From NCBI RefSeq assembly GCF_036014215.1, contig NZ_CP107921.1, positions 3,964,001-4,028,000 of the forward strand: a stretch of 64,000 bases of DNA, given 5' to 3'. The notes beneath the pieces were generated by a model that saw only the letters and a list, made by a program, of their open reading frames with translations, had not been told where the DNA came from and made no database searches. This stretch comes from Streptomyces sp. NBC_00440. GTDB taxonomy: Bacteria; Actinomycetota; Actinomycetes; Streptomycetales; Streptomycetaceae. Below, piece by piece: positions 1-64,000 of the stretch; within the stretch, counting starts at the first letter, position 1; every line of letters starts with the position of its first letter. The position numbers and the translations under genes were made by a program.

Positions 1-808
1 CCTCGACCGTGTCTCCGCCGCGCGCCGCCATCAGGTCCTGGGCCTGCTCGAACGTCCGGCGCAGGGAGGGCTGTTCGCTCATGCCGCCCATGGCGTGCTG
101 GTGGTACTCGTCCTGAGTCATCCCGGCCCGCGCACACCGGTCCCTGAAGTGGCCCTCGACGGTGCCGAACCCGTACACGAACTGGAAGACCGCGGCCAGG
201 CCGCCGGTCTGGCCGCGCAGCGGCAGATCGGCGCTGCGCATCACTTCTTGGGACACCGCGGCGAACTTCAGCGCGTGCGGGCCGATGTTGAGGAACACGC
301 CGACGAGCGGGGAGACCCACGGGTGGCGCACCAGAACGCTCCGGTATCCGGCGGCGAGGCGCCGCAGCTGAATGCGCCAGTCGGCCCCGGCCTCCGTTCC
401 GCCCTCCGTTCCGTCAGGCCCGGTCTCCGTTCCGTCAGGCTCGGTCTCGGTGCCGGTCTCGGTGCCGGTGCCGGTCTCGGTCTCGGTGCCGGTGCCGGTC
501 TCGGCGCCGTCCACCGTTCCTGGCAGCACCAGTTCGCCCATCACCGCGTCCAGGGCCAGTTCGAGGAGGTCGTCCTTGGTGTCCACGTACCAGTAGACCG
601 ACATCGCTGTGACGCCCAGCTCGGCGGCGAGACGGCGCATGGAGAACTTCGCGAGGCCCTCGGAGTCCAGCAGCCGGACCGTCGCCGCGGTGATCTTGTC
701 CAGGTCGAGCCCGGCCGGCTGATCCGTTCTGCGGGTGCGTGTCGCCTTTCCGCCCAGCCAGACACTGGCCCGCGCGGGACCCTTCGCGCGGTCGGCCGCA
801 GTCACCAT
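1..808 (-). CDS. TetR-family transcriptional repressor (3' end outside window)
   Basis: The reverse strand stays open from ATG at 808 to the window edge (269 codons seen). Residues about 37-85 form a TetR helix-turn-helix with the typical segments FSMRRLAAELGVTAMSVYWY and VDTKDDLLELALD. The remainder matches the all-helical tetracycline-repressor-type C-terminal domain (AAGYRSVLVRHPWVSPLVG). It lies 48 bp downstream of an MFS exporter on the same strand, so the pair is probably one operon repressed through the palindrome at 2493-2523. Odd feature: a Thr/Glu/Gly-rich insert, roughly residues 100-135, encoded by hexamer repeats, separates the DNA-binding domain from the ligand domain. The C-terminus lies beyond the window. 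Family assignment is firm; the ligand is unknown. Confidence 0.9.
   Translation of the reverse strand, partial: MVTAADRAKGPARASVWLGGKATRTRRTDQPAGLDLDKITAATVRLLDSEGLAKFSMRRLAAELGVTAMSVYWYVDTKDDLLELALDAVMGELVLPGTVDGAETGTGTETETGTGTETGTETEPDGTETGPDGTEGGTEAGADWRIQLRRLAAGYRSVLVRHPWVSPLVGVFLNIGPHALKFAAVSQEVMRSADLPLRGQTGGLAAVFQFVYGFGTVEGHFRDRCARAGMTQDEYHQHAMGGMSEQPSLRRTFEQAQDLMAARGGDTVE
441..505. repeat. Hexanucleotide repeat inside the tetR gene
   Basis: Alternating GGTCTC and GGTGCC hexamers run for about 65 bp. On the coding (minus) strand they encode a Thr-Glu/Thr-Gly tract between the HTH and the C-terminal domain of the TetR regulator. Both units are in-frame, so length changes would not break the gene. 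Confidence 0.85.
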
Positions 809-856
809 GGCGCGCCTCCTCCGGAACGTGTGGATCCACCGGTACCGATACCGATG

Positions 857-2362
857 TTAGGCCGCCGCTCCCGGTGCATCCGCCCGCTCGGCCCGCCGGA
901 GGAGCACCGCGGCCAGCAGCCCGCCCGCAAGTACCGCTGCGGCGCCCACCAGTTGGCTGGTCTGCAAACCTGAGGCAAAAGCGTCCGCGACCCGGCTGCG
1001 CTCGCCCGGACCGTCGGCGGCGGCGAGAGCCGCGGGCAGCGAGGCCGCGCCCAGCGCCGCCGGCAGCAGGGCGGCGAAACGGGAGTTGAGTACGGCGCCG
1101 AGCACCGCGACACCGAGACCGTTGCCGAATTCGGCCAAGGTGCCGTTGACGCCCGCGCCGACCCCGGCCTTCTCCGGCGGGATCGCGCTCATGATCGCGT
1201 TGGCCATCGCGGGCATGGCGAACGCGATACCCGCGCCCATGACCACGAGACCGAGCAGCATTCCCGGATAACTGTCCCCGCCGAGCAGCGCGATGGCCAC
1301 CAGACCGGCGGCGAGCGCGGTCATCCCGGTGGCGATGGTGCCGGGCGTGCCCAGCCGGGGCAGCAGCTTGGCCGAGACCCCGGTGAGGTTCAGCGCCACG
1401 ATGGTGAGGGCCAGGGGTGCGGTCCGCAGCCCCGCGTCCAACGGCCCGTACCCGAGCACGAACTGCAGGTGCTGGGTGAGCAGGAAGAGCGAGCCGCCCA
1501 TGCCGAAGGCGACGAGGACCGCCCCGGCGACGGCGCCGACGAAGCGCTGGTTACGGAAGAAGTGCATGTCCAGCATGGGGAACGGGATGTGCAGCTCCCA
1601 GGCAACGAACCCGGCCAGGAAGACGATGCCGACGGCGGCCGCGACGAGGACATGAGTGGAGGCCCAGCCGTGCGCGGGGCCCGAGATGATCGCGTACACG
1701 ACCGCGGTCATGCCCACCGTGGAGAGCAGCGCGCCGAGCAGGTCGGGGCGGTCACCGGCCGGGTTCTTGGACTCCGGTACGAGGCCGACGACCGCGGCGA
1801 GCGCGATGACGGCCACCGGGATGTTGACCAGGAAGATCGCGCCCCACCAGAAGTGGTCGAGCAGCGCCCCGCCGATGAGCGGTCCGGCGGCGAAGCCGAG
1901 TGAGTTGACCGTGGACCAGAGGCCGATGGCCCTGACGCGCTCGGTGTTGTCGAAGATCTGGACGACGACGGCGAGGGTGGTGGTCATCAGCAGGGCGCCG
2001 CCGATGCCCATGCCCGCGCGGGCCGCGATCAGCTGACCGGTGGACTGGGCGAGCCCGGCGACGAGCGACCCGGCCCCGAAGAGCGTGAGGCCCGCGATCA
2101 GCATCTTCTTGCGGCCGTACCGGTCCGCGGAGCTGCCCGCGGTGAGCAGCAGACCGGACTGCACCAGCGAGTACGCGTTGATCATCCACTGGATGTCGGC
2201 GGTGGACGCGTGCAGATCGCGGGTGAGCGAGGGGATCGCGACGTTGAGGACGGTGTTGTCGAGCAGCACGGTGAGCTCGGCGAGACAGATCACTCCGAGG
2301 ATCACCCAGCGCTGGGGGTGCCGGGTGGTGGCGCTCTCGTGCTCGGCGGCGGTGGCCGTCAT
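857..2362 (-). CDS. MFS drug exporter, DHA2/EmrB-QacA type (14 TM)
   Basis: A 501-residue polytopic membrane protein of the DHA2 drug:H+ antiporter family, expected to export a toxic small molecule at the cytoplasmic membrane. Visible signatures are LDNTVLN (34-40) at the end of TM1 and the motif-A loop DRYGRKK (80-86); about 14 hydrophobic segments fit this subfamily. The ATG at 2362 was chosen over the upstream ATG at 2446 because AGGAG lies six bases before it; the upstream extension is Pro/Arg-rich and leader-like. It is the first gene of an operon with the TetR gene, and its promoter region holds a TetR-type palindrome (2493-2523), so substrate-induced derepression is likely. The substrate cannot be read from sequence. 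Confidence 0.93.
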   Translation of the reverse strand: MTATAAEHESATTRHPQRWVILGVICLAELTVLLDNTVLNVAIPSLTRDLHASTADIQWMINAYSLVQSGLLLTAGSSADRYGRKKMLIAGLTLFGAGSLVAGLAQSTGQLIAARAGMGIGGALLMTTTLAVVVQIFDNTERVRAIGLWSTVNSLGFAAGPLIGGALLDHFWWGAIFLVNIPVAVIALAAVVGLVPESKNPAGDRPDLLGALLSTVGMTAVVYAIISGPAHGWASTHVLVAAAVGIVFLAGFVAWELHIPFPMLDMHFFRNQRFVGAVAGAVLVAFGMGGSLFLLTQHLQFVLGYGPLDAGLRTAPLALTIVALNLTGVSAKLLPRLGTPGTIATGMTALAAGLVAIALLGGDSYPGMLLGLVVMGAGIAFAMPAMANAIMSAIPPEKAGVGAGVNGTLAEFGNGLGVAVLGAVLNSRFAALLPAALGAASLPAALAAADGPGERSRVADAFASGLQTSQLVGAAAVLAGGLLAAVLLRRAERADAPGAAA

Positions 2363-2492
2363 GCCGGGCTCCTGATTCGTGGGGTCGCGAAGTCGCGACG
2401 TGGTGGTCGGATCGGGGGGCGTGGGGTCGTGTGGTCGCGACGGCATGGAGTCGCGGGGGCAGGGGGCGCGAAGTCACGAGACCCTGGAGTCG

Positions 2493-2523
2493 TACACCGT
2501 AGAGGACGGTCTTCTACGGTGTA
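2493..2523. promoter_or_regulatory. Palindromic operator for the TetR/MFS operon
   Basis: Perfect 11-bp inverted arms TACACCGTAGA and TCTACGGTGTA are separated by 9 bp. An inner ACCGT/ACGGT pair lies inside. The site is in the 202-bp gap between the MFS exporter (minus) and the secreted hydrolase (plus), so it could control both directions. Length and symmetry fit a TetR-family operator; binding by the adjacent TetR is inferred. Confidence 0.75.
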
Positions 2524-2564
2524 AATTCGTTTTGCGCCGAGCCGCTTCCGGGTAGCTACGTCCG

Positions 2565-3398
2565 ATGAAGCTGACTGCTCGTGTTGCTGAAGTGCTTCTG
2601 GTCTCAGGTGTCCTCGCCGCGACGATCGCGCCCCCGGCGCAGGCGCAGGCACCTGCCCCCGCTCGCGCCCACACCCGCGACGTCCCGCTGCGGGTCGCCT
2701 CGTACAACATCCATGCGGGCGCCGGGATGGACAACGTCTTCGACCTCGACCGGCAGGCGGCGGCCCTGCGCGCGATGCACGCCGACGTGATCGGGCTTGA
2801 GGAGGTCGACGTCCACTGGGCCGCTCGCAGCGAGTGGCGGGACGTGGCGGGCGAGCTGGCGAAGCGGCTCGGGATGCAGATGTCCTTCGCCCCGATATAC
2901 AGCATCGACGGGCGGGAGTTCGGGGTGGCGGTGCTCTCGAAGTACCGCATCCTGAAAGCCGTGAACCACAAGATCACCCGCCTCTCCACCCAGGACCCGA
3001 ACCCGGTCCCGGCGCCGGCCCCCGGCTTCGGTGAGGTCGAGCTACGGGTGAAGGGCGTACCGCTGCATGTGTACGTGACGCATCTGGACTACCGCGTCGA
3101 CCCCTCCGTACGGGTGAGCCAGGTCGCCGACACCCGCCGCATCATGGGCCGTGACCGGAACCGGAAGATCCTCCTGGGCGACTTCAACGCGACCCCGGAC
3201 GCGCCCGAGCTGGCGCCGCTGTGGCGCGAGCTGACGGATGTGGAGCCGGGCGCACCGACGTTCCCGGCGCTGAAGCCGGTGAAGCGGATCGACTACGTGG
3301 CGGTGTCGCACGGAGTGGGGGTGCGCGGCGCGGAGGTGCCCGACACGCTCGCGTCCGACCATCGGCCGATCGTGGCGGACCTGTCGCTGCGGCGGTAG
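2565..3398 (+). CDS. Secreted endonuclease/exonuclease/phosphatase (EEP) family hydrolase
   Basis: 277 residues with a signal peptide (about 1-28, ending AQA). The EEP fold is marked by SYNIH (46-50, metal-binding Asn), LEEVD (78-82, catalytic Glu), GDFN (205-208), RIDY (241-244) and SDHRP (264-268, catalytic Asp/His). Members of this superfamily cleave phosphodiesters in nucleic acids, phosphoinositides or sphingomyelin, or act as phosphatases; an exported actinobacterial member most plausibly attacks extracellular phosphodiesters. No good ribosome site precedes ATG 2565, so translation may start without a leader. It is divergent from the MFS operon and shares its regulatory gap. A 19-bp hairpin follows the stop. 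Confidence 0.88.
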   Translation: MKLTARVAEVLLVSGVLAATIAPPAQAQAPAPARAHTRDVPLRVASYNIHAGAGMDNVFDLDRQAAALRAMHADVIGLEEVDVHWAARSEWRDVAGELAKRLGMQMSFAPIYSIDGREFGVAVLSKYRILKAVNHKITRLSTQDPNPVPAPAPGFGEVELRVKGVPLHVYVTHLDYRVDPSVRVSQVADTRRIMGRDRNRKILLGDFNATPDAPELAPLWRELTDVEPGAPTFPALKPVKRIDYVAVSHGVGVRGAEVPDTLASDHRPIVADLSLRR

Positions 3399-3463
3399 GC
3401 GAAGCGAAGCGGGAGAGGAAGCGGAAGCAGAGGCGGAGGCGGAAGCAGAGGCGGAAGCGCGCA

Positions 3464-3504
3464 AAGGGGTGGGGCGGGGAGAAGATCTCCCCGCCCCACC
3501 CCTT
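3464..3504. terminator. Bidirectional hairpin between convergent genes
   Basis: Two perfectly complementary 19-base arms (3464-3482 and 3486-3504) with a 3-base loop. It lies between the end of the EEP hydrolase (plus) and the end of the GT39 glycosyltransferase (minus). It lacks a clear T-run, as is common for Streptomyces terminators. Confidence 0.8.
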
Positions 3505-3519
3505 CCGGTTTCCCGTCCG

Positions 3520-5799
3520 TCAGCTGCCCGAGGTTCCGGAGCTGCCGGAGGTGCCGGAGCTGCCGGTACTCGCCTTCACCTGCGTCAGGTCGTACAGCGT
3601 CACCGACCCCACCGTCACCTTCACGAACCGTCCCTCGACCCAGGACGTGATCTTCGAAGCGGCGCCGCTGCCGGATCCGCCGCGGCCCATTCCGCCACCC
3701 ATTCCGCCGCCTGCGACGAAGTAGTGGATCTTCCCGTCCGTCACGTCCTTCTTGAACTGCGTGAGCGTGGGGGAGGGATCGCTGCCGTTGAAGCCGCCGA
3801 TCGCCATGACCGGCTTCTGGGTCGCGAGCTGGTAACTCGCGGCATTCTGCGAGCCGATCGCTGCGGCCATCCAGGTGTAATCGTCGGCGTGCGCACTGAT
3901 CTTGGTCTTGACCTTGGCGCTGACCTGCTGGCCGTCGAGCAGACCGCCCATACCGCCACCGCCCCGGCCACCGAAGCCGCGCTCGGCCATCCAGCCGCCC
4001 GGCGCGCCGCCGAACCGGCCCTGGCCGGTCTGCGACTGGCCCTGGCCCTGCTGACCGTTCCCCTGCCGGCCCATCGGCGGCTGACCCGTCCGACCGCCCG
4101 AGCCATTACCCGGGGCCTGACCATTCGCCCCGGTCTGACCGTTTATTCCTGTCCGACCGGCCTGCCCGGCCTGTCCGACCTTCCCGGTGGGTGTCTGTCC
4201 CATCCTCGGACCGCCCCAGCCACCGCCGTCCCGGCCGCCCCGACCGGGGAAGCCGCCCATGCCGCCCATCCGGCTCGCGCCCGCCGGACCCGCGGTCACG
4301 ATCGACCCGGTGTGCCCGGTGTTCAGCGTGGACACCGTGTACGCGAACGGCGCGGCCAGCGAAGCCACCAGGCCCACGCCCGCGGCGCTCAGCGCGAACC
4401 TGCGGTTCCACCGGCCGGCCACCGCCAGGCCGACCGCCGCAACGAGCCCCACGACCAGCACCGCCCAGCGCAGCCAGGGCAGATAGTCCGGCGTCCGGCC
4501 GAGCAGCACATACGCCCAGACCGCGGTCGCCGCGACCACCACACCCAGCACCGCCGACCACACGAACCGGCCGCGCTCCTCCCAGAGGACCGTGACGCCC
4601 ATCCCGACGAGGGCGGCGAGGTACGGCGCCAGCGCCACCGTGTAGTACTGGTGGAAGATCCCGGCCATGAAGCTGAAGATCAGCAGGGTCATCAGCAGCG
4701 CGCTGCCCCACACCAGGAACGCCCCGCGCGCGGTCTCCGTACGCTTCGCCCGCCAGGTGATGACGATTCCCGCGACGAGCAGGATGAGCGCGGCGGGCAG
4801 CAGCCACGAAATCTGGCTGCCGATCTCGGAGTTGAACATCCGGTCGAGACCGGTCTCACCCCAGCCGCCGCCCCCCATACCCCGGCCGCCACCGCCACCG
4901 CCACCGCCGACGCTGCCGGTCTCATCGCCGCTGATCCGGCCGAGCCCGTTGTAGCCGAAGGTCAGCTCCAGGAACGAGTTGTTCTGCGAGCCGCCGATGT
5001 ACGGGCGGGAGGACGCGGGCCACAGTTCGACGATCGCCGTCCACCAGCCGCCCGCGACCACCATCGCCCCAGCGGACAGGCCGATCTGGCCCAGCCGCCT
5101 GCGTACCGTCGTGGGTGCGAACACCCCGTACACGACAGCCAGCGGCGGCAGGATCAGAAACGCCTGGAGCGTCTTGGTCAGGAAGGCGAAGCCGATCGCC
5201 ACGCCCGCCCACACCAGCCACTTGGTCCGGCCGTCCTCCAGCGCACGCAGCACGAAGTAGATGGTGACCGTCATCAACAGCGCGAGCAGCGCGTCGGGGT
5301 TGTTGAAGCGGAACATCAGCGCGGCGACCGGAGTCGTCGCCAGCACCACGCCGGCGATGAGCCCCGCAGCCGCGCTGAACCGCCGCCGCACCGCCGCGTA
5401 CAGCACCGCGACCGTGCCGACGCCCATCAGCACCTGCGGGACGAGGATCGCCCACGAACTCAGCCCGAAGATCCGTACCGAGAGCCCCATCGGCCAGAGG
5501 GCGGCCGGGGGTTTGTCGACGGTGATGGCGTTGGCCGAGTCGAGCGAGCCGAAGAAGAGGGCCTTCCAGCTCACCCCGCCGGCCTGGGCCGCCGCGGAGT
5601 AGAAGGAGTTGGCGTAACCGGAGGCGCTGAGGTCCCAGAGGTACGCCACGAAGGTGAGCAGCAGCAGCCCGAGGAACGCGGGCCGCACCCAGCGCGGGTC
5701 CTCGGCGCGTCCGCGCCACAGCCGGGCGATGCGCGCCTGCCCGGACGGCGGCGAAACAGCCTCCGGGATCTGATGGGTAGGGATATCGGCGGTGGTCAT
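3520..5799 (-). CDS. GT39/ArnT-like membrane glycosyltransferase
   Basis: 759 residues of the GT-C class. The N-terminal half holds about ten TM segments and typical landmarks (YSAAAQAGG, DKPPAALWP, FRFNNPDALLALL). Such enzymes transfer a sugar from a polyprenyl-phosphate donor to an acceptor outside the membrane. The Gly-rich extracytoplasmic loop after FGYNGLGRI is long, and a large Gly/Gln/Pro-rich stretch precedes a conserved C-terminal domain. The C-terminus ends in SGTSG repeats. Its ATG overlaps the stop of the upstream GT2 gene by four bases, so the two are translationally coupled: the GT2 protein probably makes the polyprenyl-P-sugar used here. Acceptor unknown. Confidence 0.88.
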   Translation of the reverse strand: MTTADIPTHQIPEAVSPPSGQARIARLWRGRAEDPRWVRPAFLGLLLLTFVAYLWDLSASGYANSFYSAAAQAGGVSWKALFFGSLDSANAITVDKPPAALWPMGLSVRIFGLSSWAILVPQVLMGVGTVAVLYAAVRRRFSAAAGLIAGVVLATTPVAALMFRFNNPDALLALLMTVTIYFVLRALEDGRTKWLVWAGVAIGFAFLTKTLQAFLILPPLAVVYGVFAPTTVRRRLGQIGLSAGAMVVAGGWWTAIVELWPASSRPYIGGSQNNSFLELTFGYNGLGRISGDETGSVGGGGGGGGRGMGGGGWGETGLDRMFNSEIGSQISWLLPAALILLVAGIVITWRAKRTETARGAFLVWGSALLMTLLIFSFMAGIFHQYYTVALAPYLAALVGMGVTVLWEERGRFVWSAVLGVVVAATAVWAYVLLGRTPDYLPWLRWAVLVVGLVAAVGLAVAGRWNRRFALSAAGVGLVASLAAPFAYTVSTLNTGHTGSIVTAGPAGASRMGGMGGFPGRGGRDGGGWGGPRMGQTPTGKVGQAGQAGRTGINGQTGANGQAPGNGSGGRTGQPPMGRQGNGQQGQGQSQTGQGRFGGAPGGWMAERGFGGRGGGGMGGLLDGQQVSAKVKTKISAHADDYTWMAAAIGSQNAASYQLATQKPVMAIGGFNGSDPSPTLTQFKKDVTDGKIHYFVAGGGMGGGMGRGGSGSGAASKITSWVEGRFVKVTVGSVTLYDLTQVKASTGSSGTSGSSGTSGS

Positions 5800-7061
5800 C
5801 GTGCAGTCCTCGGGTCGTCGGTGCGCCGCTCGGGGAACACCCAGGCGCGGAAGAGCAGGAAACGCAGCACCGTCGCTGCGAGGTTGGCCGCGATCAGCAC
5901 CGCGAGCTCGGTGCCGTGCGAGGGGTCGTCGGACGCCGCGCCGAGCGCGGCGAGGGACCCACTGGTGAGGGCGAGGCCGATCGCGAACACGACCAGCCCC
6001 TGGGCCTGATGGCGTACCGCGCTGTCGCGCCCGCTCACCCCGAAGGTGAGTCTCCGGTTGGCGGCGGTGTTGATCAGCGCCGAGACCAGCAGGGCGCCCG
6101 CGTTGGCCAGTTGGGGGCTCACCTCCGTACGGAACAGGGAGTACAGCAGCAGATAGAGCAGCGTGGAGAGCGCACCGACGACACAGAAACCGACCAACTG
6201 CCGGGCCAGTCCCCCGGGCACGCCGGTCAGTTCGCGGTCGCGCGGGTCGTCCCCGAAGGGGCGCGCGAGCCGGTCCAGCGGGAGCGCCCCGACCCCCAGC
6301 GCGCGCCCCACCCGCCAGACGCCCTTGAGGTCGTCGACGGCCGTCCGCACGATGTGCACCGTGGACTCCGGGTCGTCGACCCAGTCGACCGGCACCTCAT
6401 GGATCCGCAGCCCGGCGCGTTCGGCGACCACCAGCATCTCGGTGTCGAAGAACCATCCGGTGTCCTCGACCATCGGCAGCAGCCGCTGCGCGACATCCCG
6501 GCGGATGGCCTTGAATCCGCACTGGGCGTCGCTGAACCGGGCGGAGAGCGACGAGCGCAGGATCAGGTTGTACGCGCGCGAGATGAACTCGCGCTTGGGA
6601 CCGCGCACCACTCTCGAACTCCGCGCCAGCCGGGAGCCGATGGCAAGATCGGAATGCCCGGAGATCAGCGGGGCCACCAGGGGCAGCAGCGCGTTGAGGC
6701 CGGTGGAGAGATCGACGTCCATATAGGCGAGAACGGGGGAGTCGGATGCGGACCACACACTCCGCAGCGCCCGCCCGCGCCCCTTCTGGTCGAGCCGGAC
6801 GGCCCGTACCTCGTCCAGCATGTCCTCAAGCCCCGCGGCCACCTCGGGGGTCCGGTCGGTGCTCGCGTTGTCGGCGATCGTGATCCGGAAGCTGTACGGG
6901 AAGGTCCCGGCGAGATGGTCGCGAAGCCGCAGCACACACGGTTCGAGGTCCTTCTCCTCGTTGTACACGGGGATCACCACATCGAGCACCGGGGCGTCGG
7001 CCGCTGTCACGGGGAGATGCTCCCGTGCCGGCAGGGTGCCCGGAGAAGTGTCGGTTCGCAT
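5796..7061 (-). CDS. GT2 polyprenyl-phosphate glycosyltransferase fused to GtrA domain
   Basis: 421 residues. The N-terminal GT2 domain shows PVYNEE (31-36), ADNASTDRT (63-71) and the metal-binding YMDVDLST (113-120), as in dolichol-phosphate mannosyl/glucosyl synthases. The C-terminal part (about 290-421) has four hydrophobic helices of the GtrA flippase-like family. It likely makes and may flip a polyprenyl-linked sugar for the coupled GT39 enzyme. ATG 7061 is chosen because the GT2 fold starts about 25 residues later; the frame is open further upstream but reads Arg/Pro-rich sequence antisense-like to the kinase tail. It lies 40 bp behind the kinase gene, so RR-HK-GT2-GT39 is probably one operon. 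Confidence 0.88.
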   Translation of the reverse strand: MRTDTSPGTLPAREHLPVTAADAPVLDVVIPVYNEEKDLEPCVLRLRDHLAGTFPYSFRITIADNASTDRTPEVAAGLEDMLDEVRAVRLDQKGRGRALRSVWSASDSPVLAYMDVDLSTGLNALLPLVAPLISGHSDLAIGSRLARSSRVVRGPKREFISRAYNLILRSSLSARFSDAQCGFKAIRRDVAQRLLPMVEDTGWFFDTEMLVVAERAGLRIHEVPVDWVDDPESTVHIVRTAVDDLKGVWRVGRALGVGALPLDRLARPFGDDPRDRELTGVPGGLARQLVGFCVVGALSTLLYLLLYSLFRTEVSPQLANAGALLVSALINTAANRRLTFGVSGRDSAVRHQAQGLVVFAIGLALTSGSLAALGAASDDPSHGTELAVLIAANLAATVLRFLLFRAWVFPERRTDDPRTAR

Positions 7062-7101
7062 ACCGACGACACTCGCCAGCGGCGCTGTCACCCCTGTGTG
7101 G

Positions 7102-8799
7102 TCAACCTGTGGTGGGGCTGTGAGTCGGGGGGTGCGGGGCGGGGACGGTGGGTGGATGCGCCGGAATCGCGGGGGCGGCGGGGGGCGCCGGAACCGACGG
7201 GGTCCCCGGAATCGCCGGAATGGCCGGGGCAGCGGGAGCAGCCGGAGCCGTGGGAGCCCCTGGAGCCGTGGGAGCCCCTGGAGCCGTGGGAACCACCGGA
7301 GCCCCCAGACTCTCCCGGACCCCCGGAACCCCCGGAACCCCCGGAACCCCCGGCAGCCTGACCGCGAACTCCGTGCGGCCCGGCACACTCCGTACGGTCA
7401 CCGCCCCGCCGTGCGCCACCACGACCGCCTGCACGATCGCGAGGCCGAGCCCGGTCGAACCGGCGTTCCGCGACCGTGAGGCATCCCCGCGGGCGAACCG
7501 TTCGAAGACGTGCGGGAGCAACTCGACCGGAATGCCCGGGCCGTCGTCCAGCACCTCCACCAGCACCCAGCCCCCGTCCCGCCGTACCCGTGCGGTGACA
7601 GTGGTGCCGGGCGGGGTGTGCGTACGGGCATTGGCCAGCAGGTTCACCAGAACCTGCTGGATGCGGGGCCCGTCGGCCGGCACCAGGGCGGGGTCGTCGG
7701 GCAGTTCGAGCCGCCAGGTGTGGTCCTGGCCCGCCGCGCGCGCATCGCTCACCGCGTCGACCACGAGCGGGGAGAGATCAGTGCTCTCGTACGCGAGCGG
7801 GGACAGTCCAGTGCCCTCGTACGCGAGCGGGCGTCCCGCGTCCAGCCGTGCGAGCAGCAGCAGATCCTCCACCAGACCGGTCATCCGCCCGGCCTCCGAC
7901 TCGATGCGGCCCAGCGCGTGCCGGGTGTCCGGTCCGGTCTCCTCGCCGCCGCGCCGGGTGAGCTCGGCATAGCCGCGGATGGAGGCCAGCGGGGTCCGCA
8001 GCTCATGACTGGCATCGGCGACGAACTGCCGTACCCGTGTCTCGCTCTCCTGCCGGGCGGCCAGCGCCGAACCCACATGGCCCAGCATCCGGTTGAGCGC
8101 CGCACCGACCTGCCCGACCTCCGTCCGGGGATCGGCCTCGGCGTCGGGGACGTGTTCCAGCGGGGCCACCTCACCGCTGTGCAGCGGGAGTTCGGAGACC
8201 CGGGTCGCGGTCGCCGCGACCCGCCTGAGCGGGCGCAGCGCTATTCCGACCAGCGCGGTCCCGGTGATGGCGGCCGCGAGCAGCCCGGCCGCTGTGACAC
8301 AGACCTCGACCACGATCAGGGTGGTGACGGTGGACTGGACACCGGTCAGCGGGAAGCCGAGCACAAACGTGCCGCTGCTGGAGGAGATAGCCCGGAAGTC
8401 CCCGAGGCCGGGGAGCGAGACGGTGTGCGGATACCCGTCCCTGGGGACCGATTCCAGTGCGTCGAGCTGGTCGTCGCCGAGTGGCGAGCTGTCGGGCCGG
8501 GCGCCCGGTGTGGCGACGCTCTTCACCCCGTCGACCAGATCGTCGCTGTCGACGACGGTGTGCCCGCCGACGGATCCTATCGGCAGCCCGGGCTGCTGGA
8601 CGATGGAACGGTCGCCGCCCATCGGATCGTGGTCGGGCCGCTGGGCCGCCGCCAGCAGCTGCTTGTCCAGCTGCCGCTCCAGATTGGAGTGCATGGCGAT
8701 CGTGGTGACCGTACCGATCACGGCCACGACCACGGCGATCAGCGCCACGGCCGAGACGACGAGCCTCGTACGCAGCGACCAGCGCCGCCGCACCGACAC
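7102..8799 (-). CDS. Sensor histidine kinase of OmpR-type two-component system
   Basis: 565 residues, GTG start, three bases after the response-regulator stop. TM1 lies at about 12-35, then an extracytoplasmic sensor loop, TM2 near 170-190, a HAMP linker, the H-box FVADASHELRTPLASIRGY, an N-box (LVNLLANARTH) and G-boxes (DDGPGIP, GLGLAIV). It should autophosphorylate and pass phosphate to the adjacent regulator. Odd feature: after the ATPase domain there is an approximately 85-residue tail made of PGVPGV and APGAPTAP-type repeats, absent from the usual family and likely disordered. Signal unknown; the downstream glycosyltransferases suggest cell-envelope control. Confidence 0.93.
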   Translation of the reverse strand: MSVRRRWSLRTRLVVSAVALIAVVVAVIGTVTTIAMHSNLERQLDKQLLAAAQRPDHDPMGGDRSIVQQPGLPIGSVGGHTVVDSDDLVDGVKSVATPGARPDSSPLGDDQLDALESVPRDGYPHTVSLPGLGDFRAISSSSGTFVLGFPLTGVQSTVTTLIVVEVCVTAAGLLAAAITGTALVGIALRPLRRVAATATRVSELPLHSGEVAPLEHVPDAEADPRTEVGQVGAALNRMLGHVGSALAARQESETRVRQFVADASHELRTPLASIRGYAELTRRGGEETGPDTRHALGRIESEAGRMTGLVEDLLLLARLDAGRPLAYEGTGLSPLAYESTDLSPLVVDAVSDARAAGQDHTWRLELPDDPALVPADGPRIQQVLVNLLANARTHTPPGTTVTARVRRDGGWVLVEVLDDGPGIPVELLPHVFERFARGDASRSRNAGSTGLGLAIVQAVVVAHGGAVTVRSVPGRTEFAVRLPGVPGVPGVPGVRESLGAPVVPTAPGAPTAPGAPTAPAAPAAPAIPAIPGTPSVPAPPAAPAIPAHPPTVPAPHPPTHSPTTG

Positions 8800-8802
8800 C
8801 GG

Positions 8803-9540
8803 CTACTCCCCGGGCTTGATCAGATATCCGGCCCCGCGCCGGGTGTGGATCATCGGCGTACGCCCCGCGTCGATCTTGCGCCGGAGGTACGAGATGTAGA
8901 GCTCGACGACGTTGGCCTGGCCGCCGAAGTCGTACGACCAGACCCGGTCCAGGATCTGCGCCTTGGAGAGCACCCGGCGCGGGTTGCGCATCAGGAAGCG
9001 CAGCAACTCGAACTCGGTCGCGGTCAGATGGATGTTGGTCCCGCCCCTGGTGACGTCGTGGCTGTCCTCGTCGAGGGTCAGGTCACCGACGGCGAGCACC
9101 GACTCGCTGCGCTGTGCGCCCGTACCTGACCTGCGGATCAGCCCGCGCAGTCTGGCCACGACCTCCTCCAGGCTGAAGGGCTTGGTCACATAGTCGTCGC
9201 CGCCCGCCGTCAGACCCGCGATCCGGTCCGCCACGGCGTCCTTGGCGGTCAGGAAGAGCACCGGCACATCGGGCAGCTCGCGGCGCATCCGGCCGAGCAC
9301 GGCGATACCGTCCATGTCGGGGAGCATCACATCGAGCACCACGGCATCGGGCCGGAACTCCCGCGCGGTCCGCACGGCTCCGGCCCCGTCACCGGCGCTG
9401 CGCACCTGCCAGCCCTCATAGCGCAGCGCCATGGAGAGCAGCTCCGCGAGCGAGGCCTCGTCGTCCACGACGAGAACGCGCACCGCGGTGCCGTCGGGCC
9501 TGCACATTTCGGTACGCCCCTGGGGCGAGGTCGTAGTCAT
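8803..9540 (-). CDS. OmpR/PhoB-family response regulator
   Basis: 245 residues. The receiver domain carries the acidic pair D26-D27, phospho-acceptor D70 (VVLDVMLPDMDG), T98 and K120 (VTKPFS). The C-terminal winged helix (LTATEFELLRFLMRNPRRVL, then VVELYISYLRRK) is of OmpR type. ATG 9540 is preceded by GGAGG at eight bases; the frame stays open upstream without a better site. It is the first gene of the RR-HK-GT2-GT39 group. A tandem TCTCAGG/TCACAGG repeat with 11-bp period upstream (9584-9601) looks like an OmpR-family binding site, suggesting autoregulation. Confidence 0.93.
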   Translation of the reverse strand: MTTTSPQGRTEMCRPDGTAVRVLVVDDEASLAELLSMALRYEGWQVRSAGDGAGAVRTAREFRPDAVVLDVMLPDMDGIAVLGRMRRELPDVPVLFLTAKDAVADRIAGLTAGGDDYVTKPFSLEEVVARLRGLIRRSGTGAQRSESVLAVGDLTLDEDSHDVTRGGTNIHLTATEFELLRFLMRNPRRVLSKAQILDRVWSYDFGGQANVVELYISYLRRKIDAGRTPMIHTRRGAGYLIKPGE

Positions 9541-9583
9541 GGGCCCAGCCTCCGAGCTACCTCTGAGAGACCCCTTTCCCCAA

Positions 9584-9601
9584 CCTGTGAAATTCCTGAG
9601 A
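9584..9601 (-). promoter_or_regulatory. OmpR-type direct repeat upstream of the response regulator
   Basis: On the minus strand TCTCAGG (9601-9595) and TCACAGG (9590-9584) repeat with an 11-bp period, about 45 bp before the regulator start. Direct repeats on one helical face are the usual layout for OmpR/PhoB-family sites. A further CTCTGAGAG lies at 9561-9569. Assignment to this regulator is inferred. Confidence 0.5.
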
Positions 9602-9848
9602 AACGCCCGCACCCGCAGACGGCACACCCCCGGACGAACGGCCCCACCACACACAGCCCTGTCCGGCGCTCCCCTCCTCCTTCGCTCCCCTCCTCCCTCA
9701 TCCCCTCATCCCCTCATCCCCTCCCCAGCCGGGGCCGCCCAACCACGGGCAGGGCTGTCCCTATCCCAGCCGGGGCCGCCCACTTCGGGCGGGGCTGCCC
9801 CAATACCGGCGCTGCCCGGCCCCCGAACTGCCCACCCTCCGGGGCTGT

Positions 9849-9902
9849 ACGTACGGTCACTCCCGGCCTGACGTACGGTCGCTCCGGCCCTCACGTACGG
9901 TC
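9849..9902 (+). repeat. Three ACGTACGGTC repeats with exact 22-bp period
   Basis: ACGTACGGTC occurs at 9849, 9871 and 9893. The last copy ends five bases before the ATG at 9908. Exact two-turn spacing just before a start codon without a ribosome site suggests operator copies, though duplication without function is possible. Confidence 0.7.
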
Positions 9903-9907
9903 ACCCC

Positions 9908-10441
9908 ATGCGGATCCTCACCCTGTCGGGCAGCCTGCGCGCCCGTTCCACCAACGGCGCCCTGCTGCATGCGGCCGGGTCCCTGGCCACGGCCGACGGG
10001 GCGGCCGTCACGACAGCCGACATCGGCGGGCTGCCCCACTTCAACCCGGACCTCGACGGCGAGGGCGCCGTGCCCCCGGCCCCGGTGGCGGCCCTGCGGA
10101 AGTCTGTGGCCGAGGCGGACGCGGTGCTGGTCGTGAGCCCCGAGTACGCGCACGGCGTGCCCGGCGTACTGAAGAACGCCCTGGACTGGCTGGTCAGCAG
10201 CGGCGAGTTCATCGACCGCAGAGTCGGCGTGATCACCGCGTCACCCAGCCCGACGGGCGGCGACTACGCCAACACCCAACTGCGCGAAACGCTGCGGATG
10301 ATGACCGGCACCGTGGTCGATGAGGCCTGCCTGATGGTCGGAACAGTCACCACCAGGCTCGACCGGGACACGGGCGAGATCACGGACCCGGAACTCACGA
10401 CACAGCTCAAGGCGGCGCTGAAGGCACTGACGACGCCCTGA
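9908..10441 (+). CDS. NAD(P)H-dependent FMN reductase family protein
   Basis: 177 residues of flavodoxin-like fold: N-terminal phosphate-binding loop LSGSLRARSTNGALL (about 6-20) and the family signature SPEYAHGVPGVLKNALDW. These enzymes reduce FMN, quinones or chromate with NAD(P)H. ATG 9908 directly follows the third copy of a 22-bp repeat and has no Shine-Dalgarno, so the mRNA may be leaderless. The gene stands alone; partner and physiological acceptor cannot be deduced. Confidence 0.88.
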   Translation: MRILTLSGSLRARSTNGALLHAAGSLATADGAAVTTADIGGLPHFNPDLDGEGAVPPAPVAALRKSVAEADAVLVVSPEYAHGVPGVLKNALDWLVSSGEFIDRRVGVITASPSPTGGDYANTQLRETLRMMTGTVVDEACLMVGTVTTRLDRDTGEITDPELTTQLKAALKALTTP

Positions 10442-10677
10442 CCAAGCGCCCCCGCCCCCACCTGCAACAGAACAACCCGAGCAGCAACGCCCCGACCGGA
10501 CCGCCCAGACCAGACCAGACCAGCCCAGCCCAGAATAACGGGCCAAATCACCGCAAACCACCACCTATCCCACCACCCACACCCCGCCCATCCCACTCTC
10601 GGCCACCTCATCGCACAACAACCACACGAGATCAGGCCACAGGCAGAGAGGGCCACACAAGGGGGTGGCACCCACCC

Positions 10678-11550
10678 TCAGAACAACCCAGGCTGCTCCA
10701 CCTCCGGTTCCGCCGGGGCCACCCGCACCGGCACGGTCACCCCCGCACCGGGCTCCGCGCCCGTCAGCCCCCAGCCGGCCATCAACCGCGTATCGAGGAC
10801 GATCACCGCACCGTCGTCCCCGGCGAGATGCAGGTCAGGCCCTGCGGCAGCCACCAGCCGCCCCGCGACGGCCCCGCCCGCCACGAGCTCGCTCACCACC
10901 CCCGCGGGGTCACCGAGTCCCGCCAGCCCGAACACCTCCCCGTGATCGGCCACTTCGCACACCAGCCGCTCCAGCGAATCCGGCCACCCGGCCAGCGCGA
11001 CGGCCCGTGCGTGCACCGCACGTACCTCGGCCGCCCGCTCCTCCCGTCCGGGCAGCCGGGCCCGCACCGCCCGCTTGTCCGCGTACGGAATCCGGTCCGG
11101 CACACCCAGCGCCGTACGCAACAGCTCCTCGGTCCGCCGGGCCGCCATCAACGGCCCCCGCCCCAGCCAGCTGAAAGCCACCGCCCCCTGCTCCCTCAGC
11201 CGCGCCGGACCGCGCTCCTCCGCCGTGATCCCCACCTTGACCATCCCGGCCCCGAACCAGGCGAGGTAGACGCGGTAGACCCGGGGATCGTCGGCGATCG
11301 TGTCGGCCGCCACCGAGTGCGCCCGGTCGAGCCGCGCGCACTCCCCGCAGCGCGCCTGCGTACCGCGCCCCGGCACCCGTGCCCGCACCGGGCAGGCATG
11401 ACCACGCGCCCCCACACACGTACGCTCCCCCGCCGCCTCGACCCGGAAGCCGACGTCGGTCCCGTACACCAGCGGACTGGCCCGCGCCCGCCCTTCCCAC
11501 GCGAGCCGGGGGCCCTCGTCCCCCCACCGCAGCCCACCGGAACGCCACAT
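10678..11550 (-). CDS. DUF2797 domain protein
   Basis: 290 residues. Four cysteines in two groups (C..ARGHAC, then C-x-x-C in ARCGECARL) in the N-terminal half suggest a metal site. The central segment VYLAWFGAGMVKVGI followed by RLREQGAVAF is characteristic of DUF2797 and recalls a GIY-YIG nuclease strand-loop-helix, though a catalytic set is not confirmed. Function unknown in the family. It lies alone, with 236 bp of C-rich, gene-free sequence downstream (10442-10677). Confidence 0.8.
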   Translation of the reverse strand: MWRSGGLRWGDEGPRLAWEGRARASPLVYGTDVGFRVEAAGERTCVGARGHACPVRARVPGRGTQARCGECARLDRAHSVAADTIADDPRVYRVYLAWFGAGMVKVGITAEERGPARLREQGAVAFSWLGRGPLMAARRTEELLRTALGVPDRIPYADKRAVRARLPGREERAAEVRAVHARAVALAGWPDSLERLVCEVADHGEVFGLAGLGDPAGVVSELVAGGAVAGRLVAAAGPDLHLAGDDGAVIVLDTRLMAGWGLTGAEPGAGVTVPVRVAPAEPEVEQPGLF

Positions 11551-11681
11551 GGTCCCGTGCCCCCTTCCCTGATCCGCCGGTGCGCGGACGGCGAATCCGC
11601 GTCACTCGCAGCATGACACCCACCACTGACAGTGGCCCCCGAGCCCCTATGGCAGAGGCGGCCCGCACACCTCGGAACGTC

Positions 11682-12629
11682 TCAGACAAGGACGTAGACC
11701 GGCGAACCGTCCGGAGCGCGCCCCGAGTGCCGTATGCATCCACGCCGCAGCAGATGCCGGACACAGTCCTGGACCCGGGCCGGGGACAGCCCGGTGCGCG
11801 TGGCGATCTCCTCCGCGCTGCAGCGGGCAGCGCCCTCGACCAGACCGGGCGCCAGCACGGCAGCGACCGTACGGATGTCCTCGGTGATGACCAGGTTCCT
11901 GTCCTGCCAGCTCGCGAGCAGCTCCTGAGGCGTGCCGGCCGACACCGCAGCCGTGGCCCCGCCCGGCTGCGCCCGCTCGGCAAGCCGGTCCAGCGAATCG
12001 GCGATCCGGTGGAAGGCCTGGGTCAGCAGATCCTGCCCCCGACTGACCTCACGCATCAGCAGATGCCCCTCCGCCTCCCTGACCGCACACGCCTCCTCAG
12101 CCCGGATGCTCCGCTCCTCCAGCCGCACGATCGCGTCGACGATCTCCTCCGGCATGACATAGGCGGTACGCAGATCGTCCACTGGCTGAACGGGGGCCGG
12201 GACGAGTTCGTACGCACCATCACGCTGCACCGTGGCCACCACCTCGGCCACCCATCTCCTGAAGGGCGCGCACTCGTGCTTCGTACAGCCGTTGACGAGT
12301 TGGACGAGCCCGGCGAGCGTCACCATCTTCATGGACTTCTTGAGGCCGTGACCAGCGATCCTGCGCGAAGCGTCTGTCCCATAGACACCTCTCGCAATAT
12401 CACCGAGGCTCTGCCGGCAGTCCGGGGAGACATGCCACAGCAGAGCCTGCCGGGTGTTCGCATAGCCAAGATTCCCCGCGACATCCACCGCCGGAAACCA
12501 GTGCGCCCCGTCGGGCAACGTCAACCGCCGCACCCGCGCGCCCGTGGCCGCGTACACGAAGTCGCCGACATCGACCGCGTCCCGAGCGTGGGCCATCGGC
12601 TCGTCCTCCGGCATGTCCTGCTCGCGCAT
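11682..12629 (-). CDS. Bro-N domain phage-antirepressor-like regulator
   Basis: 315 residues. The N-terminus (about 30-130) is a Bro-N domain: WFPAVDVAGNLGYANTRQAL, later FRRWVAEVVATVQRDGAYEL. A central helical region follows, and the C-terminus (about 245-315) reads as a winged helix (AEEIATRTGLSPARVQDCVR, then HLLRRGCIRHSG). Such proteins are DNA-binding regulators that spread from phages but are common in Streptomyces chromosomes. GGAGG lies about ten bases before ATG 12629; ATG 12614 is an alternative. It diverges from the NTF2-like gene across 129 bp and sits close to the tRNA-Arg islet without being inside it. Confidence 0.83.
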   Translation of the reverse strand: MREQDMPEDEPMAHARDAVDVGDFVYAATGARVRRLTLPDGAHWFPAVDVAGNLGYANTRQALLWHVSPDCRQSLGDIARGVYGTDASRRIAGHGLKKSMKMVTLAGLVQLVNGCTKHECAPFRRWVAEVVATVQRDGAYELVPAPVQPVDDLRTAYVMPEEIVDAIVRLEERSIRAEEACAVREAEGHLLMREVSRGQDLLTQAFHRIADSLDRLAERAQPGGATAAVSAGTPQELLASWQDRNLVITEDIRTVAAVLAPGLVEGAARCSAEEIATRTGLSPARVQDCVRHLLRRGCIRHSGRAPDGSPVYVLV

Positions 12630-12758
12630 CGAGCACCACCTCCGCCCCGGAACCTAGCCGTGGGCATATGCAACTCCCCCCGAAAGAAGGCAAGTTCACT
12701 CGATAGGCGACAGGAACCCCTGACTCAACAGCGGCCGGGCAGCTGCGACACTGCAAGC

Positions 12759-13127
12759 GTGACAGCGACGAAGACAACGGATACAGCTGCGGTGATCCAC
12801 GAGCACGTGCGAGCCTTCAACGCCCGCGACCTCGACGCCCTCCTGGCAGGCTTCACCGAAGACGCCCTATGGGTTACCGGGACGACTGCTGTGCGAGGCC
12901 GTGTCGCGCTCGCCGAGTTCTTCCAGGACGCCATGCAGGGACTGCTTCCCACGCTGACGGTGCAGAGCCTCGTCACCGAGGGCAGCGAGGCCGCCTGCCA
13001 GCTGACCGAGACGCTGACGGTCCACGGTGACGAGCAGACCTTCTCCATCGCTGGTTTCTACCTGCTCCACAACCGGCGGATCGCGTCGGCAAAGATCTAC
13101 CGCGAAGGCAAGGCCGAAGTCGGTTGA
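12759..13127 (+). CDS. NTF2-like (SnoaL/SgcJ-type) small protein
   Basis: 122 residues, GTG start. Segments VIHEHVRAFNARDLDALLAG, FTEDALWVTGT and AGFYLLHNRRIASAKIYREG give the cone-shaped NTF2 fold used by SnoaL-type cyclases, isomerases and many binding proteins. The frame is open far upstream, but homology begins here. No ribosome site is visible before GTG 12759; leaderless initiation is possible. Catalytic role unknown. Confidence 0.75.
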   Translation: MTATKTTDTAAVIHEHVRAFNARDLDALLAGFTEDALWVTGTTAVRGRVALAEFFQDAMQGLLPTLTVQSLVTEGSEAACQLTETLTVHGDEQTFSIAGFYLLHNRRIASAKIYREGKAEVG

Positions 13128-13183
13128 TACAAGTCCAACCGCTCGCCGCAGTCCGCACTCCACTGCTGCACGACAACGCCAGA

Positions 13184-13261
13184 GCCCCCAGGATTTCTCC
13201 TGAGGGCCTCTGACTGCTGTGCACTCGGCAGGATTCGAACCTGCAATCTTCTGATCCGTAG
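13184..13261 (-). repeat. Distal att site: duplicated tRNA-Arg 3' half plus hairpin
   Basis: Matches 15715-15793 except for one substitution in the T-arm region and a short indel near CTCTG. Identity ends abruptly at 13261, in the anticodon loop. It is not a complete tRNA. Confidence 0.85.
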
Positions 13262-13391
13262 CATCGGGCGGCACGTGACGAGAAGTTTCGGCGGCCCTCC
13301 GTTGCGATCTGTTTCGTTGCGATCTATCAGGATGGCTTTCACGGGCGTCTGTGTGCCGCCCCCAGCCCGAGCCGAGGCCCCGTGAGGCTTG

Positions 13392-14885
13392 TCAGCAGGA
13401 CGCGGGCGGGACGCTCTGCTCGTACTGGAAGACGTTGCAGGGGTCGTACTTCTGCTTGATCTGGCGTAGCCGGTCGAAGTTGCCGTCCCAGTAGGCGGTT
13501 TCCCAGCCCTGCATGCCGATGTTCGGGACGTTGACGTAGGCACCGTGCACGTAGGGCCGCAGCGCCTGGCTGAACTCGGCGATCCACGCCTGGGCCCGCG
13601 GGGTCAGCTCGTCGCCACTGCCCGGTTCTCCACGGGTCCCCCAGCCGGCACCCGGCTCGGAGTAGAAAAGCGCATCGCGATGCGGGAATGCCGTGCCGCC
13701 GCGAGGACTCTTCCTGACCGCTCCACCGAAGGCCTGAGTGAAGAAGTTGCTGTCGTCCGTCGGCGCCTCCCGCATGAACGACGCGATCACGCCGATCGCT
13801 TTTCTCGGGAACGGCTTGTTGGTGAATTGCGAGAAGAACTTCCAGTTGGCGGGCTCGTCCGCGGTCGGAATCTGGAATCCCGCGTACACCTCGCCCCAGT
13901 TGCCGACCTGCACCGAGACCTCCGGGCGACCGACCGAAAGGATCGGGGCCAGCAGTTTCTTCGCCTCCGCTGGAGTTCCTTCCGCGAGGACCGCGAACAG
14001 CAGGATCTGGTTTCTGTGAATTTCGACCTGCGTGCCGAGACGGTTGTCAGCGAAGGGAGCCGTGCGCTGCCATGATTCGAAGACTCTGTTCAGGTCTCCG
14101 AGACCGTCCCACGTCGCCTGCACATAAGTGACGCTCTTGAGCGGAGCCAGCTTGTAGGTGAGGGACGTGACAATTCCGAAGTTGCCGTTGCCCGCACCGC
14201 GGAGCGCCCAGAGCAGGTCCGAGTTGTTCTTCAGATCGGCCTTGATGACCTTGGCGCAGTCACCGTCCGAGGCGACAACGATCTCGGCCCCGATGAGGCT
14301 GTCGCAGGCCATTCCGAGGTAGCGGGTGAGGAAGCCGAAACCGCCGCCGAGCGTCGCACCGGCCAGACCGACGGTGCCTTCCGTACCAGTCGTCACCGCA
14401 AAGTTCTTCTTCGCGAGCGTGGTCACCGCTTCCAACTGGTTGAGCCCGGCTCCGACCGTCGCCGTACGGCCGGCTGTGTCGATGTGGACCGACTTCAGCT
14501 CGCTGACGTCGATCACGATGCCGTTGTCCACGTTCGACCACCCCTCAAGGCTGTGGCCGCCGCTCCGCACCCGCATCGCGACATCGTGCTGCCGTGCCCA
14601 CGTGAGGGCGTTGGCCACGTCCTGGGTCCGCTGGGCGTAGACGATGACCAGCGGATAGTGGACGAACAACTCGTCCCAGCCCAGGCTCGACTCAGCGTAG
14701 TTGGGGTCGTGGGGACGGACGATGCGGCCGGTCAGCTTCGCCGGCCCGCACTTCGCGCTCTCGGCCTCGTGGGTGACGGCACTCGCATCCGTAGCCTCCG
14801 CGGCCGCGACGCCGGGGAGAACGACCGCGCCCGCGCCGGCGACCGCTGTGGCCTTGAGCACTCCGCGACGAGAAAAGTCCTGCAT
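13392..14885 (-). CDS. Tat-exported FAD-linked oxidase, berberine-bridge-enzyme type
   Basis: 497 residues. Tat signal SRRGVLK (5-11) followed by an Ala-rich h-region. The FAD-binding (PCMH-type) domain has RSGGHSLEGW with His111, the usual 8-alpha-histidyl FAD link. The second covalent site (Cys in bicovalent members) is absent: the loop reads GTEGTVG (167-173). The C-terminus has the BBE motif YDPCNVFQYEQSVPP. Such enzymes oxidise sugars, alkaloids or polyketides with O2. ATG 14885 is favoured by AGAGGA eight bases upstream and by the Tat motif. Main cargo of the tRNA-Arg islet, transcribed toward the distal att site. Substrate unknown. Confidence 0.9.
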   Translation of the reverse strand: MQDFSRRGVLKATAVAGAGAVVLPGVAAAEATDASAVTHEAESAKCGPAKLTGRIVRPHDPNYAESSLGWDELFVHYPLVIVYAQRTQDVANALTWARQHDVAMRVRSGGHSLEGWSNVDNGIVIDVSELKSVHIDTAGRTATVGAGLNQLEAVTTLAKKNFAVTTGTEGTVGLAGATLGGGFGFLTRYLGMACDSLIGAEIVVASDGDCAKVIKADLKNNSDLLWALRGAGNGNFGIVTSLTYKLAPLKSVTYVQATWDGLGDLNRVFESWQRTAPFADNRLGTQVEIHRNQILLFAVLAEGTPAEAKKLLAPILSVGRPEVSVQVGNWGEVYAGFQIPTADEPANWKFFSQFTNKPFPRKAIGVIASFMREAPTDDSNFFTQAFGGAVRKSPRGGTAFPHRDALFYSEPGAGWGTRGEPGSGDELTPRAQAWIAEFSQALRPYVHGAYVNVPNIGMQGWETAYWDGNFDRLRQIKQKYDPCNVFQYEQSVPPASC

Positions 14886-14921
14886 GGTCCGTATCCTCTC
14901 GACGGGCTTACGCCCGCAGAT

Positions 14922-14946
14922 CGACAGATGCACATCGCGTCTGTCG
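14922..14946. promoter_or_regulatory. Inverted repeat before the FAD oxidase
   Basis: Perfect 7-bp arms CGACAGA and TCTGTCG separated by 11 bp, ending 37 bp upstream of the oxidase start. It looks like a regulator binding site; no candidate regulator remains in the islet. Confidence 0.4.
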
Positions 14947-15082
14947 GCTGGCACGATCGATCCCTGGTGGACGATCTATGGGTCCCACAGATCAGCAGGG
15001 GATATCGTGACGGCGCCACAGGACACGCTGGTTGAGCGAAAGGACGACTTGCCGGAGGATGACGTACACAGGGGAATTACCT

Positions 15083-15110
15083 AGCCCAGCCGGACGCATC
15101 CGACTGGGCT
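15083..15110 (+). terminator. Hairpin terminator reading rightward
   Basis: Arms 15083-15094 and 15099-15110 pair with one mismatch around a 4-base loop and are followed by a T-rich TGATCTTCTT. The polarity implies a plus-strand transcript ending here, although the only plus-strand frame reaching it is 25 codons (GTG 15007 to TAG 15084). Confidence 0.55.
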
Positions 15111-15261
15111 TGATCTTCTTAGCCTCTCATTAGTTATTCTGTTTCCGAGCAATAATCTCAGGGGAAATTTCGGGAACTGTCTCCGTTAACAGCGATAATT
15201 CATCGACTGCCACCTGCGGACAATACTTGCGGAGCGGCCTTTCGTCGGGCCCTTCTTTTCT

Positions 15262-15687
15262 TTACGCCGGAACGGCGTCCAGTTCCGCCCGGGCTCGCCC
15301 GCTGTTCGCGCGGCGAGGTGGCGCTGCGTCGAGGGCGGCCGCGCAACCGCCGCCGGTGACGGCCTGGCGGCAGGTGTGGTGGACGACGATCACGGAGCGG
15401 GCGAAACGGGTGAGGAGGGTGATTTCCTCCATGGCAGTGCCGGCGCTGCAGCCCACGGTGATGACGTAGTCGGATGCCTGAACGGCCTCGATGGTGAGGC
15501 CCTTCGGCTTCTGGCCGGCAATGCCGATGCCGGCTTCCTCCGTCGCCTCGACGACGGAGGGATTGGCCTGGTCATTGATGCACCGAGGGATGAGGGCAAC
15601 AGGGTCGGACGATGCCGACGTTGCGGCTGATGCCCCCGTAGCCGTCTGATCGATCCGACGACCACGATCGGAAGAAGTTGCCGTCAA
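15262..15687 (-). pseudogene. Relic of an arsenate-reductase (LMW phosphatase-type arsC) gene
   Basis: Positions 15579-15448 encode ANPSVVEATEEAGIGIAGQ, KPKGLTIEAVQASDYVITVG and a following Cys, matching the middle of ArsC/low-molecular-weight phosphatases (usual form NPxVVEAMxEVGIDI then EAVQASDxVITMGC). The N-terminal P-loop (CxHNxGRSQ) is missing and sequence after the GC no longer fits ArsC. The frame continues through a segment (RSVIVVHHTCRQAV) faintly recalling a beta-carbonic anhydrase, possibly a fusion of debris. Inactive as arsenate reductase. Lies between the FAD oxidase and the tRNA-proximal att site. Confidence 0.6.
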
Positions 15688-15714
15688 CCGCTGCCATCAC
15701 GACATACGACAAAG

Positions 15715-15793
15715 GCCCCCAGGATTTCTCCTGAGGGCCTCTGGCCTGCTGTGCACTCGGCAGGATTCGAACCTGCAACCTTCTGATCCGTAG
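15715..15793 (-). repeat. tRNA-proximal att site
   Basis: Overlaps the 3' half of the intact tRNA-Arg and its downstream hairpin (arms GCCCCCAGG and CTCCTGAGGGC). Duplicated at 13184-13261. Confidence 0.85.
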
Positions 15794-15824
15794 TCAGATG
15801 CTCTATCCGTTAAGCTACGAGTGC
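15752..15824 (-). tRNA. tRNA-Arg (anticodon ACG)
   Basis: 73 nt on the minus strand. The acceptor stem pairs GCACTCG with CGAGTGC, discriminator A at 15752, anticodon stem-loop TCTGA-CTACGGA-TCAGA with ACG, T-arm with GGTTCGAATCC. CCA is not encoded. It is the integration site of the islet. Confidence 0.96.
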
Positions 15825-15971
15825 TTGGCGTTCCGGGCTGTTTACTGCCCCGTCGGCGTTGCGAGAACAACATTACATGACCTGCGGCGTCAGGTGAAAT
15901 CCATTGACCGCATCCCCGCTGAGCTGCGAAGACACACCCTCCTGCGCCCTTGTGGGCGCCGCCGCGGGACG

Positions 15972-16006
15972 ACTGAAGCCCCGTCCATCACGGACGGGGC
16001 TTCAGT
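15972..16006 (-). terminator. Hairpin after tRNA-Ser(GCT)
   Basis: 15-bp perfect arms (15972-15986 and 15992-16006) with a 5-base loop, 12 bp beyond the tRNA-Ser 3' end on the minus strand. Confidence 0.8.
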
Positions 16007-16017
16007 GATCCAGCTGG

Positions 16018-16108
16018 CGGAGGCGGAGGGATTTGAACCCTCGATGGGCCGTAAAACCCAAACCGCATTAGCAGTGCGGCGCCATAGACCGGACTAGGCG
16101 ACGCCTCC
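16018..16108 (-). tRNA. tRNA-Ser (anticodon GCT)
   Basis: 91 nt with a long variable arm, as expected for serine. Acceptor GGAGGCG/CGCCTCC, discriminator G, anticodon loop CTGCTAA giving GCT, T-arm GGGTTCAAATCCC. No encoded CCA. Confidence 0.96.
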
Positions 16109-16308
16109 AGCACACCGAACACAGTCGCGCGAGCGCGAAGTGGTGCGTGCAGATGATGACACAGCCTTGCGGGCCGTCACCAATCGCGGCCCACGGTACT
16201 AGGCCGCGGGGTGGCAGAGCAAAGTCGTTCGTGTCGCGCAACGCCCGGCGCGCAGGAGCGTTAGGGAGGCAGGGGCGCCGCCCCTGAGCCGTATCGAGGA
16301 GTTTTGTC

Positions 16309-16827
16309 ATGAGGAGTTACGTCATGCTGCGCCGCCTCGCTCTCACCGCCGCCGCTGCCTGTCTTTCCGCACTGGCCGCCGCCCCCGCCGCGACCGCCGC
16401 CCCCGCCGGTCCCGTCGCGGGCACCACCGCTCGTGCCATCACCCCGCTCCCCGCCCCCGGAGGACAGCCCGGTCACCGGCTTCCCGGGTCGCGGGTCCGC
16501 GACCGGCTCACCATCACCGTCGCCGATTCCGGCAGCCCCGCCGCCGACGGCACGCACCGCCTGTACTGCGCCCCCGCCGGGGGGACACACGCCTCGCCGC
16601 AGCAGGCCTGCGACCGGCTGGACCAGCTCGCCGCCGACCGGCGGACGCCGTTCGCGCCCGTTCCCGCCACCATGATGTGCACGATGCAGTACGGCGGCCC
16701 GGCCACCGCGCACATCACCGGGGTCTGGCGGGGACAGCCCGTCGACGCGATGTTCCGGCGTACCAACGGGTGCGAGATCTCCCGCTGGGGCGCCCTCGAA
16801 CCCGTCCTTCCGCACACCGTCGGCTGA
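16309..16827 (+). CDS. Subtilisin-inhibitor-like (SSI) secreted protease inhibitor
   Basis: 172 residues with a signal peptide (AAACLSALAAAPAATAA). The mature part matches the Streptomyces subtilisin inhibitor family: RLTITVADSG, LYCAPAGGTHASPQQAC, MCTMQYGGPATAHITGVWRG, then TNGCEISRW. Four cysteines form the expected two disulfides. By alignment with SSI (C-P-M-V-Y) the reactive-site P1 residue is Met in CTMQY, predicting inhibition of subtilisin-like proteases. Two starts are possible: ATG 16309 behind GAGGAG, and ATG 16324 behind AGGAG. SSI proteins are usually controlled during differentiation; no local regulator is seen. Confidence 0.93.
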   Translation: MRSYVMLRRLALTAAAACLSALAAAPAATAAPAGPVAGTTARAITPLPAPGGQPGHRLPGSRVRDRLTITVADSGSPAADGTHRLYCAPAGGTHASPQQACDRLDQLAADRRTPFAPVPATMMCTMQYGGPATAHITGVWRGQPVDAMFRRTNGCEISRWGALEPVLPHTVG

Positions 16828-16993
16828 GGCCGGCCCAGCCGTTCTTCCACACAACCTTGGTGAGAGCCCCCCTCATCCGCCGCATGTCCGGAGCGCCTGC
16901 CTTTAGACTTCCAGCAGTGACACGCCATGGCCCGAGGGGCAAGATGGGCCGGGTTGTCAGCAAGGTGCAGTAGTTCAGGGAGGAAGCGTCGTC

Positions 16994-19900
16994 GTGAGCA
17001 GCAGGCCATCCCGAGGCGCTGCTCGCCTCGCAGCCATACTTGACGCCCTCCCGGACGGGCTGTTGCTCGTCAATTGCAACGGAACGGTCGTCAACGCCAA
17101 CTCCATCGCCCTCGAAGCCTTTGAGACGCCGGGCACGGCGCTCGTCGGCCGGGGGTTGCTCGATCTGCTGCCGGAGTTCGACTCCCGGCTGATCCCGGGC
17201 TCGATGCGACGGCCCGAAGGCGCGGACGAGCAGGGCAGGACCAAACCGACGCGGATGCTCGCGCGGCGCACCGACGGCGCGGAGTTCCCCGTCGAGGTGA
17301 CCAGCGCGAATCTGGAGGACGGCCGGGAGGCCTATGACTCCTACAGCGGCGGGTTCACCGGGGACGAGCTGCTGATGCTCGTCGTACGGGACCTGTCGGG
17401 TGCCGTCGACACCGAAGCCGAACTGGCGCGTTCGCAGCGGCAGACCGAGATGATTCTGCGCGCGGCGTCCGAGGGCGTCGTGGGGACCGACACCGACGGG
17501 CGCGTCGTGCTCGTCAACCCCTCCGTCGCGCAGATCCTCGGCTTCCGGGCGAGCGACCTCGGCGGCAAGGAATTGCACCCGCTGGTGCAGCACTCCCGCG
17601 CCGACGGTGAGCCCTTCCCGTACGACGAAAGCGCCCTCGCCGACACGCTCAGGTCCGGGCGCAAGCACCGGGTGCGCGGGCAGGTGCTGTGGGCGAAGGA
17701 CGGCAGCCCGGTGCCGGTCGACCTGACCACGGCGCCGGTCCGGGACGGCGAACAGCTGGTCGGCGCGGTGCTGACCTTCGCCGACCGCCGCCCGTACGAG
17801 AAGCAGGCGAAGCAGCACGCCGCCGAACTCCGGGCCAAGGACGAGCGGAACGCCGCCGCCGAGACACGGCACACGGACGAGCTCGCCGCCCGGGACAAGC
17901 AGCACGCGGCCGAACTGGCGGCGCGGACGGAACAGTACGAGTCGCTCGAAGAGCGGCAGCAGCAGCTGACCGCGGTGCTCGGGGACGCCCTGCGCGGACC
18001 GCTGGAGGAGCTGCGGGCCGAGCTGGGCACGCTCGCCGCCGACCCGGCCGGCCAGCTGTGGCCCGAGGCCAACCAGATCCTGCACCACCTGGCCGCCGGT
18101 TACGCGCGGATGACCACGCTCGTCGACAGCGTGCTCGGCTTCCAGCGGCTCGCCGCGGGAACGGAGGAGCTGACCAGGACGAAGGTCATGGTCGACACCG
18201 TGGTGGCAGCGGGTGTGGAGGGTGCGGTCGAGCTGATCGGCCCCGGCCGGGTGCAGTTCGCGGTGCACGCGCCGCCCATAGAGGCCGAGGTCGACGGGGG
18301 GCGGCTGGCGACCGCTCTCGCGCATCTGATCGCCGATGTGGCCGGCGTCGACGCCACGGGCAAGGCGCGGGTCACACCGGGCGGCGCCTATGTGGACTCG
18401 ACGATCGTGGTGGCCGCCGCGCAGCGCGGCAAGGTCGTACGGATCGAGGTGCGCGGGCCGTTCAGCGGCGGCGACCCGGTGCACGAACCGATCGTGCGCG
18501 GGATCGTCCGGGCGCACGACGGCGTGCTCCAGACCCATGAGGTGCCGGGGACGACCGGCAGTGCGTACGTTCTGGAGCTGCCTCTCGGGGGCGGTTCGGG
18601 GACGGTGGATCCGGCCGCCGCGGCGTCGGAGGCCGACGGTCCGGCGCCCGGCCCGACGAGCCAGCCGAACGCCACATCGGGCGGGGGGCGGCGCCGGGGC
18701 AGGCGCTCGTCCACCGATGCCTTCCTGGAGGGCTCCGGCGGCGACGGGGGCACGAGCCCGGGAGACGCCACGAGTGCCGGTGCGCCGGAGCCGCCCACAG
18801 GGCGCCGCAGGGCGCGCCGTGGGGAAGCCGGTCACGCCGGTCCTGGTGGGGCGCCGGTACCTGCACCTGTTTCTGGAGCTGTTCCCGGAGCCGGTCCTGG
18901 AGCCGGTCCTGGAGCCGTTTCTCCGGCTGTTCCTGCGCCAATTCCTGCTCAGTCGTCGGCTCCTGCTCCGGGGAGCGGCGCCGCGGGTGCGGGCGGTACG
19001 GACGGGTCTGGCATGGGTGCTTCCGGCGCGGGTGGCCGGGGGCAGGGTGTGGCCGGTACCGCGGGCGGACCAGCCGCAGGCCGCCCCGGTCCGGCGATTC
19101 CCGCGCAGGAGAACGGCGCCGGTGACGGCGGGTCGGGCCGGAGGCGCGGACGTACGGAGCCGGCCGGTGGGGCCGCGGGTTCCGGGGGCTCGGTACCGCC
19201 AGGAGGGCTGCCGTCAGAGGGCTCCGTGGTGACCTCCGCCGAGAACGCCCGGGCGAACGCTCCCGGTGCGGGGCACCCGCAGCGCGGGGCGACCGTGCCT
19301 CCGCAGGGTGTACCGGCGGATGCGCCGGTGCCCACCGGACGGCGCGCCCGGCGCGCGGAGGGCGTGCGCGAGATCGAGAGCGCTCGCCCCGCCCTGGGAC
19401 CCGCGCCTGCCGCCCCGCAGCCGGGGGGCACAGCACCCGGCCAGCCGGGACAGACACAGACAGGCCTGGCTCAGCCGGGCCAGACAGGGCAGACACAGGC
19501 AGGGCAGACACCGCCTCCCGGCCGCCGGGCGCGCCGGGCTCTGGCAACCGCTTCGGCCTCGGCGGCCGCGGAGGCCGAGCGCCCGCGTACGCCGTTCGCG
19601 CTTCCCCCCGCGGACGCCGACCGGGGGCAGGGGCACGGGCAGGTACAGGGGCACGGGCAAGGACAGGGCCAGTCTCAAGCGGTGCCGGTGCCGTCCGACG
19701 GTTCGATCGGTTCGACGGGCGCGACGGGTTCGCTCGGTGCGATCGGTTCGATGCCGGGCCGCCAGGACGCCGTACGGACGGCCGGTCACCCCGGCACCGA
19801 CCCGCTCGCGCCGCAGCACCATCCAGGGGCGGACGAGGAGCTGCCGAAGGACGGCACGCTGTATGCGTCGCCCGAGGGCTGGGCCGCCGTCACCGAGCGG

Positions 19901-21214
19901 GCGACAGCCGACGAGGCCGCGGCCCAGCCGCTGCCCGCCGAGGAGCCGATGCTCGCGGACGGCGCACAGGGACGTGCCATAAGCGTGCGAACGCTCGGCC
20001 AGGGCGTGCCGTTCGCCGAGCAGATCGCGGCACAGCAGAACCAGCCGCACTCGCTGGGTTCCGGCCGACGGCGCAAGCTCGCAGCCCCGCCGGAGGGCGA
20101 ACGCCCCGAACCGGCGGCCCGGCCCCATCCGCAGACCGCCGGCGAGCAGGGCACACCGCAGCAGCCGAGCCATCACCTCTCGCAGGGCCACACGCCGCAG
20201 GGGGCGACAGAGCACGGGGCGAACCAGCAGGGCCAGATGTCCCCGTCGGCTCAAACGTCACAGCAGGCGCAGCTTCCTCAGCAAGCGCAGGCATCCCAGC
20301 AGGTCCCGCTTCCCCCGCAGGCTCAGGCCTCCCAGCAGGCTCAGCAGCGCCTCTCGCGCCAGTCGGAGGGCCGCTCGTACGCCATAGGCGCCCCCGACGA
20401 GGGGGCGGAGGGGCCCGAACCGCTGGACGGTCCCGGTGGCGCCGTGGAGGTGGCCAACCGGCCGCAGCCGCAGCCCGTCGACGACGAGTTGCCTCCCGAG
20501 CCGCTCGACAACCCGCGCCGGCTGCTCGTCTGGCCCGCGCCCGACGTCTCCACCCAGCAGGCCCTGAGCGACCGCGGCTACCGCCCGGTGATCGTGCACT
20601 CCCGGGAGGAGGTCGACGCCCAGATCGCCGCGTTCCCCGCAGCGCTCTTCGTCGACCCGCTGACCGGACCGATCACCCGTAAGGCGCTGCAGTCACTGCG
20701 CCAGGCGGCAGTGGCTGCCGAGGTGCCCGTCCTGGTGACGGCAGGGCTCGGGCAGGCGACACGGGAGGCGGCCTACGGGGCCGATCCGGCCGTCCTGTTG
20801 AAGGCGCTGGCCCCGCGCGACACCGAACAGCACCCGCCGCGCGTCCTGCTGATCGAGGAGCAGGAGGAGATCGCGCTCGCCCTGACGGAGACGCTGGAGC
20901 GGCGCGGGATGCAGGTGGCCCGGGCCGGCACGGACGCGGAGGCCGTCACGCTGGCCGCCCAGATGCGGCCGAACCTGGTGGTGATGGACCTGATGCAGGT
21001 ACGCCGCCGACGCGCCGGGATCGTCGACTGGCTCCGCGCGAACGGGCAGCTCAACCGCACCCCGCTGGTGGTCTACACGTCGGCCGGGATGAATGCGTCC
21101 GAACTGTCCGGGCTCGCCTCGGGCGAGACCGTGCTGTTCCTGGCGGAACGCTCCACCAGCACCGAGGTACAGGGCCGGATCGTCGACCTGCTGGCGAAGA
21201 TCGGCACCAACTGA
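16994..21214 (+). CDS. Giant PAS / degenerate histidine-kinase / double-receiver protein
   Basis: 1406 residues, GTG start with GGGAGGAAG upstream. Order: PAS at about 10-60 (LDALPDGLLLVNCNGTVVNA), second PAS at about 150-255 (ASEGVVGTDTDGRVVLVNPS), a coiled coil of AAELRAKDERN type (265-325), then a kinase-like region whose H-box reads GDALRGPLEEL with no histidine and whose ATPase motifs are poorly kept. A 600-residue Gly/Pro/Gln linker leads to two receiver-like domains (about 1170-1270 and 1280-1400). The last keeps Asp in VVMDLM but has EEQEE for the acidic pair and lacks a clear Lys. It probably signals by protein contact rather than as a kinase. No partner gene adjoins. Confidence 0.85.
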   Translation: MSSRPSRGAARLAAILDALPDGLLLVNCNGTVVNANSIALEAFETPGTALVGRGLLDLLPEFDSRLIPGSMRRPEGADEQGRTKPTRMLARRTDGAEFPVEVTSANLEDGREAYDSYSGGFTGDELLMLVVRDLSGAVDTEAELARSQRQTEMILRAASEGVVGTDTDGRVVLVNPSVAQILGFRASDLGGKELHPLVQHSRADGEPFPYDESALADTLRSGRKHRVRGQVLWAKDGSPVPVDLTTAPVRDGEQLVGAVLTFADRRPYEKQAKQHAAELRAKDERNAAAETRHTDELAARDKQHAAELAARTEQYESLEERQQQLTAVLGDALRGPLEELRAELGTLAADPAGQLWPEANQILHHLAAGYARMTTLVDSVLGFQRLAAGTEELTRTKVMVDTVVAAGVEGAVELIGPGRVQFAVHAPPIEAEVDGGRLATALAHLIADVAGVDATGKARVTPGGAYVDSTIVVAAAQRGKVVRIEVRGPFSGGDPVHEPIVRGIVRAHDGVLQTHEVPGTTGSAYVLELPLGGGSGTVDPAAAASEADGPAPGPTSQPNATSGGGRRRGRRSSTDAFLEGSGGDGGTSPGDATSAGAPEPPTGRRRARRGEAGHAGPGGAPVPAPVSGAVPGAGPGAGPGAVSPAVPAPIPAQSSAPAPGSGAAGAGGTDGSGMGASGAGGRGQGVAGTAGGPAAGRPGPAIPAQENGAGDGGSGRRRGRTEPAGGAAGSGGSVPPGGLPSEGSVVTSAENARANAPGAGHPQRGATVPPQGVPADAPVPTGRRARRAEGVREIESARPALGPAPAAPQPGGTAPGQPGQTQTGLAQPGQTGQTQAGQTPPPGRRARRALATASASAAAEAERPRTPFALPPADADRGQGHGQVQGHGQGQGQSQAVPVPSDGSIGSTGATGSLGAIGSMPGRQDAVRTAGHPGTDPLAPQHHPGADEELPKDGTLYASPEGWAAVTERATADEAAAQPLPAEEPMLADGAQGRAISVRTLGQGVPFAEQIAAQQNQPHSLGSGRRRKLAAPPEGERPEPAARPHPQTAGEQGTPQQPSHHLSQGHTPQGATEHGANQQGQMSPSAQTSQQAQLPQQAQASQQVPLPPQAQASQQAQQRLSRQSEGRSYAIGAPDEGAEGPEPLDGPGGAVEVANRPQPQPVDDELPPEPLDNPRRLLVWPAPDVSTQQALSDRGYRPVIVHSREEVDAQIAAFPAALFVDPLTGPITRKALQSLRQAAVAAEVPVLVTAGLGQATREAAYGADPAVLLKALAPRDTEQHPPRVLLIEEQEEIALALTETLERRGMQVARAGTDAEAVTLAAQMRPNLVVMDLMQVRRRRAGIVDWLRANGQLNRTPLVVYTSAGMNASELSGLASGETVLFLAERSTSTEVQGRIVDLLAKIGTN

Positions 21215-21225
21215 AACGGAGCCGG

Positions 21226-21294
21226 CGCCAGCTCGCTCCGAGCCAGTTCGCTCCGGACCGGCTCGTTCTGGACCGGCTCGCTCCGGACCGGCCC
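21226..21294. repeat. 15-bp tandem repeats in intergenic DNA
   Basis: Four to five imperfect copies of ACCGGCTCGCTCCGG with 15-bp period between the giant PAS protein and the convergent acyl-CoA synthetase. No hairpin dominates; role unknown. Confidence 0.6.
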
Positions 21295-21392
21295 TGCTCA
21301 TGTGGGACCGGATCAGGGCCGGTCTGCCGCCGTCCCCGCCCCCTCCGGACGGAGCAGGTGCGGGAGCGGGTGCCGGGATCAGGGTTCAGGGA

Positions 21393-23042
<1,650 letters not shown>

Positions 23043-23083
23043 CGGATTACCTCCCGCTGGTGGCTGTCCGGCGATTGTGGAGC

Positions 23084-23099
23084 CATACCGTGCGGTATG
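23084..23099. promoter_or_regulatory. CATACC-N4-GGTATG operator of acyl-CoA synthetase
   Basis: Perfect 7-bp arms CATACCG and CGGTATG around TG, with an extra GGTATG half-site about 12 bp further upstream (23110-23115). The same 16-bp pattern precedes the truncated paralogue at 34684-34701. No gene for the cognate regulator is identified in the window. Confidence 0.65.
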
Positions 23100-23257
23100 T
23101 CTACTGGCCGGTATGCAGCGCGGCGGGCGCCCACGGGTCCGGTTCCCACCTGGGGTGAAACTCGAACGTCACGTTCTCGGCCCCGGGCCCGTTGCGGATG
23201 AGCGCGATACGCCGTAGCAATTTGCGGTAGACGCAGGGGCGATCCAGTCGACACCCC

Positions 23258-23612
23258 GCCGACGCCGTCGCCGCCCTCTCGGTGACCGGCTGCTCGTCCG
23301 ACGACAAGAAGGACGACGCCAAACTGGCAGCGAGCAGCGCCCCCGCGGCTGACACCGGGGATCCCGCCGAAGCCGACCGGCGCCGACCGTGACGCCTACC
23401 TCAAGGTGGTCAAGGCCGTTGATCCTGCGCTCGTCACGGACGAGGACAAGGCCATCGGCGCCGGCCGCAACCAGTGCTCTTCCCTCAACGGTGGCGGGAA
23501 GGCCCCCGACCACTTCGCGGCCGAGCGGTTCAGGAATGACGCGCACCCCCTCACGGGCGCCCAGGGCAAAGCCCTGAACGCCGCGCTCCGCAAGACGCTC
23601 TGCCCGAAGTGA
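23258..23612 (+). pseudogene. Broken DUF732-like lipoprotein gene
   Basis: One frame gives the lipobox-like SVTGCSSDDKKDDAKLAASS and stops at 23389-23391. The next frame resumes with TGADRDAYLKVVKAVDPALV, then GRNQCSSLNGGGK and ALRKTLCPK, ending at 23612. The second part matches the C-terminus of small secreted DUF732-type proteins (two Cys). So the gene has one frameshift near 23375 and lacks a proper signal-peptide start. It marks degraded DNA at the left edge of the accessory region. Confidence 0.65.
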
Positions 23613-23677
23613 CATTGCCTGCCGTTATGGATCTGTGATCCAATCAGGGCGACCCCGGCGTGCCCGAAAATAGCTGC

Positions 23678-24499
23678 TCAGCCAAACCGTTGCACTTCGG
23701 TGGCAACGGTTTGGCAACTGCGAACGAAGTCCCGCGCGGCCTCCGCTGTAACTGACTCCGGCCTGTGTGCTGCCTTATTGCGCAACAACCTCAACCGATC
23801 AAACACGTTAAGGGTTTCCGGCTGCAAGCCCAACGCCCTGAGACGCCTCGACAGGTCTTGTGAGTCATAGACACCCGATCTGCTTTGCGGCGCCTGACCG
23901 TGATCCTCAAGCGCGTTCACGCAAAACGCTTGCAGGATCGTCCAGGCAGTAATCACTGAACCCACAGGAGAAGCCTCAACCGTTCCCATCGCCTCGTGGA
24001 AGATCCCCCACCTACGCACACGCGGAACCTCAAGGACTGACTGCGGTTCACCCACGGTGGGCCCCTGCATAGGCTCGTCAGACGACAGCGGTGGAGATCG
24101 CATCCACGGCGCCGGTGACGGGTGCTCAGTCGGCGACTGGGACGGCAAAGGCCCGGATTGCGGCTGCTGGGGCGGCGGCTGCGGGGATTGCTGCTGCCGG
24201 GGTGGCGGAGGCTGTGGATACTCGTACCCGTATGGCGTCGGCCCGGGTCCCGGCGGCGTGAATAGCGGCGGCTCGGACATCAGATCATCAGGTGTGTTGG
24301 GCACGGCAAGGCTGTCGGCCTCATCCCGAACATCTCGGGCTTCAGCAGCAAACTCGAATGTGCCGGCTGGAGTCTCTAGCCGAATGAGGCGCTCGAACGC
24401 TCCCCTTATCTGTGTGCGGAGAACCCAGACCGCGCACAACGTGACCAGTGGCCACGCAAGGGATTCAAAGTACTTGAGCACTAGCTCTGCTATCTCCAC
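23678..24499 (-). CDS. Membrane-anchored HEPN-like (DUF4145-type) protein
   Basis: 273 residues if GTG 24499 is used; the frame is open to 24604 and the start is uncertain because no convincing ribosome site is present. A single TM lies at about 14-28, followed by RLIRLETPAGTFEF, a long Pro/Gln-rich linker (PQPPPPRQQQSPQPPPQQPQ), then a helical C-terminal domain. The helix pair RRLRALGLQPETLNVFDRLR / LLRNKAAHRPESVTAEA carries R240-N-K-A-A-H245, the Rx4H signature of HEPN domains, many of which are RNases in defence systems. It opens the accessory region and diverges from the decayed terminase genes. Intact; function not proven. Confidence 0.65.
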   Translation of the reverse strand: MEIAELVLKYFESLAWPLVTLCAVWVLRTQIRGAFERLIRLETPAGTFEFAAEARDVRDEADSLAVPNTPDDLMSEPPLFTPPGPGPTPYGYEYPQPPPPRQQQSPQPPPQQPQSGPLPSQSPTEHPSPAPWMRSPPLSSDEPMQGPTVGEPQSVLEVPRVRRWGIFHEAMGTVEASPVGSVITAWTILQAFCVNALEDHGQAPQSRSGVYDSQDLSRRLRALGLQPETLNVFDRLRLLRNKAAHRPESVTAEAARDFVRSCQTVATEVQRFG

Positions 24500-24629
24500 T
24501 GCTCCATCTTTGTGTGATTCCCTCGGCGTACCTCGCTGAACGCACGAATCGTGACGTAGCCGAGACAGGCACGGCCCGGTAGGTGCGGCACCCAGCAAAC
24601 CCACTGATCACCGCGGCGAGGAGGTGAAT

Positions 24630-25172
24630 GTGACCAAGCCTCGACCCATCACCGACAAAGACCGGCGAGCCGTCCGCCGCCACGCCGCGGGCATGACCCG
24701 AAACGAGATCGCCCGCAAGCTGAAACGGTCCCCATCGACCGTTTCGAAGATCGCGAAGGACCAGGGCCTCACGTTCGACCGCGGCCCCGAAGTCATCGCC
24801 GCGACCGAGGCACGCCGCATCGACCTCGCCGCCCGCCGCGTAGACCTCGCCCACCGGCAACACGAGGACGCCGAGAAGCTCCGGGAGTAGCTGTTCGCGC
24901 CGTGCAAGATCGGCGCGTTCGGTGGCAAAGACAACGTGTGGACGCAGCAAGACCTCCCACAGCCCACCTTCGGCGATCAGCGCGCCATTGTCGCCGAGGT
25001 CGGACAGTCCATCAACAACAGTGTGAAGCTCGCCCCGCTTGAAGGCGGAGCGGACGCCGACGGCGTTGCAAGCATGCTCAGCAAATTGGGCACCGCATTG
25101 GGCGCAGCGTTCGCCGACGAGCCCGACGACGGGGCGCCGGGGGGGGAGGGGGGGGAGGGGACGCGTGCTTGA
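24630..25172 (+). pseudogene. Phage HTH protein (small-terminase-like), nonsense mutation
   Basis: GTG 24630 follows GAGGAGG by five bases. The N-terminus PITDKDRRAVRRHAAGMTRN plus EIARKLKRSPSTVSKIAKDQ is a sigma-70-like/homeodomain-type HTH. A TAG at 24888-24890 interrupts it after EDAEKLRE, and the same frame continues (LFAPCKIGAFGGKDNVW, then PTFGDQRAIVAEVGQSIN) to a natural TGA at 25172. In related actinophage proteins this position reads LREQLW, so a CAG-to-TAG change explains the stop. Its end overlaps the large-terminase start by eight bases, as expected for a terminase pair. Confidence 0.8.
25133..25160 (+). other. G-rich tract with quadruplex potential
   Basis: Runs of 4, 8, 8 and 4 guanines separated by CGCC, A and A just before the large-terminase start. 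Coding in the HTH pseudogene (PGGEGGEG). Homopolymers of this length are slippage-prone. Confidence 0.7.
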
Positions 25173-26439
25173 CCTCGACGCACTACCCCTCTCCCGCAAG
25201 CAGCTGCGATCGATCGGCCGCGCGACCGCCCGTATCAATCTGTGGCATGGCGCTGTGCGGTCCGGCAAGACCATCGCGAGCCTGCTCGCGTTCGTGATCG
25301 CGGTCGCCGCCGCCGGGCCGTCCGGCTTGATCATCATTTGTGGCCGCAGCTTGCAGACCATCGAGCGGAACGTGTTCGAACCGCTCATGGATCAGGCGTT
25401 GTTCGGGCCTCTCGCTCAGCACATCCACCACACCAGAGGCGCGACCACGGCCACCATCCTTGGCCGTACCGTGCACCTGATCGGCGCGGCCGACACCCGC
25501 GCAAAGGGCCGCCTACGTGGCCTCACCGCGCAACTCGCTTACGTCGACGAGGCAACACTCCTGCCTGAAGGCTTCTGGACTAAGCTACTGGCCCGGCTAT
25601 CCGTCACGGGCGCCCGCCTCTACACCACTACGAACCCCGACAGCCCGCGCCACTGGCTGAGGCCGCCTGCCTCGACCGCGCCGACAAACTCGACTTGCGG
25701 GCCTGGCATTTCAAGCTCGCCGATAACCCGTCCCTCGACCCCGACTACGTGGCCAGCCTCACCGCCGAGTACGTCGGACTGTGGCGAAAGCGCATGATCG
25801 CTGGTGCGTGGTGCGTCGCCGAGGGCGCCATCTACGCATGTGGAACGAGACCACGCACGTGGTCGCCGAGCTCCCCGCGATGCGCCGCCACTGGGTCGGC
25901 ATCGACTACGGCACCTCGAACCCCATCGCGGCGTTGCTCCTGGGCCACGGTGTCGACGACCGGCTGTACGTGTGCGCCGAGTGGCGGCACGAGGGCCGTG
26001 CCACGCACCGCCAGATGACCGACGCCCGGTACTCCGCGGCTATACGCGGGTGGCTGTCCGAGCTCGGCTAGCCCCCGAGTGGGCGTCTATTGACCCGTCG
26101 GCCGCCTCGTTCTCCGTACAGATGTGGCAGGCCGGGCACGACGGATTGGCCAAAGCGACCAACGATGTCGGCGACGGCATCCGATCCGTATCGTCCGCGC
26201 TCGCCGCCGGCCGCCTGCTCGTCCACGAGTCATGCGAAGGGCTACTCTCCGAGATGCCCAGCTACGCATGGGACCGCAAGGCATCCGACGCGGGCCAGGA
26301 CAGGCCGCTCAAGGTCGACTACCACAGCGTCGACGCGCTGCGCTACGTCGTGCACTCGACCGCGCATGAGTGGCGCCACCTGCTGACCCTCCCCGCTATA
26401 CCGGAGAGGCCTCGCGCACCTTCCGGATCTCGTCTCTAA
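25165..26439 (+). pseudogene. Phage terminase large subunit, multiple frameshifts
   Basis: GTG 25165. The ATPase part keeps Walker A (WHGAVRSGKT), Walker B (LAYVDEATLL) and motif III (LYTTTNPDSP). The frame is lost near 25665 and resumes as LDLRAWHFKLADNPSLDPDY, shifts again near 25840 (to WVGIDYGTSNPIAALLLG, the nuclease strand with its Asp) and again near 26070 (to EWASIDPSAASF and VDYHSVDALRYVVHS). All catalytic landmarks remain in order, so decay is recent but the protein cannot be made whole. The 3' end overlaps the opposite-strand gene at 26396. Confidence 0.87.
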
Positions 26440-26947
26440 ACTTCGACAACCTGTCGGACACTGCCTCTTGCAACCGGTCGTGGTTCCGTTCCCACCGACG
26501 AGGCACGACCACACGCTTCTCGCGAACAATGTTCGACGAGCAACATAAGGCGACCAGATTCGCGCTCACTGAGCAGGCGGCGTAATAGGCGCTCTCTGGA
26601 CCGACCATCTGCACCGCATACTTGTATGGCCGCAGCTTTGATAGGGAGTCCCCATCAATTTCGAGATTGGCTCGGAGCATGTCAAGGTCGCGCGGGCTCC
26701 AGATCTTTCGGACGAGCTCCTCGGATAGTACCGCAGTGTTCTGCAGTTGAGCCGCGAGAGCCTCCGCGGAATTCAAAAAAGATGCGTAGGCAGAGAGTCT
26801 GTCCTCTCTCAAGGCACGTTCATCCGCGACGCGCGCATGAGTTGCCGCATCGTAGCGAACGCCCCCGTGTACAACCCCAGCTTGCACAACCATGCCCGCG
26901 ACGTGCCCACCGCTCAACTCATTGTTCACTTCGCCCAGTTCACCCAT
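26396..26947 (-). CDS. Unknown cargo protein with VVQAG/VHGGV motif
   Basis: 183 residues, intact, opposite to the phage genes and inserted between terminase and portal. The N-terminus carries GGHVAGMVVQAGVVHGGVRY (13-32). This pattern, G-x-V-V-Q-A-G then H-G-G-V, heads many Streptomyces conflict-type proteins and contains V-Q-A-G, similar to RHIM-type amyloid cores (an inference). The rest is helical (ADERALREDRLSAYASFLNS; later RRWERNHDRLQEAVSDRLSK) with no enzyme motif recognised. ATG 26947 has no ribosome site; a TATCTT lies nine bases upstream, suggesting a leaderless transcript. Base composition is less GC-rich than the chromosome. Confidence 0.65.
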   Translation of the reverse strand: MGELGEVNNELSGGHVAGMVVQAGVVHGGVRYDAATHARVADERALREDRLSAYASFLNSAEALAAQLQNTAVLSEELVRKIWSPRDLDMLRANLEIDGDSLSKLRPYKYAVQMVGPESAYYAACSVSANLVALCCSSNIVREKRVVVPRRWERNHDRLQEAVSDRLSKFRDEIRKVREASPV

Positions 26948-26994
26948 GCGTCGGAAGATACGCGACGGGTCAAAAGATCACTATTGGAGGTCAC

Positions 26995-28489
26995 ATGACA
27001 CTGCCTGAGAACGGCGCAGCGTGGCCGCCTCCGAGCATGGCTCACGCGTACCAGGAGATGCGCCGCGATGACGCGTGGTACGGAGGCAGCGAACGCCGTC
27101 TCCGCGCCATGTACGACCACGGCCAGGACCAGCAGCCACAAAGCGCACCGAGGCTTTTGGGGCCGCCAGGGGCCCGACCAGCACGCCGGGAAGCGGGAGC
27201 GGCGCCTACACGTGCCCCTGCCCAGCGATATCGCCTCGACGTCCGCCGATCTGCTGTTCGCGGACATGCCGACCATCACCGTCGAAGGCACGGGCACGCA
27301 GGCCCGCCTTGACGAGCTGATCGACGAGGGCCGCGCCCATCAGCTGTTCCTGTATGCAGCCGAGCAGGCATCGGCGCTCTCCGGTGTGTACCTCCGCGCA
27401 ACGTGGGACAGGGAACTCGCGTCGCGCCCCCTGCCGACCGTCGTGCAGGCGGGCGCCGCCGTTCCAGAGTTCTCCATAGGCATGCTCCGCGCCGTCAGCT
27501 TCTGGCGTGACTTGTCCGGCGGCACGGACACGACGACGTATCGGCACATTGAGCGGCACGAGCCCGGCCGCATCATGCACGCCCTGTACGAGGGCGCCCC
27601 CGACAACATCGGCCGCCCGGTCCCGCTGACCGAGCACCCGGAGACAGCCGGCCTCGCCGACAGCTTCGACCAGGGGGGCGACGGACAGACGATCAGCACA
27701 GGTATCCCGCTGCTCACCGCGTCGTACGTCCCGAACATGCTCCCGAACCGGCTGCACCGCGGATCGCCCATGGGGCGCAGCGACTATGCCGCCCCGCTCT
27801 ACGACATGTTCGAGTCGCTCGATGACACGTGGACGTCGTGGATGCGAGATCTACGTTTCGCCCGCGCGAGGCTGATCGTCCCAGACGGGTACCTCAGGAA
27901 TGAGGGTCCCGGCAATGGCGCCAGCTTCGATGACGACCGCGAGGTATACAGCGCTCTGAAGATGCCCCCGAACGAGGGCGCCGATATCACCCTCTCGCAG
28001 TTCGACATCCGGGTAGAGGAGCACCAGCGCACGCACGAGAGCATCATTTGGCAGGCCGCACAGTCCGCCGGGTACTCCGCGCAGTCGTTCGGCCTCGACG
28101 GTGGCGGGCAGCCCATCACCACAACCGAATCGGACTCCCGCGATCAACGGAGCATGGTCACCAGGAAGAAGAAGACGGGCTACTGGCGCCACAGTGTCGC
28201 CGACATGGCGCATGTGCTGTTGCTGCTCGACGTCGCACAGTTCGGTTCCCGGATCATCCCGGAGCGGCCGGCCGTCGACTTCGGTGATGGCGTCGCCGAG
28301 TCACTCCAGTCGACCGCAACGTCATTGGAACTACTCAGCCGCGCAACCGCCGTGAGTACCGCGACCAAGGTCAAGATCCTGAACCCCAGTTGGGACGACA
28401 CCGCGGTTCAGGCCGAGGCCGCCGCGATCCTCGCCGAGACCGGCGCGGCGGCCCCCGACCCTATTGGCACATTCCCCCTGAACCAGTGA
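26995..28489 (+). pseudogene. Phage portal protein, N-terminal frameshift
   Basis: ATG 26995 behind TTGGAGG begins MTLPENGAAWPPP and SMAHAYQEMRRDDAWYGGSE. Near 27120-27150 the frame shifts to the one reading FWGRQGPDQHAGKRERRLHV then PLPSDIASTSADLLFADMP and stays open to 28489. Later segments (MFESLDDTWTSWMRDLRFAR, SQFDIRVEEHQRTHESIIWQ, TTTESDSRDQRSMVTRKKK) are typical of SPP1-type portal proteins of actinophages. Apart from this single shift it is nearly complete (about 490 codons). Confidence 0.82.
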
Positions 28490-28520
28490 GGATCTACGAG
28501 AGAGGCCCTTTCCTGGAGCC

Positions 28521-29063
28521 TCAAATGCGTTCTAGGCCAGTATATTCTAGAGCCCTCTGCGCTGCACGCGAAAGCGCGAGAACCGAATCCATTAGATCAA
28601 TAGACGCGTCATCCAATTGACTCACAAGGCCATTAATGCGCCTCTCTTCCATTTCCGCCTCACCCGCAGGTGCATTGATAAATACACGAACACTCACCAA
28701 ATGACCGAACAGAGCGTATGCCCATTTCCTCAATTCGGCTGCTTCAGTCAACACCTCGGCAGGACCGAGAAGAGTGATCTCTAGCCAACCCTCATCGATG
28801 GGCTCTTTGAGATCAAGGGCATTCGTGAGCGCTTCACTAGAGCTCCAAATAACGTCCCCCGCCCCGTATTCGGCCATGTCCGTCGCGGCGGAAATCATTT
28901 GTCGAAATGCCACACGTCGAGGCTCGCGAACTTCCTTTTGGTAGTCCGCTCGCACCGTCGTGAGGGCTGCCTGTCGTTGCGCCCGAGTGGTCAATGCGGC
29001 GGTGCCGAGAGTTGCTATTGCGCCAACAAGGGCACCACCGATCGCCGCGATGCCAGCATCCAT
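28521..29063 (-). CDS. Membrane-anchored helical protein of unknown function
   Basis: 180 residues from ATG 29063. One N-terminal TM (AAIGGALVGAIATLGTAALT, about 5-24) precedes basic and helical cytoplasmic sequence (RAQRQAALTTVRADYQKEVR, later AAELRKWAYALFGHLVSVRV). No catalytic motif found; one-TM proteins of this architecture are common and uncharacterised in Streptomyces. TAACAT eight to thirteen bases upstream and the lack of a ribosome site suggest leaderless transcription. It is intact, less GC-rich and inserted antisense between the broken portal and minor-capsid genes. Start at 29126 is open but improbable. Confidence 0.6.
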   Translation of the reverse strand: MDAGIAAIGGALVGAIATLGTAALTTRAQRQAALTTVRADYQKEVREPRRVAFRQMISAATDMAEYGAGDVIWSSSEALTNALDLKEPIDEGWLEITLLGPAEVLTEAAELRKWAYALFGHLVSVRVFINAPAGEAEMEERRINGLVSQLDDASIDLMDSVLALSRAAQRALEYTGLERI

Positions 29064-29179
29064 GCGGCGGATGTTATCAACCGATCGAAAGGGCCAACTT
29101 CGCCATGAAGCTGGTGCTTTGAGCACTCGGGGCGTCGGTAAAACGAAGGTGGTGGCGAACTGTGCCGATACATCCGGGC

Positions 29180-30250
29180 ATGGTCGAAGACCTCGCCGCG
29201 GGCACCCGCGACCTGTACGCGGAGGCCGAAGAACGGCTGTTGGGCATCATTGCCCGGCAGCTGGCGGACTGATTCGATTCGCCACAGTGGGCCGAGCGCA
29301 AGCTCGCCGCCGTGCAGGCGCTCAGGCGCTCCGCTCAGACCGTGGTCGGCTTCCTTGAACAGGCGGTGGCCGCCGAGGTGTTCGACGTGACCGCGCAGGC
29401 GTACAACGTCGGGCACCGGGCCGGGGTCGCCGAGCTCGGCGCGCTCGACGACGACGGCCGCCGCCTGGTCGACGACGTCACCCCGAACGCTCAGGCGGTC
29501 GATCGCCTCGCAGAGCAGACCGTGGACCGCGTCACCGATACGCACCGGGCGATCCTGCGGGCCGTCGTGGACAAGGTTCCGCGAGATCGTCGCCCACGTC
29601 GCCGCTACGCCGTTCCTCGGTACTGGCAGCCGCCGGCAAGCCACACAGGACGCGATGCAGCGGTTTGCCGATCAGGGCATTACGTCGTTCGTCGACAAGT
29701 CGGGCCGTCGGTGGAAACACTTCATACGCGGAGATGGCCGTACGTACCGCAGTGGGCCGCGCAGCGACAGAAGGCCACATGCGGGCGCCGGAAAGCGCCG
29801 GGGGGATCTCGTCACGGCGTCCAACGCTCCGCGTGAGTGCCCGCTCTGCCGCCCCTGGGAAGGCAAGGTTCTGACGATCAGCGGGCCGGACGGCGCCCAC
29901 GCGGTCGAGGTCGAGCACGCGATCGAGGACGGCCGTACGGTCCGGGTGAACGTTGCCGGATCCCTCGACGCCGCCCGCCGCGCTGGGCTGCAACACCCCA
30001 ACTGCCGCCACTCCGTGAGCGCCTACACGCCGGGAATCACGCGCACGGACAACGCCACCTCGGATCCCGCCGGGGACGAGGCCGGGCAGCGACAGCGCGC
30101 CATTGAGCGCAACATCCGGAACACAAGAACCGGGCCGCCGCCGCTGTCGACCCCGTCGCGAAGCGCGCCGCGAACGCCAAGGTCCGCCAGTGGCAGAGCG
30201 CCATGCGCGAGCACCTGACCGAACACCCCGACCTGCGCCGTCTGCGCGCC
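29180..30250 (+). pseudogene. Phage minor capsid/head morphogenesis protein, heavily decayed
   Basis: ATG 29180 reads VEDLAAGTRDLYAEAEERLL then LGIIARQLAD and meets an in-frame TGA near 29270. The same frame resumes (FDSPQWAERKLAAVQALRRS) and runs until about 29575. After that, pieces alternate between frames: TPFLGTGSRRQATQDAMQRF, SYAEMAVRTAVGRAATEGHM, then ASNAPRECPLCRPWEGKVL and VRQWQSAMREHLTEHPDLRR. The CPLCRPWEGK block is typical of phage minor capsid protein 2. At least one stop and four shifts; not functional. Confidence 0.8.
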
Positions 30251-30251
30251 C

Positions 30252-30948
30252 GTGAGCAGCCCGGGGCATCCAAACCTTCCCGCGGCCCGCACCGTGCCGG
30301 ACACAGCCCATATGGAGGCTGCCCGCGTACGGTCCGGGGACGCGGCGACCATGCGCGAGATGACCGATGAGCAGCTCGGCACGGCCATGGGCGCGCCGTC
30401 GCTCGACGCGCGGGACCAGGCGCGCATTGCGGACGAGTTCGACCGACGGTATCCGCCGGCGCCGCTTCCCGCCCCCGCGGCTACGGGCGATGCTGTCGGC
30501 GACCTGCTCGCCGACCGGGCCGCCATCGATGACGCGCTCGACCCGCTCCCCATTCCGGAGGAGTGGGGAGCCCTCGCCTACGACGAATCGTTCGGCGAGG
30601 AGCTCGCGGCCGCGGTGAAGGGCCGCCGAGAAGCGCGGCACGGAGGCAGCCCCGACGGTCACCCGGGCGCATGCGCGCGCCCTGTACGACGAACACGTAT
30701 ATGCCCAGTACCTGGCTGCCGAGGACGACTGTCGCGGCTACCTGCTCAGCAGGAAAGCACAGGCCGAAGGCGTCGACCCTGCAACGCTGTTCAGCGGTCC
30801 GGCGCACATCGCGTATGCCCGAGCGTCGGACGAGCTCAAGGAGTGGTGGCGCGTCCATGGGCGGATGACTCAGGCCGAGTTCATCGAGCAGGCGACCGGC
30901 GTACGCTCCGAAGCCGCAGCGCGGGCCCGTAAGGCGGAGTCCGAGTAG
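30252..30948 (+). pseudogene. Continuation of phage minor capsid region, frameshifted
   Basis: First frame: RVRSGDAATMREMTDEQLGT, then LDARDQARIADEFDRRYPP, losing sense near 30625. Second frame: VTRAHARALYDEHVYAQYLA, AEDDCRGYLLSRKAQAEGVD, DELKEWWRVHGRMTQAEFIE, ending TAG 30948. It may be the C-terminal half of the minor capsid protein or a separate small phage protein. AAGAGGTG just after it serves the next mini-gene. Confidence 0.6.
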
Positions 30949-30968
30949 CAGAACAAGAGGTGATGAGC

Positions 30969-31127
30969 ATGGGAACGCGCGCAGAGATCGTGCAGGCTGT
31001 GACGGATGGTGCAGCGGCCGGACGCCGCGGCGATCGTCCCACTACCTGCCCGTACTTGCGTGACTCTCTGCTCCGCACGGCATGGATTCGCGGATACGCC
31101 CGCACCCGACCGGCGGCCGGAGCCTGA
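30969..31127 (+). CDS. Rmf/CrpP-fold mini-protein
   Basis: 52 residues. MGTRAEIVQAVTDGAAAGRR followed by CPYLRDSLLRTAWIRGYART resembles the Rmf/CrpP fold (ribosome-modulation-factor type) seen in small actinobacterial and phage proteins: an N-terminal helix, then a C-P-Y turn and an AWIRGY helix. AAGAGGTG ends seven bases before ATG 30969, so this is preferred over ATG 30963. It is intact inside the dead head module. Rmf hibernates ribosomes in Escherichia coli; the role here is unknown. Confidence 0.65.
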   Translation: MGTRAEIVQAVTDGAAAGRRGDRPTTCPYLRDSLLRTAWIRGYARTRPAAGA

Positions 31128-31237
31128 GGTTCCCTCCATCACGTATGACGCTGGTCACAATTTAACTAGTGGTGTCCGCTTATGAACTGTGAGTGAATGT
31201 TCATGCCAACGACATTCATCGACACCACGGGGATTTC

Positions 31238-31786
31238 ATGAACAAGGTGCGTACTGCCATCACGGCAGCCGTCACGGCTATTTCGCTTTCAACAATGGCG
31301 GCGCCTACGTGGGCGGCGGAAGCCTCTGGCGGCGACACGGGCTCTCCGGTCATCAACAACGTCACTGAAAACACACAGGTCAAGGACGTTCAAAAGGGTA
31401 TGGCTCCGGCCACCACTTGGCCGATCAGTAACCATACGTTCAATCCCGGACACCCCTCCTTCACGAACGACGCGTCCTACGGCAAGTTCACAGGGCAGGT
31501 CCATTACGCGTCGCCTCAGACCATGGCTTGGAGCCTGAGGCTGAAGCCAGCCGTTACGGCTGCTGCCACTGGTTCCATGTCCGAGGTTGCATCGGTGACC
31601 AAGAACGGAAAAAAGTACAACTACCACGACAGCCACCCAGCAGTAGGGCCGTCTTACATACTCCACTCTTCAATTAAGACGGTTACGGGAGGGCCTTACG
31701 TGCTCACGATTCGAGAATCGTTCCCCATCAAGGGCGGCACCCGTACCATCACCACCACCTTCACTTTCACGATCACGTTCACCTGA
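31238..31786 (+). CDS. Secreted protein of unknown function with beta-rich C-terminus
   Basis: 182 residues. Signal peptide at about 1-28 (AITAAVTAISLSTMAAPTWA). The mature protein is Thr/Ser/Asn-rich (SPVINNVTENTQVKDVQK; TNDASYGKFTGQVHY) and ends in the alternating strand TRTITTTFTFTITFT. No known domain recognised. Codon use is much less GC-biased than the chromosome, pointing to recent acquisition. Only a weak GGGG precedes ATG 31238; the frame opens 45 bp earlier at 31193. The next gene encodes a small cytoplasmic protein, so a toxin/immunity-like pair is conceivable but unproven. Confidence 0.6.
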   Translation: MNKVRTAITAAVTAISLSTMAAPTWAAEASGGDTGSPVINNVTENTQVKDVQKGMAPATTWPISNHTFNPGHPSFTNDASYGKFTGQVHYASPQTMAWSLRLKPAVTAAATGSMSEVASVTKNGKKYNYHDSHPAVGPSYILHSSIKTVTGGPYVLTIRESFPIKGGTRTITTTFTFTITFT

Positions 31787-31868
31787 TCAACAGCCGTTAA
31801 GGACCGGGGGACGTAGAATTTGGTATACTTCTTCACCCCTCCCCCTCGCAGCAGAAGGAGGAAGTTGC

Positions 31869-32246
31869 ATGTCGCGAGTACAGCGACTCACTGAAATCGT
31901 GTTGGCCGACCTCCGAGTGCAACGCCCTGAACTTAATCCGTGCGTAACCTACACCCCATCAGACTTCATTCCGGGAGCGGTTGATATTCTCCTCAGCGAC
32001 GAAGGAGGATTCGGGTGCGGATTTTTGATCAATCCAGAAAATAGCGACCAGGAAATTACCCTGGAACTCGCTTACAGAATTCCCACCGCGTACGTAGAGC
32101 TCTTCCAAGTGGGAATACCAATAGTTCCCGGAAGTCAACGACCAGCGGTTGCGGTTATCGAAGGTGATGTAGTCATGTGGCGCGACCCAAAGCGCCCATC
32201 GAACTGGTCATGTCCGGTGGGTCGACTTGATTCCTCGGAGAACTGA
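31869..32246 (+). CDS. Small cytoplasmic protein of unknown function
   Basis: 125 residues, no signal peptide or TM. AGAAGGAGG lies just before ATG 31869, and TATACT at 31824-31829 is a good -10 box for its own promoter. The sequence (RLTEIVLADLRVQRPELNPC, GAVDILLSDEGGFGCGFLIN, ENSDQEITLELAYRIPTAYV) predicts alternating strands and helices; no family recognised. GC content is low for the genome, like its neighbour at 31238. A terminator follows at 32378-32400. Confidence 0.6.
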   Translation: MSRVQRLTEIVLADLRVQRPELNPCVTYTPSDFIPGAVDILLSDEGGFGCGFLINPENSDQEITLELAYRIPTAYVELFQVGIPIVPGSQRPAVAVIEGDVVMWRDPKRPSNWSCPVGRLDSSEN

Positions 32247-32377
32247 GAGTTCCCGACACCTGATTTCTCGTGCTTGCTTAATTCGAGGAAGCGGAGCTGC
32301 CCCGGAACTCGCGGTAGTCGGCAGCCGACTGGCCAGGAGGACCGCACCGCGTAGCAAACGCATGACCAGCACCAATC

Positions 32378-32400
32378 GGGGCCCGCCAGGAGCGGGCCCC
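32378..32400 (+). terminator. Rho-independent terminator
   Basis: Perfect 9-bp arms GGGGCCCGC and GCGGGCCCC with a 5-base loop, followed by TTTTG. It ends the transcript of the two low-GC cargo genes before the scaffold pseudogene. Confidence 0.85.
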
Positions 32401-32460
32401 TTTTGCATGCCCGAACGGCCCGCCAGGCGCGGGCCCGTACTGCCCCAGGAGGGCACCCAC

Positions 32461-33137
32461 ATGAGCACCCCCGCAGCCCCCGCAGCTGGCCCCGGCGACA
32501 TCGCGTCGGCCACGACCGAGTCCAGCACCGGGCAGGACCCGACCGCCGCACCGGCCGTACCCGTGGGCGAGGACGTCAGCAGCCTGCCGCCGTGGGCACA
32601 GCAGCAGCTCACGAGCGCCCGCGCGGAGGCAGCGAAGTCCCGCACGATCGCCAAGGCCAACGCCGCGCAGGAAGCCGAGGCCGTGATCACGCAGCGGCTC
32701 GCCGAGGCCTTCGGCATCGCCCCGACCCCCGACGCCCCGCCGGACCCCGCCGCGCTCACTGCCCAGGTTGCCGAGCTCTCCGCGCAGCTGCGCACCGCCC
32801 AGGTTCAGAACGCCGCCCGGACCGCCGCGGCCGAGCAGCAGGCCCGCCCCGATCGGCTCCTGAACTCGGTGGCGTTCAACGCGAAGATCGCCGACCTCGA
32901 CCCCGCCGCAGCCGACTTCGGCGAGCAGCTCCAGGCTGCGATCACCGCCGAAGTCGCCACCGATCCCGAGCTGTACCGGACCGCCCCGGCCGGCCCCGCA
33001 CGCGCGGGCGCCGAGTTCAGCGGCCGCCGTCCGACGGCATCACCCCCGCTCAGTTCGGCGCCATGAACTACGCGGCCCGCGCCGCTCTGTTCCAGACCGA
33101 CCCCATCACCTACCGGCGACTTGCCAGTACCCAGTAA
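32461..33137 (+). pseudogene. Phage scaffold protein, C-terminal frameshift
   Basis: ATG 32461. The sequence is Ala/Pro-rich at first (SLPPWAQQQLTSARAEAAKS) followed by a long coiled helix (RTIAKANAAQEAEAVITQRL; ALTAQVAELSAQLRTAQVQN), typical of capsid scaffolds. Near 33030 the frame is lost; the adjacent frame reads SDGITPAQFGAMNYAARAAL and DPITYRRLASTQ to 33137, the natural C-terminus. One indel therefore breaks it. The capsid gene follows after 11 bp. Confidence 0.8.
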
Positions 33138-33148
33138 GGAGACCCACC

Positions 33149-33770
33149 GTGCCCAACACTGCCGCCGCCGATCTGTTCGTTCCCGAGGTATGGGGCGACA
33201 TGTCACAGGCCAAGTTCACCGGCACCGTCCTTGTGGGCGGCTCGGCCGCCGTCATGACCGATGACCAGCTGGTCGGTCAGCCGGGCAACTCCGTCAACTT
33301 CCCGAAGTGGAACGCACTCGGGGAGCTCGACGACCTGTCCGAGGGTGTCGCCATGGGCACTACGAAAATGTCGCAGACGAGCGACAAGGCCACCATCCGG
33401 GAGGCCGGTAAGGCGGTCGAGCTCACCGATACCGCGGTTCTGACCGCGCTCGGCAACGCCAACGACGAGGCACACCGACAGTTCGGGATCCTCGCCGCCC
33501 GCAAGGTGGACGCGGCCCTTATCGCGCAGGCGCAGGCCGACGAGACCGCACAGGGGGCGGCAACCCGTACACGTTCACCACCGCCGCGGGGAAGACCGCG
33601 TTCACGCGACCGACGTGGAATGACGCGATGGTCCCCGCCATCGCCCAGTTCGGCGACGAGTGGGACCCGGCCGAGTTCGGGTGTTCCTCAACTCGGCGCA
33701 GCTCGCCGACGCGTACGCCGACGAGCGGTTCATCGATGCCCCGGCCACCCACTGCGCTGGGCAAGCCCGC
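33149..33770 (+). pseudogene. Phage major capsid protein, frameshifted and truncated
   Basis: GTG 33149 behind AAGGAG. N-terminus ADLFVPEVWGDMSQAKFTGT, VNFPKWNALGELDDLSEGVA, then AVELTDTAVLTALGNANDEA matches HK97-like actinophage capsids. Frame loss near 33555 (NPYTFTTAAGKTAFTRPTWN in the next frame) and again near 33680 (VFLNSAQLADAYADERFIDA). Homology ends near 33750, leaving roughly two thirds of the protein; unrelated hairpin-rich DNA follows. This is the right end of recognisable phage sequence. Confidence 0.8.
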
Positions 33771-33975
33771 CAGCAGCGAAACGCCCCTGGGGCGGGATCT
33801 CTCCCGTGCCAGGGGCGTCTGCTGCCGCTCCCCGGTAGGAAAACACCGGGGGTGATGCACCCTCACTCTTCCACCTGATACCGACACCCCGGCGTTCGGG
33901 CGAATCGCGGTAGACGCATGGGGCCGGTGGATCTACTGGAACCTCTATCTGTTCACAGACCTGCACTGGAGTGAC

Positions 33976-34263
33976 ATGCGCTTCCGTACCGCCCTCGCCG
34001 CGCTCGGCCTTGCTGCCGCCGCCATCGCCGGAACCGCTGGTGCCGCCGCCGCCGCCGACAACCATGGCAGCAACGCGTGCACCTTCAGGCCCGCCACCGC
34101 CAACGGCCAGCTGGTCGACGTGCTCCCCGACGTCCCTGTCCTGTCAGCCCCGCAGAGCCAGCAGTGCACGACGACTTCCACCCAGGACAACACCGACGGG
34201 CCGCTCTCCCACATCCTCGGCTCTATTCCGGTCCTCCCCGGCAGCGGCGTAGACAACAGCTGA
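33976..34263 (+). CDS. Small secreted rodlin-like protein
   Basis: 95 residues. Signal peptide RTALAALGLAAAAIAGTAGA then AAAA. The mature 70 residues include VLSAPQSQQCTTTSTQDNTD and GPLSHILGSIPVLPG, resembling the C-terminal part of rodlins (surface rodlet-layer proteins of aerial hyphae) but shorter than the usual 130 residues. GGAG lies four to five bases before ATG 33976. Two cysteines. If correct it acts on the cell surface during sporulation; the shortness leaves doubt. Confidence 0.55.
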   Translation: MRFRTALAALGLAAAAIAGTAGAAAAADNHGSNACTFRPATANGQLVDVLPDVPVLSAPQSQQCTTTSTQDNTDGPLSHILGSIPVLPGSGVDNS

Positions 34264-34404
34264 TACCACTCGCACTCACCGGATGAATCTGTGGCACACG
34301 GTCCGGGAATGAGTAGGCACCCCAGCTGGAGTTCCTCTATCGGCGGGGGCGCCTCGTTCCTGCTGTTGCATCTCCGCAGGTCACGCGGCGAGTGTTCTAT
34401 CCAC

Positions 34405-34624
34405 GTTGTTCCACATGAGCGTTCCGACCCGCTGGTCGCCGTCGATCCCCAGCTCGTCGCGGAGCGCGTTGGCGAGCTGTACGGCACGTACGCCGGTCTC
34501 GGCGAAGGTGCGGCGCGTCGGCGTCGCCGGTCCAGGTGGTGATCCGGGAGGCCCCGTGCACCAGCGTTCCGTGGACGAGAATGCGGGTCACTGTCAGCGG
34601 TACGTCCTGCATCGTGCTCAGCAC
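34405..34624 (-). pseudogene. Truncated acyl-CoA synthetase fragment
   Basis: Starting at GTG/ATG 34624/34612 behind CCAGGAGGA, it reads STMQDVPLTVTRILVHGTLV and ITTWTGDAD, then shifts frame and continues TFAETGVRAVQLANALRDEL and VGTLMWNN, matching residues about 1-76 of the intact synthetase at 21393-23042. Everything downstream is missing. Many substitutions show it is a paralogue, not a recent copy. Its truncated end faces the accessory region, which apparently replaced the rest of the gene. Confidence 0.85.
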
Positions 34625-34683
34625 GGCGTCCTCCTGGTGGGGCAGCGTTGCCTACGCATGGGTAATGTGCCGCAATTCTGCGC

Positions 34684-34701
34684 ACATACCAAGCGGTATG
34701 T
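34684..34701. promoter_or_regulatory. CATACC-N4-GGTATG operator before truncated synthetase
   Basis: Arms ACATACC and GGTATGT around AAGC, 60 bp upstream of the fragment start. It has the same 16-bp core as the site at 23084-23099, so both synthetase promoters answered to one regulator. Confidence 0.65.
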
Positions 34702-34812
34702 CACTACCCGTCCTCAGGAAATCCGCCGACGCCTCCCGCTCCGGCTCCCGTACCGCTCCCGTACCGCCGTGTCCTGTCCCGCCCTGCCTTGCCCTGCGTG
34801 GGAGTGCGCCGG

Positions 34813-35349
34813 TCAGTGGGCGAGGGACAGCTCAGGGTCCTCGCGCAGTTTGCCGAGGGCGCGGGAGACCGCGCTCTTGACCGTACCGACCGAGACCCCG
34901 AGCACCTCGGCGGTCTGCTGCTCGCTGAGATCCTCGTAGTAGCGGAGCACCAGCATGGCCCGCTGCCGGTCGGGGAGCTTCATCACCGCGTGCCACATCG
35001 CATCGCGCAGCGCCTGCTGCTCAGCCGCATCGGGCGCGGGCTCGGTCTCCGGCTCGGGCAGGTCGTCGCAGACGAACTCGTCGACCTTGCGCTTGCGCCA
35101 CTGCGACGTACGGGTGTTCACCAGCGCCCGTCGGACATAACCGTCCAGGGCGCCATGGTCCTCGATCCGTTCCCACGCGACGTAGGTCTTGGTCAGCGCG
35201 GTCTGGAGCAGATCCTCGGCATCACTCGGATTGGCAGTCAGCGAACGGGCGGTACGCAGCAGAACGGGCCCCCGGGCCCGCATGTAGGTGGCGAACGACG
35301 AGTACGGCGTCGCCACCTTCGCTGCGTTGGTACAGACTGGCGTGGTCAT
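34813..35349 (-). CDS. SigE-family ECF RNA polymerase sigma factor
   Basis: 178 residues. Region 2 (PVLLRTARSLTANPSDAEDL, LLQTALTKTYVAWERI) and region 4 (LPDRQRAMLVLRYYEDLSEQ, AEVLGVSVGTVKSAVSRALG) are clear; the spacing and the GTVKSAVSRAL helix fit the actinobacterial SigE-family group. ATG 35349. No anti-sigma gene adjoins, and the neighbours (synthetase relic, DUF1906 protein) do not point to a regulon. The 222-bp upstream gap holds CCACCT/AGGTGG-type hairpins near 35440-35460. Confidence 0.9.
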   Translation of the reverse strand: MTTPVCTNAAKVATPYSSFATYMRARGPVLLRTARSLTANPSDAEDLLQTALTKTYVAWERIEDHGALDGYVRRALVNTRTSQWRKRKVDEFVCDDLPEPETEPAPDAAEQQALRDAMWHAVMKLPDRQRAMLVLRYYEDLSEQQTAEVLGVSVGTVKSAVSRALGKLREDPELSLAH

Positions 35350-35571
35350 AGCTCCACGCTAGGAGCCGAACCCCCTTGAGCAGATCGCCCAGAGGTGCCG
35401 AAGGCGAATCCCCCTCAGGTTGTAGGAGTGGTGGTACCCCCACCTCCTGAAGGTGGAGGGCGCCCATCCCCTCGTCGGGGTTCCGGTGCTGGACCGGGGA
35501 AGGGTCCCTGGACGATTCCGGAAGATTCCGAGGGAGGGCGCCAGGAGGGGCGGTCCGGTCCGGCACGTTCG

Positions 35572-36717
35572 CTAATCGGCGATCCGGGCCACCGGGGCGT
35601 CGACGCGGTTCCGGTCGATGCTGAGCTCGTAGCCGCCGTGCTCCTCCGTCACATCGCCCGCGTACTGGTGGATCCGCAGATGCGGCGACCAGTCCTGGCT
35701 CCGCAGGGACGGCTCCCCGGTCACCGAGGGCTGGTCATTCCAGCGGGCGAACCACATCACCGATGGCAGGTCCGACGTACCCGCCCTGCGCTCCGCGCCG
35801 AGCTGCTCCACTCCGGAGTCCGCGCTGCTGTAGAAGCCAGAGACGTATCCGAGGCGCTCCACCTCGCGGTCCCAGGAACGGATGAAGGAGAGGGTGGTGG
35901 CGGCGCAGTCGCTGTCGCCCTGGTCGTATGCCTCCATGTCCAGATAGAGCGGTGAGCCCTTCACCATGCCGAGCGCTCGGGCCCGCTCGACCGCTTCGTT
36001 CGCCTCATCCGCTCCCTGGCCGGCCGGGTCGTCGTCGCTCATCATGACCTTCCGTTTGCCCTCGGCCGCCACACACGGCGACTGCGAGCCGACGAACACC
36101 GGCAGGACCTTCCATCCCATCCCGTACACGCTGGACACCCAATCCTTGCTGAGCTCGGGCTGGTCCGGGCAGCCCCTGCCCCGGCCGCCGTAGTAGACAC
36201 CGATGCTCCGGTACCGGGAGGACTTCCAGGCACGCATCGTCTCCAGGGACGGGGTGACACAGGTGTCGAACCCCCAGCCGTCGAACCGGTCGGTGTCAGC
36301 GGCGGCGACCGACGCCGGTGTTACGGCGCCAGCCTTGCCCGCACCTGCCCTGCCGGCACCTGCGTCTCCGGCGGCTGCTTCTCCGGCGGCTGTTTCCCCG
36401 GCGGCTGCTTCTCCGGCGGCTGTTTCCCCGGCGGCTGCTTCTCCGGACGCGCTGGCCTGCGCCTCACCGGCCCCCTGAGTGCCGGGCACCGGGTCCGCCC
36501 CGGTACTGGTCGGGGCAGCAGCCCCCGTATTGATCTGCGAACCGGTCTGTGCGCTACCGGTCTGTGCACCACCGGCCTGGGCGCCAGTTGCTCTACCGGC
36601 CTGCGTTCCGGGCGGGGGGGCCGTGACGTCCGGTGCGGCGTCGGCGGCCGGAGACCCGAGCGCCAGGAGGACGGCCGCGCCCAGAAGATGGGACAAGAAC
36701 ATCTTTTGTCGTTGCAT
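35572..36717 (-). CDS. Secreted DUF1906 (GH25-like TIM barrel) protein
   Basis: 381 residues. ATG 36717 gives a signal peptide (SHLLGAAVLLALGSPAADAA). A Thr/Ala/Gly/Glu linker with 10-residue repeats (about 35-115) leads to a DUF1906 domain: GWGFDTCVTPSLETMRAWKS, IGVYYGGRGRGCPDQPELSK, KGSPLYLDMEAYDQGDSDCA, SGFYSSADSGVEQLG. The DME and D/E residues at strand ends suit a glycoside-hydrolase-like barrel that may cut or bind peptidoglycan, though activity is unproven for this family. ATG 36762 upstream is open but lacks support. Confidence 0.85.
   Translation of the reverse strand: MQRQKMFLSHLLGAAVLLALGSPAADAAPDVTAPPPGTQAGRATGAQAGGAQTGSAQTGSQINTGAAAPTSTGADPVPGTQGAGEAQASASGEAAAGETAAGEAAAGETAAGEAAAGDAGAGRAGAGKAGAVTPASVAAADTDRFDGWGFDTCVTPSLETMRAWKSSRYRSIGVYYGGRGRGCPDQPELSKDWVSSVYGMGWKVLPVFVGSQSPCVAAEGKRKVMMSDDDPAGQGADEANEAVERARALGMVKGSPLYLDMEAYDQGDSDCAATTLSFIRSWDREVERLGYVSGFYSSADSGVEQLGAERRAGTSDLPSVMWFARWNDQPSVTGEPSLRSQDWSPHLRIHQYAGDVTEEHGGYELSIDRNRVDAPVARIAD
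36371..36445 (-). repeat. 30-bp tandem repeat in the DUF1906 linker
   Basis: Two and a half perfect copies of a 30-bp unit encode alternating GETAAGEAAA-type decapeptides. In-frame, so copy number can vary without loss of function. Confidence 0.85.
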
Positions 36718-36771
36718 AGGGCGCAGTGAACGGCCCGCCGGGCCGCACCACCCAGTGCCCACGCCGCAGTG

Positions 36772-37938
36772 TCAGCCGTCCGTGCCGAGGATGAGCCCGG
36801 ATGTGGGTACGCCGGTACCCGCGGTGACGAGGGTCGTGGCCGCCCCGGGTATCTGGTTCACCGATGTGCCACGCACCTGCCGTACGGCTTCCGCTATGCC
36901 GTTCATGCCGTGCAGATACGCCTCCCCCAGCTGGCCCCCATGAGTGTTCAGCGGAAGCACGTCCTCCGCGACGAAGGCCGCTGCTTCACCCGGCTTGCAG
37001 AAGCCGAACTCCTCCAGTTGCATCAGCACGAACGGAGTGAAGTGGTCGTAGAGGATGCCCACATCGATGTCGGACGGCCGCAGCCCTGAGGTCTGCCAGA
37101 GCTGCCGGGCCACTACGTTCATCTCGGGCAGCCCGCTGAGATCGTCCCGGTAGAAACTGGTCATCTGCTCCTGTGCCCGGCCCGCTCCCTGCGCCGCGGC
37201 CACGATCACCGCCGGCGGACGGCGCAGATCACGGGCGCGCTCGGCGCTGGTGACCACGATCGCCTGCCCCCCGTCGGTCTCCTGGCAGCAGTCGAGCAGC
37301 CGCAACGGGTCCACGATCCACCGTGAGGCGGCGTGATCGGCGAGGGTGATCGGCTTCTCGTAGAAGTACGCCGCCGGATTGCGCGCCGCATACCGGCGGT
37401 CGGTCACCGCGACATGGCCGAACACCTCGGACGAGAGGCCGTACGTGTGCAGATACCGCTGGGCGGCCATCGCTACCCAGGAGGCCGGTGTGAGCAGCCC
37501 GAACGGCAGTGCCCAGCCCAGCGCGGCTCCCTCGGCCGACGGCTCCCTGTGCTGGACCCCCGAGCCGAACCGCCGCCCGGAGCGCTCGTTGAACGCCCGG
37601 TAACAGACGACCACGTCGGCCACTCCCGCAGCGACGGCGAGTGCGGCCTGCTGCACGGTGGCACAGGCGGCACCGCCTCCGTAGTGGATGCGGGAGAAGA
37701 AGGAGAGCTCCCCGATCCCGGCCGCCTGGGCGACCGTGATCTCGGGGCTGGTGTCCATGGTGAAGGTGACCAGACCGTCCACGTCGGCGGGGGTGAGTCC
37801 CGCGTCGTCGAGGGCTGCGCGGACCGCTTCCACGGCGAGTTTGAGCTCGCTGCGCCCGGAGTCCTTGGAGAACTCGGTCGCCCCGATCCCGGCGATGGCA
37901 GCCTTCCCACCGAGCGAGTCGCCCCTGCGCCTGCTCAT
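36772..37938 (-). CDS. Ltp2-like thiolase-fold aldolase (lipid-transfer protein)
   Basis: 388 residues of the SCP-x/thiolase-like family: AAIAGIGATEFSKDSGRSEL, the nucleophile-loop region HYGGGAACATVQQAALAVAA, and LPLNTHGGQLGEAYLHGMNG. Order and partners match mycobacterial Ltp2, which with the DUF35 domain of ChsH2 performs retro-aldol cleavage of the steroid C17 propanoyl-CoA side chain. Last gene of a five-gene operon; its ATG overlaps the preceding stop by four bases. Substrate here may be a sterol-derived or other branched acyl-CoA, since no ring-degradation genes are visible. Confidence 0.85.
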   Translation of the reverse strand: MSRRRGDSLGGKAAIAGIGATEFSKDSGRSELKLAVEAVRAALDDAGLTPADVDGLVTFTMDTSPEITVAQAAGIGELSFFSRIHYGGGAACATVQQAALAVAAGVADVVVCYRAFNERSGRRFGSGVQHREPSAEGAALGWALPFGLLTPASWVAMAAQRYLHTYGLSSEVFGHVAVTDRRYAARNPAAYFYEKPITLADHAASRWIVDPLRLLDCCQETDGGQAIVVTSAERARDLRRPPAVIVAAAQGAGRAQEQMTSFYRDDLSGLPEMNVVARQLWQTSGLRPSDIDVGILYDHFTPFVLMQLEEFGFCKPGEAAAFVAEDVLPLNTHGGQLGEAYLHGMNGIAEAVRQVRGTSVNQIPGAATTLVTAGTGVPTSGLILGTDG

Positions 37939-38471
37939 GCGGCCACCCCGCTCCCGGATTCCGCACCTGCGCCGACGCGGGTGCCGGAGTCGGCGCTGGC
38001 ACCGGTGCCGGACCCGGAGCCGGTGTGCACGGCATCGTCCGCAACCGCAACGGCGTCGGCATCCGGAGCCGCACCCGCGCCCCCTTCCGCGCCCTGAGCC
38101 GTGACTGTCACGCGGCCCGTGACGTGGCGGCCCTTCCCGTTGGTGCCGGTGATCCGGACCTCCGCGTCGGCCCCCTCGACCGCGGTGACCGTGCCCGTCA
38201 ACACCATCGTGTCTCCCGGATAGTTGGGAGCCCCGAGCCGGATCGCGACCTTGCGCAGTCTGTATCCGGGGCCGAAGCGGTCGGTGACGAATCTGCCGAC
38301 CAGCCCATTGGTCGTCAGGATGTTCATGAAGATGTCCGGGGAGCCCTTCTCCTTGGCGGCCTCGGCATCGTGGTGCACGTCTTGGTAGTCGCGGGAGGCA
38401 ACGGCGCCCGCGACGATCAGAGTGCGGGTGATCGGGATCTCCAACGGCGCCAGTTCATCGCCGACTCTCAT
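37935..38471 (-). CDS. ChsH1-like MaoC-fold enoyl-CoA hydratase subunit
   Basis: 178 residues. A hot-dog fold is shown by ITRTLIVAGAVASRDYQDVH with the hydratase-type Asp/His, then GSPDIFMNILTTNGLVGRFV and GTVTAVEGADAEVRITGTNG. Mycobacterial ChsH1 pairs with the MaoC domain of ChsH2. ATG 38471 overlaps the stop of the dehydrogenase gene (ATGA). The last 50 residues are an unusual Ala/Gly/Asp/Ser tail (DADAVAVADDAVHTGSGSGT), longer than family members of about 130 residues. Confidence 0.85.
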   Translation of the reverse strand: MRVGDELAPLEIPITRTLIVAGAVASRDYQDVHHDAEAAKEKGSPDIFMNILTTNGLVGRFVTDRFGPGYRLRKVAIRLGAPNYPGDTMVLTGTVTAVEGADAEVRITGTNGKGRHVTGRVTVTAQGAEGGAGAAPDADAVAVADDAVHTGSGSGTGASADSGTRVGAGAESGSGVAA

Positions 38472-39520
38472 ACCGGCTCCTCCATCTCTGCGGTTCCCGC
38501 ATCGCCGTCCACGAGCAACGTGCCCAACTCGTCCAGCACTTCGCTGCCGCAGCCCAGATACGCGTCCAGCTGCCGCCCCCAGAGAAAGTGCCGGTGCACG
38601 GGGTGGTCGAGGTCGGAGCCCAGCCCGCCGTGCAGATGCTGGCCCGCGTGCACGACCCGCTTGCCCGCCTCCGACGCCCACCACGCCGCGGTGAGCGCAT
38701 GGGTGGCGAACGGCAGTCCCTCGTCGTGCCGCCAAGCCGCCTCGTACGCCGTGACCCGTATCGCCTCGGTGTCCATGTACGCGTCCGCCGCCCGCAGCAG
38801 CACTCCCTGGTTGGTGGAGAGCGGCCGCCCGAACTGCTCACGCTCCGAGGTGTACGAGACGGCGCGCGCGAGCGAACCCGCGCACACACCGGCCTGGAGC
38901 CCCGCGAACGCGATCCGCGCCACAGCCAGCACCTGCTGGTACGCACCCGGGCCGCCCAGCGCCTCGGCCGGTGTCCCGGACAGGGTCAGCCGCCCTCCCG
39001 ACCAGGGCGCGGTGCTCTCCACCGGCTCCGTCCGCGCGTCCGCCACCCGTACCAGCCAGAGCCCGAGGTCCTGGTCGGCGACCAGCACCAGCGTGGCGTC
39101 CCGCAGCCACGGCACGAACGGCACACTCCCGCTCAGCCTCCCGTCCGCGTCGGCCCGTACGCCTCCCCGCGCCGGGAGCGCACCCGTCGCGACCGCCGTC
39201 CCCTCCCGCAGCGCGGGCAGCAGCCTCCCGCGCTGCTCGGCCGTGCCATGGGCGGCCACCGCCAGCAGCCCGTACACACAGGTCGCGGTGTAGGGGACCT
39301 GGGCCGTGGTCCGTCCCTGCTCCTCCAGGAGCAGCACCAGACCGAGCAGCCCCGTCTCCTCGACCGCCGCCACCAGCCCCGCCGCACCCAGCGCCTTCCA
39401 CAACCCGGCGTCCGTCCCGGTGCCGGCCTCCGTCAGCCGCTCGTGCGTGGAGAGGTCCGCGAAGATATGTGCGGCCAGGTCCCTCGCGGCTTCCTGCTCC
39501 TCCGTCGGTGTGAACTCCAT
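38468..39520 (-). CDS. Acyl-CoA dehydrogenase subunit, ChsE1/FadE28-like
   Basis: 350 residues, shorter and more divergent than its partner, as for FadE28. Landmarks: FTPTEEQEAARDLAAHIFAD, YTSEREQFGRPLSTNQGVLL, HLHGGLGSDLDHPVHRHFLW. In Mycobacterium tuberculosis ChsE1 and ChsE2 form an alpha2-beta2 dehydrogenase for the shortened steroid side chain. One base separates it from the upstream ChsH2-like gene and it overlaps the next, so synthesis is coupled. Confidence 0.87.
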   Translation of the reverse strand: MEFTPTEEQEAARDLAAHIFADLSTHERLTEAGTGTDAGLWKALGAAGLVAAVEETGLLGLVLLLEEQGRTTAQVPYTATCVYGLLAVAAHGTAEQRGRLLPALREGTAVATGALPARGGVRADADGRLSGSVPFVPWLRDATLVLVADQDLGLWLVRVADARTEPVESTAPWSGGRLTLSGTPAEALGGPGAYQQVLAVARIAFAGLQAGVCAGSLARAVSYTSEREQFGRPLSTNQGVLLRAADAYMDTEAIRVTAYEAAWRHDEGLPFATHALTAAWWASEAGKRVVHAGQHLHGGLGSDLDHPVHRHFLWGRQLDAYLGCGSEVLDELGTLLVDGDAGTAEMEEPV

Positions 39521-39521
39521 G

Positions 39522-40514
39522 TCAGCCCCCGCTTCCCCTGAACACCGGCAGCTCCAGGTCCTCGTCCACGCGGAGGAACTCCAGGCTCACCGGCAGACCG
39601 ACCCGCACCTTGTCGTACGGCACCCCGATCACATTGCTCACCATGCGCACCCCCTCGGCCAGCTCGATCAGGCCCACCGCATAGGGCGGGTCGAATGCCG
39701 GAAAGGCGGGATGGTGCATGACCACATACGAATAGACCGTCCCGGCTCCGCTCGCCGCGACCGTGTCCCACTCGGGCGATCCGCACGCGTTGCAGCCCGG
39801 CAGCCAGGGGAACCGCAGCGCCGAACAGGACGTGCACCGCTGGATCAGCAGCTGATGCCGGGCCACTCCGTCCCAGAACCCGGCGTTGTCCCGGTTGACC
39901 ACCGGGCGCGGTCGCCTCGCCCCCGGCCTCCCGCCCCCGGTCGCCCGCGCGCCCGTCCCCCCGGCCGGTGTCTTCGTCCTCGCCCCAGGTGCGTACTTGA
40001 GGATCCGGAACCGATGCGTCCCCGCCAGCTCGCCCCCGCCCCTGACGTCCATCCGTGTGGTGACGAAATACCCGGTCCCCAGCGCGGTCTTCTTGCGCTC
40101 CGAGACCGACTCGATCACCGCGTCGAAGGTGATCCGGTCGCCGGGACGCAGATCCCGCAGATACTCCTGCTCGCAGTCGGTCGCGACGACCGCCGTGCAC
40201 CCCGCGCCGTCCAGCAGGGCGAACAGCTCGTCGTAGGCGGCGGTCCTGCCCGTGTGCCCGGAGAGCCCGCCCATCGTCCAGGCCTGGAGCATGGTCGGCG
40301 GCGCGACGGCCGGATAGGCCGGGTTCGCGTCCCCCATCGCCTCGCACCAGTGCCTGATCATCGGCTCGTTGACGGTGTCCTTGCCCACCCCCGAGGTCGT
40401 GGCGGGGCGCCCCTCGTAGGCCTTCAACTGCTCGTACAGCAGATCCTTCCCGCTCGGCTCGTCACCATTGACCGCCCCATCGCCGACCGCGTCCCTCACC
40501 ACCTCACCGCTCAC
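39522..40514 (-). CDS. ChsH2-like protein: MaoC-like domain plus DUF35 zinc/OB domain
   Basis: 330 residues from GTG 40514, which overlaps the upstream stop (GTGA). The N-terminal MaoC-like domain has NEPMIRHWCEAMGDANPAYP and PPTMLQAWTMGGL. The C-terminal DUF35 domain has a rubredoxin-like zinc ribbon CTSCSALRFPWLPGCNACG followed by an OB-fold (GAGTVYSYVVMHHPAFPAFD). This fusion is diagnostic of ChsH2, which serves both the hydratase (with ChsH1) and the aldolase (with Ltp2). A Gly/Arg-rich linker joins the domains. The frame is open above but reads low-complexity sequence antisense-like to the dehydrogenase. Confidence 0.88.
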   Translation of the reverse strand: MSGEVVRDAVGDGAVNGDEPSGKDLLYEQLKAYEGRPATTSGVGKDTVNEPMIRHWCEAMGDANPAYPAVAPPTMLQAWTMGGLSGHTGRTAAYDELFALLDGAGCTAVVATDCEQEYLRDLRPGDRITFDAVIESVSERKKTALGTGYFVTTRMDVRGGGELAGTHRFRILKYAPGARTKTPAGGTGARATGGGRPGARRPRPVVNRDNAGFWDGVARHQLLIQRCTSCSALRFPWLPGCNACGSPEWDTVAASGAGTVYSYVVMHHPAFPAFDPPYAVGLIELAEGVRMVSNVIGVPYDKVRVGLPVSLEFLRVDEDLELPVFRGSGG

Positions 40515-41692
40515 CTCTTCCGGCTCCTCATCCCGAGTCGCATCGTCGCGACGATCTCCCGCTGCACCTCGCTCACCCCGCCCCCGAACGTGTTGATCTG
40601 CGCGGCCCGGTTCATGCGCTCCAGCTCCCCGCCCCCGAAAGCCCCCGGGGCCCCCGCCCGGATCAACGCCGTCTCCCCCGCAATTTCCTGACACATTCGA
40701 TACACCTCTACGGCGCTTTCGGTTCCCAGAAACTTGACCCCACTCGCATCACCCGGTGCGAGAGTTCCGGCCCCGACGTCCCCGACCAGCCGCCAGTTGA
40801 GCAATCTGACCGCCGCGAGCCGGGCGTGCACCTCCGCGAGCCGCGCCCTGACCCACGCGCGGTCGGCCGGTCGTGCGCCGGTGTCCGGGTCGGGTGTGCG
40901 GGCGTACGCCAGGACCTCCGCGTAGGCGTCCTCCGCCTGCATACCGATCGCGGCCAGCGCCACCCGCTCATGGTTGAGCTGGTTGGTGATCAGCTTCCAG
41001 CCGGCGTTCTCGGCACCTACCAGATTCCCCGCAGGCACCCGGATCCCGTCGTAGTACGTGGCGGTCGTGGTCTGCCCGCCCACCGTCTCGATCGGGGTCC
41101 AGGAGAAGCCGGGGGCGTCGGTCGGCACCAGGATGATCGAGATGCCGCGATGCTTGGGCGCATCCGGATCGGTCCGGCAGGCGAGCCAGATCCAGTCGGC
41201 GTTCTGGGCGTTGGACGTGAAGATCTTCTGGCCGTCGATCACCCATGTGTCGCCGTCCCGCACCGCACGCGTGCGCAGCGAGGCGAGATCGGTGCCGGCC
41301 GACGGCTCGCTGTAGCCGATCGCGAAGACGACGTCGCCGGTCAGGATGCGCGGCAGGAAGTAGTCCTTCTGCTCAGGCGTCCCGTACTTCATCAGGGTCG
41401 GCCCGACGGTGTTCAGTGTGACCATCGAGACGGGCGCGCCCGCGCGGTACGCCTCGTCGAAGAAGACGAACTGCTCATCGGGCCCGCGCCCCTTGCCTCC
41501 GTACTCGACGGGCCAGCCGAGCCCCAGCATTCCGTCGGCGCCGATGCGCCGCAGCAGCGCCCGCTGTTCCGCAGGGTGTGCGCCGGCGCCCGGAGGGGAG
41601 TCGCCGCCAGGCCCCTGGCGCATCACTTCACTGAAATAGGAACGGAGTTCGGCGCGGAGTTCCAACTGCCGTTCCGTAGGGGCGAGGTGCAC
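40511..41692 (-). CDS. Acyl-CoA dehydrogenase subunit, ChsE2/FadE29-like
   Basis: 393 residues, GTG start behind GGGAGG. Strong similarity in sequence pattern to FadE29: GWPVEYGGKGRGPDEQFVFF, TLNTVGPTLMKYGTPEQKDY, FAIGYSEPSAGTDLASLRTR, ADWIWLACRTDPDAPKHRGI, ITNQLNHERVALAAIG. First gene of the operon chsE2-chsH2-chsE1-chsH1-ltp2. The 220 bp upstream hold no P450 (cyp125 in mycobacteria) and no obvious KstR-type palindrome was found by eye. Confidence 0.9.
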   Translation of the reverse strand: MHLAPTERQLELRAELRSYFSEVMRQGPGGDSPPGAGAHPAEQRALLRRIGADGMLGLGWPVEYGGKGRGPDEQFVFFDEAYRAGAPVSMVTLNTVGPTLMKYGTPEQKDYFLPRILTGDVVFAIGYSEPSAGTDLASLRTRAVRDGDTWVIDGQKIFTSNAQNADWIWLACRTDPDAPKHRGISIILVPTDAPGFSWTPIETVGGQTTTATYYDGIRVPAGNLVGAENAGWKLITNQLNHERVALAAIGMQAEDAYAEVLAYARTPDPDTGARPADRAWVRARLAEVHARLAAVRLLNWRLVGDVGAGTLAPGDASGVKFLGTESAVEVYRMCQEIAGETALIRAGAPGAFGGGELERMNRAAQINTFGGGVSEVQREIVATMRLGMRSRKR

Positions 41693-41912
41693 GTCGGCGG
41701 CCTCCCGGGCATCCGGATCAGGGTTTCTGACTGTCCGTCAGATACCTGTCCGGTGTCAACCCCGGAGCCCGACCGCAACTGCCGCCGCAGCACGCGGAAA
41801 ACAGTCCGGGCGGCGATGCCTCAGCACCGTCGCCCGGACCGTCATTCACCCCTGCAGTACTCGTGCGGTTCCCGCACGGCCCCCACGATCCCGCCCCCCA
41901 TCGGGCCGTATG

Positions 41913-42218
41913 TCACCAGAGCCGGGTGAAGTTCACCGTGTAGTGGGCCTGGTCGATCGACGTGAACGCCGAACCGTTCACACTGGCCGTGCTGTTCTGG
42001 TTCGACGCGCCGGAGCCGGTGGCGACCTGCTGCGTGGTGGTCGAGTTGCCGTTGTTGTTGTGCCCGACGCCACTGCCGACGACCCCGGCAACACTGGCGT
42101 TGGATCCGCTGCCCGCGATGGCGCCGTTGTCCGCGGTTGCCACACCCGTGAAGAGGGCCGCTGCCAGCGGCAGGGCGGCGACGGCGGCAAGGACGCGAAC
42201 GGTACGGATGTGTGCCAT
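41913..42218 (-). CDS. Small secreted Asn/Ser/Gly-rich protein
   Basis: 101 residues. GGAGGAAATGAC precedes ATG. Signal peptide VLAAVAALPLAAALFTGVAT, then a mature chain of GSGSNASVAGVVGSGVGHNN and STTTQQVATGSGASNQNSTA, ending TSIDQAHYTVNFTRLW. Low complexity, no Cys; resembles surface or matrix proteins but no named family is recognised (not a chaplin: no chaplin repeat). Confidence 0.7.
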   Translation of the reverse strand: MAHIRTVRVLAAVAALPLAAALFTGVATADNGAIAGSGSNASVAGVVGSGVGHNNNGNSTTTQQVATGSGASNQNSTASVNGSAFTSIDQAHYTVNFTRLW

Positions 42219-42540
42219 GTCATTTCCTCCAGGAACCAGAAGTGCGGCTGTTTCCGGGGCGGTTGGCCGACCGCCCCGGTGAAGTGATTCACGACTGTCG
42301 CGAGATCAGAGTTGCCCACGAGACCCCCGCTGAACCAGCCTGGAAGACCTGATTCCCTCGCAAGCGTGACGTTAAGTCGATAAACCCCCATCACGTCACG
42401 AACCTGCGCAACGGCCGCCCACCACGCTCAGAACCCGGGCACCCCAGGAGGTGAAGCGTTCCTGCACTTCTTCCGGACGGGGCGCGAAAGAGCTTTCCGC
42501 CCCACTTTCCTGATTCGAACGCTTGAACGATAATGAACGC
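42219..42540. other. 322-bp divergent intergenic region
   Basis: Between a small secreted protein (minus) and the Prim-Pol gene (plus). Contains an inverted pair CGTGACG (42365-42371) and CGTCACG (42394-42400) and, next to the Prim-Pol start, GATAAT, a likely -10 for a leaderless message. No coding sequence recognised. Confidence 0.6.
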
Positions 42541-43419
42541 ATGGCCGCCACCGACAGGCACTCCGCCACCCTGGCCCTCGCCCACGCGCTCTCCGCCGCC
42601 GAGCTCGGGCTCCCCGTCATCCCCCTGTCCCGCACCAAGCTCCCGGCGATCCCCTCGCCGCACCACGGGGAGGCCGACCCGGTCCGCTGCCGCGGCGCCT
42701 GCGGCCGTGCGGGTCACGGCGTCCACGACGCCACGGCCGACCCCGCAGCCGTGCGCGCGCTATTCGCCGCCGCCCCCTGGGCCACCGGCTACGGCATCGC
42801 CTGCGGCCGGCCGCCGCACCATCTGATCGGCATCGACCTCGACACCAAGGCGGAGACCGACTCCACAGCCGCTCTGCAACGCCTCGCACTCAAGCATCTG
42901 TTCACGATCCCGGAGACCGTCACCGTGCTCACCCCGAGCGGCGGCAGCCACCTCTGGCTGACCGGACCACCCGACAGGGCCGTCCCTAACTCGGTGAGCC
43001 GGCTCGCTCCCGGCATCGACGTCCGGGGCGCCGGCGGCTATCTCGTGGGGCCCGGTTCACTCACGGCCCACGGGGTCTACCGCCTCGCGCCCGGCACGGC
43101 ACATCTCGCGCCCGCGCCCTGTCCTCGTGCTCTGCTCCGTCTGCTCACGCCTCCTGCGCGTTCCCCGCACTCAACCGGCCGGCCCGCTCAAGGCCATGGC
43201 CTGGTGCACTTCGTACTCGCCGCCCATGAGGGACAGCGCAACACCCGTCTGTTCTGGGCTGCCTGCCGCGCCTACGAGAACGGTTTCGGCGACCAACTCG
43301 CCGACCAGCTCACCCGTGCGGCTGTCCGTACCGGACTCACCGAGCATGAAGCCCGTGCCACCATCGCCTCGGCAGCCCGCCTGACGATGCCCGCACCGCG
43401 ATCGGTGCGGTCTGTCTGA
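42541..43419 (+). CDS. Bifunctional DNA primase/polymerase (Prim-Pol) domain protein
   Basis: 292 residues. ALAHALSAAELGLPVIPLS, the metal site LIGIDLDTK, TPSGGSHLWLTGP and GIDVRGAGGYLVGPGS are the classical Prim-Pol signature, normally of plasmid/phage replication proteins. No helicase domain follows; Streptomyces chromosomes often carry such short stand-alone copies with unknown function. ATG 42541 has no ribosome site, with GATAAT about eight bases upstream; TTG 42523 is a possible earlier start. Confidence 0.87.
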   Translation: MAATDRHSATLALAHALSAAELGLPVIPLSRTKLPAIPSPHHGEADPVRCRGACGRAGHGVHDATADPAAVRALFAAAPWATGYGIACGRPPHHLIGIDLDTKAETDSTAALQRLALKHLFTIPETVTVLTPSGGSHLWLTGPPDRAVPNSVSRLAPGIDVRGAGGYLVGPGSLTAHGVYRLAPGTAHLAPAPCPRALLRLLTPPARSPHSTGRPAQGHGLVHFVLAAHEGQRNTRLFWAACRAYENGFGDQLADQLTRAAVRTGLTEHEARATIASAARLTMPAPRSVRSV

Positions 43420-43748
43420 CCTGTGCTGTCTTGTCTGATCTGTTCGGCCTGTCTGATCTGCGCGGCCAACCTGTTCCGTACGGCCTTCGCGATCCGTGCG
43501 GTCCGTGCGGTCCGTGCGGTCCGTGCGGTCCGTGCGGTCCGGCAGCCTGTACGACCTGCGCGGCCTGTGTGACCTGCGCGGCCTGTGTGACCTCGGCCCG
43601 TGTGATCTGTGCGGCCTGCGTGACCTGCGTGATCAGTACGGACTCTGTCATCAGTGCAGCCTCCGCCATCAGCAACGGCCTTCGTGTCGATCCGTGCGGT
43701 CCCGGCAGCCTGTGCGGCTCGGTCGGACCCACAGCATCGGTTGCACGA
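43420..43748. other. 329-bp repeat-rich intergenic region
   Basis: Made of short repeats: CTGTCTGATCTG-type units near 43430-43460, the 9-bp array at 43492-43549, then imperfect TGTGACCTGCGCGGCC units to about 43640. Open frames on both strands just spell the repeats (Cys-Gly-Pro on plus, Pro-His-Gly on minus), so no gene is called. Confidence 0.7.
43492..43549. repeat. 9-bp tandem array GTCCGTGCG
   Basis: Five exact copies (43501-43545) flanked by partial ones. Too short and without spacers to be CRISPR. Confidence 0.9.
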
Positions 43749-44189
43749 TCAGGCCGGCTGAAGAACCGCTTCGCCGACCGCCGCGTCCGTGACCGCGTCG
43801 TCCGACGAAGTGTCGGTGTCGAGCGGGAGGTGCCGCGTGCTGGGCGTGGATCCGTGTGCTTCGGCCCGGATGCGCTGCTTGATGGTCGGGGGCAGCGCAC
43901 GGTCCTTGGGCAGCGCCCACCAGGCGACCTGTGCCGGTTCGACGGTGACCGGCGCCGGTGCGGGCGTCGGCGCGGGTGCCGGCTCTGCGGCCTCCGGAGC
44001 CGTTCGTACGGCCGGAACACCCGTCGTACGGACGGTGCGGCCCGCCAGGTCGGCGGGAACCGGGGTGGGGGCCCCGGAAGGGACGGCAGCGGTGGTCGCG
44101 CGAGCCGAAGTGGAGAATCCGAGCATCGCGACGAGCGCGAAGAACGCGGTGGTGAAGGCGGCCCACACCTTCTTGGCCTGGCTGGTCAT
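43749..44189 (-). CDS. Exported protein of unknown function (DUF6344-like)
   Basis: 146 residues. N-terminal hydrophobic segment VWAAFTTAFFALVAMLGFST then a Pro/Ala linker and a short charged block VAWWALPKDRALPPTIKQRI RAEAH. GAGGGG precedes ATG 44189. Small Streptomyces-specific family by appearance; no function known. The reading frame runs into repeat DNA directly after its stop. Confidence 0.6.
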   Translation of the reverse strand: MTSQAKKVWAAFTTAFFALVAMLGFSTSARATTAAVPSGAPTPVPADLAGRTVRTTGVPAVRTAPEAAEPAPAPTPAPAPVTVEPAQVAWWALPKDRALPPTIKQRIRAEAHGSTPSTRHLPLDTDTSSDDAVTDAAVGEAVLQPA

Positions 44190-44408
44190 GACGACCCCTC
44201 ATTTCTGTGATCCGAAGCGTTTTTACGGTGGGACGTTCTACGTACTTTTCACATGATGCGGATGGGCTTCGGACAGACAGGGACCAACGCACAGGAAGTG
44301 GTGTTCTTCGGATGAACACCACCCGGTTGGCCCCTCCCGACTGGGCGGATTTCCGCTGACGGGTTCCGATGGAACGTCAGATGCGTGTGTGTCAGGTGAA
44401 GGAGCGTC

Positions 44409-45569
44409 ATGTCACAGGCAACGGATCCCGGCCCCCGGAAGCGCCGCCTGCGCCCCCGCAAGAAGGCCACCCGTGCGGTGCTCGCGGCCCTCCTGGTCTG
44501 CGTCGGAGCCCTCGGCTGGTCCGTGAGTGGCGCCCTGACCTACCCGGGCGACGACAGCACGGCGGCACGGCTCGCGGGCTGGGCCCGCGAGCACTCCCTG
44601 GGCGTTGTGGTCGACAAGCTGGAGAACATCAGGTACGACCTCGACCCACCGAAGGTCGGCGGCGCCCTGTCGGCCGACGCCCAGGCCCGCATGAACCAGA
44701 CCGCGGCCGCCCAGGCGCCCCCGCGCGGCGCCCACCCCGAAGTACCACTGCGCACCCCGATGCGCCCCCTCGTCTCACCGGCGCTCAAGGGCGAGGGCGT
44801 TTACCGCACGCTGGTCAGCGACAGCAAGGGGCGGCCGATCGTGCAGGGGACGTACGTACGGCCCGACGCGGAGCACACGTCGTACGAGGCCGCCGTCGCC
44901 TGGATCAGCACCGCGCACGCGCGCTTCCAGCTCCACCCGGGTGTACGGGAGCCCGGCGGCACCTTCTCGGTGCCGCCGAACATCCCCAAGGGCCGGCGCA
45001 CCGGGCTGATCGCCACCTGGAACGGCGGCTTCAAGATCACCGATGGCGGCTCCAACGGCGGCTTCTACCTCAACGGCCGCACCGCCGGATCGCTCCGCGA
45101 CGGCGCCGCTTCCGAGGTCTTCTACCGCGACGGCTCGATCAAGATCGGCGTCTGGGGCCGCGACGTGCGGATGACACCGGACGTCGTCGGCGTACGCCAG
45201 TGCCTGGAGCTGATGGTCGACGGCGGAAAGGTCGTCCCGGACATCGACAGCGACTCCAAGTGGGGCGCCACCGACCAGAGCAAGATGTTCGTGGAGCGCT
45301 CGGGCGTGGGCGTCACCGCCAAGGGCGACGTCATCATGGTGGTCGGCCAGGCGCTGACCGCCCACACGCTCGCGGACCTGATGCAGCGCGCCGGCGCCGT
45401 ACGCGCGATGCCGCTCGACATGAACCGCGCCTGGCCGTCCTTCATGAGCTACGACGGCAAGGCCGACCCCGCCAACCCGAAGCCGACGAACATCCTCGAC
45501 TTCGAGAACCCGCCGGAGCGCTATTACAACCAGGCGACGCGGGACTTCGTGGCGGTGTACTCGCGCTGA
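44409..45569 (+). CDS. Membrane-anchored phosphodiester glycosidase (NAGPA-like) protein
   Basis: 386 residues. Basic N-terminus (RKRRLRPRKKATRAVLAALL) and one TM (about 22-42) place the rest outside the cell. The catalytic-type domain (about 140-386) has GLIATWNGGFKITDGGSNGG, RQCLELMVDGG, VMVVGQALTAHTLADLMQRA and PLDMNRAWPSFMSYDG, typical of the NAGPA/DUF2233 family that removes sugars linked through phosphodiesters. AAGGAG lies six bases before ATG 44409. It may act on wall teichoic acid or exopolysaccharide; substrate unknown. Confidence 0.85.
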   Translation: MSQATDPGPRKRRLRPRKKATRAVLAALLVCVGALGWSVSGALTYPGDDSTAARLAGWAREHSLGVVVDKLENIRYDLDPPKVGGALSADAQARMNQTAAAQAPPRGAHPEVPLRTPMRPLVSPALKGEGVYRTLVSDSKGRPIVQGTYVRPDAEHTSYEAAVAWISTAHARFQLHPGVREPGGTFSVPPNIPKGRRTGLIATWNGGFKITDGGSNGGFYLNGRTAGSLRDGAASEVFYRDGSIKIGVWGRDVRMTPDVVGVRQCLELMVDGGKVVPDIDSDSKWGATDQSKMFVERSGVGVTAKGDVIMVVGQALTAHTLADLMQRAGAVRAMPLDMNRAWPSFMSYDGKADPANPKPTNILDFENPPERYYNQATRDFVAVYSR

Positions 45570-45679
45570 GCGGGGGGGGGAGGGGAAAGCGCGCCGGCGC
45601 AGAGGGGAGGCGCGCGCCCGGTTCACGCACGGACCGGCGGCCGGGCGGCGCGAACCGGGCGTCACCCTAGACTCGCGAC

Positions 45680-46387
45680 GTGAGCAGCAAGGGCGAGAAC
45701 GAACACAGCGACGCCGGCGAGGACGAGGTCCTGGAAGCCGTGGGCGCGCTGGCGGAGCCGGTGCGACGCAGGCTGTACCGGTACGTGGTCGCGACGCCGG
45801 ACGCGATCGGCCGCGACGCGGCAGCCGAGGCGGCCGGGATCTCCCGCTCCCTCGCCGCCTTCCACCTGGACAAGCTGGTCGAGGCCGGGCTGCTGGCCGT
45901 CACCTACCGGCGGCTGTCCGGGCGCGCCGGACCGGGCGCCGGCCGCCCGTCGAAGCTGTACCTGCGAGCGCCGGGCGAGCGGGCGGTGTCGCTGCCGCCC
46001 CGTTCGTACGGCTCCGCGGGCCGGCTGCTCGCCGCGGTGGTCGACGGTGCCGGGCTGGACCGCGAGTTGCAGTCGGCTGCGCGGGCGGCCGGCGCCGCGG
46101 AGGTTCCGGTCGACGGGGACGGTCCCGTCGCGGTGGAGGGCGATCCCGTGGCGGTGCTGCGCTCGCGCGGTTACGAGCCCTACCTGGACGGGACGACCGT
46201 CCGCCTGAACAACTGCCCGTTCCACGCCTTGGCGGACGAATTCCCGGCGCTCACTTGTGGGATGAACCTGGCTTACATCGAGGGCCTGCTTCCCGGCTGC
46301 GCCGGCGGCGAGGGCTGGACAGCCGCGATGGACCCGGTTCCGGAGGGGTGCTGTGTCGCCCTCACTTCTAAAACTAATAAAGCTTGA
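45680..46387 (+). CDS. ArsR/SufR-type regulator with Cys-rich ligand domain
   Basis: 235 residues. Winged helix at about 20-85 (LAEPVRRRLYRYVVATPDAI, AEAAGISRSLAAFHLDKLVE). The C-terminal domain holds LNNCPFHALADEF, LTCGMNLAYIEGLLPGC and EGCC, a cysteine set like that of SufR-type iron-sulfur repressors. GTG 45680 is preceded by TAGACT at a leaderless distance. The next gene (DUF3291) follows after 32 bp with its own promoter-like sequence. Confidence 0.8.
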   Translation: MSSKGENEHSDAGEDEVLEAVGALAEPVRRRLYRYVVATPDAIGRDAAAEAAGISRSLAAFHLDKLVEAGLLAVTYRRLSGRAGPGAGRPSKLYLRAPGERAVSLPPRSYGSAGRLLAAVVDGAGLDRELQSAARAAGAAEVPVDGDGPVAVEGDPVAVLRSRGYEPYLDGTTVRLNNCPFHALADEFPALTCGMNLAYIEGLLPGCAGGEGWTAAMDPVPEGCCVALTSKTNKA

Positions 46388-46413
46388 CGATAGAAGGCCG
46401 GGACCGCCATGCT
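46384..46413 (+). promoter_or_regulatory. Promoter of the DUF3291 gene, leaderless
   Basis: TTGACG (46384-46389) and CATGCT (46408-46413) are spaced 18 bp; the ATG at 46420 falls where transcription should start. The -35 box overlaps the stop of the upstream regulator gene. Confidence 0.55.
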
Positions 46414-46419
46414 GTCGTC

Positions 46420-46914
46420 ATGACGACCTTTCAGCTGGCCCAGGTCAATGTCGGACGTATCGTCGGCCCGCTCGACGGGCCCGTCCTGGCCGACTTCGTG
46501 GCCCAGCTCCCCGAGATCAACGCACTGGCCGACAACGCCGACGGCTTCATCTGGCGGCTGGTCGACGACGACGGCGCGGACTCGACGAGCCTGCGGCCGG
46601 ACGGGCATGACGACATGCTGCTGATCAACTGCTCGGTCTGGGAGTCCGTCGAGGCCCTCAAGGAGTTCATCTACCGCAGCGACCACCTGCGGCTGCTGAG
46701 CCGCCGCCGGGAGTGGTTCGAGCGGATGTCCGAGCACCATCAGGCCATGTGGTGGGTCCCGGCCGGCCACCGGCCCACCGTCACCGAGGCGATGGACCGC
46801 ATCGCGCTGTTGCGCGAACACGGCGAGAGCGCCGAGGCGTTCACCTTCCGCACGCCCCACCCGGCGCCTTCGCACCGGAAGGCCCCGCAGATCTCCGGCC
46901 CGCACGCACCCTGA
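46420..46914 (+). CDS. DUF3291 domain protein
   Basis: 164 residues of the dimeric ABM-like fold: TFQLAQVNVGRIVGPLDGPV, NADGFIWRLVDDDGADSTSL, NCSVWESVEALKEFIYRSDH, MWWVPAGHRPTVTEAMDRIA. DUF3291 proteins resemble monooxygenase-type or heme-binding ABM proteins but have no assigned reaction. It may be functionally linked to the redox-type regulator just upstream. A strong terminator follows. Confidence 0.87.
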   Translation: MTTFQLAQVNVGRIVGPLDGPVLADFVAQLPEINALADNADGFIWRLVDDDGADSTSLRPDGHDDMLLINCSVWESVEALKEFIYRSDHLRLLSRRREWFERMSEHHQAMWWVPAGHRPTVTEAMDRIALLREHGESAEAFTFRTPHPAPSHRKAPQISGPHAP

Positions 46915-46935
46915 CGGCCGGACAGCGGTCACACG

Positions 46936-46969
46936 GAAGGGGCGCCCCCGCGAACGGGGGCGCCCCTTC
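46936..46969. terminator. Strong hairpin terminator
   Basis: 15-bp perfect arms (46936-46950 and 46955-46969) with CGAA tetraloop, followed by TCTCTG. It separates the DUF3291 gene from the convergent tRNA-Ser. Confidence 0.87.
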
Positions 46970-46997
46970 TCTGATCAGCACGTTCTCTGACCTGCTG

Positions 46998-47082
46998 CGG
47001 TGGGTGTGGGATTTGAACCCACGGTGACTCTCGCCACGACGGTTTTCAAGACCGTTCCCTTAGGCCGCTCGGGCAACCCACC
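46998..47082 (-). tRNA. tRNA-Ser (anticodon TGA)
   Basis: 85 nt with long variable arm. Acceptor GGTGGGT/ACCCACC, discriminator G, anticodon loop CTTGAAA giving TGA, T-arm GGGTTCAAATCCC. CCA not encoded. Confidence 0.96.
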
Positions 47083-47125
47083 CCGCACCACCCCGCCGGG
47101 GTGATGCGGGAAACAGACTAGCGCG

Positions 47126-48547
47126 TCAGCTGTCGCCCTTGCGCTGGCCCAGGGTGACCTCGACCGTGTGCTCCTTGCCGTCGCGCTTGTAGGTGAGCTG
47201 GACCTTGTCGCCCGGCTTGTGCGTCCAGATCGTGCCGATCAGGGTCGGGCCGCTGTCGATCGCCGTGCCGTCCAGCTTGGTGATCACGTCACCGGGCTTG
47301 AGGCCGGCCTTGGCCGCCGGGCCGTTGGCCACGACCGAGGCCGTGCCGCTCGCGCCCTGGTCGGAGATCTTGGCGCCGTTGCCCTGCTCGTCCATGGCGA
47401 CCGTGGCGCCGATCACCGGGTACACCGGCTGGCCGGTCTTGATCAGCTGCTGGGCGACGTTCTTCGCCTGGCTGATCGGGATGGCGAAGCCCAGGCCGAT
47501 CGAGCCGGCCTGCGAGTCACCGCCGAGGCTGCCGCTGCTGGCCGACTGGATGGCCGAGTTGATGCCGATGACCGCCCCGCGGTCGTCGAGCAGCGGGCCG
47601 CCCGAGTTGCCCGGGTTGATCGAGGCGTCGGTCTGCAGGGCGCTCATGTACGAGGCCTTGCTGCCCGAGCCGTCGCCCGAGGCGACCGGGCGGTTCTTGG
47701 CGCTGATGATGCCGGTCGTCACCGTGTTGGACAGGCCGAACGGCGCACCGATCGCGATGGTCGAGTCGCCAACCGCCACCTGGTCCGAGTTGCCGAGCTC
47801 CAGCGGGGTCAGCCCGGAGGGGGCGTTCTTGAGCTTGACGACGGCCACGTCGTAACCCTGCGCCCGGCCGACCACCTCGGCGTCGTACTTCTTGCCGTTG
47901 GAGAACGTCGCCGTCAGGGTGCCCCCGTCGGCCGCCTCCGCCACCACGTGGTTGTTGGTGAGGATGTGGCCCTGGGTGTCATAGATGAAGCCGGTGCCCG
48001 TGCCGCCGTCGCCGTTGCCGCTCTTGGCCTCTATGGTCACCACGCTCGGAAGCGCCTTGGCAGCGATCCCCGCCACGGTGTTCGGGGAGCGCTTGACGTC
48101 CTGCGCCTTGCCGGGTGCCGACACGGTCGTCGAGCCCGTCGCGTTGTCGCTGTGCTCGGCGGCGAAGTACCCGATGCCGCCGCCGATACCGCCCGCGACC
48201 AGCGCCGCGACGACCACCGCAGCGATCAGACCGCCCGCGCGCTTCTTCGGCGCGGCGGGCGGAGCCGGTACGGGCGCACCCCATACGGGGCCGCCGCCCT
48301 CCCCGTATCCGCCGTTGCCGCCGCCCCCGTACGCAGGAACTGACGGCGGCGGCGGAGGCCAGCCGGCGTCCGCGGCCCGGACGGGCTCGGGCGCGCCGGC
48401 GGGCACCGGCCCAGGGAGCTGCGCAGTGGCTTCGGTGGCGGAAGCGGGCGTGCCCTCAGGAGCGGCAACCGGTACGGGAGGTGCGGACGGGGCGGGTGGT
48501 GCGGTCTCGGCCGCCGTGCCCTCGGTGCCCTCGTTCTCGGTGCTCAC
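47126..48547 (-). CDS. HtrA/DegP-like S1C serine protease with PDZ domain
   Basis: 473 residues, GTG start behind GAGGAG. A Pro/Ala/Gly-rich cytoplasmic N-terminus (about 1-105) precedes one TM (GGLIAAVVVAALVAGGIGGG), then the extracytoplasmic protease: His in LTNNHVV, Asp in YDVAVVKL, Ser in NPGNSGGPL. The PDZ domain at the end has ANGPAAKAGLKPGDVITKLD. These proteases degrade or refold damaged exported proteins. The gene is alone and ends close to the tRNA-Ser. Confidence 0.93.
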   Translation of the reverse strand: MSTENEGTEGTAAETAPPAPSAPPVPVAAPEGTPASATEATAQLPGPVPAGAPEPVRAADAGWPPPPPSVPAYGGGGNGGYGEGGGPVWGAPVPAPPAAPKKRAGGLIAAVVVAALVAGGIGGGIGYFAAEHSDNATGSTTVSAPGKAQDVKRSPNTVAGIAAKALPSVVTIEAKSGNGDGGTGTGFIYDTQGHILTNNHVVAEAADGGTLTATFSNGKKYDAEVVGRAQGYDVAVVKLKNAPSGLTPLELGNSDQVAVGDSTIAIGAPFGLSNTVTTGIISAKNRPVASGDGSGSKASYMSALQTDASINPGNSGGPLLDDRGAVIGINSAIQSASSGSLGGDSQAGSIGLGFAIPISQAKNVAQQLIKTGQPVYPVIGATVAMDEQGNGAKISDQGASGTASVVANGPAAKAGLKPGDVITKLDGTAIDSGPTLIGTIWTHKPGDKVQLTYKRDGKEHTVEVTLGQRKGDS

Positions 48548-48887
48548 AGCTCTTTCTCCTCGGTTCCACGTCGTCTCGGTCAGAGTCCCGCTGTGCAAGT
48601 GTCTGCGGACAGCTTTTCCCACAGCACGTCGGGGCACTGTAAACGGGAGCTGTGCGTCTTCGTCTTCTCAGTGGGTTGTCCTGCTGCGTTGTCCTACTGC
48701 GATGTCCTGCGGGGTCGTACTACGGGGTTGTCCTGCTCGGTCGTCCCACTGAACTTCTCCCCGCCCGCTCCCCGCACATCCTTTATTTCGGATGAGAAGG
48801 ATGAGAGGGGTGAGAAGCCCGCACCTTCACACACCTGCCCGCGCCCTTCTGCGTCCTCCTACCCCGCCACGGTGGCACCATGACGCG
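48548..48887. other. 340-bp divergent intergenic region
   Basis: Between the HtrA-like protease and the glycerophosphodiesterase. Imperfect TTGTCCTGCTGCG-type repeats occur near 48675-48745. No coding signal; it must hold both promoters. Confidence 0.6.
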
Positions 48888-49694
48888 GTGACCCACGTAC
48901 GACAGCACAGCATCCAGGTCGTCGCTCACCGAGGGGCATCCGAGGACGCCCCCGAGCACACCCTCGCCGCGTACACGCGTGCCATCGAGGACGGCGCCGA
49001 CGCCCTCGAATGCGATGTACGGCTCACCGCCGACGGCCATCTCGTCTGTGTGCACGACCGCCGGGTGAACCGCACATCCGACGGCCGCGGCGCGGTCTCC
49101 ACTCTGGAACTGTCCGATCTGGCCACCCTCGACTTCGGGTCCTGGCGGGACTGGAAGGACCCGCAGGAGTCCCCGGACTGGGACCGGGAGAGTACGTCCG
49201 TACTCACCCTGGACCGGCTCCTGGAGCTGGTCCACGACTCGGGCCGCCGGGTGGAGCTGGCCATCGAGACCAAGCACCCCACCCGGTGGGCCGGCCAGGT
49301 GGAGGAGAAGCTGCTCGCGGCGCTGGCCCGTTTCGGTCTGGACTCGCCGTCGCAGGGTGACTCGTCGCCGGTGCGGATCATGAGCTTCTCGGCCCGTTCG
49401 CTGCACCGGATCGCCGCCGCCGCGCCCGCCATCCCCACCGTCTATCTGCTGCAGTTCCTCTCGCCGCGGCTGCGCGACGGCCGGCTGCCCGCCGGTGCCG
49501 GGATCGCCGGCCCCGGCATGCGGATCGTGCGCAACCACCCCGGCTACATCGAGCGGCTGCACCGGGCCGGGCACCAGGTGCATGTGTGGACCGTGAACGA
49601 GCCCGAGGACGTCGCGCTCTGCGCCGAGCTGGGAGTGGACGCGATCATCACCAACCGCCCGAAGCAGGTCCTGTCCCAACTGGGCCGCCCTTAG
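48888..49694 (+). CDS. Glycerophosphodiester phosphodiesterase
   Basis: 268 residues, GTG 48888. GDPD barrel with VVAHRGASEDAPEHT (catalytic His-Arg), ALECDVRLTADGHLVCVHD (metal-binding Glu/Asp, second His), LAIETKHP, and the closing HVWTVNEPEDVALCAELGVD. It cleaves glycerophosphodiesters to glycerol-3-phosphate and an alcohol. No signal peptide, so cytoplasmic. The frame is open upstream to 48792 but homology begins here; CACCAT seven to eight bases before GTG suggests a leaderless message. Confidence 0.92.
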   Translation: MTHVRQHSIQVVAHRGASEDAPEHTLAAYTRAIEDGADALECDVRLTADGHLVCVHDRRVNRTSDGRGAVSTLELSDLATLDFGSWRDWKDPQESPDWDRESTSVLTLDRLLELVHDSGRRVELAIETKHPTRWAGQVEEKLLAALARFGLDSPSQGDSSPVRIMSFSARSLHRIAAAAPAIPTVYLLQFLSPRLRDGRLPAGAGIAGPGMRIVRNHPGYIERLHRAGHQVHVWTVNEPEDVALCAELGVDAIITNRPKQVLSQLGRP

Positions 49695-49902
49695 CCCCAC
49701 TTAGTCCTGATTAGCAACCTGAGACCGATTAGTCCCTTTCAATCCAGTTCAATCCCTATTAATGCGGTCACAGGGAGTGCACCGGCGCGTTCGGTTCGTA
49801 TTCGAGCATGTTGAGTGCGTCACCGGGCCCCCTTTGGCCGGTTTCCGGTCCAGTAACCCGGGGCATCCAATCGGTGGCGTGGGGGCAAAGGAGGTCTCGG
49901 GG

Positions 49903-50496
49903 GTGGCGTTGGTGGTGGCACAGGAAGTGCCCGCGTCGTCGAGCATGGCCGTACCCCATGGCCCTGCGGGCGTGGGTGAAGCGAGACACCGGATGCGTGA
50001 TCAGCTGCGCAGGACCGGGGTGTCCGACTCGGTCGTCGACGACGCCGTACTGATCCTTTCCGAACTGCTCAGCAACGCCTGCCGGCATGGCAGGCCGCTG
50101 GGCCGGACGGAGATCGGCGACGGCGACGTACGGGCTGCTTGGCGCGTGGACAAGGCAGGCAGACTGACCGTGGAAGTGACGGACGGGGGCGGTCCGACCC
50201 GACCGGTTCCGGCCACTCCATCGGTCACGGCACGGGGCGGCCGCGGGCTCAACATCATCAGTGCGCTGGCCCAGGAGTGGGGCGTACGGGACAACGCGTC
50301 GGGCGAAGTGACCGTCTGGGTGCTCGTCACCGAGGCGCGCCGCGAGGACTTCACCGCCGCCGGGCCCGCCGGTGGGCCGGATTTCCCGGCGCCGGCCGCC
50401 CCGGCCGTGTCGGCCGTCGCGGGCTTCCCGGAATTCGCCGAGGTCGCCGACTTCCCTGATGTCTCGGTCCCGGACGTCTTCGACGGAGTCGACTGA
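49903..50496 (+). CDS. RsbW/SpoIIAB-like ATP-binding regulatory protein
   Basis: 197 residues. GHKL ATPase with N-box ILSELLSNACRHGRP, G1 TDGGGPTRP and G2 GGRGLNIISALA. Such anti-sigma-type proteins bind sigma factors or anti-anti-sigma proteins; Streptomyces has dozens. GTG 49903 is chosen because AAAGGAGG lies six bases before it, although the frame is open back to ATG 49762 with conserved-looking sequence, so an N-terminal extension cannot be excluded. The C-terminal 50 residues are Ala/Pro/Val-rich. Confidence 0.83.
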   Translation: MALVVAQEVPASSSMAVPHGPAGVGEARHRMRDQLRRTGVSDSVVDDAVLILSELLSNACRHGRPLGRTEIGDGDVRAAWRVDKAGRLTVEVTDGGGPTRPVPATPSVTARGGRGLNIISALAQEWGVRDNASGEVTVWVLVTEARREDFTAAGPAGGPDFPAPAAPAVSAVAGFPEFAEVADFPDVSVPDVFDGVD

Positions 50497-50616
50497 TCCG
50501 GTACCGGACGGGTGGGGAGCTGCGGTCCGGTCTCCGTGAGCCCCCGCACGAACGGGCGGACATCCCATAGGCTCGCGCCACACACAGGACCAGCGCAGTC
50601 GGGAGAGAGCCGCACC

Positions 50617-51600
50617 ATGGCGAAGAAGCGTCCTCAGACGAAGGCCCCTCACGGAACCAACGGGGCCCGCTCCGCAGGCGCCGCTGAGCATGTCCCCGTG
50701 GTCGGGGCCCGTGAGCCCTGCCCCTGCGGCTCCGGCCGCCGCTACAAGGCCTGCCACGGCCGGGCCGCAGCGCACGCCGTGGCCGAGCTGGTCCAGCGCC
50801 CCTTCGAGGGGCTGCCCGGTGAGGGCGACTGGGTCGCGCTGCGCGAGCTGGTGCCCGCGGCGACCGTGGAACTCACCCTCAAGGGCGGGCTGCCCGACGG
50901 TGTGCCGTCCGTGACGCTCGCGACCGTCCTGCCGATGGCCTGGCCCGCGCTGCGGCGTGACGACGGCTCCGTCCTGGTCGGCCTGCAGAACGACACCCCG
51001 TCCGGCGACCTCAGCCGCGACCTGGCCGACACCCTCCAGCGGGCCCTGACCGCCGAGCCCGGCACGCCGGTCGCCGGTAAGCAGGCCGCACCCGACGGGC
51101 CCCGGCTCCAGGACCTGTTGGACCCGGGCGCCCCCTTCGCGCCGGTGGTGCACCCCGGGTTCGAGTTCTGGGTGCCCGACTCGGAGAACGCCACCCCGGA
51201 GGTCTCCGCCTCGCTGGAGCGCGCGAACGAGGCGGTCATCCCCACCGTGAAGCTCGCATCGGTGGACTCCGCCTACTGGTGCGAGACCCCCGACAAGAAC
51301 CATCTGCGCTGGGTGATGCTCCACCCCGAGGAGCAGCTCCTGGACGCCCTGGCCCGGCTGCATGCCGCGGGCACCTCATCGCTCGGCGTCGGCACCAGGC
51401 TGGTCGGCTCCTTCCGGGCGCACGGGCTCACGGTGCCGGTCTGGGACCTGCCGAGCGCGATGAACGCCGAGGAGTGCGAGAAGCCCGCGGCCGAGTTCGC
51501 GGAGCGGCTCGCCGAGGCTCTGGCCGCCGACGCTCCGCTCACTCCGGAGGAGCGCCGGGCCCGCGGCGGTCTCACCAACCGCCAGGTGACGCTCAGCTGA
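50617..51600 (+). CDS. DUF5926 family protein with SEC-C zinc motif
   Basis: 327 residues. Basic N-terminus and a SEC-C motif (REPCPCGSGRRYKACHG, about 33-49) that binds zinc through C-x-C and C-H. The rest (FEGLPGEGDWVALRELVPAA, HPGFEFWVPDSENATPEVSA, YWCETPDKNHLRWVMLHPEE) is the DUF5926 region found in actinobacteria. Function unknown; SEC-C occurs on SecA and on many nucleic-acid-associated proteins. ATG 50617 is supported by homology and by GGGAGAGAG upstream. Confidence 0.87.
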   Translation: MAKKRPQTKAPHGTNGARSAGAAEHVPVVGAREPCPCGSGRRYKACHGRAAAHAVAELVQRPFEGLPGEGDWVALRELVPAATVELTLKGGLPDGVPSVTLATVLPMAWPALRRDDGSVLVGLQNDTPSGDLSRDLADTLQRALTAEPGTPVAGKQAAPDGPRLQDLLDPGAPFAPVVHPGFEFWVPDSENATPEVSASLERANEAVIPTVKLASVDSAYWCETPDKNHLRWVMLHPEEQLLDALARLHAAGTSSLGVGTRLVGSFRAHGLTVPVWDLPSAMNAEECEKPAAEFAERLAEALAADAPLTPEERRARGGLTNRQVTLS

Positions 51601-52037
51601 GAGTGACGACCCGGACGGAACAGCAGGTGACTCCAGTCACAACTGCCCGTACGCGCGGGTAAGTCGCTGTCCGAATACATGAGATCGAATTTGCGAACCG
51701 CCGATCTCTTGTTACCGTTCTAGTAGCCCGGTCGTTGGTGCATCCCCCGTCGCCAACGGCCGGGCCCTTCCATGCCCGGGTTGTCAATGCCCGGCAGGGG
51801 GCGCGGAGTTGCTTCCGGAGCACAGGCGCAGCGCGCCGCCCCGGCACCGTCCGCCCCCGCGACACAAGCCGCCGGCCCTCGTACTCCCTGCGCGTCCCGC
51901 ACGCCGGTTCCCGCAGGGCGCGAGTCCCGTCCACGGAGCCGGCCGCGCGACCCGACGCACGGTCCGGCCGTCCGGCACCCTCACGGTGTGTACGCATCCG
52001 GGTGCCGCTCGGCCGTCAGCAGCAGGCGGGCCGGCCG
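51601..52037. other. 437-bp convergent intergenic region
   Basis: No gene recognised. It holds a promoter-like TTGCGA-N16-TACCGT and a stable stem-loop (51727-51764) proposed below as a small RNA, then C/G-rich sequence to the end of the next minus-strand gene. Confidence 0.6.
51725..51775 (+). ncRNA. Candidate small RNA with 12-bp stem-loop
   Basis: TTGCGA (51691-51696) and TACCGT (51713-51718), spaced 16 bp, predict a start near 51725. The transcript would fold at once into a 12-bp stem (51727-51738 with 51753-51764, one G-U pair) whose 14-base loop shows ATCCCCC, a possible anti-Shine-Dalgarno-like sequence, followed by CCCTTCC. It could instead be a terminator shared by the convergent genes. 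Confidence 0.35.
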
Positions 52038-52760
52038 TCAGTAGGCGAGCTTGCTGCCGCCGCCGGGAGCGCCGGTGCTCGCCTCGACCAGCGCGTCCAC
52101 CACCGCTTCGACATCCGGTAGCCAGGGTGCCGCCGCAATACCGCGAGCGCCGGCTGAGCCTCCCGCGCCCGGCAGCGGCCGTGCGGCCGGGGAAGGAGCC
52201 CGCTCCCACCAGACCGGGCCCTTGCCCGTCTCGGACGGCGGCAGCACCAGATAGCCACCCTCGCCGTGGAACCGCAGCGAGCTGGGTACCCAGTCCTTGG
52301 CGTGCAGCAGTTCGCCGAGCCGTTCCAGTGAGTACGGGGCGACCAGCAGCGACCAGCGTGTGGGCGTCGCCACGACCGGTCCGATCCGCATGTCCATCCG
52401 GTCGAGCGCCACCAGCGCGCGTGCACCCGCGACGGCGGGCAGGCTGAGCGCGCACGGCGCGCGGCCGCCCGTCGCCATGATCACCGGGGCGTCGGGACGG
52501 CTGGTCCACCACCAGCGCACCATGCGCTCGTCCGTGGTCGCCGTGAGCAGCCCTGGGTCGAAGGGGTGTGCGCCGGGTACGACGCACTCGGGGTCGGGGC
52601 AGCCGCAGCTGCGCTCCCGGCCGGCGGAGGCGGTGTGCCCCACGCCGGGAACGACGGGCCACTGCCAGCCGGTTGCGCAGGTCAGCGCCGCATCGAGCTG
52701 GGCGTGCCTCCCGCTGCGCCGGAACCGGAGTCCGCGTCGCCTTCCGAGGATCTCGCGCAT
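52038..52760 (-). CDS. Prim-Pol-like N-terminal domain protein
   Basis: 240 residues. Start MREILGRRR at 52760 with AAAGGA about ten bases upstream; ATG 52799 is possible. Segments CATGWQWPVVPGVG, CGCPDPECVVPGAHPFDPGL, RWWWTSRPDAPVIMATGG are shared with actinobacterial proteins annotated as bifunctional DNA primase/polymerase, including the C-x-C-x4-C cluster. The catalytic Asp pair typical of active Prim-Pol (as in GIDLDTK at 42541) is not evident, so it is probably not a polymerase. Confidence 0.7.
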   Translation of the reverse strand: MREILGRRRGLRFRRSGRHAQLDAALTCATGWQWPVVPGVGHTASAGRERSCGCPDPECVVPGAHPFDPGLLTATTDERMVRWWWTSRPDAPVIMATGGRAPCALSLPAVAGARALVALDRMDMRIGPVVATPTRWSLLVAPYSLERLGELLHAKDWVPSSLRFHGEGGYLVLPPSETGKGPVWWERAPSPAARPLPGAGGSAGARGIAAAPWLPDVEAVVDALVEASTGAPGGGSKLAY

Positions 52761-53276
52761 GAGCGCTCGTTCCTTTCCGTTGAACGCCGAGGTCCGCATC
52801 GCGCCATGGATATGTCGCGTCGCTGTACGTACACACGCTGCTGGCCTGCGGTGTTGATGACCGGCAGGGCGGAGCTGGTCCGAGTTCACTGCTCAAGCAT
52901 GGCCAGGAGTGGCGCGTGCGTGGCGCGTACTTGTCCCGTGCTGTCTGTGCTTGCTGTCTGTGCTGTGCGCTGTGCCGGAGAATCGCCGTGCCGCTGAATC
53001 GCTGTGTCACTGTGCCGCTTGCGCGAACCCCGCCGTTCGGGGTTGGGGCGTGACCCACAGCGGTTTAGACGCCCAGGCCTGCCGCCAGGTTCCGGGGCCG
53101 TGTCAACTGCCCCTGGTCATCACCGGTTACGTACCCACCGCAGTCGGTGTGACGCTCTGCCGAACGACCTCAGTCGACATCAAATAGCCGCACAGGGGGG
53201 CACTTTCCGGCCAAGTTGGTTATCTACTGGAGGGAGACAGTTTCCTCCCGTGGACACCAGGGGCCCCAAGGGGACA
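52761..53276. other. 516-bp divergent intergenic region
   Basis: Between the Prim-Pol-like gene and the PP2C gene. Contains GCTGTCTGTGCTTGCTGTCT-type short repeats near 52938-52970 and AT-richer sequence near 53175-53235. No conserved coding sequence recognised on either strand. Confidence 0.55.
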
Positions 53277-54977
53277 ATGCTGGACATCTCCTCGCTTCTG
53301 CGTGTACATGTGGATCCATTGATAGCTACGCAGAATGGTATGGGGGTTTGCGATGCTATTGAGCGAAACACACCAGTCAGAAAGCCGGCTGCCATGAGCG
53401 CACCTCACCTGCCGAAAGTGGCTGGAATCGACTCCACAGTTCCGGCCCCCGCGCACACTGCCGCACCACTCCCCGCCCCCGTTCCCGCCGCCGCCCCCGG
53501 CGCCCTCATCCAGGACCGGCTGGCCGGCTGGGTCTTCGACCTCACCACGCTGCACGAACTCACCGAACGGCTGGCCGCCACCAACACCCTGGACGACGCG
53601 CTCCAGGAGTTCCTGCGGGCGGGCGCCTCCCTGGTGGGTGCCCGGCGCGGCCTGGTCGTACTGGAGCCCGCGGGCACCTCGGCGCAGGGCGCAGCGGCGT
53701 ACGGCCCCTGCCCCGCCCGCACCGTCGGACTCGGACTCACCCACGCCGAACTCGGCCACATCGAAACGGTTCCTCGCAGCCTCACCGCGTACGGACGCAT
53801 CCTCGAAGCCGGCAGTACGGGCACGCCCCCCGGCGCGCGCTCCGGCGCGAAGAACAGCACGGAGCACGACACCGGGAGCAGCACACAGAACAGCACGGGC
53901 AACAGTGGCGAGAGCCGCGCGCAGAACAGCACAGGCAGCACCGGGAACACCGCGCAGAGCAGCACAGGCGGCCGTGGCGAGGGCGGCGCCGACACCGCCC
54001 CCGTCGACGGTGTCGCCACCCCCGACATCCTCGGCGACAAGCAACTCGACCCGCGCCACCGCGAGGTCGCCACCCGCCTCGGCTACGCCGCCAGCTACGC
54101 CGTCCCGCTGTCGGCCGCGACGGCCGGGCCGCTCGGCGCGGCCGTCTGGCTCTACGACGAACCCGCCGAACCCGTGGAACGCCACCGCCGTCTCGTCGGC
54201 CTCTACACCCGGTACGCGAGCGAGCACCTGGCCCGGCTGGTCGAACTGACCCGAGCCCGCGCCCGGGTGACCACCCTCACCGACGAACTGCTGCCCCGCC
54301 GGCTGCCCAGGGTGCCCGGAGTGCAGCTCGCCGCCTGCCACCGCACCGGACCGCGCGGCGGCGGCGACTGGTACGACGCGCTGCCGCTGGCCGACGGCGC
54401 GCTCGGCCTCACCGTCGGATCGGTCACCGGCTCGGGCCCCGGTGCCACCGCCGCGATGGGACGGCTGCGGGCCGGGCTGCGGGCGTACGCCGTCATGGAG
54501 GGCGAGGACCCGGTCGCGGTCCTCTCCGACCTCGAACTGCTGCTGCGGCTCACCGAACCCGCCCGCTCGGCGACCGCGCTCTTCGCCTACTGCGAACCGG
54601 CACAGCGCAAGATCGTGCTGGCCGGCGCCGGCCACACCCCGCCGCTGATCATCGGCGACCGGCGCACCGAGTTCATCGAGACCTCGCTGTCGGCGCCGCT
54701 GGGGATGCTCTCCTGCTGGGAAGCGCCGAGTGTGGAGTTCTCACCTGCGCCAGGAGAGACGGTTCTGCTCTGCACCGACGGGCTGCTGCGCCGCACCGGG
54801 GACTCCACGGACCGTGCGTTCGCCCGGCTCCACTCGGTGGCGGCGAACCTGCCCCGGCCGCTGCGCGACGACCCCGCCGCGATCGCGGACCACGTCCTGC
54901 GAACCCTGCTGCCCGAAGGCCTCGACCAGCAGGAATGCGCCGAGGACGTGGTGATTCTGGCCGCCCGTTTCGACTGA
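53277..54977 (+). CDS. GAF-PP2C (SpoIIE/RsbU-type) phosphatase with altered metal site
   Basis: 566 residues. A GAF-like domain (about 85-330: LHELTERLAATNTLDDALQE, GYAASYAVPLSAATAGPLGA) is split by a Ser/Thr/Asn/Gly insert (STQNSTGNSGESRAQNST). The PP2C domain (about 340-566) has RGGGDWYDALPL, VLLCTDGLL and CAEDVVILAARFD, but the usual GDVxGHG loop reads GSVTGSG, losing one metal-binding Asp. It may be impaired or act as a scaffold toward anti-anti-sigma proteins. Start ATG 53277 is tentative; ATG 53394 is an alternative. Confidence 0.82.
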   Translation: MLDISSLLRVHVDPLIATQNGMGVCDAIERNTPVRKPAAMSAPHLPKVAGIDSTVPAPAHTAAPLPAPVPAAAPGALIQDRLAGWVFDLTTLHELTERLAATNTLDDALQEFLRAGASLVGARRGLVVLEPAGTSAQGAAAYGPCPARTVGLGLTHAELGHIETVPRSLTAYGRILEAGSTGTPPGARSGAKNSTEHDTGSSTQNSTGNSGESRAQNSTGSTGNTAQSSTGGRGEGGADTAPVDGVATPDILGDKQLDPRHREVATRLGYAASYAVPLSAATAGPLGAAVWLYDEPAEPVERHRRLVGLYTRYASEHLARLVELTRARARVTTLTDELLPRRLPRVPGVQLAACHRTGPRGGGDWYDALPLADGALGLTVGSVTGSGPGATAAMGRLRAGLRAYAVMEGEDPVAVLSDLELLLRLTEPARSATALFAYCEPAQRKIVLAGAGHTPPLIIGDRRTEFIETSLSAPLGMLSCWEAPSVEFSPAPGETVLLCTDGLLRRTGDSTDRAFARLHSVAANLPRPLRDDPAAIADHVLRTLLPEGLDQQECAEDVVILAARFD

Positions 54978-55106
54978 TCCCCCCTCAGGTGCAGGGCAGT
55001 CCGGGTAAGAGGCCTTTCGGCACTGTGCCCCCTTCCGTACACCCGTACGATGGAGGGGGCCTGCGTCGTATCAAGGGGCCCAGCGTCGTATCGAGGAGAC
55101 AGAAAC

Positions 55107-56597
55107 GTGTCTGAGGAGCTCACACCGGAGACCCCGGAGACCGAGACCCCGGAATCCCTGGAGACCCCGGCAGCGGAGGCCGTCAAGCCGCGGAAGAACG
55201 GCCTCTACCCGGCCGTGTCCGACGAGCTCGCCGAGAACATGAAGTCCGGCTGGGCCGACACCGAGCTGCACGGCCTGGAGCCGATCGCCCAGGCAGCACA
55301 CACCGCCGCCCGCCGCGCCGCGCTCTCCGCGCGCTTCCCGGGTGAGCGCCTGGTGGTCCCGGCGGGCCGTCTCAAGACCCGCTCCAACGACACCGAGTAC
55401 GCCTTCCGTGCCGCGAGCGAGTACGCGTACCTCACCGGCGACCAGACGCAGGACGGCGTCCTGGTACTCGAACCGGCCGCGGGCGGCGGGCACACCGCCA
55501 CGATCTACCTGCTGCCCCGCTCCGACCGTGAGAACGGCGAGTTCTGGCTGAGCGGCCAGGGCGAGCTGTGGGTCGGCCGCAGGCACTCGCTCGCCGAGGC
55601 CGAGCAGCTGCTCGGGATCCCGGCGAAGGACGTCCGCGAGCTGCCCGCCGCGCTGACCGCGGCCACCGGGCCGGTCCGCGCCGTCCGCGGTTACGACGCG
55701 GGCATCGAGTCGGCGCTGACCGACAAGGTCACCGCCGAGCGCGACGAAGAGCTGCGCGTCCACCTCTCCGAGGCCCGCGCGGTGAAGGACGACTTTGAGA
55801 TCGGCGAGCTGCAGAAGGCCGTCGACGCGACGGTGCACGGCTTCGAGGATGTCGTGAAGATCCTCGACAAGGCCGAGGCCACCTCCGAGCGCTACATCGA
55901 GGGCACCTTCTTCCTGCGCGCCCGCGTCGAGGGCAACGACATCGGCTATGGCTCGATCTGCGCCGCAGGACCGCACGCGACCACCCTCCACTGGGTGCGC
56001 AACGACGGCGACGTACGCTCCGGCGAGCTGCTGCTGCTGGACGCTGGTGTGGAGACGCACTCCCTCTACACGGCCGACGTGACCCGCACGCTCCCCATCG
56101 ACGGCCGCTTCAACGCGCTCCAGCGCAAGATCTACGACGCGGTGTACGAGGCCCAGGAAGCCGGTATCGCCGCCGTCAAGCCCGGCGCCGCCTACCGCGA
56201 CTTCCACGACGCGTCCCAGCGCGTACTCACCGAGAAGCTCGTCGAGTGGGGCCTCGTCGAGGGACCCGTGGAGCGGGTGCTCGAACTGGGTCTCCAGCGC
56301 CGCTGGACCCTGCACGGCACCGGTCACATGCTCGGCCTCGACGTCCACGACTGCGCGGCCGCGCGCACCGAGGCGTACGTCAACGGCACGCTGGAGCCCG
56401 GCATGTGCCTCACGGTCGAGCCCGGTCTGTACTTCCAGGCGGACGACCTGACGGTGCCCGAGGAGTACCGCGGCATCGGGGTCCGGATCGAGGACGACAT
56501 CCTCGTCACCGCCGACGGCAACCGGAACCTGTCCGCGGGGCTGCCGCGCCAGGCGGACGAGGTCGAGGCGTGGATGGCCTCGGTCAAGCAGGGCTGA
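55107..56597 (+). CDS. pepP: Aminopeptidase P (Xaa-Pro aminopeptidase)
   Basis: 496 residues, GTG 55107 with GAGGAG nine bases upstream. The N-terminal creatinase-like domain (about 60-220) precedes a pita-bread metalloprotease: LLLDAGVETHSLYTADVTRT (two Asp), GTGHMLGLDVHD (His), LTVEPGLYF (Glu) and GVRIEDDILVT (Glu), the five Mn ligands. It releases N-terminal residues preceding proline. The extreme N-terminus has a Glu/Thr/Pro repeat (TPETPETETPESLETP). A second RsbW-like gene follows convergently. Confidence 0.94.
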   Translation: MSEELTPETPETETPESLETPAAEAVKPRKNGLYPAVSDELAENMKSGWADTELHGLEPIAQAAHTAARRAALSARFPGERLVVPAGRLKTRSNDTEYAFRAASEYAYLTGDQTQDGVLVLEPAAGGGHTATIYLLPRSDRENGEFWLSGQGELWVGRRHSLAEAEQLLGIPAKDVRELPAALTAATGPVRAVRGYDAGIESALTDKVTAERDEELRVHLSEARAVKDDFEIGELQKAVDATVHGFEDVVKILDKAEATSERYIEGTFFLRARVEGNDIGYGSICAAGPHATTLHWVRNDGDVRSGELLLLDAGVETHSLYTADVTRTLPIDGRFNALQRKIYDAVYEAQEAGIAAVKPGAAYRDFHDASQRVLTEKLVEWGLVEGPVERVLELGLQRRWTLHGTGHMLGLDVHDCAAARTEAYVNGTLEPGMCLTVEPGLYFQADDLTVPEEYRGIGVRIEDDILVTADGNRNLSAGLPRQADEVEAWMASVKQG

Positions 56598-56704
56598 CCT
56601 TCCCGGCAGAACCGGCCGGACCGGCCGCACCCGCAGAACCCGGTAAGCCCGCGAGAGCAGGGGGCGCGCCGTTCAGGGCAGTACCGCCGTTGAGGGCAGT
56701 ACAG

Positions 56705-57178
56705 TCACGACGCCCTGAGCAGCGCGTCCTCGCGCCATTTCAAGACCTTGTCGAAGCGCACCATCGCGCCACGGCCCGGCCGGTTACGGAAGTCGGCGTG
56801 GTCGGAGAGTTCCGCGATCAGACCCAGGCCGCGGCCGCTCTCGGCGCAGGGCGGCGCCGTCGGATGTGCCAGCACGTTCTGCGGCGCGGTGCGGCGCTTC
56901 TGCCGGACGGGAAAGCCCGGACCGGAGTCGGTGACCTCGATCCGGCACCGCTCACCGTCCAGGAACGCCGTCACCCGGTACCCCGGAGAAGTGGCGCCCG
57001 GCCCTCCGGTTCCGCCGTGCTCCACCGCGTTCGCACAGGCCTCGCTGAGTGCGAGCGACAGATCGAAGGAGATGTCGGGGTCAACGCCCGCGGTCTCCAT
57101 GGCACCGAGCAGAAGACGGCGGGCGAGCGGAACGCTCGCGGCTTCGCGCCGCAAATGCAGAGACCACCAGATGCTCAT
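56705..57178 (-). CDS. RsbW-like GHKL ATP-binding regulatory protein
   Basis: 157 residues. N-box SLALSEACANAVEHG, G1 VTDSGPGFP, G2 ESGRGLGLIAELS. AGGAGG lies seven bases before ATG 57178. Likely a serine kinase/anti-sigma partner of SpoIIE/RsbU-type phosphatases, such as the PP2C protein at 53277. Sigma target unknown. Confidence 0.9.
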   Translation of the reverse strand: MSIWWSLHLRREAASVPLARRLLLGAMETAGVDPDISFDLSLALSEACANAVEHGGTGGPGATSPGYRVTAFLDGERCRIEVTDSGPGFPVRQKRRTAPQNVLAHPTAPPCAESGRGLGLIAELSDHADFRNRPGRGAMVRFDKVLKWREDALLRAS

Positions 57179-57429
57179 GCTCCAGCCTCCTGGCTGCGGC
57201 TCGACATTACGGTTACGTATTGCCGCGGTACGGGGGGCGTAAGCACGCAGTTGACGTGATACCGCTCATTCGGCGGACGCGCATACCCCGTGCGCAGGTG
57301 TACCGCGGGCGCCTGTGGCAGACGTTTCGCGGGAACTCGAACCGCGTGCGGGCGGCTCACCGGGACGGATGCGGACCTTCCGGACCTGCCGTATGCGGGC
57401 CCCGGGCCCAGTGCGATGATGGCCCGGCC

Positions 57430-58257
57430 ATGCTTACCTCAGCCGTACGCGCCGGAGTCGTTCCACGGCTCCTGAGGACCGCGGTCTTCACCGCGGTCTG
57501 CGTCGTGCTGGCCGGGGTGGGACACGCACTGGCCTCCGGTGCGGCCGTCCCGTGGCGGCCGCTGGTCCTCGGGTTCGCCGGGCTGTTCGTCGTGGCCGCG
57601 CCCTTCGCCGGGCGGGAGCGCTCGCTGCCCGGCATCGCCGCGGCACTGACCGCGGGCCAGCTCGCACTGCACACCCTGTTCGGGCTCGGCCAGCACGGCG
57701 CCATGATGATGGGCGCCATGGGCACGACCGCCGCGACGGGCGGTACGGGCGGGCCCGCCGGCAACACTTCCGCGGTGGTTCAGCTCGCGGGGAAGCTCGT
57801 CTGCGGCGCCGGGGCTGCCCCGCTGAGCGCGGCCAAGGCCCACAGCATCGTCAGCGCGGCGGGCATCGACCCGTCGACGAGTGCCGCCCAGGCCGCACCG
57901 CATCACATGGCGGGCGCCACGGCCTCGACGTGCCTCTTCATGCTGCCGAGCCTTCCCATGGTGCTCGGCCATCTGCTGGCGGCCCTGGCGACCGGCTGGG
58001 TGCTGCGACGCGGCGAGATCGCCCTGTTCCGGCTGACCCGGCAGTCGCACGGTGTCGCCGAGGGGGCGCTCGTACGCAATCTGCGCGCCGCGCTCGCGCT
58101 GGTACGCGCCTTGCGTGCCGGGCTTCCGGGAGCACCCGCCCATGGGCCGCGCGCCGGGTACGCACCTCTCCCCGCGCCCTTGTGGACGGCGGGCGAAGCA
58201 CTCCAGCACACGGTGATCAGGCGCGGTCCGCCCGTCATATACGCGTTCGCAGCCTGA
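57430..58257 (+). CDS. His/Met-rich polytopic membrane protein in copper cluster
   Basis: 275 residues with about five TM segments (TAVFTAVCVVLAGVGHALAS; VLGFAGLFVVAAPFAG; LPSLPMVLGHLLAALATGWV). Two loops are rich in copper-type ligands: GLGQHGAMMMGAMG and APHHMAGATAST. It is followed within 108 bp by ycnI and the other copper genes in the same direction, so a copper-sensing or transfer role is inferred. No ribosome site before ATG 57430; GATGAT about ten bases upstream suggests leaderless start. Family not named. Confidence 0.75.
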   Translation: MLTSAVRAGVVPRLLRTAVFTAVCVVLAGVGHALASGAAVPWRPLVLGFAGLFVVAAPFAGRERSLPGIAAALTAGQLALHTLFGLGQHGAMMMGAMGTTAATGGTGGPAGNTSAVVQLAGKLVCGAGAAPLSAAKAHSIVSAAGIDPSTSAAQAAPHHMAGATASTCLFMLPSLPMVLGHLLAALATGWVLRRGEIALFRLTRQSHGVAEGALVRNLRAALALVRALRAGLPGAPAHGPRAGYAPLPAPLWTAGEALQHTVIRRGPPVIYAFAA

Positions 58258-58364
58258 CGCGGCACCTCCCCACGCGAGAAGCGACGGGAGCGGGTGCCGT
58301 GCTGTCCGCGCGCACCGGCGCGCGGGCTGCCACCCTTCCTTCCGCACCGTGGAGTGTGTTCCGT

Positions 58365-59192
58365 ATGAGCATCAACCCGCTAAACGCCGACCTGCTGGGC
58401 AACACCCGTGAGGGCACCGGCCATGAGGGCGCCGGCCTTCAGGGCGCCGGCCGCCGCCCGGGGCGCACCCGCCGTATCGCCGTGGTCGGTGGCATCGCCG
58501 CCGCGTCCGTCCTGGCGCTGTCGGGTACGGCCTTCGCGCACGTCACCGTCCAGCCGCAGGGCGACGCGGCCAAGGGCGGTTACGCGACGATCGCGTTCAA
58601 GGTTCCCAACGAGCGTGACAACGCGTCGACCACCAAGCTTGAGGTCAACTTCCCGACCGACCACCCGCTCGCGTCCGTGATGCCGGAGCCCGTGCCGGGC
58701 TGGAAGGTCGACGTCACCACGTCGAAGCTGGCCAAGCCGCTGACCATCGAGGGCAAGCAGATCGACAAGGCCGTCACCAAGGTCACCTGGACCGGCGGGA
58801 AGATCGCGCCCGGACAGTTCGAGCAGTTCCCGCTCTCCGTCGGCCAGCTGCCCACCAACACCGATCAGTTGACCTTCAAGGCTCTGCAGACGTACTCCGA
58901 CAAGGAGGTCGTGCGCTGGATCGAGGAGCAGAAGCCGGGCGCCGACGAGCCGCAGAACCCGGCGCCCGTGCTCAAGCTGACCCCGGCCGCCGACACGGCC
59001 GGCGCCACACCGGGCAGCGCGTCCGGCGATACATCCGCATCGGGCGACAGCGGCACGCCCGCCAAGACTGCCACCGCCTCGTCTTCGGACGGCAGTGACA
59101 ACACCGCCAGGATCCTCGGGGTCATCGGCATCGTCATCGGCATCGCGGGCGTCGCCTTCGGTGTCCTCGCCGGCCGCCGCCGTACCGCCTGA
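58365..59192 (+). CDS. YcnI/DUF1775 copper-binding exported protein
   Basis: 275 residues. Signal segment RIAVVGGIAAASVLALSGTA ending AFA, so the mature chain would begin with His in HVTVQPQGDAAKGG, the copper-binding N-terminus of YcnI proteins. The DUF1775 domain continues with YATIAFKVPNERDNASTTKL and VTKVTWTGGKIAPGQFEQFP (conserved Trp). A Ser/Thr/Ala stretch leads to a C-terminal TM (ILGVIGIVIGIAGVAFGVLA) and RRR anchor. It hands or stores copper outside the membrane in this cluster. Confidence 0.9.
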   Translation: MSINPLNADLLGNTREGTGHEGAGLQGAGRRPGRTRRIAVVGGIAAASVLALSGTAFAHVTVQPQGDAAKGGYATIAFKVPNERDNASTTKLEVNFPTDHPLASVMPEPVPGWKVDVTTSKLAKPLTIEGKQIDKAVTKVTWTGGKIAPGQFEQFPLSVGQLPTNTDQLTFKALQTYSDKEVVRWIEEQKPGADEPQNPAPVLKLTPAADTAGATPGSASGDTSASGDSGTPAKTATASSSDGSDNTARILGVIGIVIGIAGVAFGVLAGRRRTA

Positions 59193-59230
59193 CGGGCCCC
59201 TACCACCCACAGCACTTGGGACGTTCCTCC

Positions 59231-59917
59231 ATGCACAGCACGACACGCAGCACATACAAGAAGTCGCTGACGGCCGCCGCCCTCGCGGTGGCGGCCGCCT
59301 TCTCCCTCGCGGCCTGCAGCACCGACAGCGGCAGCAGCGGCAGCGGCGGCAAGAACCCGGTGGCCGATGTCTCCGGTGGGCAGAAGACGCAGGCAGCGAC
59401 GGTGCTCGACACCCCGTTCACGAAGCCGGACTTCGTCCTCACGGACACGCACGGCAAGAAGTTCGACTTCCGCAAGGAGACGAAGGGCAAGCCGACGCTG
59501 ATCTACTTCGGCTACACGCACTGCCCCGACATCTGCCCGCTGACCATGGGCAACATCGCCGTGGCCAAGAAGGCCCTGCCCAAGGACGAGCAGAAGAAGC
59601 TCCAGGTCGTCTTCGTCACCACCGACCCGGGCCGCGACACCCCGTCCGAGCTCGGCAAGTGGCTGAAGGCGCAGGACCCGTCGTTCATCGGGCTCACCGG
59701 CAACTTCAAGACGATCCAGGCGGGCGCCCGCTCGATCGGGATCGGCATCTCCCCGACCAAGAAGGAGAAGGACGGCACGATCGTCTCGATGCACGGGGCG
59801 CAGGTCATCGCCTTCTCGCCGAAGACGGACAAGGGTTACCTCCTGTACGGCGAGGACACCACCGTCAAGGACTACACGAAGGATCTCCCGAAGATCGTCA
59901 AGGGTGAGAAGCCGTGA
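59231..59917 (+). CDS. sco: Sco/SenC copper chaperone lipoprotein
   Basis: 228 residues. Lipobox SLAACS after a basic signal peptide. Thioredoxin fold with the copper site HCPDIC (C-x3-C) in YFGYTHCPDICPLTMGNIAV and the distal His in SMHGAQVIAF. Sco proteins deliver Cu to the CuA site of cytochrome oxidase and, in Streptomyces, take part in copper supply for development. Its stop overlaps the start of the next gene by four bases. TTG 59216 is a less likely start. Confidence 0.93.
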   Translation: MHSTTRSTYKKSLTAAALAVAAAFSLAACSTDSGSSGSGGKNPVADVSGGQKTQAATVLDTPFTKPDFVLTDTHGKKFDFRKETKGKPTLIYFGYTHCPDICPLTMGNIAVAKKALPKDEQKKLQVVFVTTDPGRDTPSELGKWLKAQDPSFIGLTGNFKTIQAGARSIGIGISPTKKEKDGTIVSMHGAQVIAFSPKTDKGYLLYGEDTTVKDYTKDLPKIVKGEKP

Positions 59918-60438
59918 GCCGGGGCACGCGGGCGACCGCCGTCTGCGCCATAGCCGCCGCTGCGGCCCTGGCGCTGGCCGGGTGTTCCTCGTCCGGCTCG
60001 GGGTCGGGGTCCGGTTCCGGCTCGGGGTCGGGTTCCGGCTCGGCCGACATCCGGGCCGGCGGCAAGCCCGAGCTGAAGGTCACCGAGTCCTTCATGCCCG
60101 AGCCGGTCGGCGGCAGCGGGATGGCCGCGGGGTTCGTGACCGTGACCAACAGCGGTGCCACCGCGGACCGGCTCACGTCCGTCACCAGCACACTCTCCGA
60201 CGACGTCACCATGCACACCACCAAGAACCAGCAGATGCTCGCCGTGAAGTCGCTCCCGGTCCCCGCCCACGGCGAACTGGATCTGGAGCGCGGCGGCAAC
60301 CACCTCATGTTCATGCACCTCAAGAAGCAGCCCAAGCGTGGCCAGAAGGTGGCCGTGGAACTGCACTTCGCGAAGGGCGGCGTGCTCAAGGCCGAACTCC
60401 CCGTCAAGCAGCCCACCTACAACCCGCAGCACAGTTGA
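59914..60438 (+). CDS. ecuC: EcuC-like PCuAC copper chaperone lipoprotein
   Basis: 174 residues, GTG overlapping the Sco stop (GTGA). Lipobox LALAGCSSS, then a (Gly-Ser) repeat tether of about 16 residues. The PCuAC domain carries the ligand set VTMHTT, QQMLAV and NHLMFMHL (His/Met pairs). In Streptomyces lividans ECuC passes Cu(I) to Sco; the gene order here is the same. It is extracellular and membrane-tethered. Confidence 0.92.
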   Translation: MSRGTRATAVCAIAAAAALALAGCSSSGSGSGSGSGSGSGSGSADIRAGGKPELKVTESFMPEPVGGSGMAAGFVTVTNSGATADRLTSVTSTLSDDVTMHTTKNQQMLAVKSLPVPAHGELDLERGGNHLMFMHLKKQPKRGQKVAVELHFAKGGVLKAELPVKQPTYNPQHS

Positions 60439-60452
60439 GGAGCTGACACACC

Positions 60453-62414
60453 ATGACGGCGACCACCGCCCCACCGCGCTCCGGTCTTCCGCTCACCCGG
60501 CTGCTGCTCGTCGCGGCGGCGGTCCTCGGCGCGCTGTTCGCCGCGGCCGCCCCCGCCTCCGCGCACGCCGCGCTGCTCGGAAGCAATCCGAAAGCCGGAA
60601 CGGTGGTCGCCAAGGCTCCGGCGGACGTCGCGCTCACCTTCTCCGAACAGGTCGCCATGGACAACAAGTCCATCCGCGTCCTCGACCCGAAGGGCAAGCG
60701 CTCCGACACCGCCAGACTCCGCAACCTCTCCAAGGGCAGCACCGTCACCTACGGTGTCGACCTGCGCCCCGGCCTCGCGAAGGGCACGTACACCGTCGCC
60801 TGGCAGGCCATCTCCGCCGACAGCCACCCCGTGTCGGGAGCCTTCACCTTCTCGATCGGCGCCCCGTCCAGGACCACGGTCTCCGCCACCGGCGAGAACG
60901 TCGGCGGCGGACTCGTCGGCGTCCTCTACGGCGCCGCGCGCTATGCCTCGTACGCCGGATTCATCGTCCTGGTCGGCGGCGCCGCCTTCGTCGTCGCCTG
61001 CTGGCAGCGCGGGGCGAACGAACGGCCGTTGCAGCGGCTCGTCGTACGCGGCTGGCTGACGCTGACCGCTGCCACCCTCGTCCTGCTGCTGCTCAGGGCC
61101 CCGTACACCGGCTCCGGGCACCTCGCGGACGTCTTCGACCTGAGCGCGCTCAAGGGCGTGCTCCAGACCAAACCCGGCGCCGCACTCGTCTCCAGGCTGC
61201 TGCTGCTCGGCGCTTCCGCGGTCTTCATCGCCGTCCTCTTCGGGGCGTACGCCCGGCGCACGGCCTCCACGGAGCCGGAAGCGGCGAAGGAGCGGAAGGA
61301 CCTCGCCTTCGGTCTGGGCCTCGGGGGGACCGTCGTCGCCGCCGGGATCGCCGCCACCTGGGCGCTCACCGAGCACGCGTCGGTCGGCCTCCAGCCCGGG
61401 ATCGCGATGCCGGTCGACATCGTGCACCTGCTCGCGGTCGCCGTCTGGCTCGGCGGTCTTGCCGCGCTGCTCGTCGCCCTGTTCCGTACTCCGTCCATCG
61501 AACGCGCCGCTGTGCAGCGGTTCTCCCGTATCGCCTTCACAGCTGTCTGCACCCTGGCGGCGACCGGCCTCTACCAGTCGTGGCGGCAGGTCGGCTCCTG
61601 GCACGCGCTGTTCGGTACGGGGTACGGGCAGCTGCTCATGGTGAAGGTGGGGCTCGTCGCGGTGGTCGTCTGCATCGCGTTCTTCTCGCGGCGCTGGACG
61701 GCGCGGCTCTCGGAGACGGCTGTGGGTGAGGCTGTTGACGCTGCCGAGGGCGGCGCTACCGGCACCGCAGCGCAGGAACAAGAACAGGACCAAGAACAGG
61801 AACAGGAACAGGAACAGGTCACTGTCCCCGCCGATCCGCAGCGCGCCGCCCAGCTCGCCCGGCAGCAGGCCGCCAGGACCGTGGTGCGCGAGAGGCGGGT
61901 ACGGGACGCCGACCCGCACCGCACCGGGCTCCGGAAGTCGGTGCTCGCCGAGACCGTGGTCGCCGTGGCGCTGCTCGCCGTGACGACGGTCCTGACGACC
62001 ACCGAGCCGGGCAGGACCGAGGAGGAGGCCGGACGGGGCGCCTCCTCGTCCGCCGCGGCGGCGGTGCCTTCGGGGCCGGTCGACATCACGCTCCCGTTCG
62101 ACACGGGCGGCCCCAAGGGCAAGGGGACAGCGGCCCTCGAACTCACTCCGGGCCGCAGCGGCGACAACGAACTGCACCTCTTCGTGAACAACCCGGCAGG
62201 CAAGCCGTACGACGTCCCCGAGGTGAGGATCGCCCTCACCCTCAAGGCGAAGAAGATCGGGCCGCTGCCCGTCGTCCCCGACCACCTGTTCACCGGACAC
62301 TGGAGCGCGGACGGCGTCCAGATCCCGATGGCGGGCAAGTGGGACATCGCAGTGACCGTGCGGACCTCCGACATCGACGAGACCACCGTGAACAAGACGG
62401 TGGAGATCGGCTGA
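60453..62414 (+). CDS. CopC-CopD fusion copper protein
   Basis: 653 residues. After the signal peptide the mature CopC domain begins with HAALLGSNPKAGTVVAKAP and includes SADSHPVSG (copper His). About eight TM helices of CopD follow (roughly 150-430), then a Gln/Glu repeat (QEQEQDQEQEQEQEQ), another TM (LAETVVAVALLAVTTVLTTT) and an extracytoplasmic C-terminal beta domain (DITLPFDTGGPKGKGTAALE). It probably imports or buffers copper. 14 bp behind ecuC, 6 bp before dtpA. Confidence 0.92.
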   Translation: MTATTAPPRSGLPLTRLLLVAAAVLGALFAAAAPASAHAALLGSNPKAGTVVAKAPADVALTFSEQVAMDNKSIRVLDPKGKRSDTARLRNLSKGSTVTYGVDLRPGLAKGTYTVAWQAISADSHPVSGAFTFSIGAPSRTTVSATGENVGGGLVGVLYGAARYASYAGFIVLVGGAAFVVACWQRGANERPLQRLVVRGWLTLTAATLVLLLLRAPYTGSGHLADVFDLSALKGVLQTKPGAALVSRLLLLGASAVFIAVLFGAYARRTASTEPEAAKERKDLAFGLGLGGTVVAAGIAATWALTEHASVGLQPGIAMPVDIVHLLAVAVWLGGLAALLVALFRTPSIERAAVQRFSRIAFTAVCTLAATGLYQSWRQVGSWHALFGTGYGQLLMVKVGLVAVVVCIAFFSRRWTARLSETAVGEAVDAAEGGATGTAAQEQEQDQEQEQEQEQVTVPADPQRAAQLARQQAARTVVRERRVRDADPHRTGLRKSVLAETVVAVALLAVTTVLTTTEPGRTEEEAGRGASSSAAAAVPSGPVDITLPFDTGGPKGKGTAALELTPGRSGDNELHLFVNNPAGKPYDVPEVRIALTLKAKKIGPLPVVPDHLFTGHWSADGVQIPMAGKWDIAVTVRTSDIDETTVNKTVEIG

Positions 62415-62420
62415 CCAGCA

Positions 62421-63695
62421 ATGAACGACATCTCCAGGAGGCGGCTGCTCGGGACCGCGGGCGCTGTGGGCGCAGGCGGCCTCGTGGTGGGCGCAGCCGG
62501 CGGAGCAGCGGCGCACGCGGCGACCGAGGCGGCTCCGGCGACCGCGCTGACGACTGTCGGCTCGACCGAGGTGGCCTTCCACAGCTCGGGGAAGAGCGGC
62601 GGTTCCACCGGGGCCGCGCACCAGGCGGGCATCACCACACCCGCCCAGTCCACCGGGTATCTGATCGCCTTCGACCTGGCGGCCGGCGCCGGCCGCACCC
62701 AGGCCGCGGCGCTGCTGCGCCGCTGGTCGGCGAGTACAGAGCGGATGATGGCGGGCGAGCCGACCGGCGACGACACCGGGATCGCGCTCGACGCGGGCCC
62801 GTCCTCCCTCACGGTCACCTTCGGCTTCGGACGGTCCTTCTTCAGCCGTACGGGACTGACCGCGCAGCGCCCCACCCAGCTCGACCCGCTGCCGGACTTC
62901 GCCTCCGACCACCTGGACGCCAAGCGCAGCAACGGCGATCTGTGGGTGCAGATCGGCGCCGACGACCCGCTCGTCGCCTTCCACGCTCTGCGCGCACTCC
63001 AGAACGAGGCGGGTTCGGCGGCCCGGGTCCGCTGGCAGATGAACGGTTTCAACCGCTCGCCCGGCGCGACCGCCAAGCCGATGACCGTCCGCAATCTGAT
63101 GGGCCAGATCGACGGGACGGGGAACCCCAAACCCTCGGACAGCAACTTCGGCCGGCGCATCTTCGTCCCGGCGGGCGGCGGCAAGGGCGCGGGCGCGCAG
63201 CCGGAGTGGATGGCGGGCGGCTCGTACGCCGTCGTACGCCGGATCCGGATGCTCCTCGACGACTGGGAGAGGCTTCCGCTGGGGAAGCAGGAGCAGGTCA
63301 TCGGGCGGCGGAAGAAGGACGGCGCCCCGCTGACAGGAGGTACCGAGACGACCGCCATGGATCTGACCAAGGTCGGCCCGGACGGCAAGTTCGTCATCCC
63401 CGACAACGCCCATGCCCGGATCTCGGCCCCCGAACAGAACGGCGGTGCGGCGCTGCTGCGGCGCACCTTCTCGTACCACGACGGAATCGGCCAGGACGGC
63501 ACACCGGACGCCGGGCTGCTCTTCGTCTGCTGGCAGGCCGATCCGGCACAGGGCTTCGTACCGGTGCAGCGGAAGCTGGACCGCGGCGACGCGCTGTCCA
63601 CGTTCATCCGGCACGAGTCCAGCGGACTCTTCGCGGTGCCGGGGGCTGCCGGGCCCGGCGAGTACGTGGGCCAGCGCCTCCTCGAAGGCCACTGA
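62421..63695 (+). CDS. dtpA: Tat-exported DyP-type heme peroxidase
   Basis: 424 residues. Tat signal ISRRRLLGTAGAVGAGG. The DyP signature GQIDGTGNPKP gives the distal Asp; the proximal heme ligand is His in FIRHESSGLF. In Streptomyces lividans DtpA works with ECuC, Sco and the GlxA oxidase in copper-dependent development; the neighbourhood here is the same. Last gene of the copper operon. Confidence 0.93.
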   Translation: MNDISRRRLLGTAGAVGAGGLVVGAAGGAAAHAATEAAPATALTTVGSTEVAFHSSGKSGGSTGAAHQAGITTPAQSTGYLIAFDLAAGAGRTQAAALLRRWSASTERMMAGEPTGDDTGIALDAGPSSLTVTFGFGRSFFSRTGLTAQRPTQLDPLPDFASDHLDAKRSNGDLWVQIGADDPLVAFHALRALQNEAGSAARVRWQMNGFNRSPGATAKPMTVRNLMGQIDGTGNPKPSDSNFGRRIFVPAGGGKGAGAQPEWMAGGSYAVVRRIRMLLDDWERLPLGKQEQVIGRRKKDGAPLTGGTETTAMDLTKVGPDGKFVIPDNAHARISAPEQNGGAALLRRTFSYHDGIGQDGTPDAGLLFVCWQADPAQGFVPVQRKLDRGDALSTFIRHESSGLFAVPGAAGPGEYVGQRLLEGH

Positions 63696-63861
63696 CCACG
63701 AGGCCTGCGGCCGGGCGGTGAGCGGTCGGCGGTGAACGGTACGCGGTACCCGGACGCTGATCGGCAGGCGGCAGGCGGGGCCGGGCGCCGACCGGCCGGT
63801 ACGCGATCGCTCCTGTCCGGCGCCCCCGGACGCGGGGCGTTCGGCCCATTAGGGTGACCGT

Positions 63862-64000
63862 ATGTCAGCCACTCGCTTCACCTATCTGGGCCCCGAAGGC
63901 ACGTTCACCGAGGCGGCCCTGCGCACGCTCCCCGAGGCCGCCACCCGCGAACTCGTCCCGATGGTGTCCGTACCGGCCGCGCTCGACGCGGTACGGACCG
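63862..64000 (+). CDS. pheA: Prephenate dehydratase, 5' part (3' end outside window)
   Basis: 46 codons seen: TRFTYLGPEGTFTEAALRTL then VSVPAALDAVRT, the start of the prephenate dehydratase catalytic domain (phenylalanine synthesis). TAGGGT at 63850-63855 lies seven bases before ATG and no ribosome site is present, so the message appears leaderless. Confidence 0.92.
   Translation, partial: MSATRFTYLGPEGTFTEAALRTLPEAATRELVPMVSVPAALDAVRT

Follow-up and report, generated by a model that had tools for sequence, protein, structure and literature searches.

The window, a 64,000-nucleotide stretch of a Streptomyces-type chromosome, holds a prophage remnant (approximately 22813–34403) in which all mapped lesions fall in core phage genes and none in the five cargo genes inserted between them. 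One of these, cargo 2, starts with a RHIM-like motif that also heads NB-ARC receptors, and three of five sister motif genes in other genomes are under purifying selection beside dead large-terminase fragments. The cargo may accordingly be read, tentatively and a little short of an even chance, as phage-borne parts of NLR/amyloid immunity, some of which outlive their phage; amyloid formation, receptor interaction, membrane action and protection are putative elements of this reading.

The remnant and its head module

The remnant lies within an acyl-CoA synthetase gene (21393–23042), the 5′ end of which was swapped for a phage-borne one; the displaced native 5′ end marks the other edge. Compared with genome G259, the gene body is 95.5% identical and the displaced end 91%, the phage-borne 5′ end only 77%. 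In both G259 and G023, the acyl-CoA synthetase gene directly adjoins a sigma-factor gene, with nothing inserted. By order and homology (TerS, TerL, portal, MuF, Rmf-like, scaffold, capsid), the module is of the SV1/Raleigh type. Its features, with lesions mapped by aligning proteins of intact relatives to the window, are the following:

22813–23042, minus strand: acyl-CoA synthetase gene, replacement 5′ end brought in by the phage
23678–24604, minus strand: cargo 1, weakly similar to DUF4145, with a hydrophobic stretch at its N-terminus; antisense, upstream of TerS
24642–25133, plus strand: small terminase (TerS), one in-frame stop
25165–26394, plus strand: large terminase (TerL), a stop in addition to three frame changes
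26396–26947, minus strand: cargo 2, 183 aa, N-terminal RHIM-like motif (BASS3-type by the profile built here) and helical domain; convergent with TerL
26858–26923, minus strand: RHIM-like motif of cargo 2, residues 9–30 (aligned in A5 to phage proteins and to long ORFs of receptor type)
26995–28489, plus strand: portal (phrog_533, E 1.2e-103), one frame change near the start
28521–29126, minus strand: cargo 3, hydrophobic N-terminal helix that continues as a four-helix bundle; one domain in common with cargo 2
29162–30960, plus strand: MuF minor capsid protein, at least two frame changes, plus stops
30969–31127, plus strand: intact core phage gene of the Rmf-like kind (79.1 bits to NF041887 Rmf_like_phage against a cut-off of 40)
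31193–31786, plus strand: cargo 4, small protein whose start resembles a signal peptide, likely start 31238; first gene of a conserved pair
31869–32246, plus strand: cargo 5, second gene of this pair
32461–33137, plus strand: scaffold-like protein (phrog_8952), at least one frame change, near the end
33149–33740, plus strand: major capsid (phrog_544), two frame changes, about the last third lost (alignment stops at 33740)
34404–34624, minus strand: acyl-CoA synthetase gene, native 5′ end, displaced

The head genes are broken across 24642–33740. Protein alignment recovered the lesions listed in the earlier note (a stop in the small terminase, three shifts in the large one, one in the portal, several in the minor capsid gene, one in the scaffold, and two plus a truncation in the capsid) and added the stop in TerL. 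Most of the portal gene is still open. General assembly error is an unlikely source of the frame changes because the long flanking genes are uninterrupted and alignment of the window flanks with G259 and G023 gives 83–94% identity.

Six intact genes of this region had been taken for cargo. All six frames are indeed open, and five are true cargo; the sixth, 30969–31127, was rejected as cargo, its NF041887 match being that of a core phage gene. A small gene occupies this position in 10 of 10 annotated phages compared, whereby Raleigh's copy is a 66% match.

Foreign genes in the intergenic slots

The inserts are bounded at 23671–24605 (cargo 1), 26389–26994 (cargo 2), 28481–29161 (cargo 3) and 31109–32377 (cargo 4/5). 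All four are missing from the prophage of G019 at the same site, three of the four are bounded at nearly identical points in nine other modules, and their GC content is lower (0.55–0.62 versus 0.67–0.71). This precise insertion between core genes and deviating composition show that the five genes are phage moron/cargo, as had been proposed. Besides the two antisense inserts noted earlier, cargo 1, upstream of TerS, is antisense as well. In related prophages, the intergenic slots carry different genes, including HNH-like and methylase-like ones.

The five cargo ORFs are uninterrupted, and each aligns near full length to an uninterrupted homologue: cargo 1 (23678–24499) in G115 (40% identity, 1–269 of 273), cargo 2 to P0002 (64%, 96% covered), cargo 3 (28521–29063) to P0004/P0005 (59/50%, 98/99% covered), cargo 4 (31238–31786) in G163 (42%, 1–181 of 182) and cargo 5 in G137 (45%, 1–122 of 125). 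The similarity of cargo 1 to DUF4145 (20.5 bits) is under the cut-off of 23.1. Gene pairs homologous to cargo 4/5 occur in G163, G137 and G180; pairs of this kind (31238–32246) were also found away from head genes. The domain common to cargo 2 and cargo 3 is deduced from bridging matches, as both profiles match in G180, G181 and G102 (alignment A7), and not from direct profile comparison, which was not significant (hhalign of A1 versus A6). In cargo 2, no membrane segment is evident; the structure model is of poor quality (pLDDT 53.6).

PADLOC assigned none of the five cargo and five related proteins to a known defence family, with two weak matches at E 0.011 and 0.046. Scans of IMG/VR for cargo relatives (A1, A2, 31238–31786 and 31869–32246) and a profile search of the genome contigs with A1 returned none, so these exact cargo proteins are rare. 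The protein cluster of cargo 2 comprises three member sequences on four contigs. For the cargo genes, the promoter scan gave none of sigma70 type, and terminator matches were at chance level.

The RHIM-like motif in receptors and phages

A profile of phage motif proteins from which cargo 2 was left out (A4) finds cargo 2 at E 1.0e-8 over positions 1–80; the BASS3-type assignment is based on such a profile, built here from phage motif proteins, and not on the published BASS3 profile. Among Pfam families, cargo 2 matches none at E ≤ 1, and thus not Pfam RHIM. In the accessible parts of the literature, BASS3 is described as a RHIM-related bacterial amyloid signalling motif (Dyrka et al., 2020, via PMC7889193, PMC8086366, PMC7885112). 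Judged by these parts, the likeness extends to the motif core, its N-terminal position on NB-ARC receptors and C-terminal position on a neighbouring small effector-like ORF, and the occurrence in actinobacteria. The difference is that here the motif stands N-terminally in small phage-borne proteins, in a fixed antisense slot of the head module, with no receptor gene adjoining. No receptor gene adjoins cargo 2, unlike the two-gene NLR-BELL layout of neighbouring receptor and effector genes with a common motif.

In other genomes, the motif is found at the N-terminus of NB-ARC proteins: eight of the nine long motif-bearing ORFs were scanned, of which five exceed the NB-ARC cut-off and one falls short of it; a further one has a weak AAA match, and the last gave nothing. 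Two NB-ARC/TPR receptors of the window's own genome also start with the motif. Beside one of them (receptor at G000:C1:1695569-1697641) lies an effector-like ORF that carries the motif C-terminally; this pair (G000:C1:1695569-1698083) is located elsewhere than the remnant, and the effector-like ORF is 57% identical to an island protein of G129 and 50% to a G074 protein. The best-matching host receptor carries a variant motif with QAE instead of QAG. The pattern alone is weakly specific (4 matches versus a mean of 1.1 in shuffled frames); specificity lies in the motif's position, not in the pattern by itself.

Among other phages, the motif was detected in 3 of 70 head modules, and all four instances are antisense in the TerL–portal gap. 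Viral contigs retrieved with the motif-protein profile have the motif gene flanked by TerL and portal in four cases out of four, three of these contigs being already among the collected modules. Moreover, TerL or a fragment of it adjoins the motif gene in 10 of the 11 genomes with full-length motif proteins, and in 6 of the 11 a TerL fragment is all that is left beside it.

The motif's placement also bears on an explanation by five unrelated morons, whereby 31238–32246 would encode a secreted protein and its partner, the antisense genes would be small membrane or cytosolic proteins, and the motif would lack amyloid function. The very different genes held by the slots elsewhere (HNH-like, methylase-like) and the cargo 4/5-like pairs away from head genes are in its favour. 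Against it, clear matches to the motif are scarce (the entire own genome has three), and the motif is confined to one slot and one orientation in phages and heads NB-ARC receptors, which makes this explanation distinctly improbable.

Decay, constraint and a possible role

The window's 9 to 12 lesions all lie in core genes, which span 6444 bp, and spare the cargo, which spans 2844 bp, with P from 0.037 to 0.012. This distribution exceeds chance, but modestly, and in the window the case for selection on cargo is their intactness only (P about 0.01–0.04). Constraint was measured on sister loci, namely phage-derived islands of four other genomes, and not on the window's genes. There, the three motif genes shared by all four islands gave N14/S31 (omega 0.15), and the TerL fragments, which look neutral, N34/S16 (omega 0.68; Fisher p = 0.00045 between the two). 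Motif ORF D, compared in G075 and G274, is intermediate (omega 0.44) with a stop in G274, and motif ORF E, compared in G075, G274 and part of G129, looks unconstrained (omega 0.88). Adding both weakens the contrast: the five motif genes pooled gave N53/S53 (omega 0.34; p = 0.039 versus TerL). Motif gene copies decay too, one being frameshifted in G129 and one having a stop in G073. Three of the five sister motif genes are thus under purifying selection beside dead TerL. The comparison of cargo and head genes proposed in the earlier note, run on sister loci, came out as expected for these three genes and TerL, less clearly for D and not for E, and the note's interpretation as a whole is partly supported. 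A tRNA as the island target found no support, as one tRNA occurs in one of four regions, about 3 kb from that island.

The same figures bear on the view that no special selection acts in the window, the cargo being intact since it is short or late-inserted while the head module offers a larger target. We consider this unlikely: three sister motif genes stand at omega 0.15 versus 0.68 for the TerL fragments, and only such a fragment remains beside the motif gene in the 6 of 11 genomes. It nevertheless gains from an even-decay probability (0.012–0.037) that is not tiny, from open frames in the core itself (the Rmf-like gene and the greater part of the portal), and from the two of five sister genes with little constraint.

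For cargo 2, the previous label "defence or toxin" can be narrowed to a protein with a probable immune-type signalling motif. As a decoy, its motif would cap or divert host NLR amyloid and block cell death, like herpesvirus RHIM proteins. Viral RHIM decoys exist, such as VZV ORF20 (PMC7375649, partial text), and cargo 2 has its motif at the N-terminus, the receptor-side placement, and shows no evident membrane segment. The benefit of a decoy goes to a live phage, but selection acts on three of the five sister motif genes beside TerL fragments, where the phage is gone; several sister motif proteins have two predicted membrane segments, and the phage-derived islands also carry an effector-like protein. 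A decoy is thus quite unlikely.

In the favoured reading of cargo as parts of NLR/amyloid immunity, an SV1/Raleigh-type temperate phage, whose head module had acquired foreign genes in fixed intergenic slots, inserted itself into the 5′ end of the acyl-CoA synthetase gene; the prophage then lost all beyond the head module and decayed. Cargo 2 bears the RHIM-like motif by which NLR receptors of such bacteria pass the signal to a small effector. A host NLR sensing an infecting phage might nucleate amyloid through its motif, and cargo 2 could join this assembly, perhaps with the membrane-anchored cargo 3 sharing its helical domain, leading to membrane damage or growth arrest. Abortive infection would thereby protect the lysogen from other phages, and the gene could be retained by the host once the phage is dead. 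Since some related genes beside dead phage fragments are kept by selection, bacteria may recycle virus-borne immune parts. Motif genes in a fixed slot, some of them selected beside phage wrecks, point to phage conflict; they are small, testable gene sets and a concrete, if partial, case of cargo outliving its phage.

More doubtful, and on the unlikely side, is the wider proposal that the antisense slot after TerL supplies swappable small proteins which plug into host RHIM-like NLR amyloid signalling, the same domain being fronted by an amyloid motif or a membrane anchor, and that some were domesticated as mobile mini-islands with TerL 3′ ends and an integrase remnant as the main other phage traces. 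If true, phages would keep bacterial innate immunity supplied with components of its amyloid branch.

Prophage defence genes, as far as covered by the available parts of reports on P2/P4 hot spots (PMC9122126), BstA (PMC8585504) and Tha (PMC11087260), are similarly variable cargo that can protect the lysogen; here, in contrast, the slots are within the head operon and often antisense, with no known defence family among ten proteins tested. Herpesvirus decoys share a RHIM-type motif carried by a virus; here, in contrast, the carrier is a phage, the host a bacterium, and some sister genes are kept after phage death. Phage-borne BASS motifs were absent from the titles and abstract beginnings found, a coverage that excludes most subscription journals. 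The accessible text of PMC8086366, PMC7885112, PMC7889193 and PMC12261475 has no word starting with "phage", and that of PMC12881547 mentions phages in general terms only.

The motif is absent from the compared stretches of ten Streptomyces phages of the SV1, Raleigh, Picard and Austintatious groups, to which the portal is 59–74% identical. These share the order TerL–(small gene)–portal–MuF–small gene–scaffold–capsid, with ToastyFinz lacking the first small gene (TerL–portal). The portal–MuF insert is missing in nine of the ten; in Alderaan, an antisense ORF of 58 aa occupies this place.

The prophage remnant and its head genes

An 11.6 kb prophage remnant lies in the 8.68 Mb genome of the window (G000) between two genes which are directly adjoining in the relatives G259 and G023.

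Genes flanking the remnant
21393-23042, minus strand: acyl-CoA synthetase gene
34813-35349, minus strand: sigma-factor gene

The body of the synthetase gene is 95.5% identical to that of G259, and a second copy of its 5' end is found at 34404-34624. Since the first 230 bp of the gene (22813-23042) are only 77% identical to G259 while the second copy remains at 91%, the phage carried its own synthetase 5' end, which restored the gene and left the native one displaced beyond the opposite edge of the remnant. In G019, the two markers are separated by about 38 kb with related head genes within, a longer prophage at the same integration site. Near its right edge, the remnant holds a further small ORF (33976-34263), absent from the earlier note, which is intact and begins like a signal peptide.

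The death of the head module, claimed in that note, was confirmed by placing intact relatives' proteins on the window.

Lesions in the head genes (matching family in brackets)
TerS: one stop
TerL (Terminase_6N): three frame changes
Portal (phrog_533): one frame change
MuF: at least two frame changes plus stops
Scaffold-like gene (phrog_8952): at least one shift
Capsid (phrog_544): two shifts plus truncation

Many genomes have related head modules, as do phages of the SV1/Raleigh group; Streptomyces are the hosts of the closest phages and the named relatives of the cargo. Six genes had been counted as intact cargo. Five are ORFs aligning near end-to-end with uninterrupted homologues; the sixth, at 30969-31127, is the phage's Rmf-like core gene and was ruled out as cargo.

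Cargo genes
23678-24604, minus strand: cargo 1
26396-26947, minus strand: cargo 2
28521-29126, minus strand: cargo 3
31238-31786 and 31869-32246, plus strand: the pair cargo 4-5

Inserts and insertion slots in the head module

Homology blocks against G019 and nine other modules stop at 26389-26994, 28481-29161 and 31109-32377, and a fourth insert (23671-24605) is marked by a homology break against G019. The break points agree within some bases to tens of bases between modules, and the inserts have a GC content of 0.55-0.62 versus 0.67-0.71 in the core genes. As judged from the alignments, the cargo is inserted into the head module. The slots are general among 74 other head modules, reduced to 70 by merging four near-duplicates. 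The portal-MuF distance, measurable in 69 modules, was 13-80 bp in 39 and at least 245 bp in 30; the TerL-portal distance (66 modules) was at most 257 bp in 47, often with one small phage gene, and at least 306 bp in 19, some of these reflecting merely a second small phage gene. The slot contents, named by eye from the sequences, vary from small membrane proteins to HNH-like genes, methylase-like genes and others, and nine of the ten annotated phages compared have no portal-MuF insert.

HNH-like genes in sense orientation occupy cargo 2's slot in the TerL-portal gaps of L062, L084, L086, L087, G046 and G038 (L numbers denote fetched loci), which hints at how the slot turned into an insertion site. 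A cargo conserved in three portal-MuF gaps (L084, 2474-3607; G046, L144; G038, L147) is antisense, 338-377 aa long and contains GGGPQGGI. A second recurrent family, also antisense and sharing A(A/T)PF(L/I)xA(I/V)ATHFG, is present in the portal-MuF gaps of at least four modules (G180, L044, 8990-9622; L059; L069; L074/L094), its G180 copy also matching NF041021 SCO5717_Nterm (38.5 bits, cut-off 35). In G079 (L052), 6.4 kb of inserted DNA split the head operon between portal and MuF; its two large ORFs of 827 and 445 aa are antisense and, by eye, recombinase-like.

The RHIM-like motif of cargo 2 and its possible partners

Cargo 2 carries a RHIM-like (BASS3-type) amyloid-type signalling motif, NELSGGHVAGMVVQAGVVHGG, near its N-terminus, preceded by eight residues; the sole other protein found with it in a large database, P0002 (64%), has a start of like kind. 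A pattern scan covering the open frames of the 70 modules (1.48 million residues) found the motif four times in three modules (G175, L071 and twice L060), against a mean of 1.1 in shuffled frames. All four matches are antisense within the TerL-portal gap; summed, these gaps amount to about 1.8% of the bases. The number of matches is unremarkable by itself, unlike their position and orientation.

A profile of seven motif proteins (A4), run on 392 genomes of the genus, recovered cargo 2 at E 1.0e-8 though the window had been left out of it. Full-length matches (E < 1e-20) were found in 11 genomes, and a TerL or TerL fragment adjoins the gene in all except G074. TerL fragments alone lie beside the motif gene in G274, G075, G228, G129, G124 and G028, with no portal gene nearby other than a match of 24 residues in G129 (G124 and G028 were inspected over 1.5 kb per side only). 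A4 also matches many long ORFs (700-1000 aa; at least nine) at a motif in their N-terminus. Among eight of the nine listed that were scanned, the Pfam NB-ARC cut-off is passed by five and missed by one, while another has a weak AAA match and the last gave nothing. In G000 itself, a motif profile including the window sequence (A5) has three matches at E < 0.001, namely cargo 2 and two long ORFs, both NB-ARC/TPR proteins above the NB-ARC cut-off.

NB-ARC/TPR receptors with a RHIM-like motif in G000 (motifs about 13 kb apart)
G000:C1:1684133 downwards: receptor
G000:C1:1695569-1698083: receptor, including effector-like neighbour

A 141 aa ORF just upstream of one receptor starts with a hydrophobic stretch and ends with the motif; its identity is 57% to a protein encoded in a phage-derived island (G129) and 50% to another protein in G074. 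In BASS families, as described in an excerpt of PMC7889193, the motif is N-terminal on NLRs and C-terminal on a small helical domain, BELL; the G000 receptor and its neighbour have the same receptor/effector layout, by which alone the 141 aa protein may be called BELL-like.

Cargo 2 and cargo 3 have a domain in common: their profiles (A1 and A6, respectively) both match proteins in G180, G181 and G102, and R...Y..F and VxLxGP are conserved in a joint alignment of the two families. Direct comparison of A1 with A6, containing few sequences, was not significant. The G180 protein occupies cargo 2's antisense TerL-portal slot, but has a hydrophobic helix in place of the motif, and in G123 an ORF convergent with TerL aligns with residues 1-61 of the cargo 3 family. 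In its model (pLDDT 86.3), cargo 3 has a long N-terminal helix continuing into a four-helix bundle, with generic fold matches only.

Motif genes in phage-derived islands

In G129, G075, G228 and G274, an island of 3.4-5.3 kb is 95.6-99.1% identical between genomes, with flanks that do not align within the 16-17 kb compared. Their phage traces include 3' fragments of TerL as well as an integrase remnant scoring 27.3 bits against a cut-off of 27.1. In the two seen in detail (G075 and G129), a convergent motif gene comes after two of the three TerL fragments, and what is left of a cargo-2-type C-terminus comes after the third; in between is an effector-like ORF whose motif is C-terminal. In the G075 locus L129 (6380-10833, reversed coordinates), tandem TerL 3' fragments (aa 325-414, 377-408 and 176-407) alternate with antisense motif genes and the cargo-2-type relic, an array that looks like repeated capture of terL-plus-cargo cassettes.

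The dN/dS comparison of cargo with head genes proposed in the earlier note was run on these sister loci, changes among island copies being counted approximately against the majority codon, with gapped codons skipped. Three of the five motif genes are constrained: A, B and C, each with a copy in every one of the four genomes, have omega of 0.22, 0.13 and 0.10 (pooled N14/S31, omega 0.15, p=8e-10), versus 0.68 for two pooled TerL fragments (N34/S16, p=0.19 vs neutral; Fisher p=0.00045 between the two sets). The contrast weakens when ORFs D (G075 and G274 only; N19/S14, omega 0.44; stop in G274) and E (G075, G274 and, in part, G129; N20/S8, omega 0.88) are added, all five giving N53/S53, omega 0.34 and Fisher p=0.039 against TerL. 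Gene A is frameshifted in G129, a motif gene copy in G073 has a stop, and the third TerL fragment is interrupted by stops in G075, G228 and G274. Given these omegas and broken copies, some motif genes survive the phage under selection and others decay.

The retention of motif genes after phage death speaks against the main mechanistic rival, in which cargo 2 is a decoy. In the preferred defence reading, a host NLR would start amyloid signalling, which cargo 2 would join; cargo 2, perhaps with cargo 3, would convert the signal into membrane damage or arrest, and this would stop the infecting phage. Both BASS/RHIM-like motifs and hot spots of phage defence are already known; searches of open papers, with most subscription papers outside their scope, turned up neither such a motif occupying one fixed antisense slot among phage head genes nor TerL-fragment islands.

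For cargo 1, which has a weak DUF4145 match, and for the pair cargo 4-5, the reading is lysogenic conversion, with no more specific mechanism. The pair is conserved as such in G163, G137 and G180, where the surrounding 1.5 kb is free of head genes. As one protein looks secreted and its partner cytosolic, the two may be an effector and its protector.
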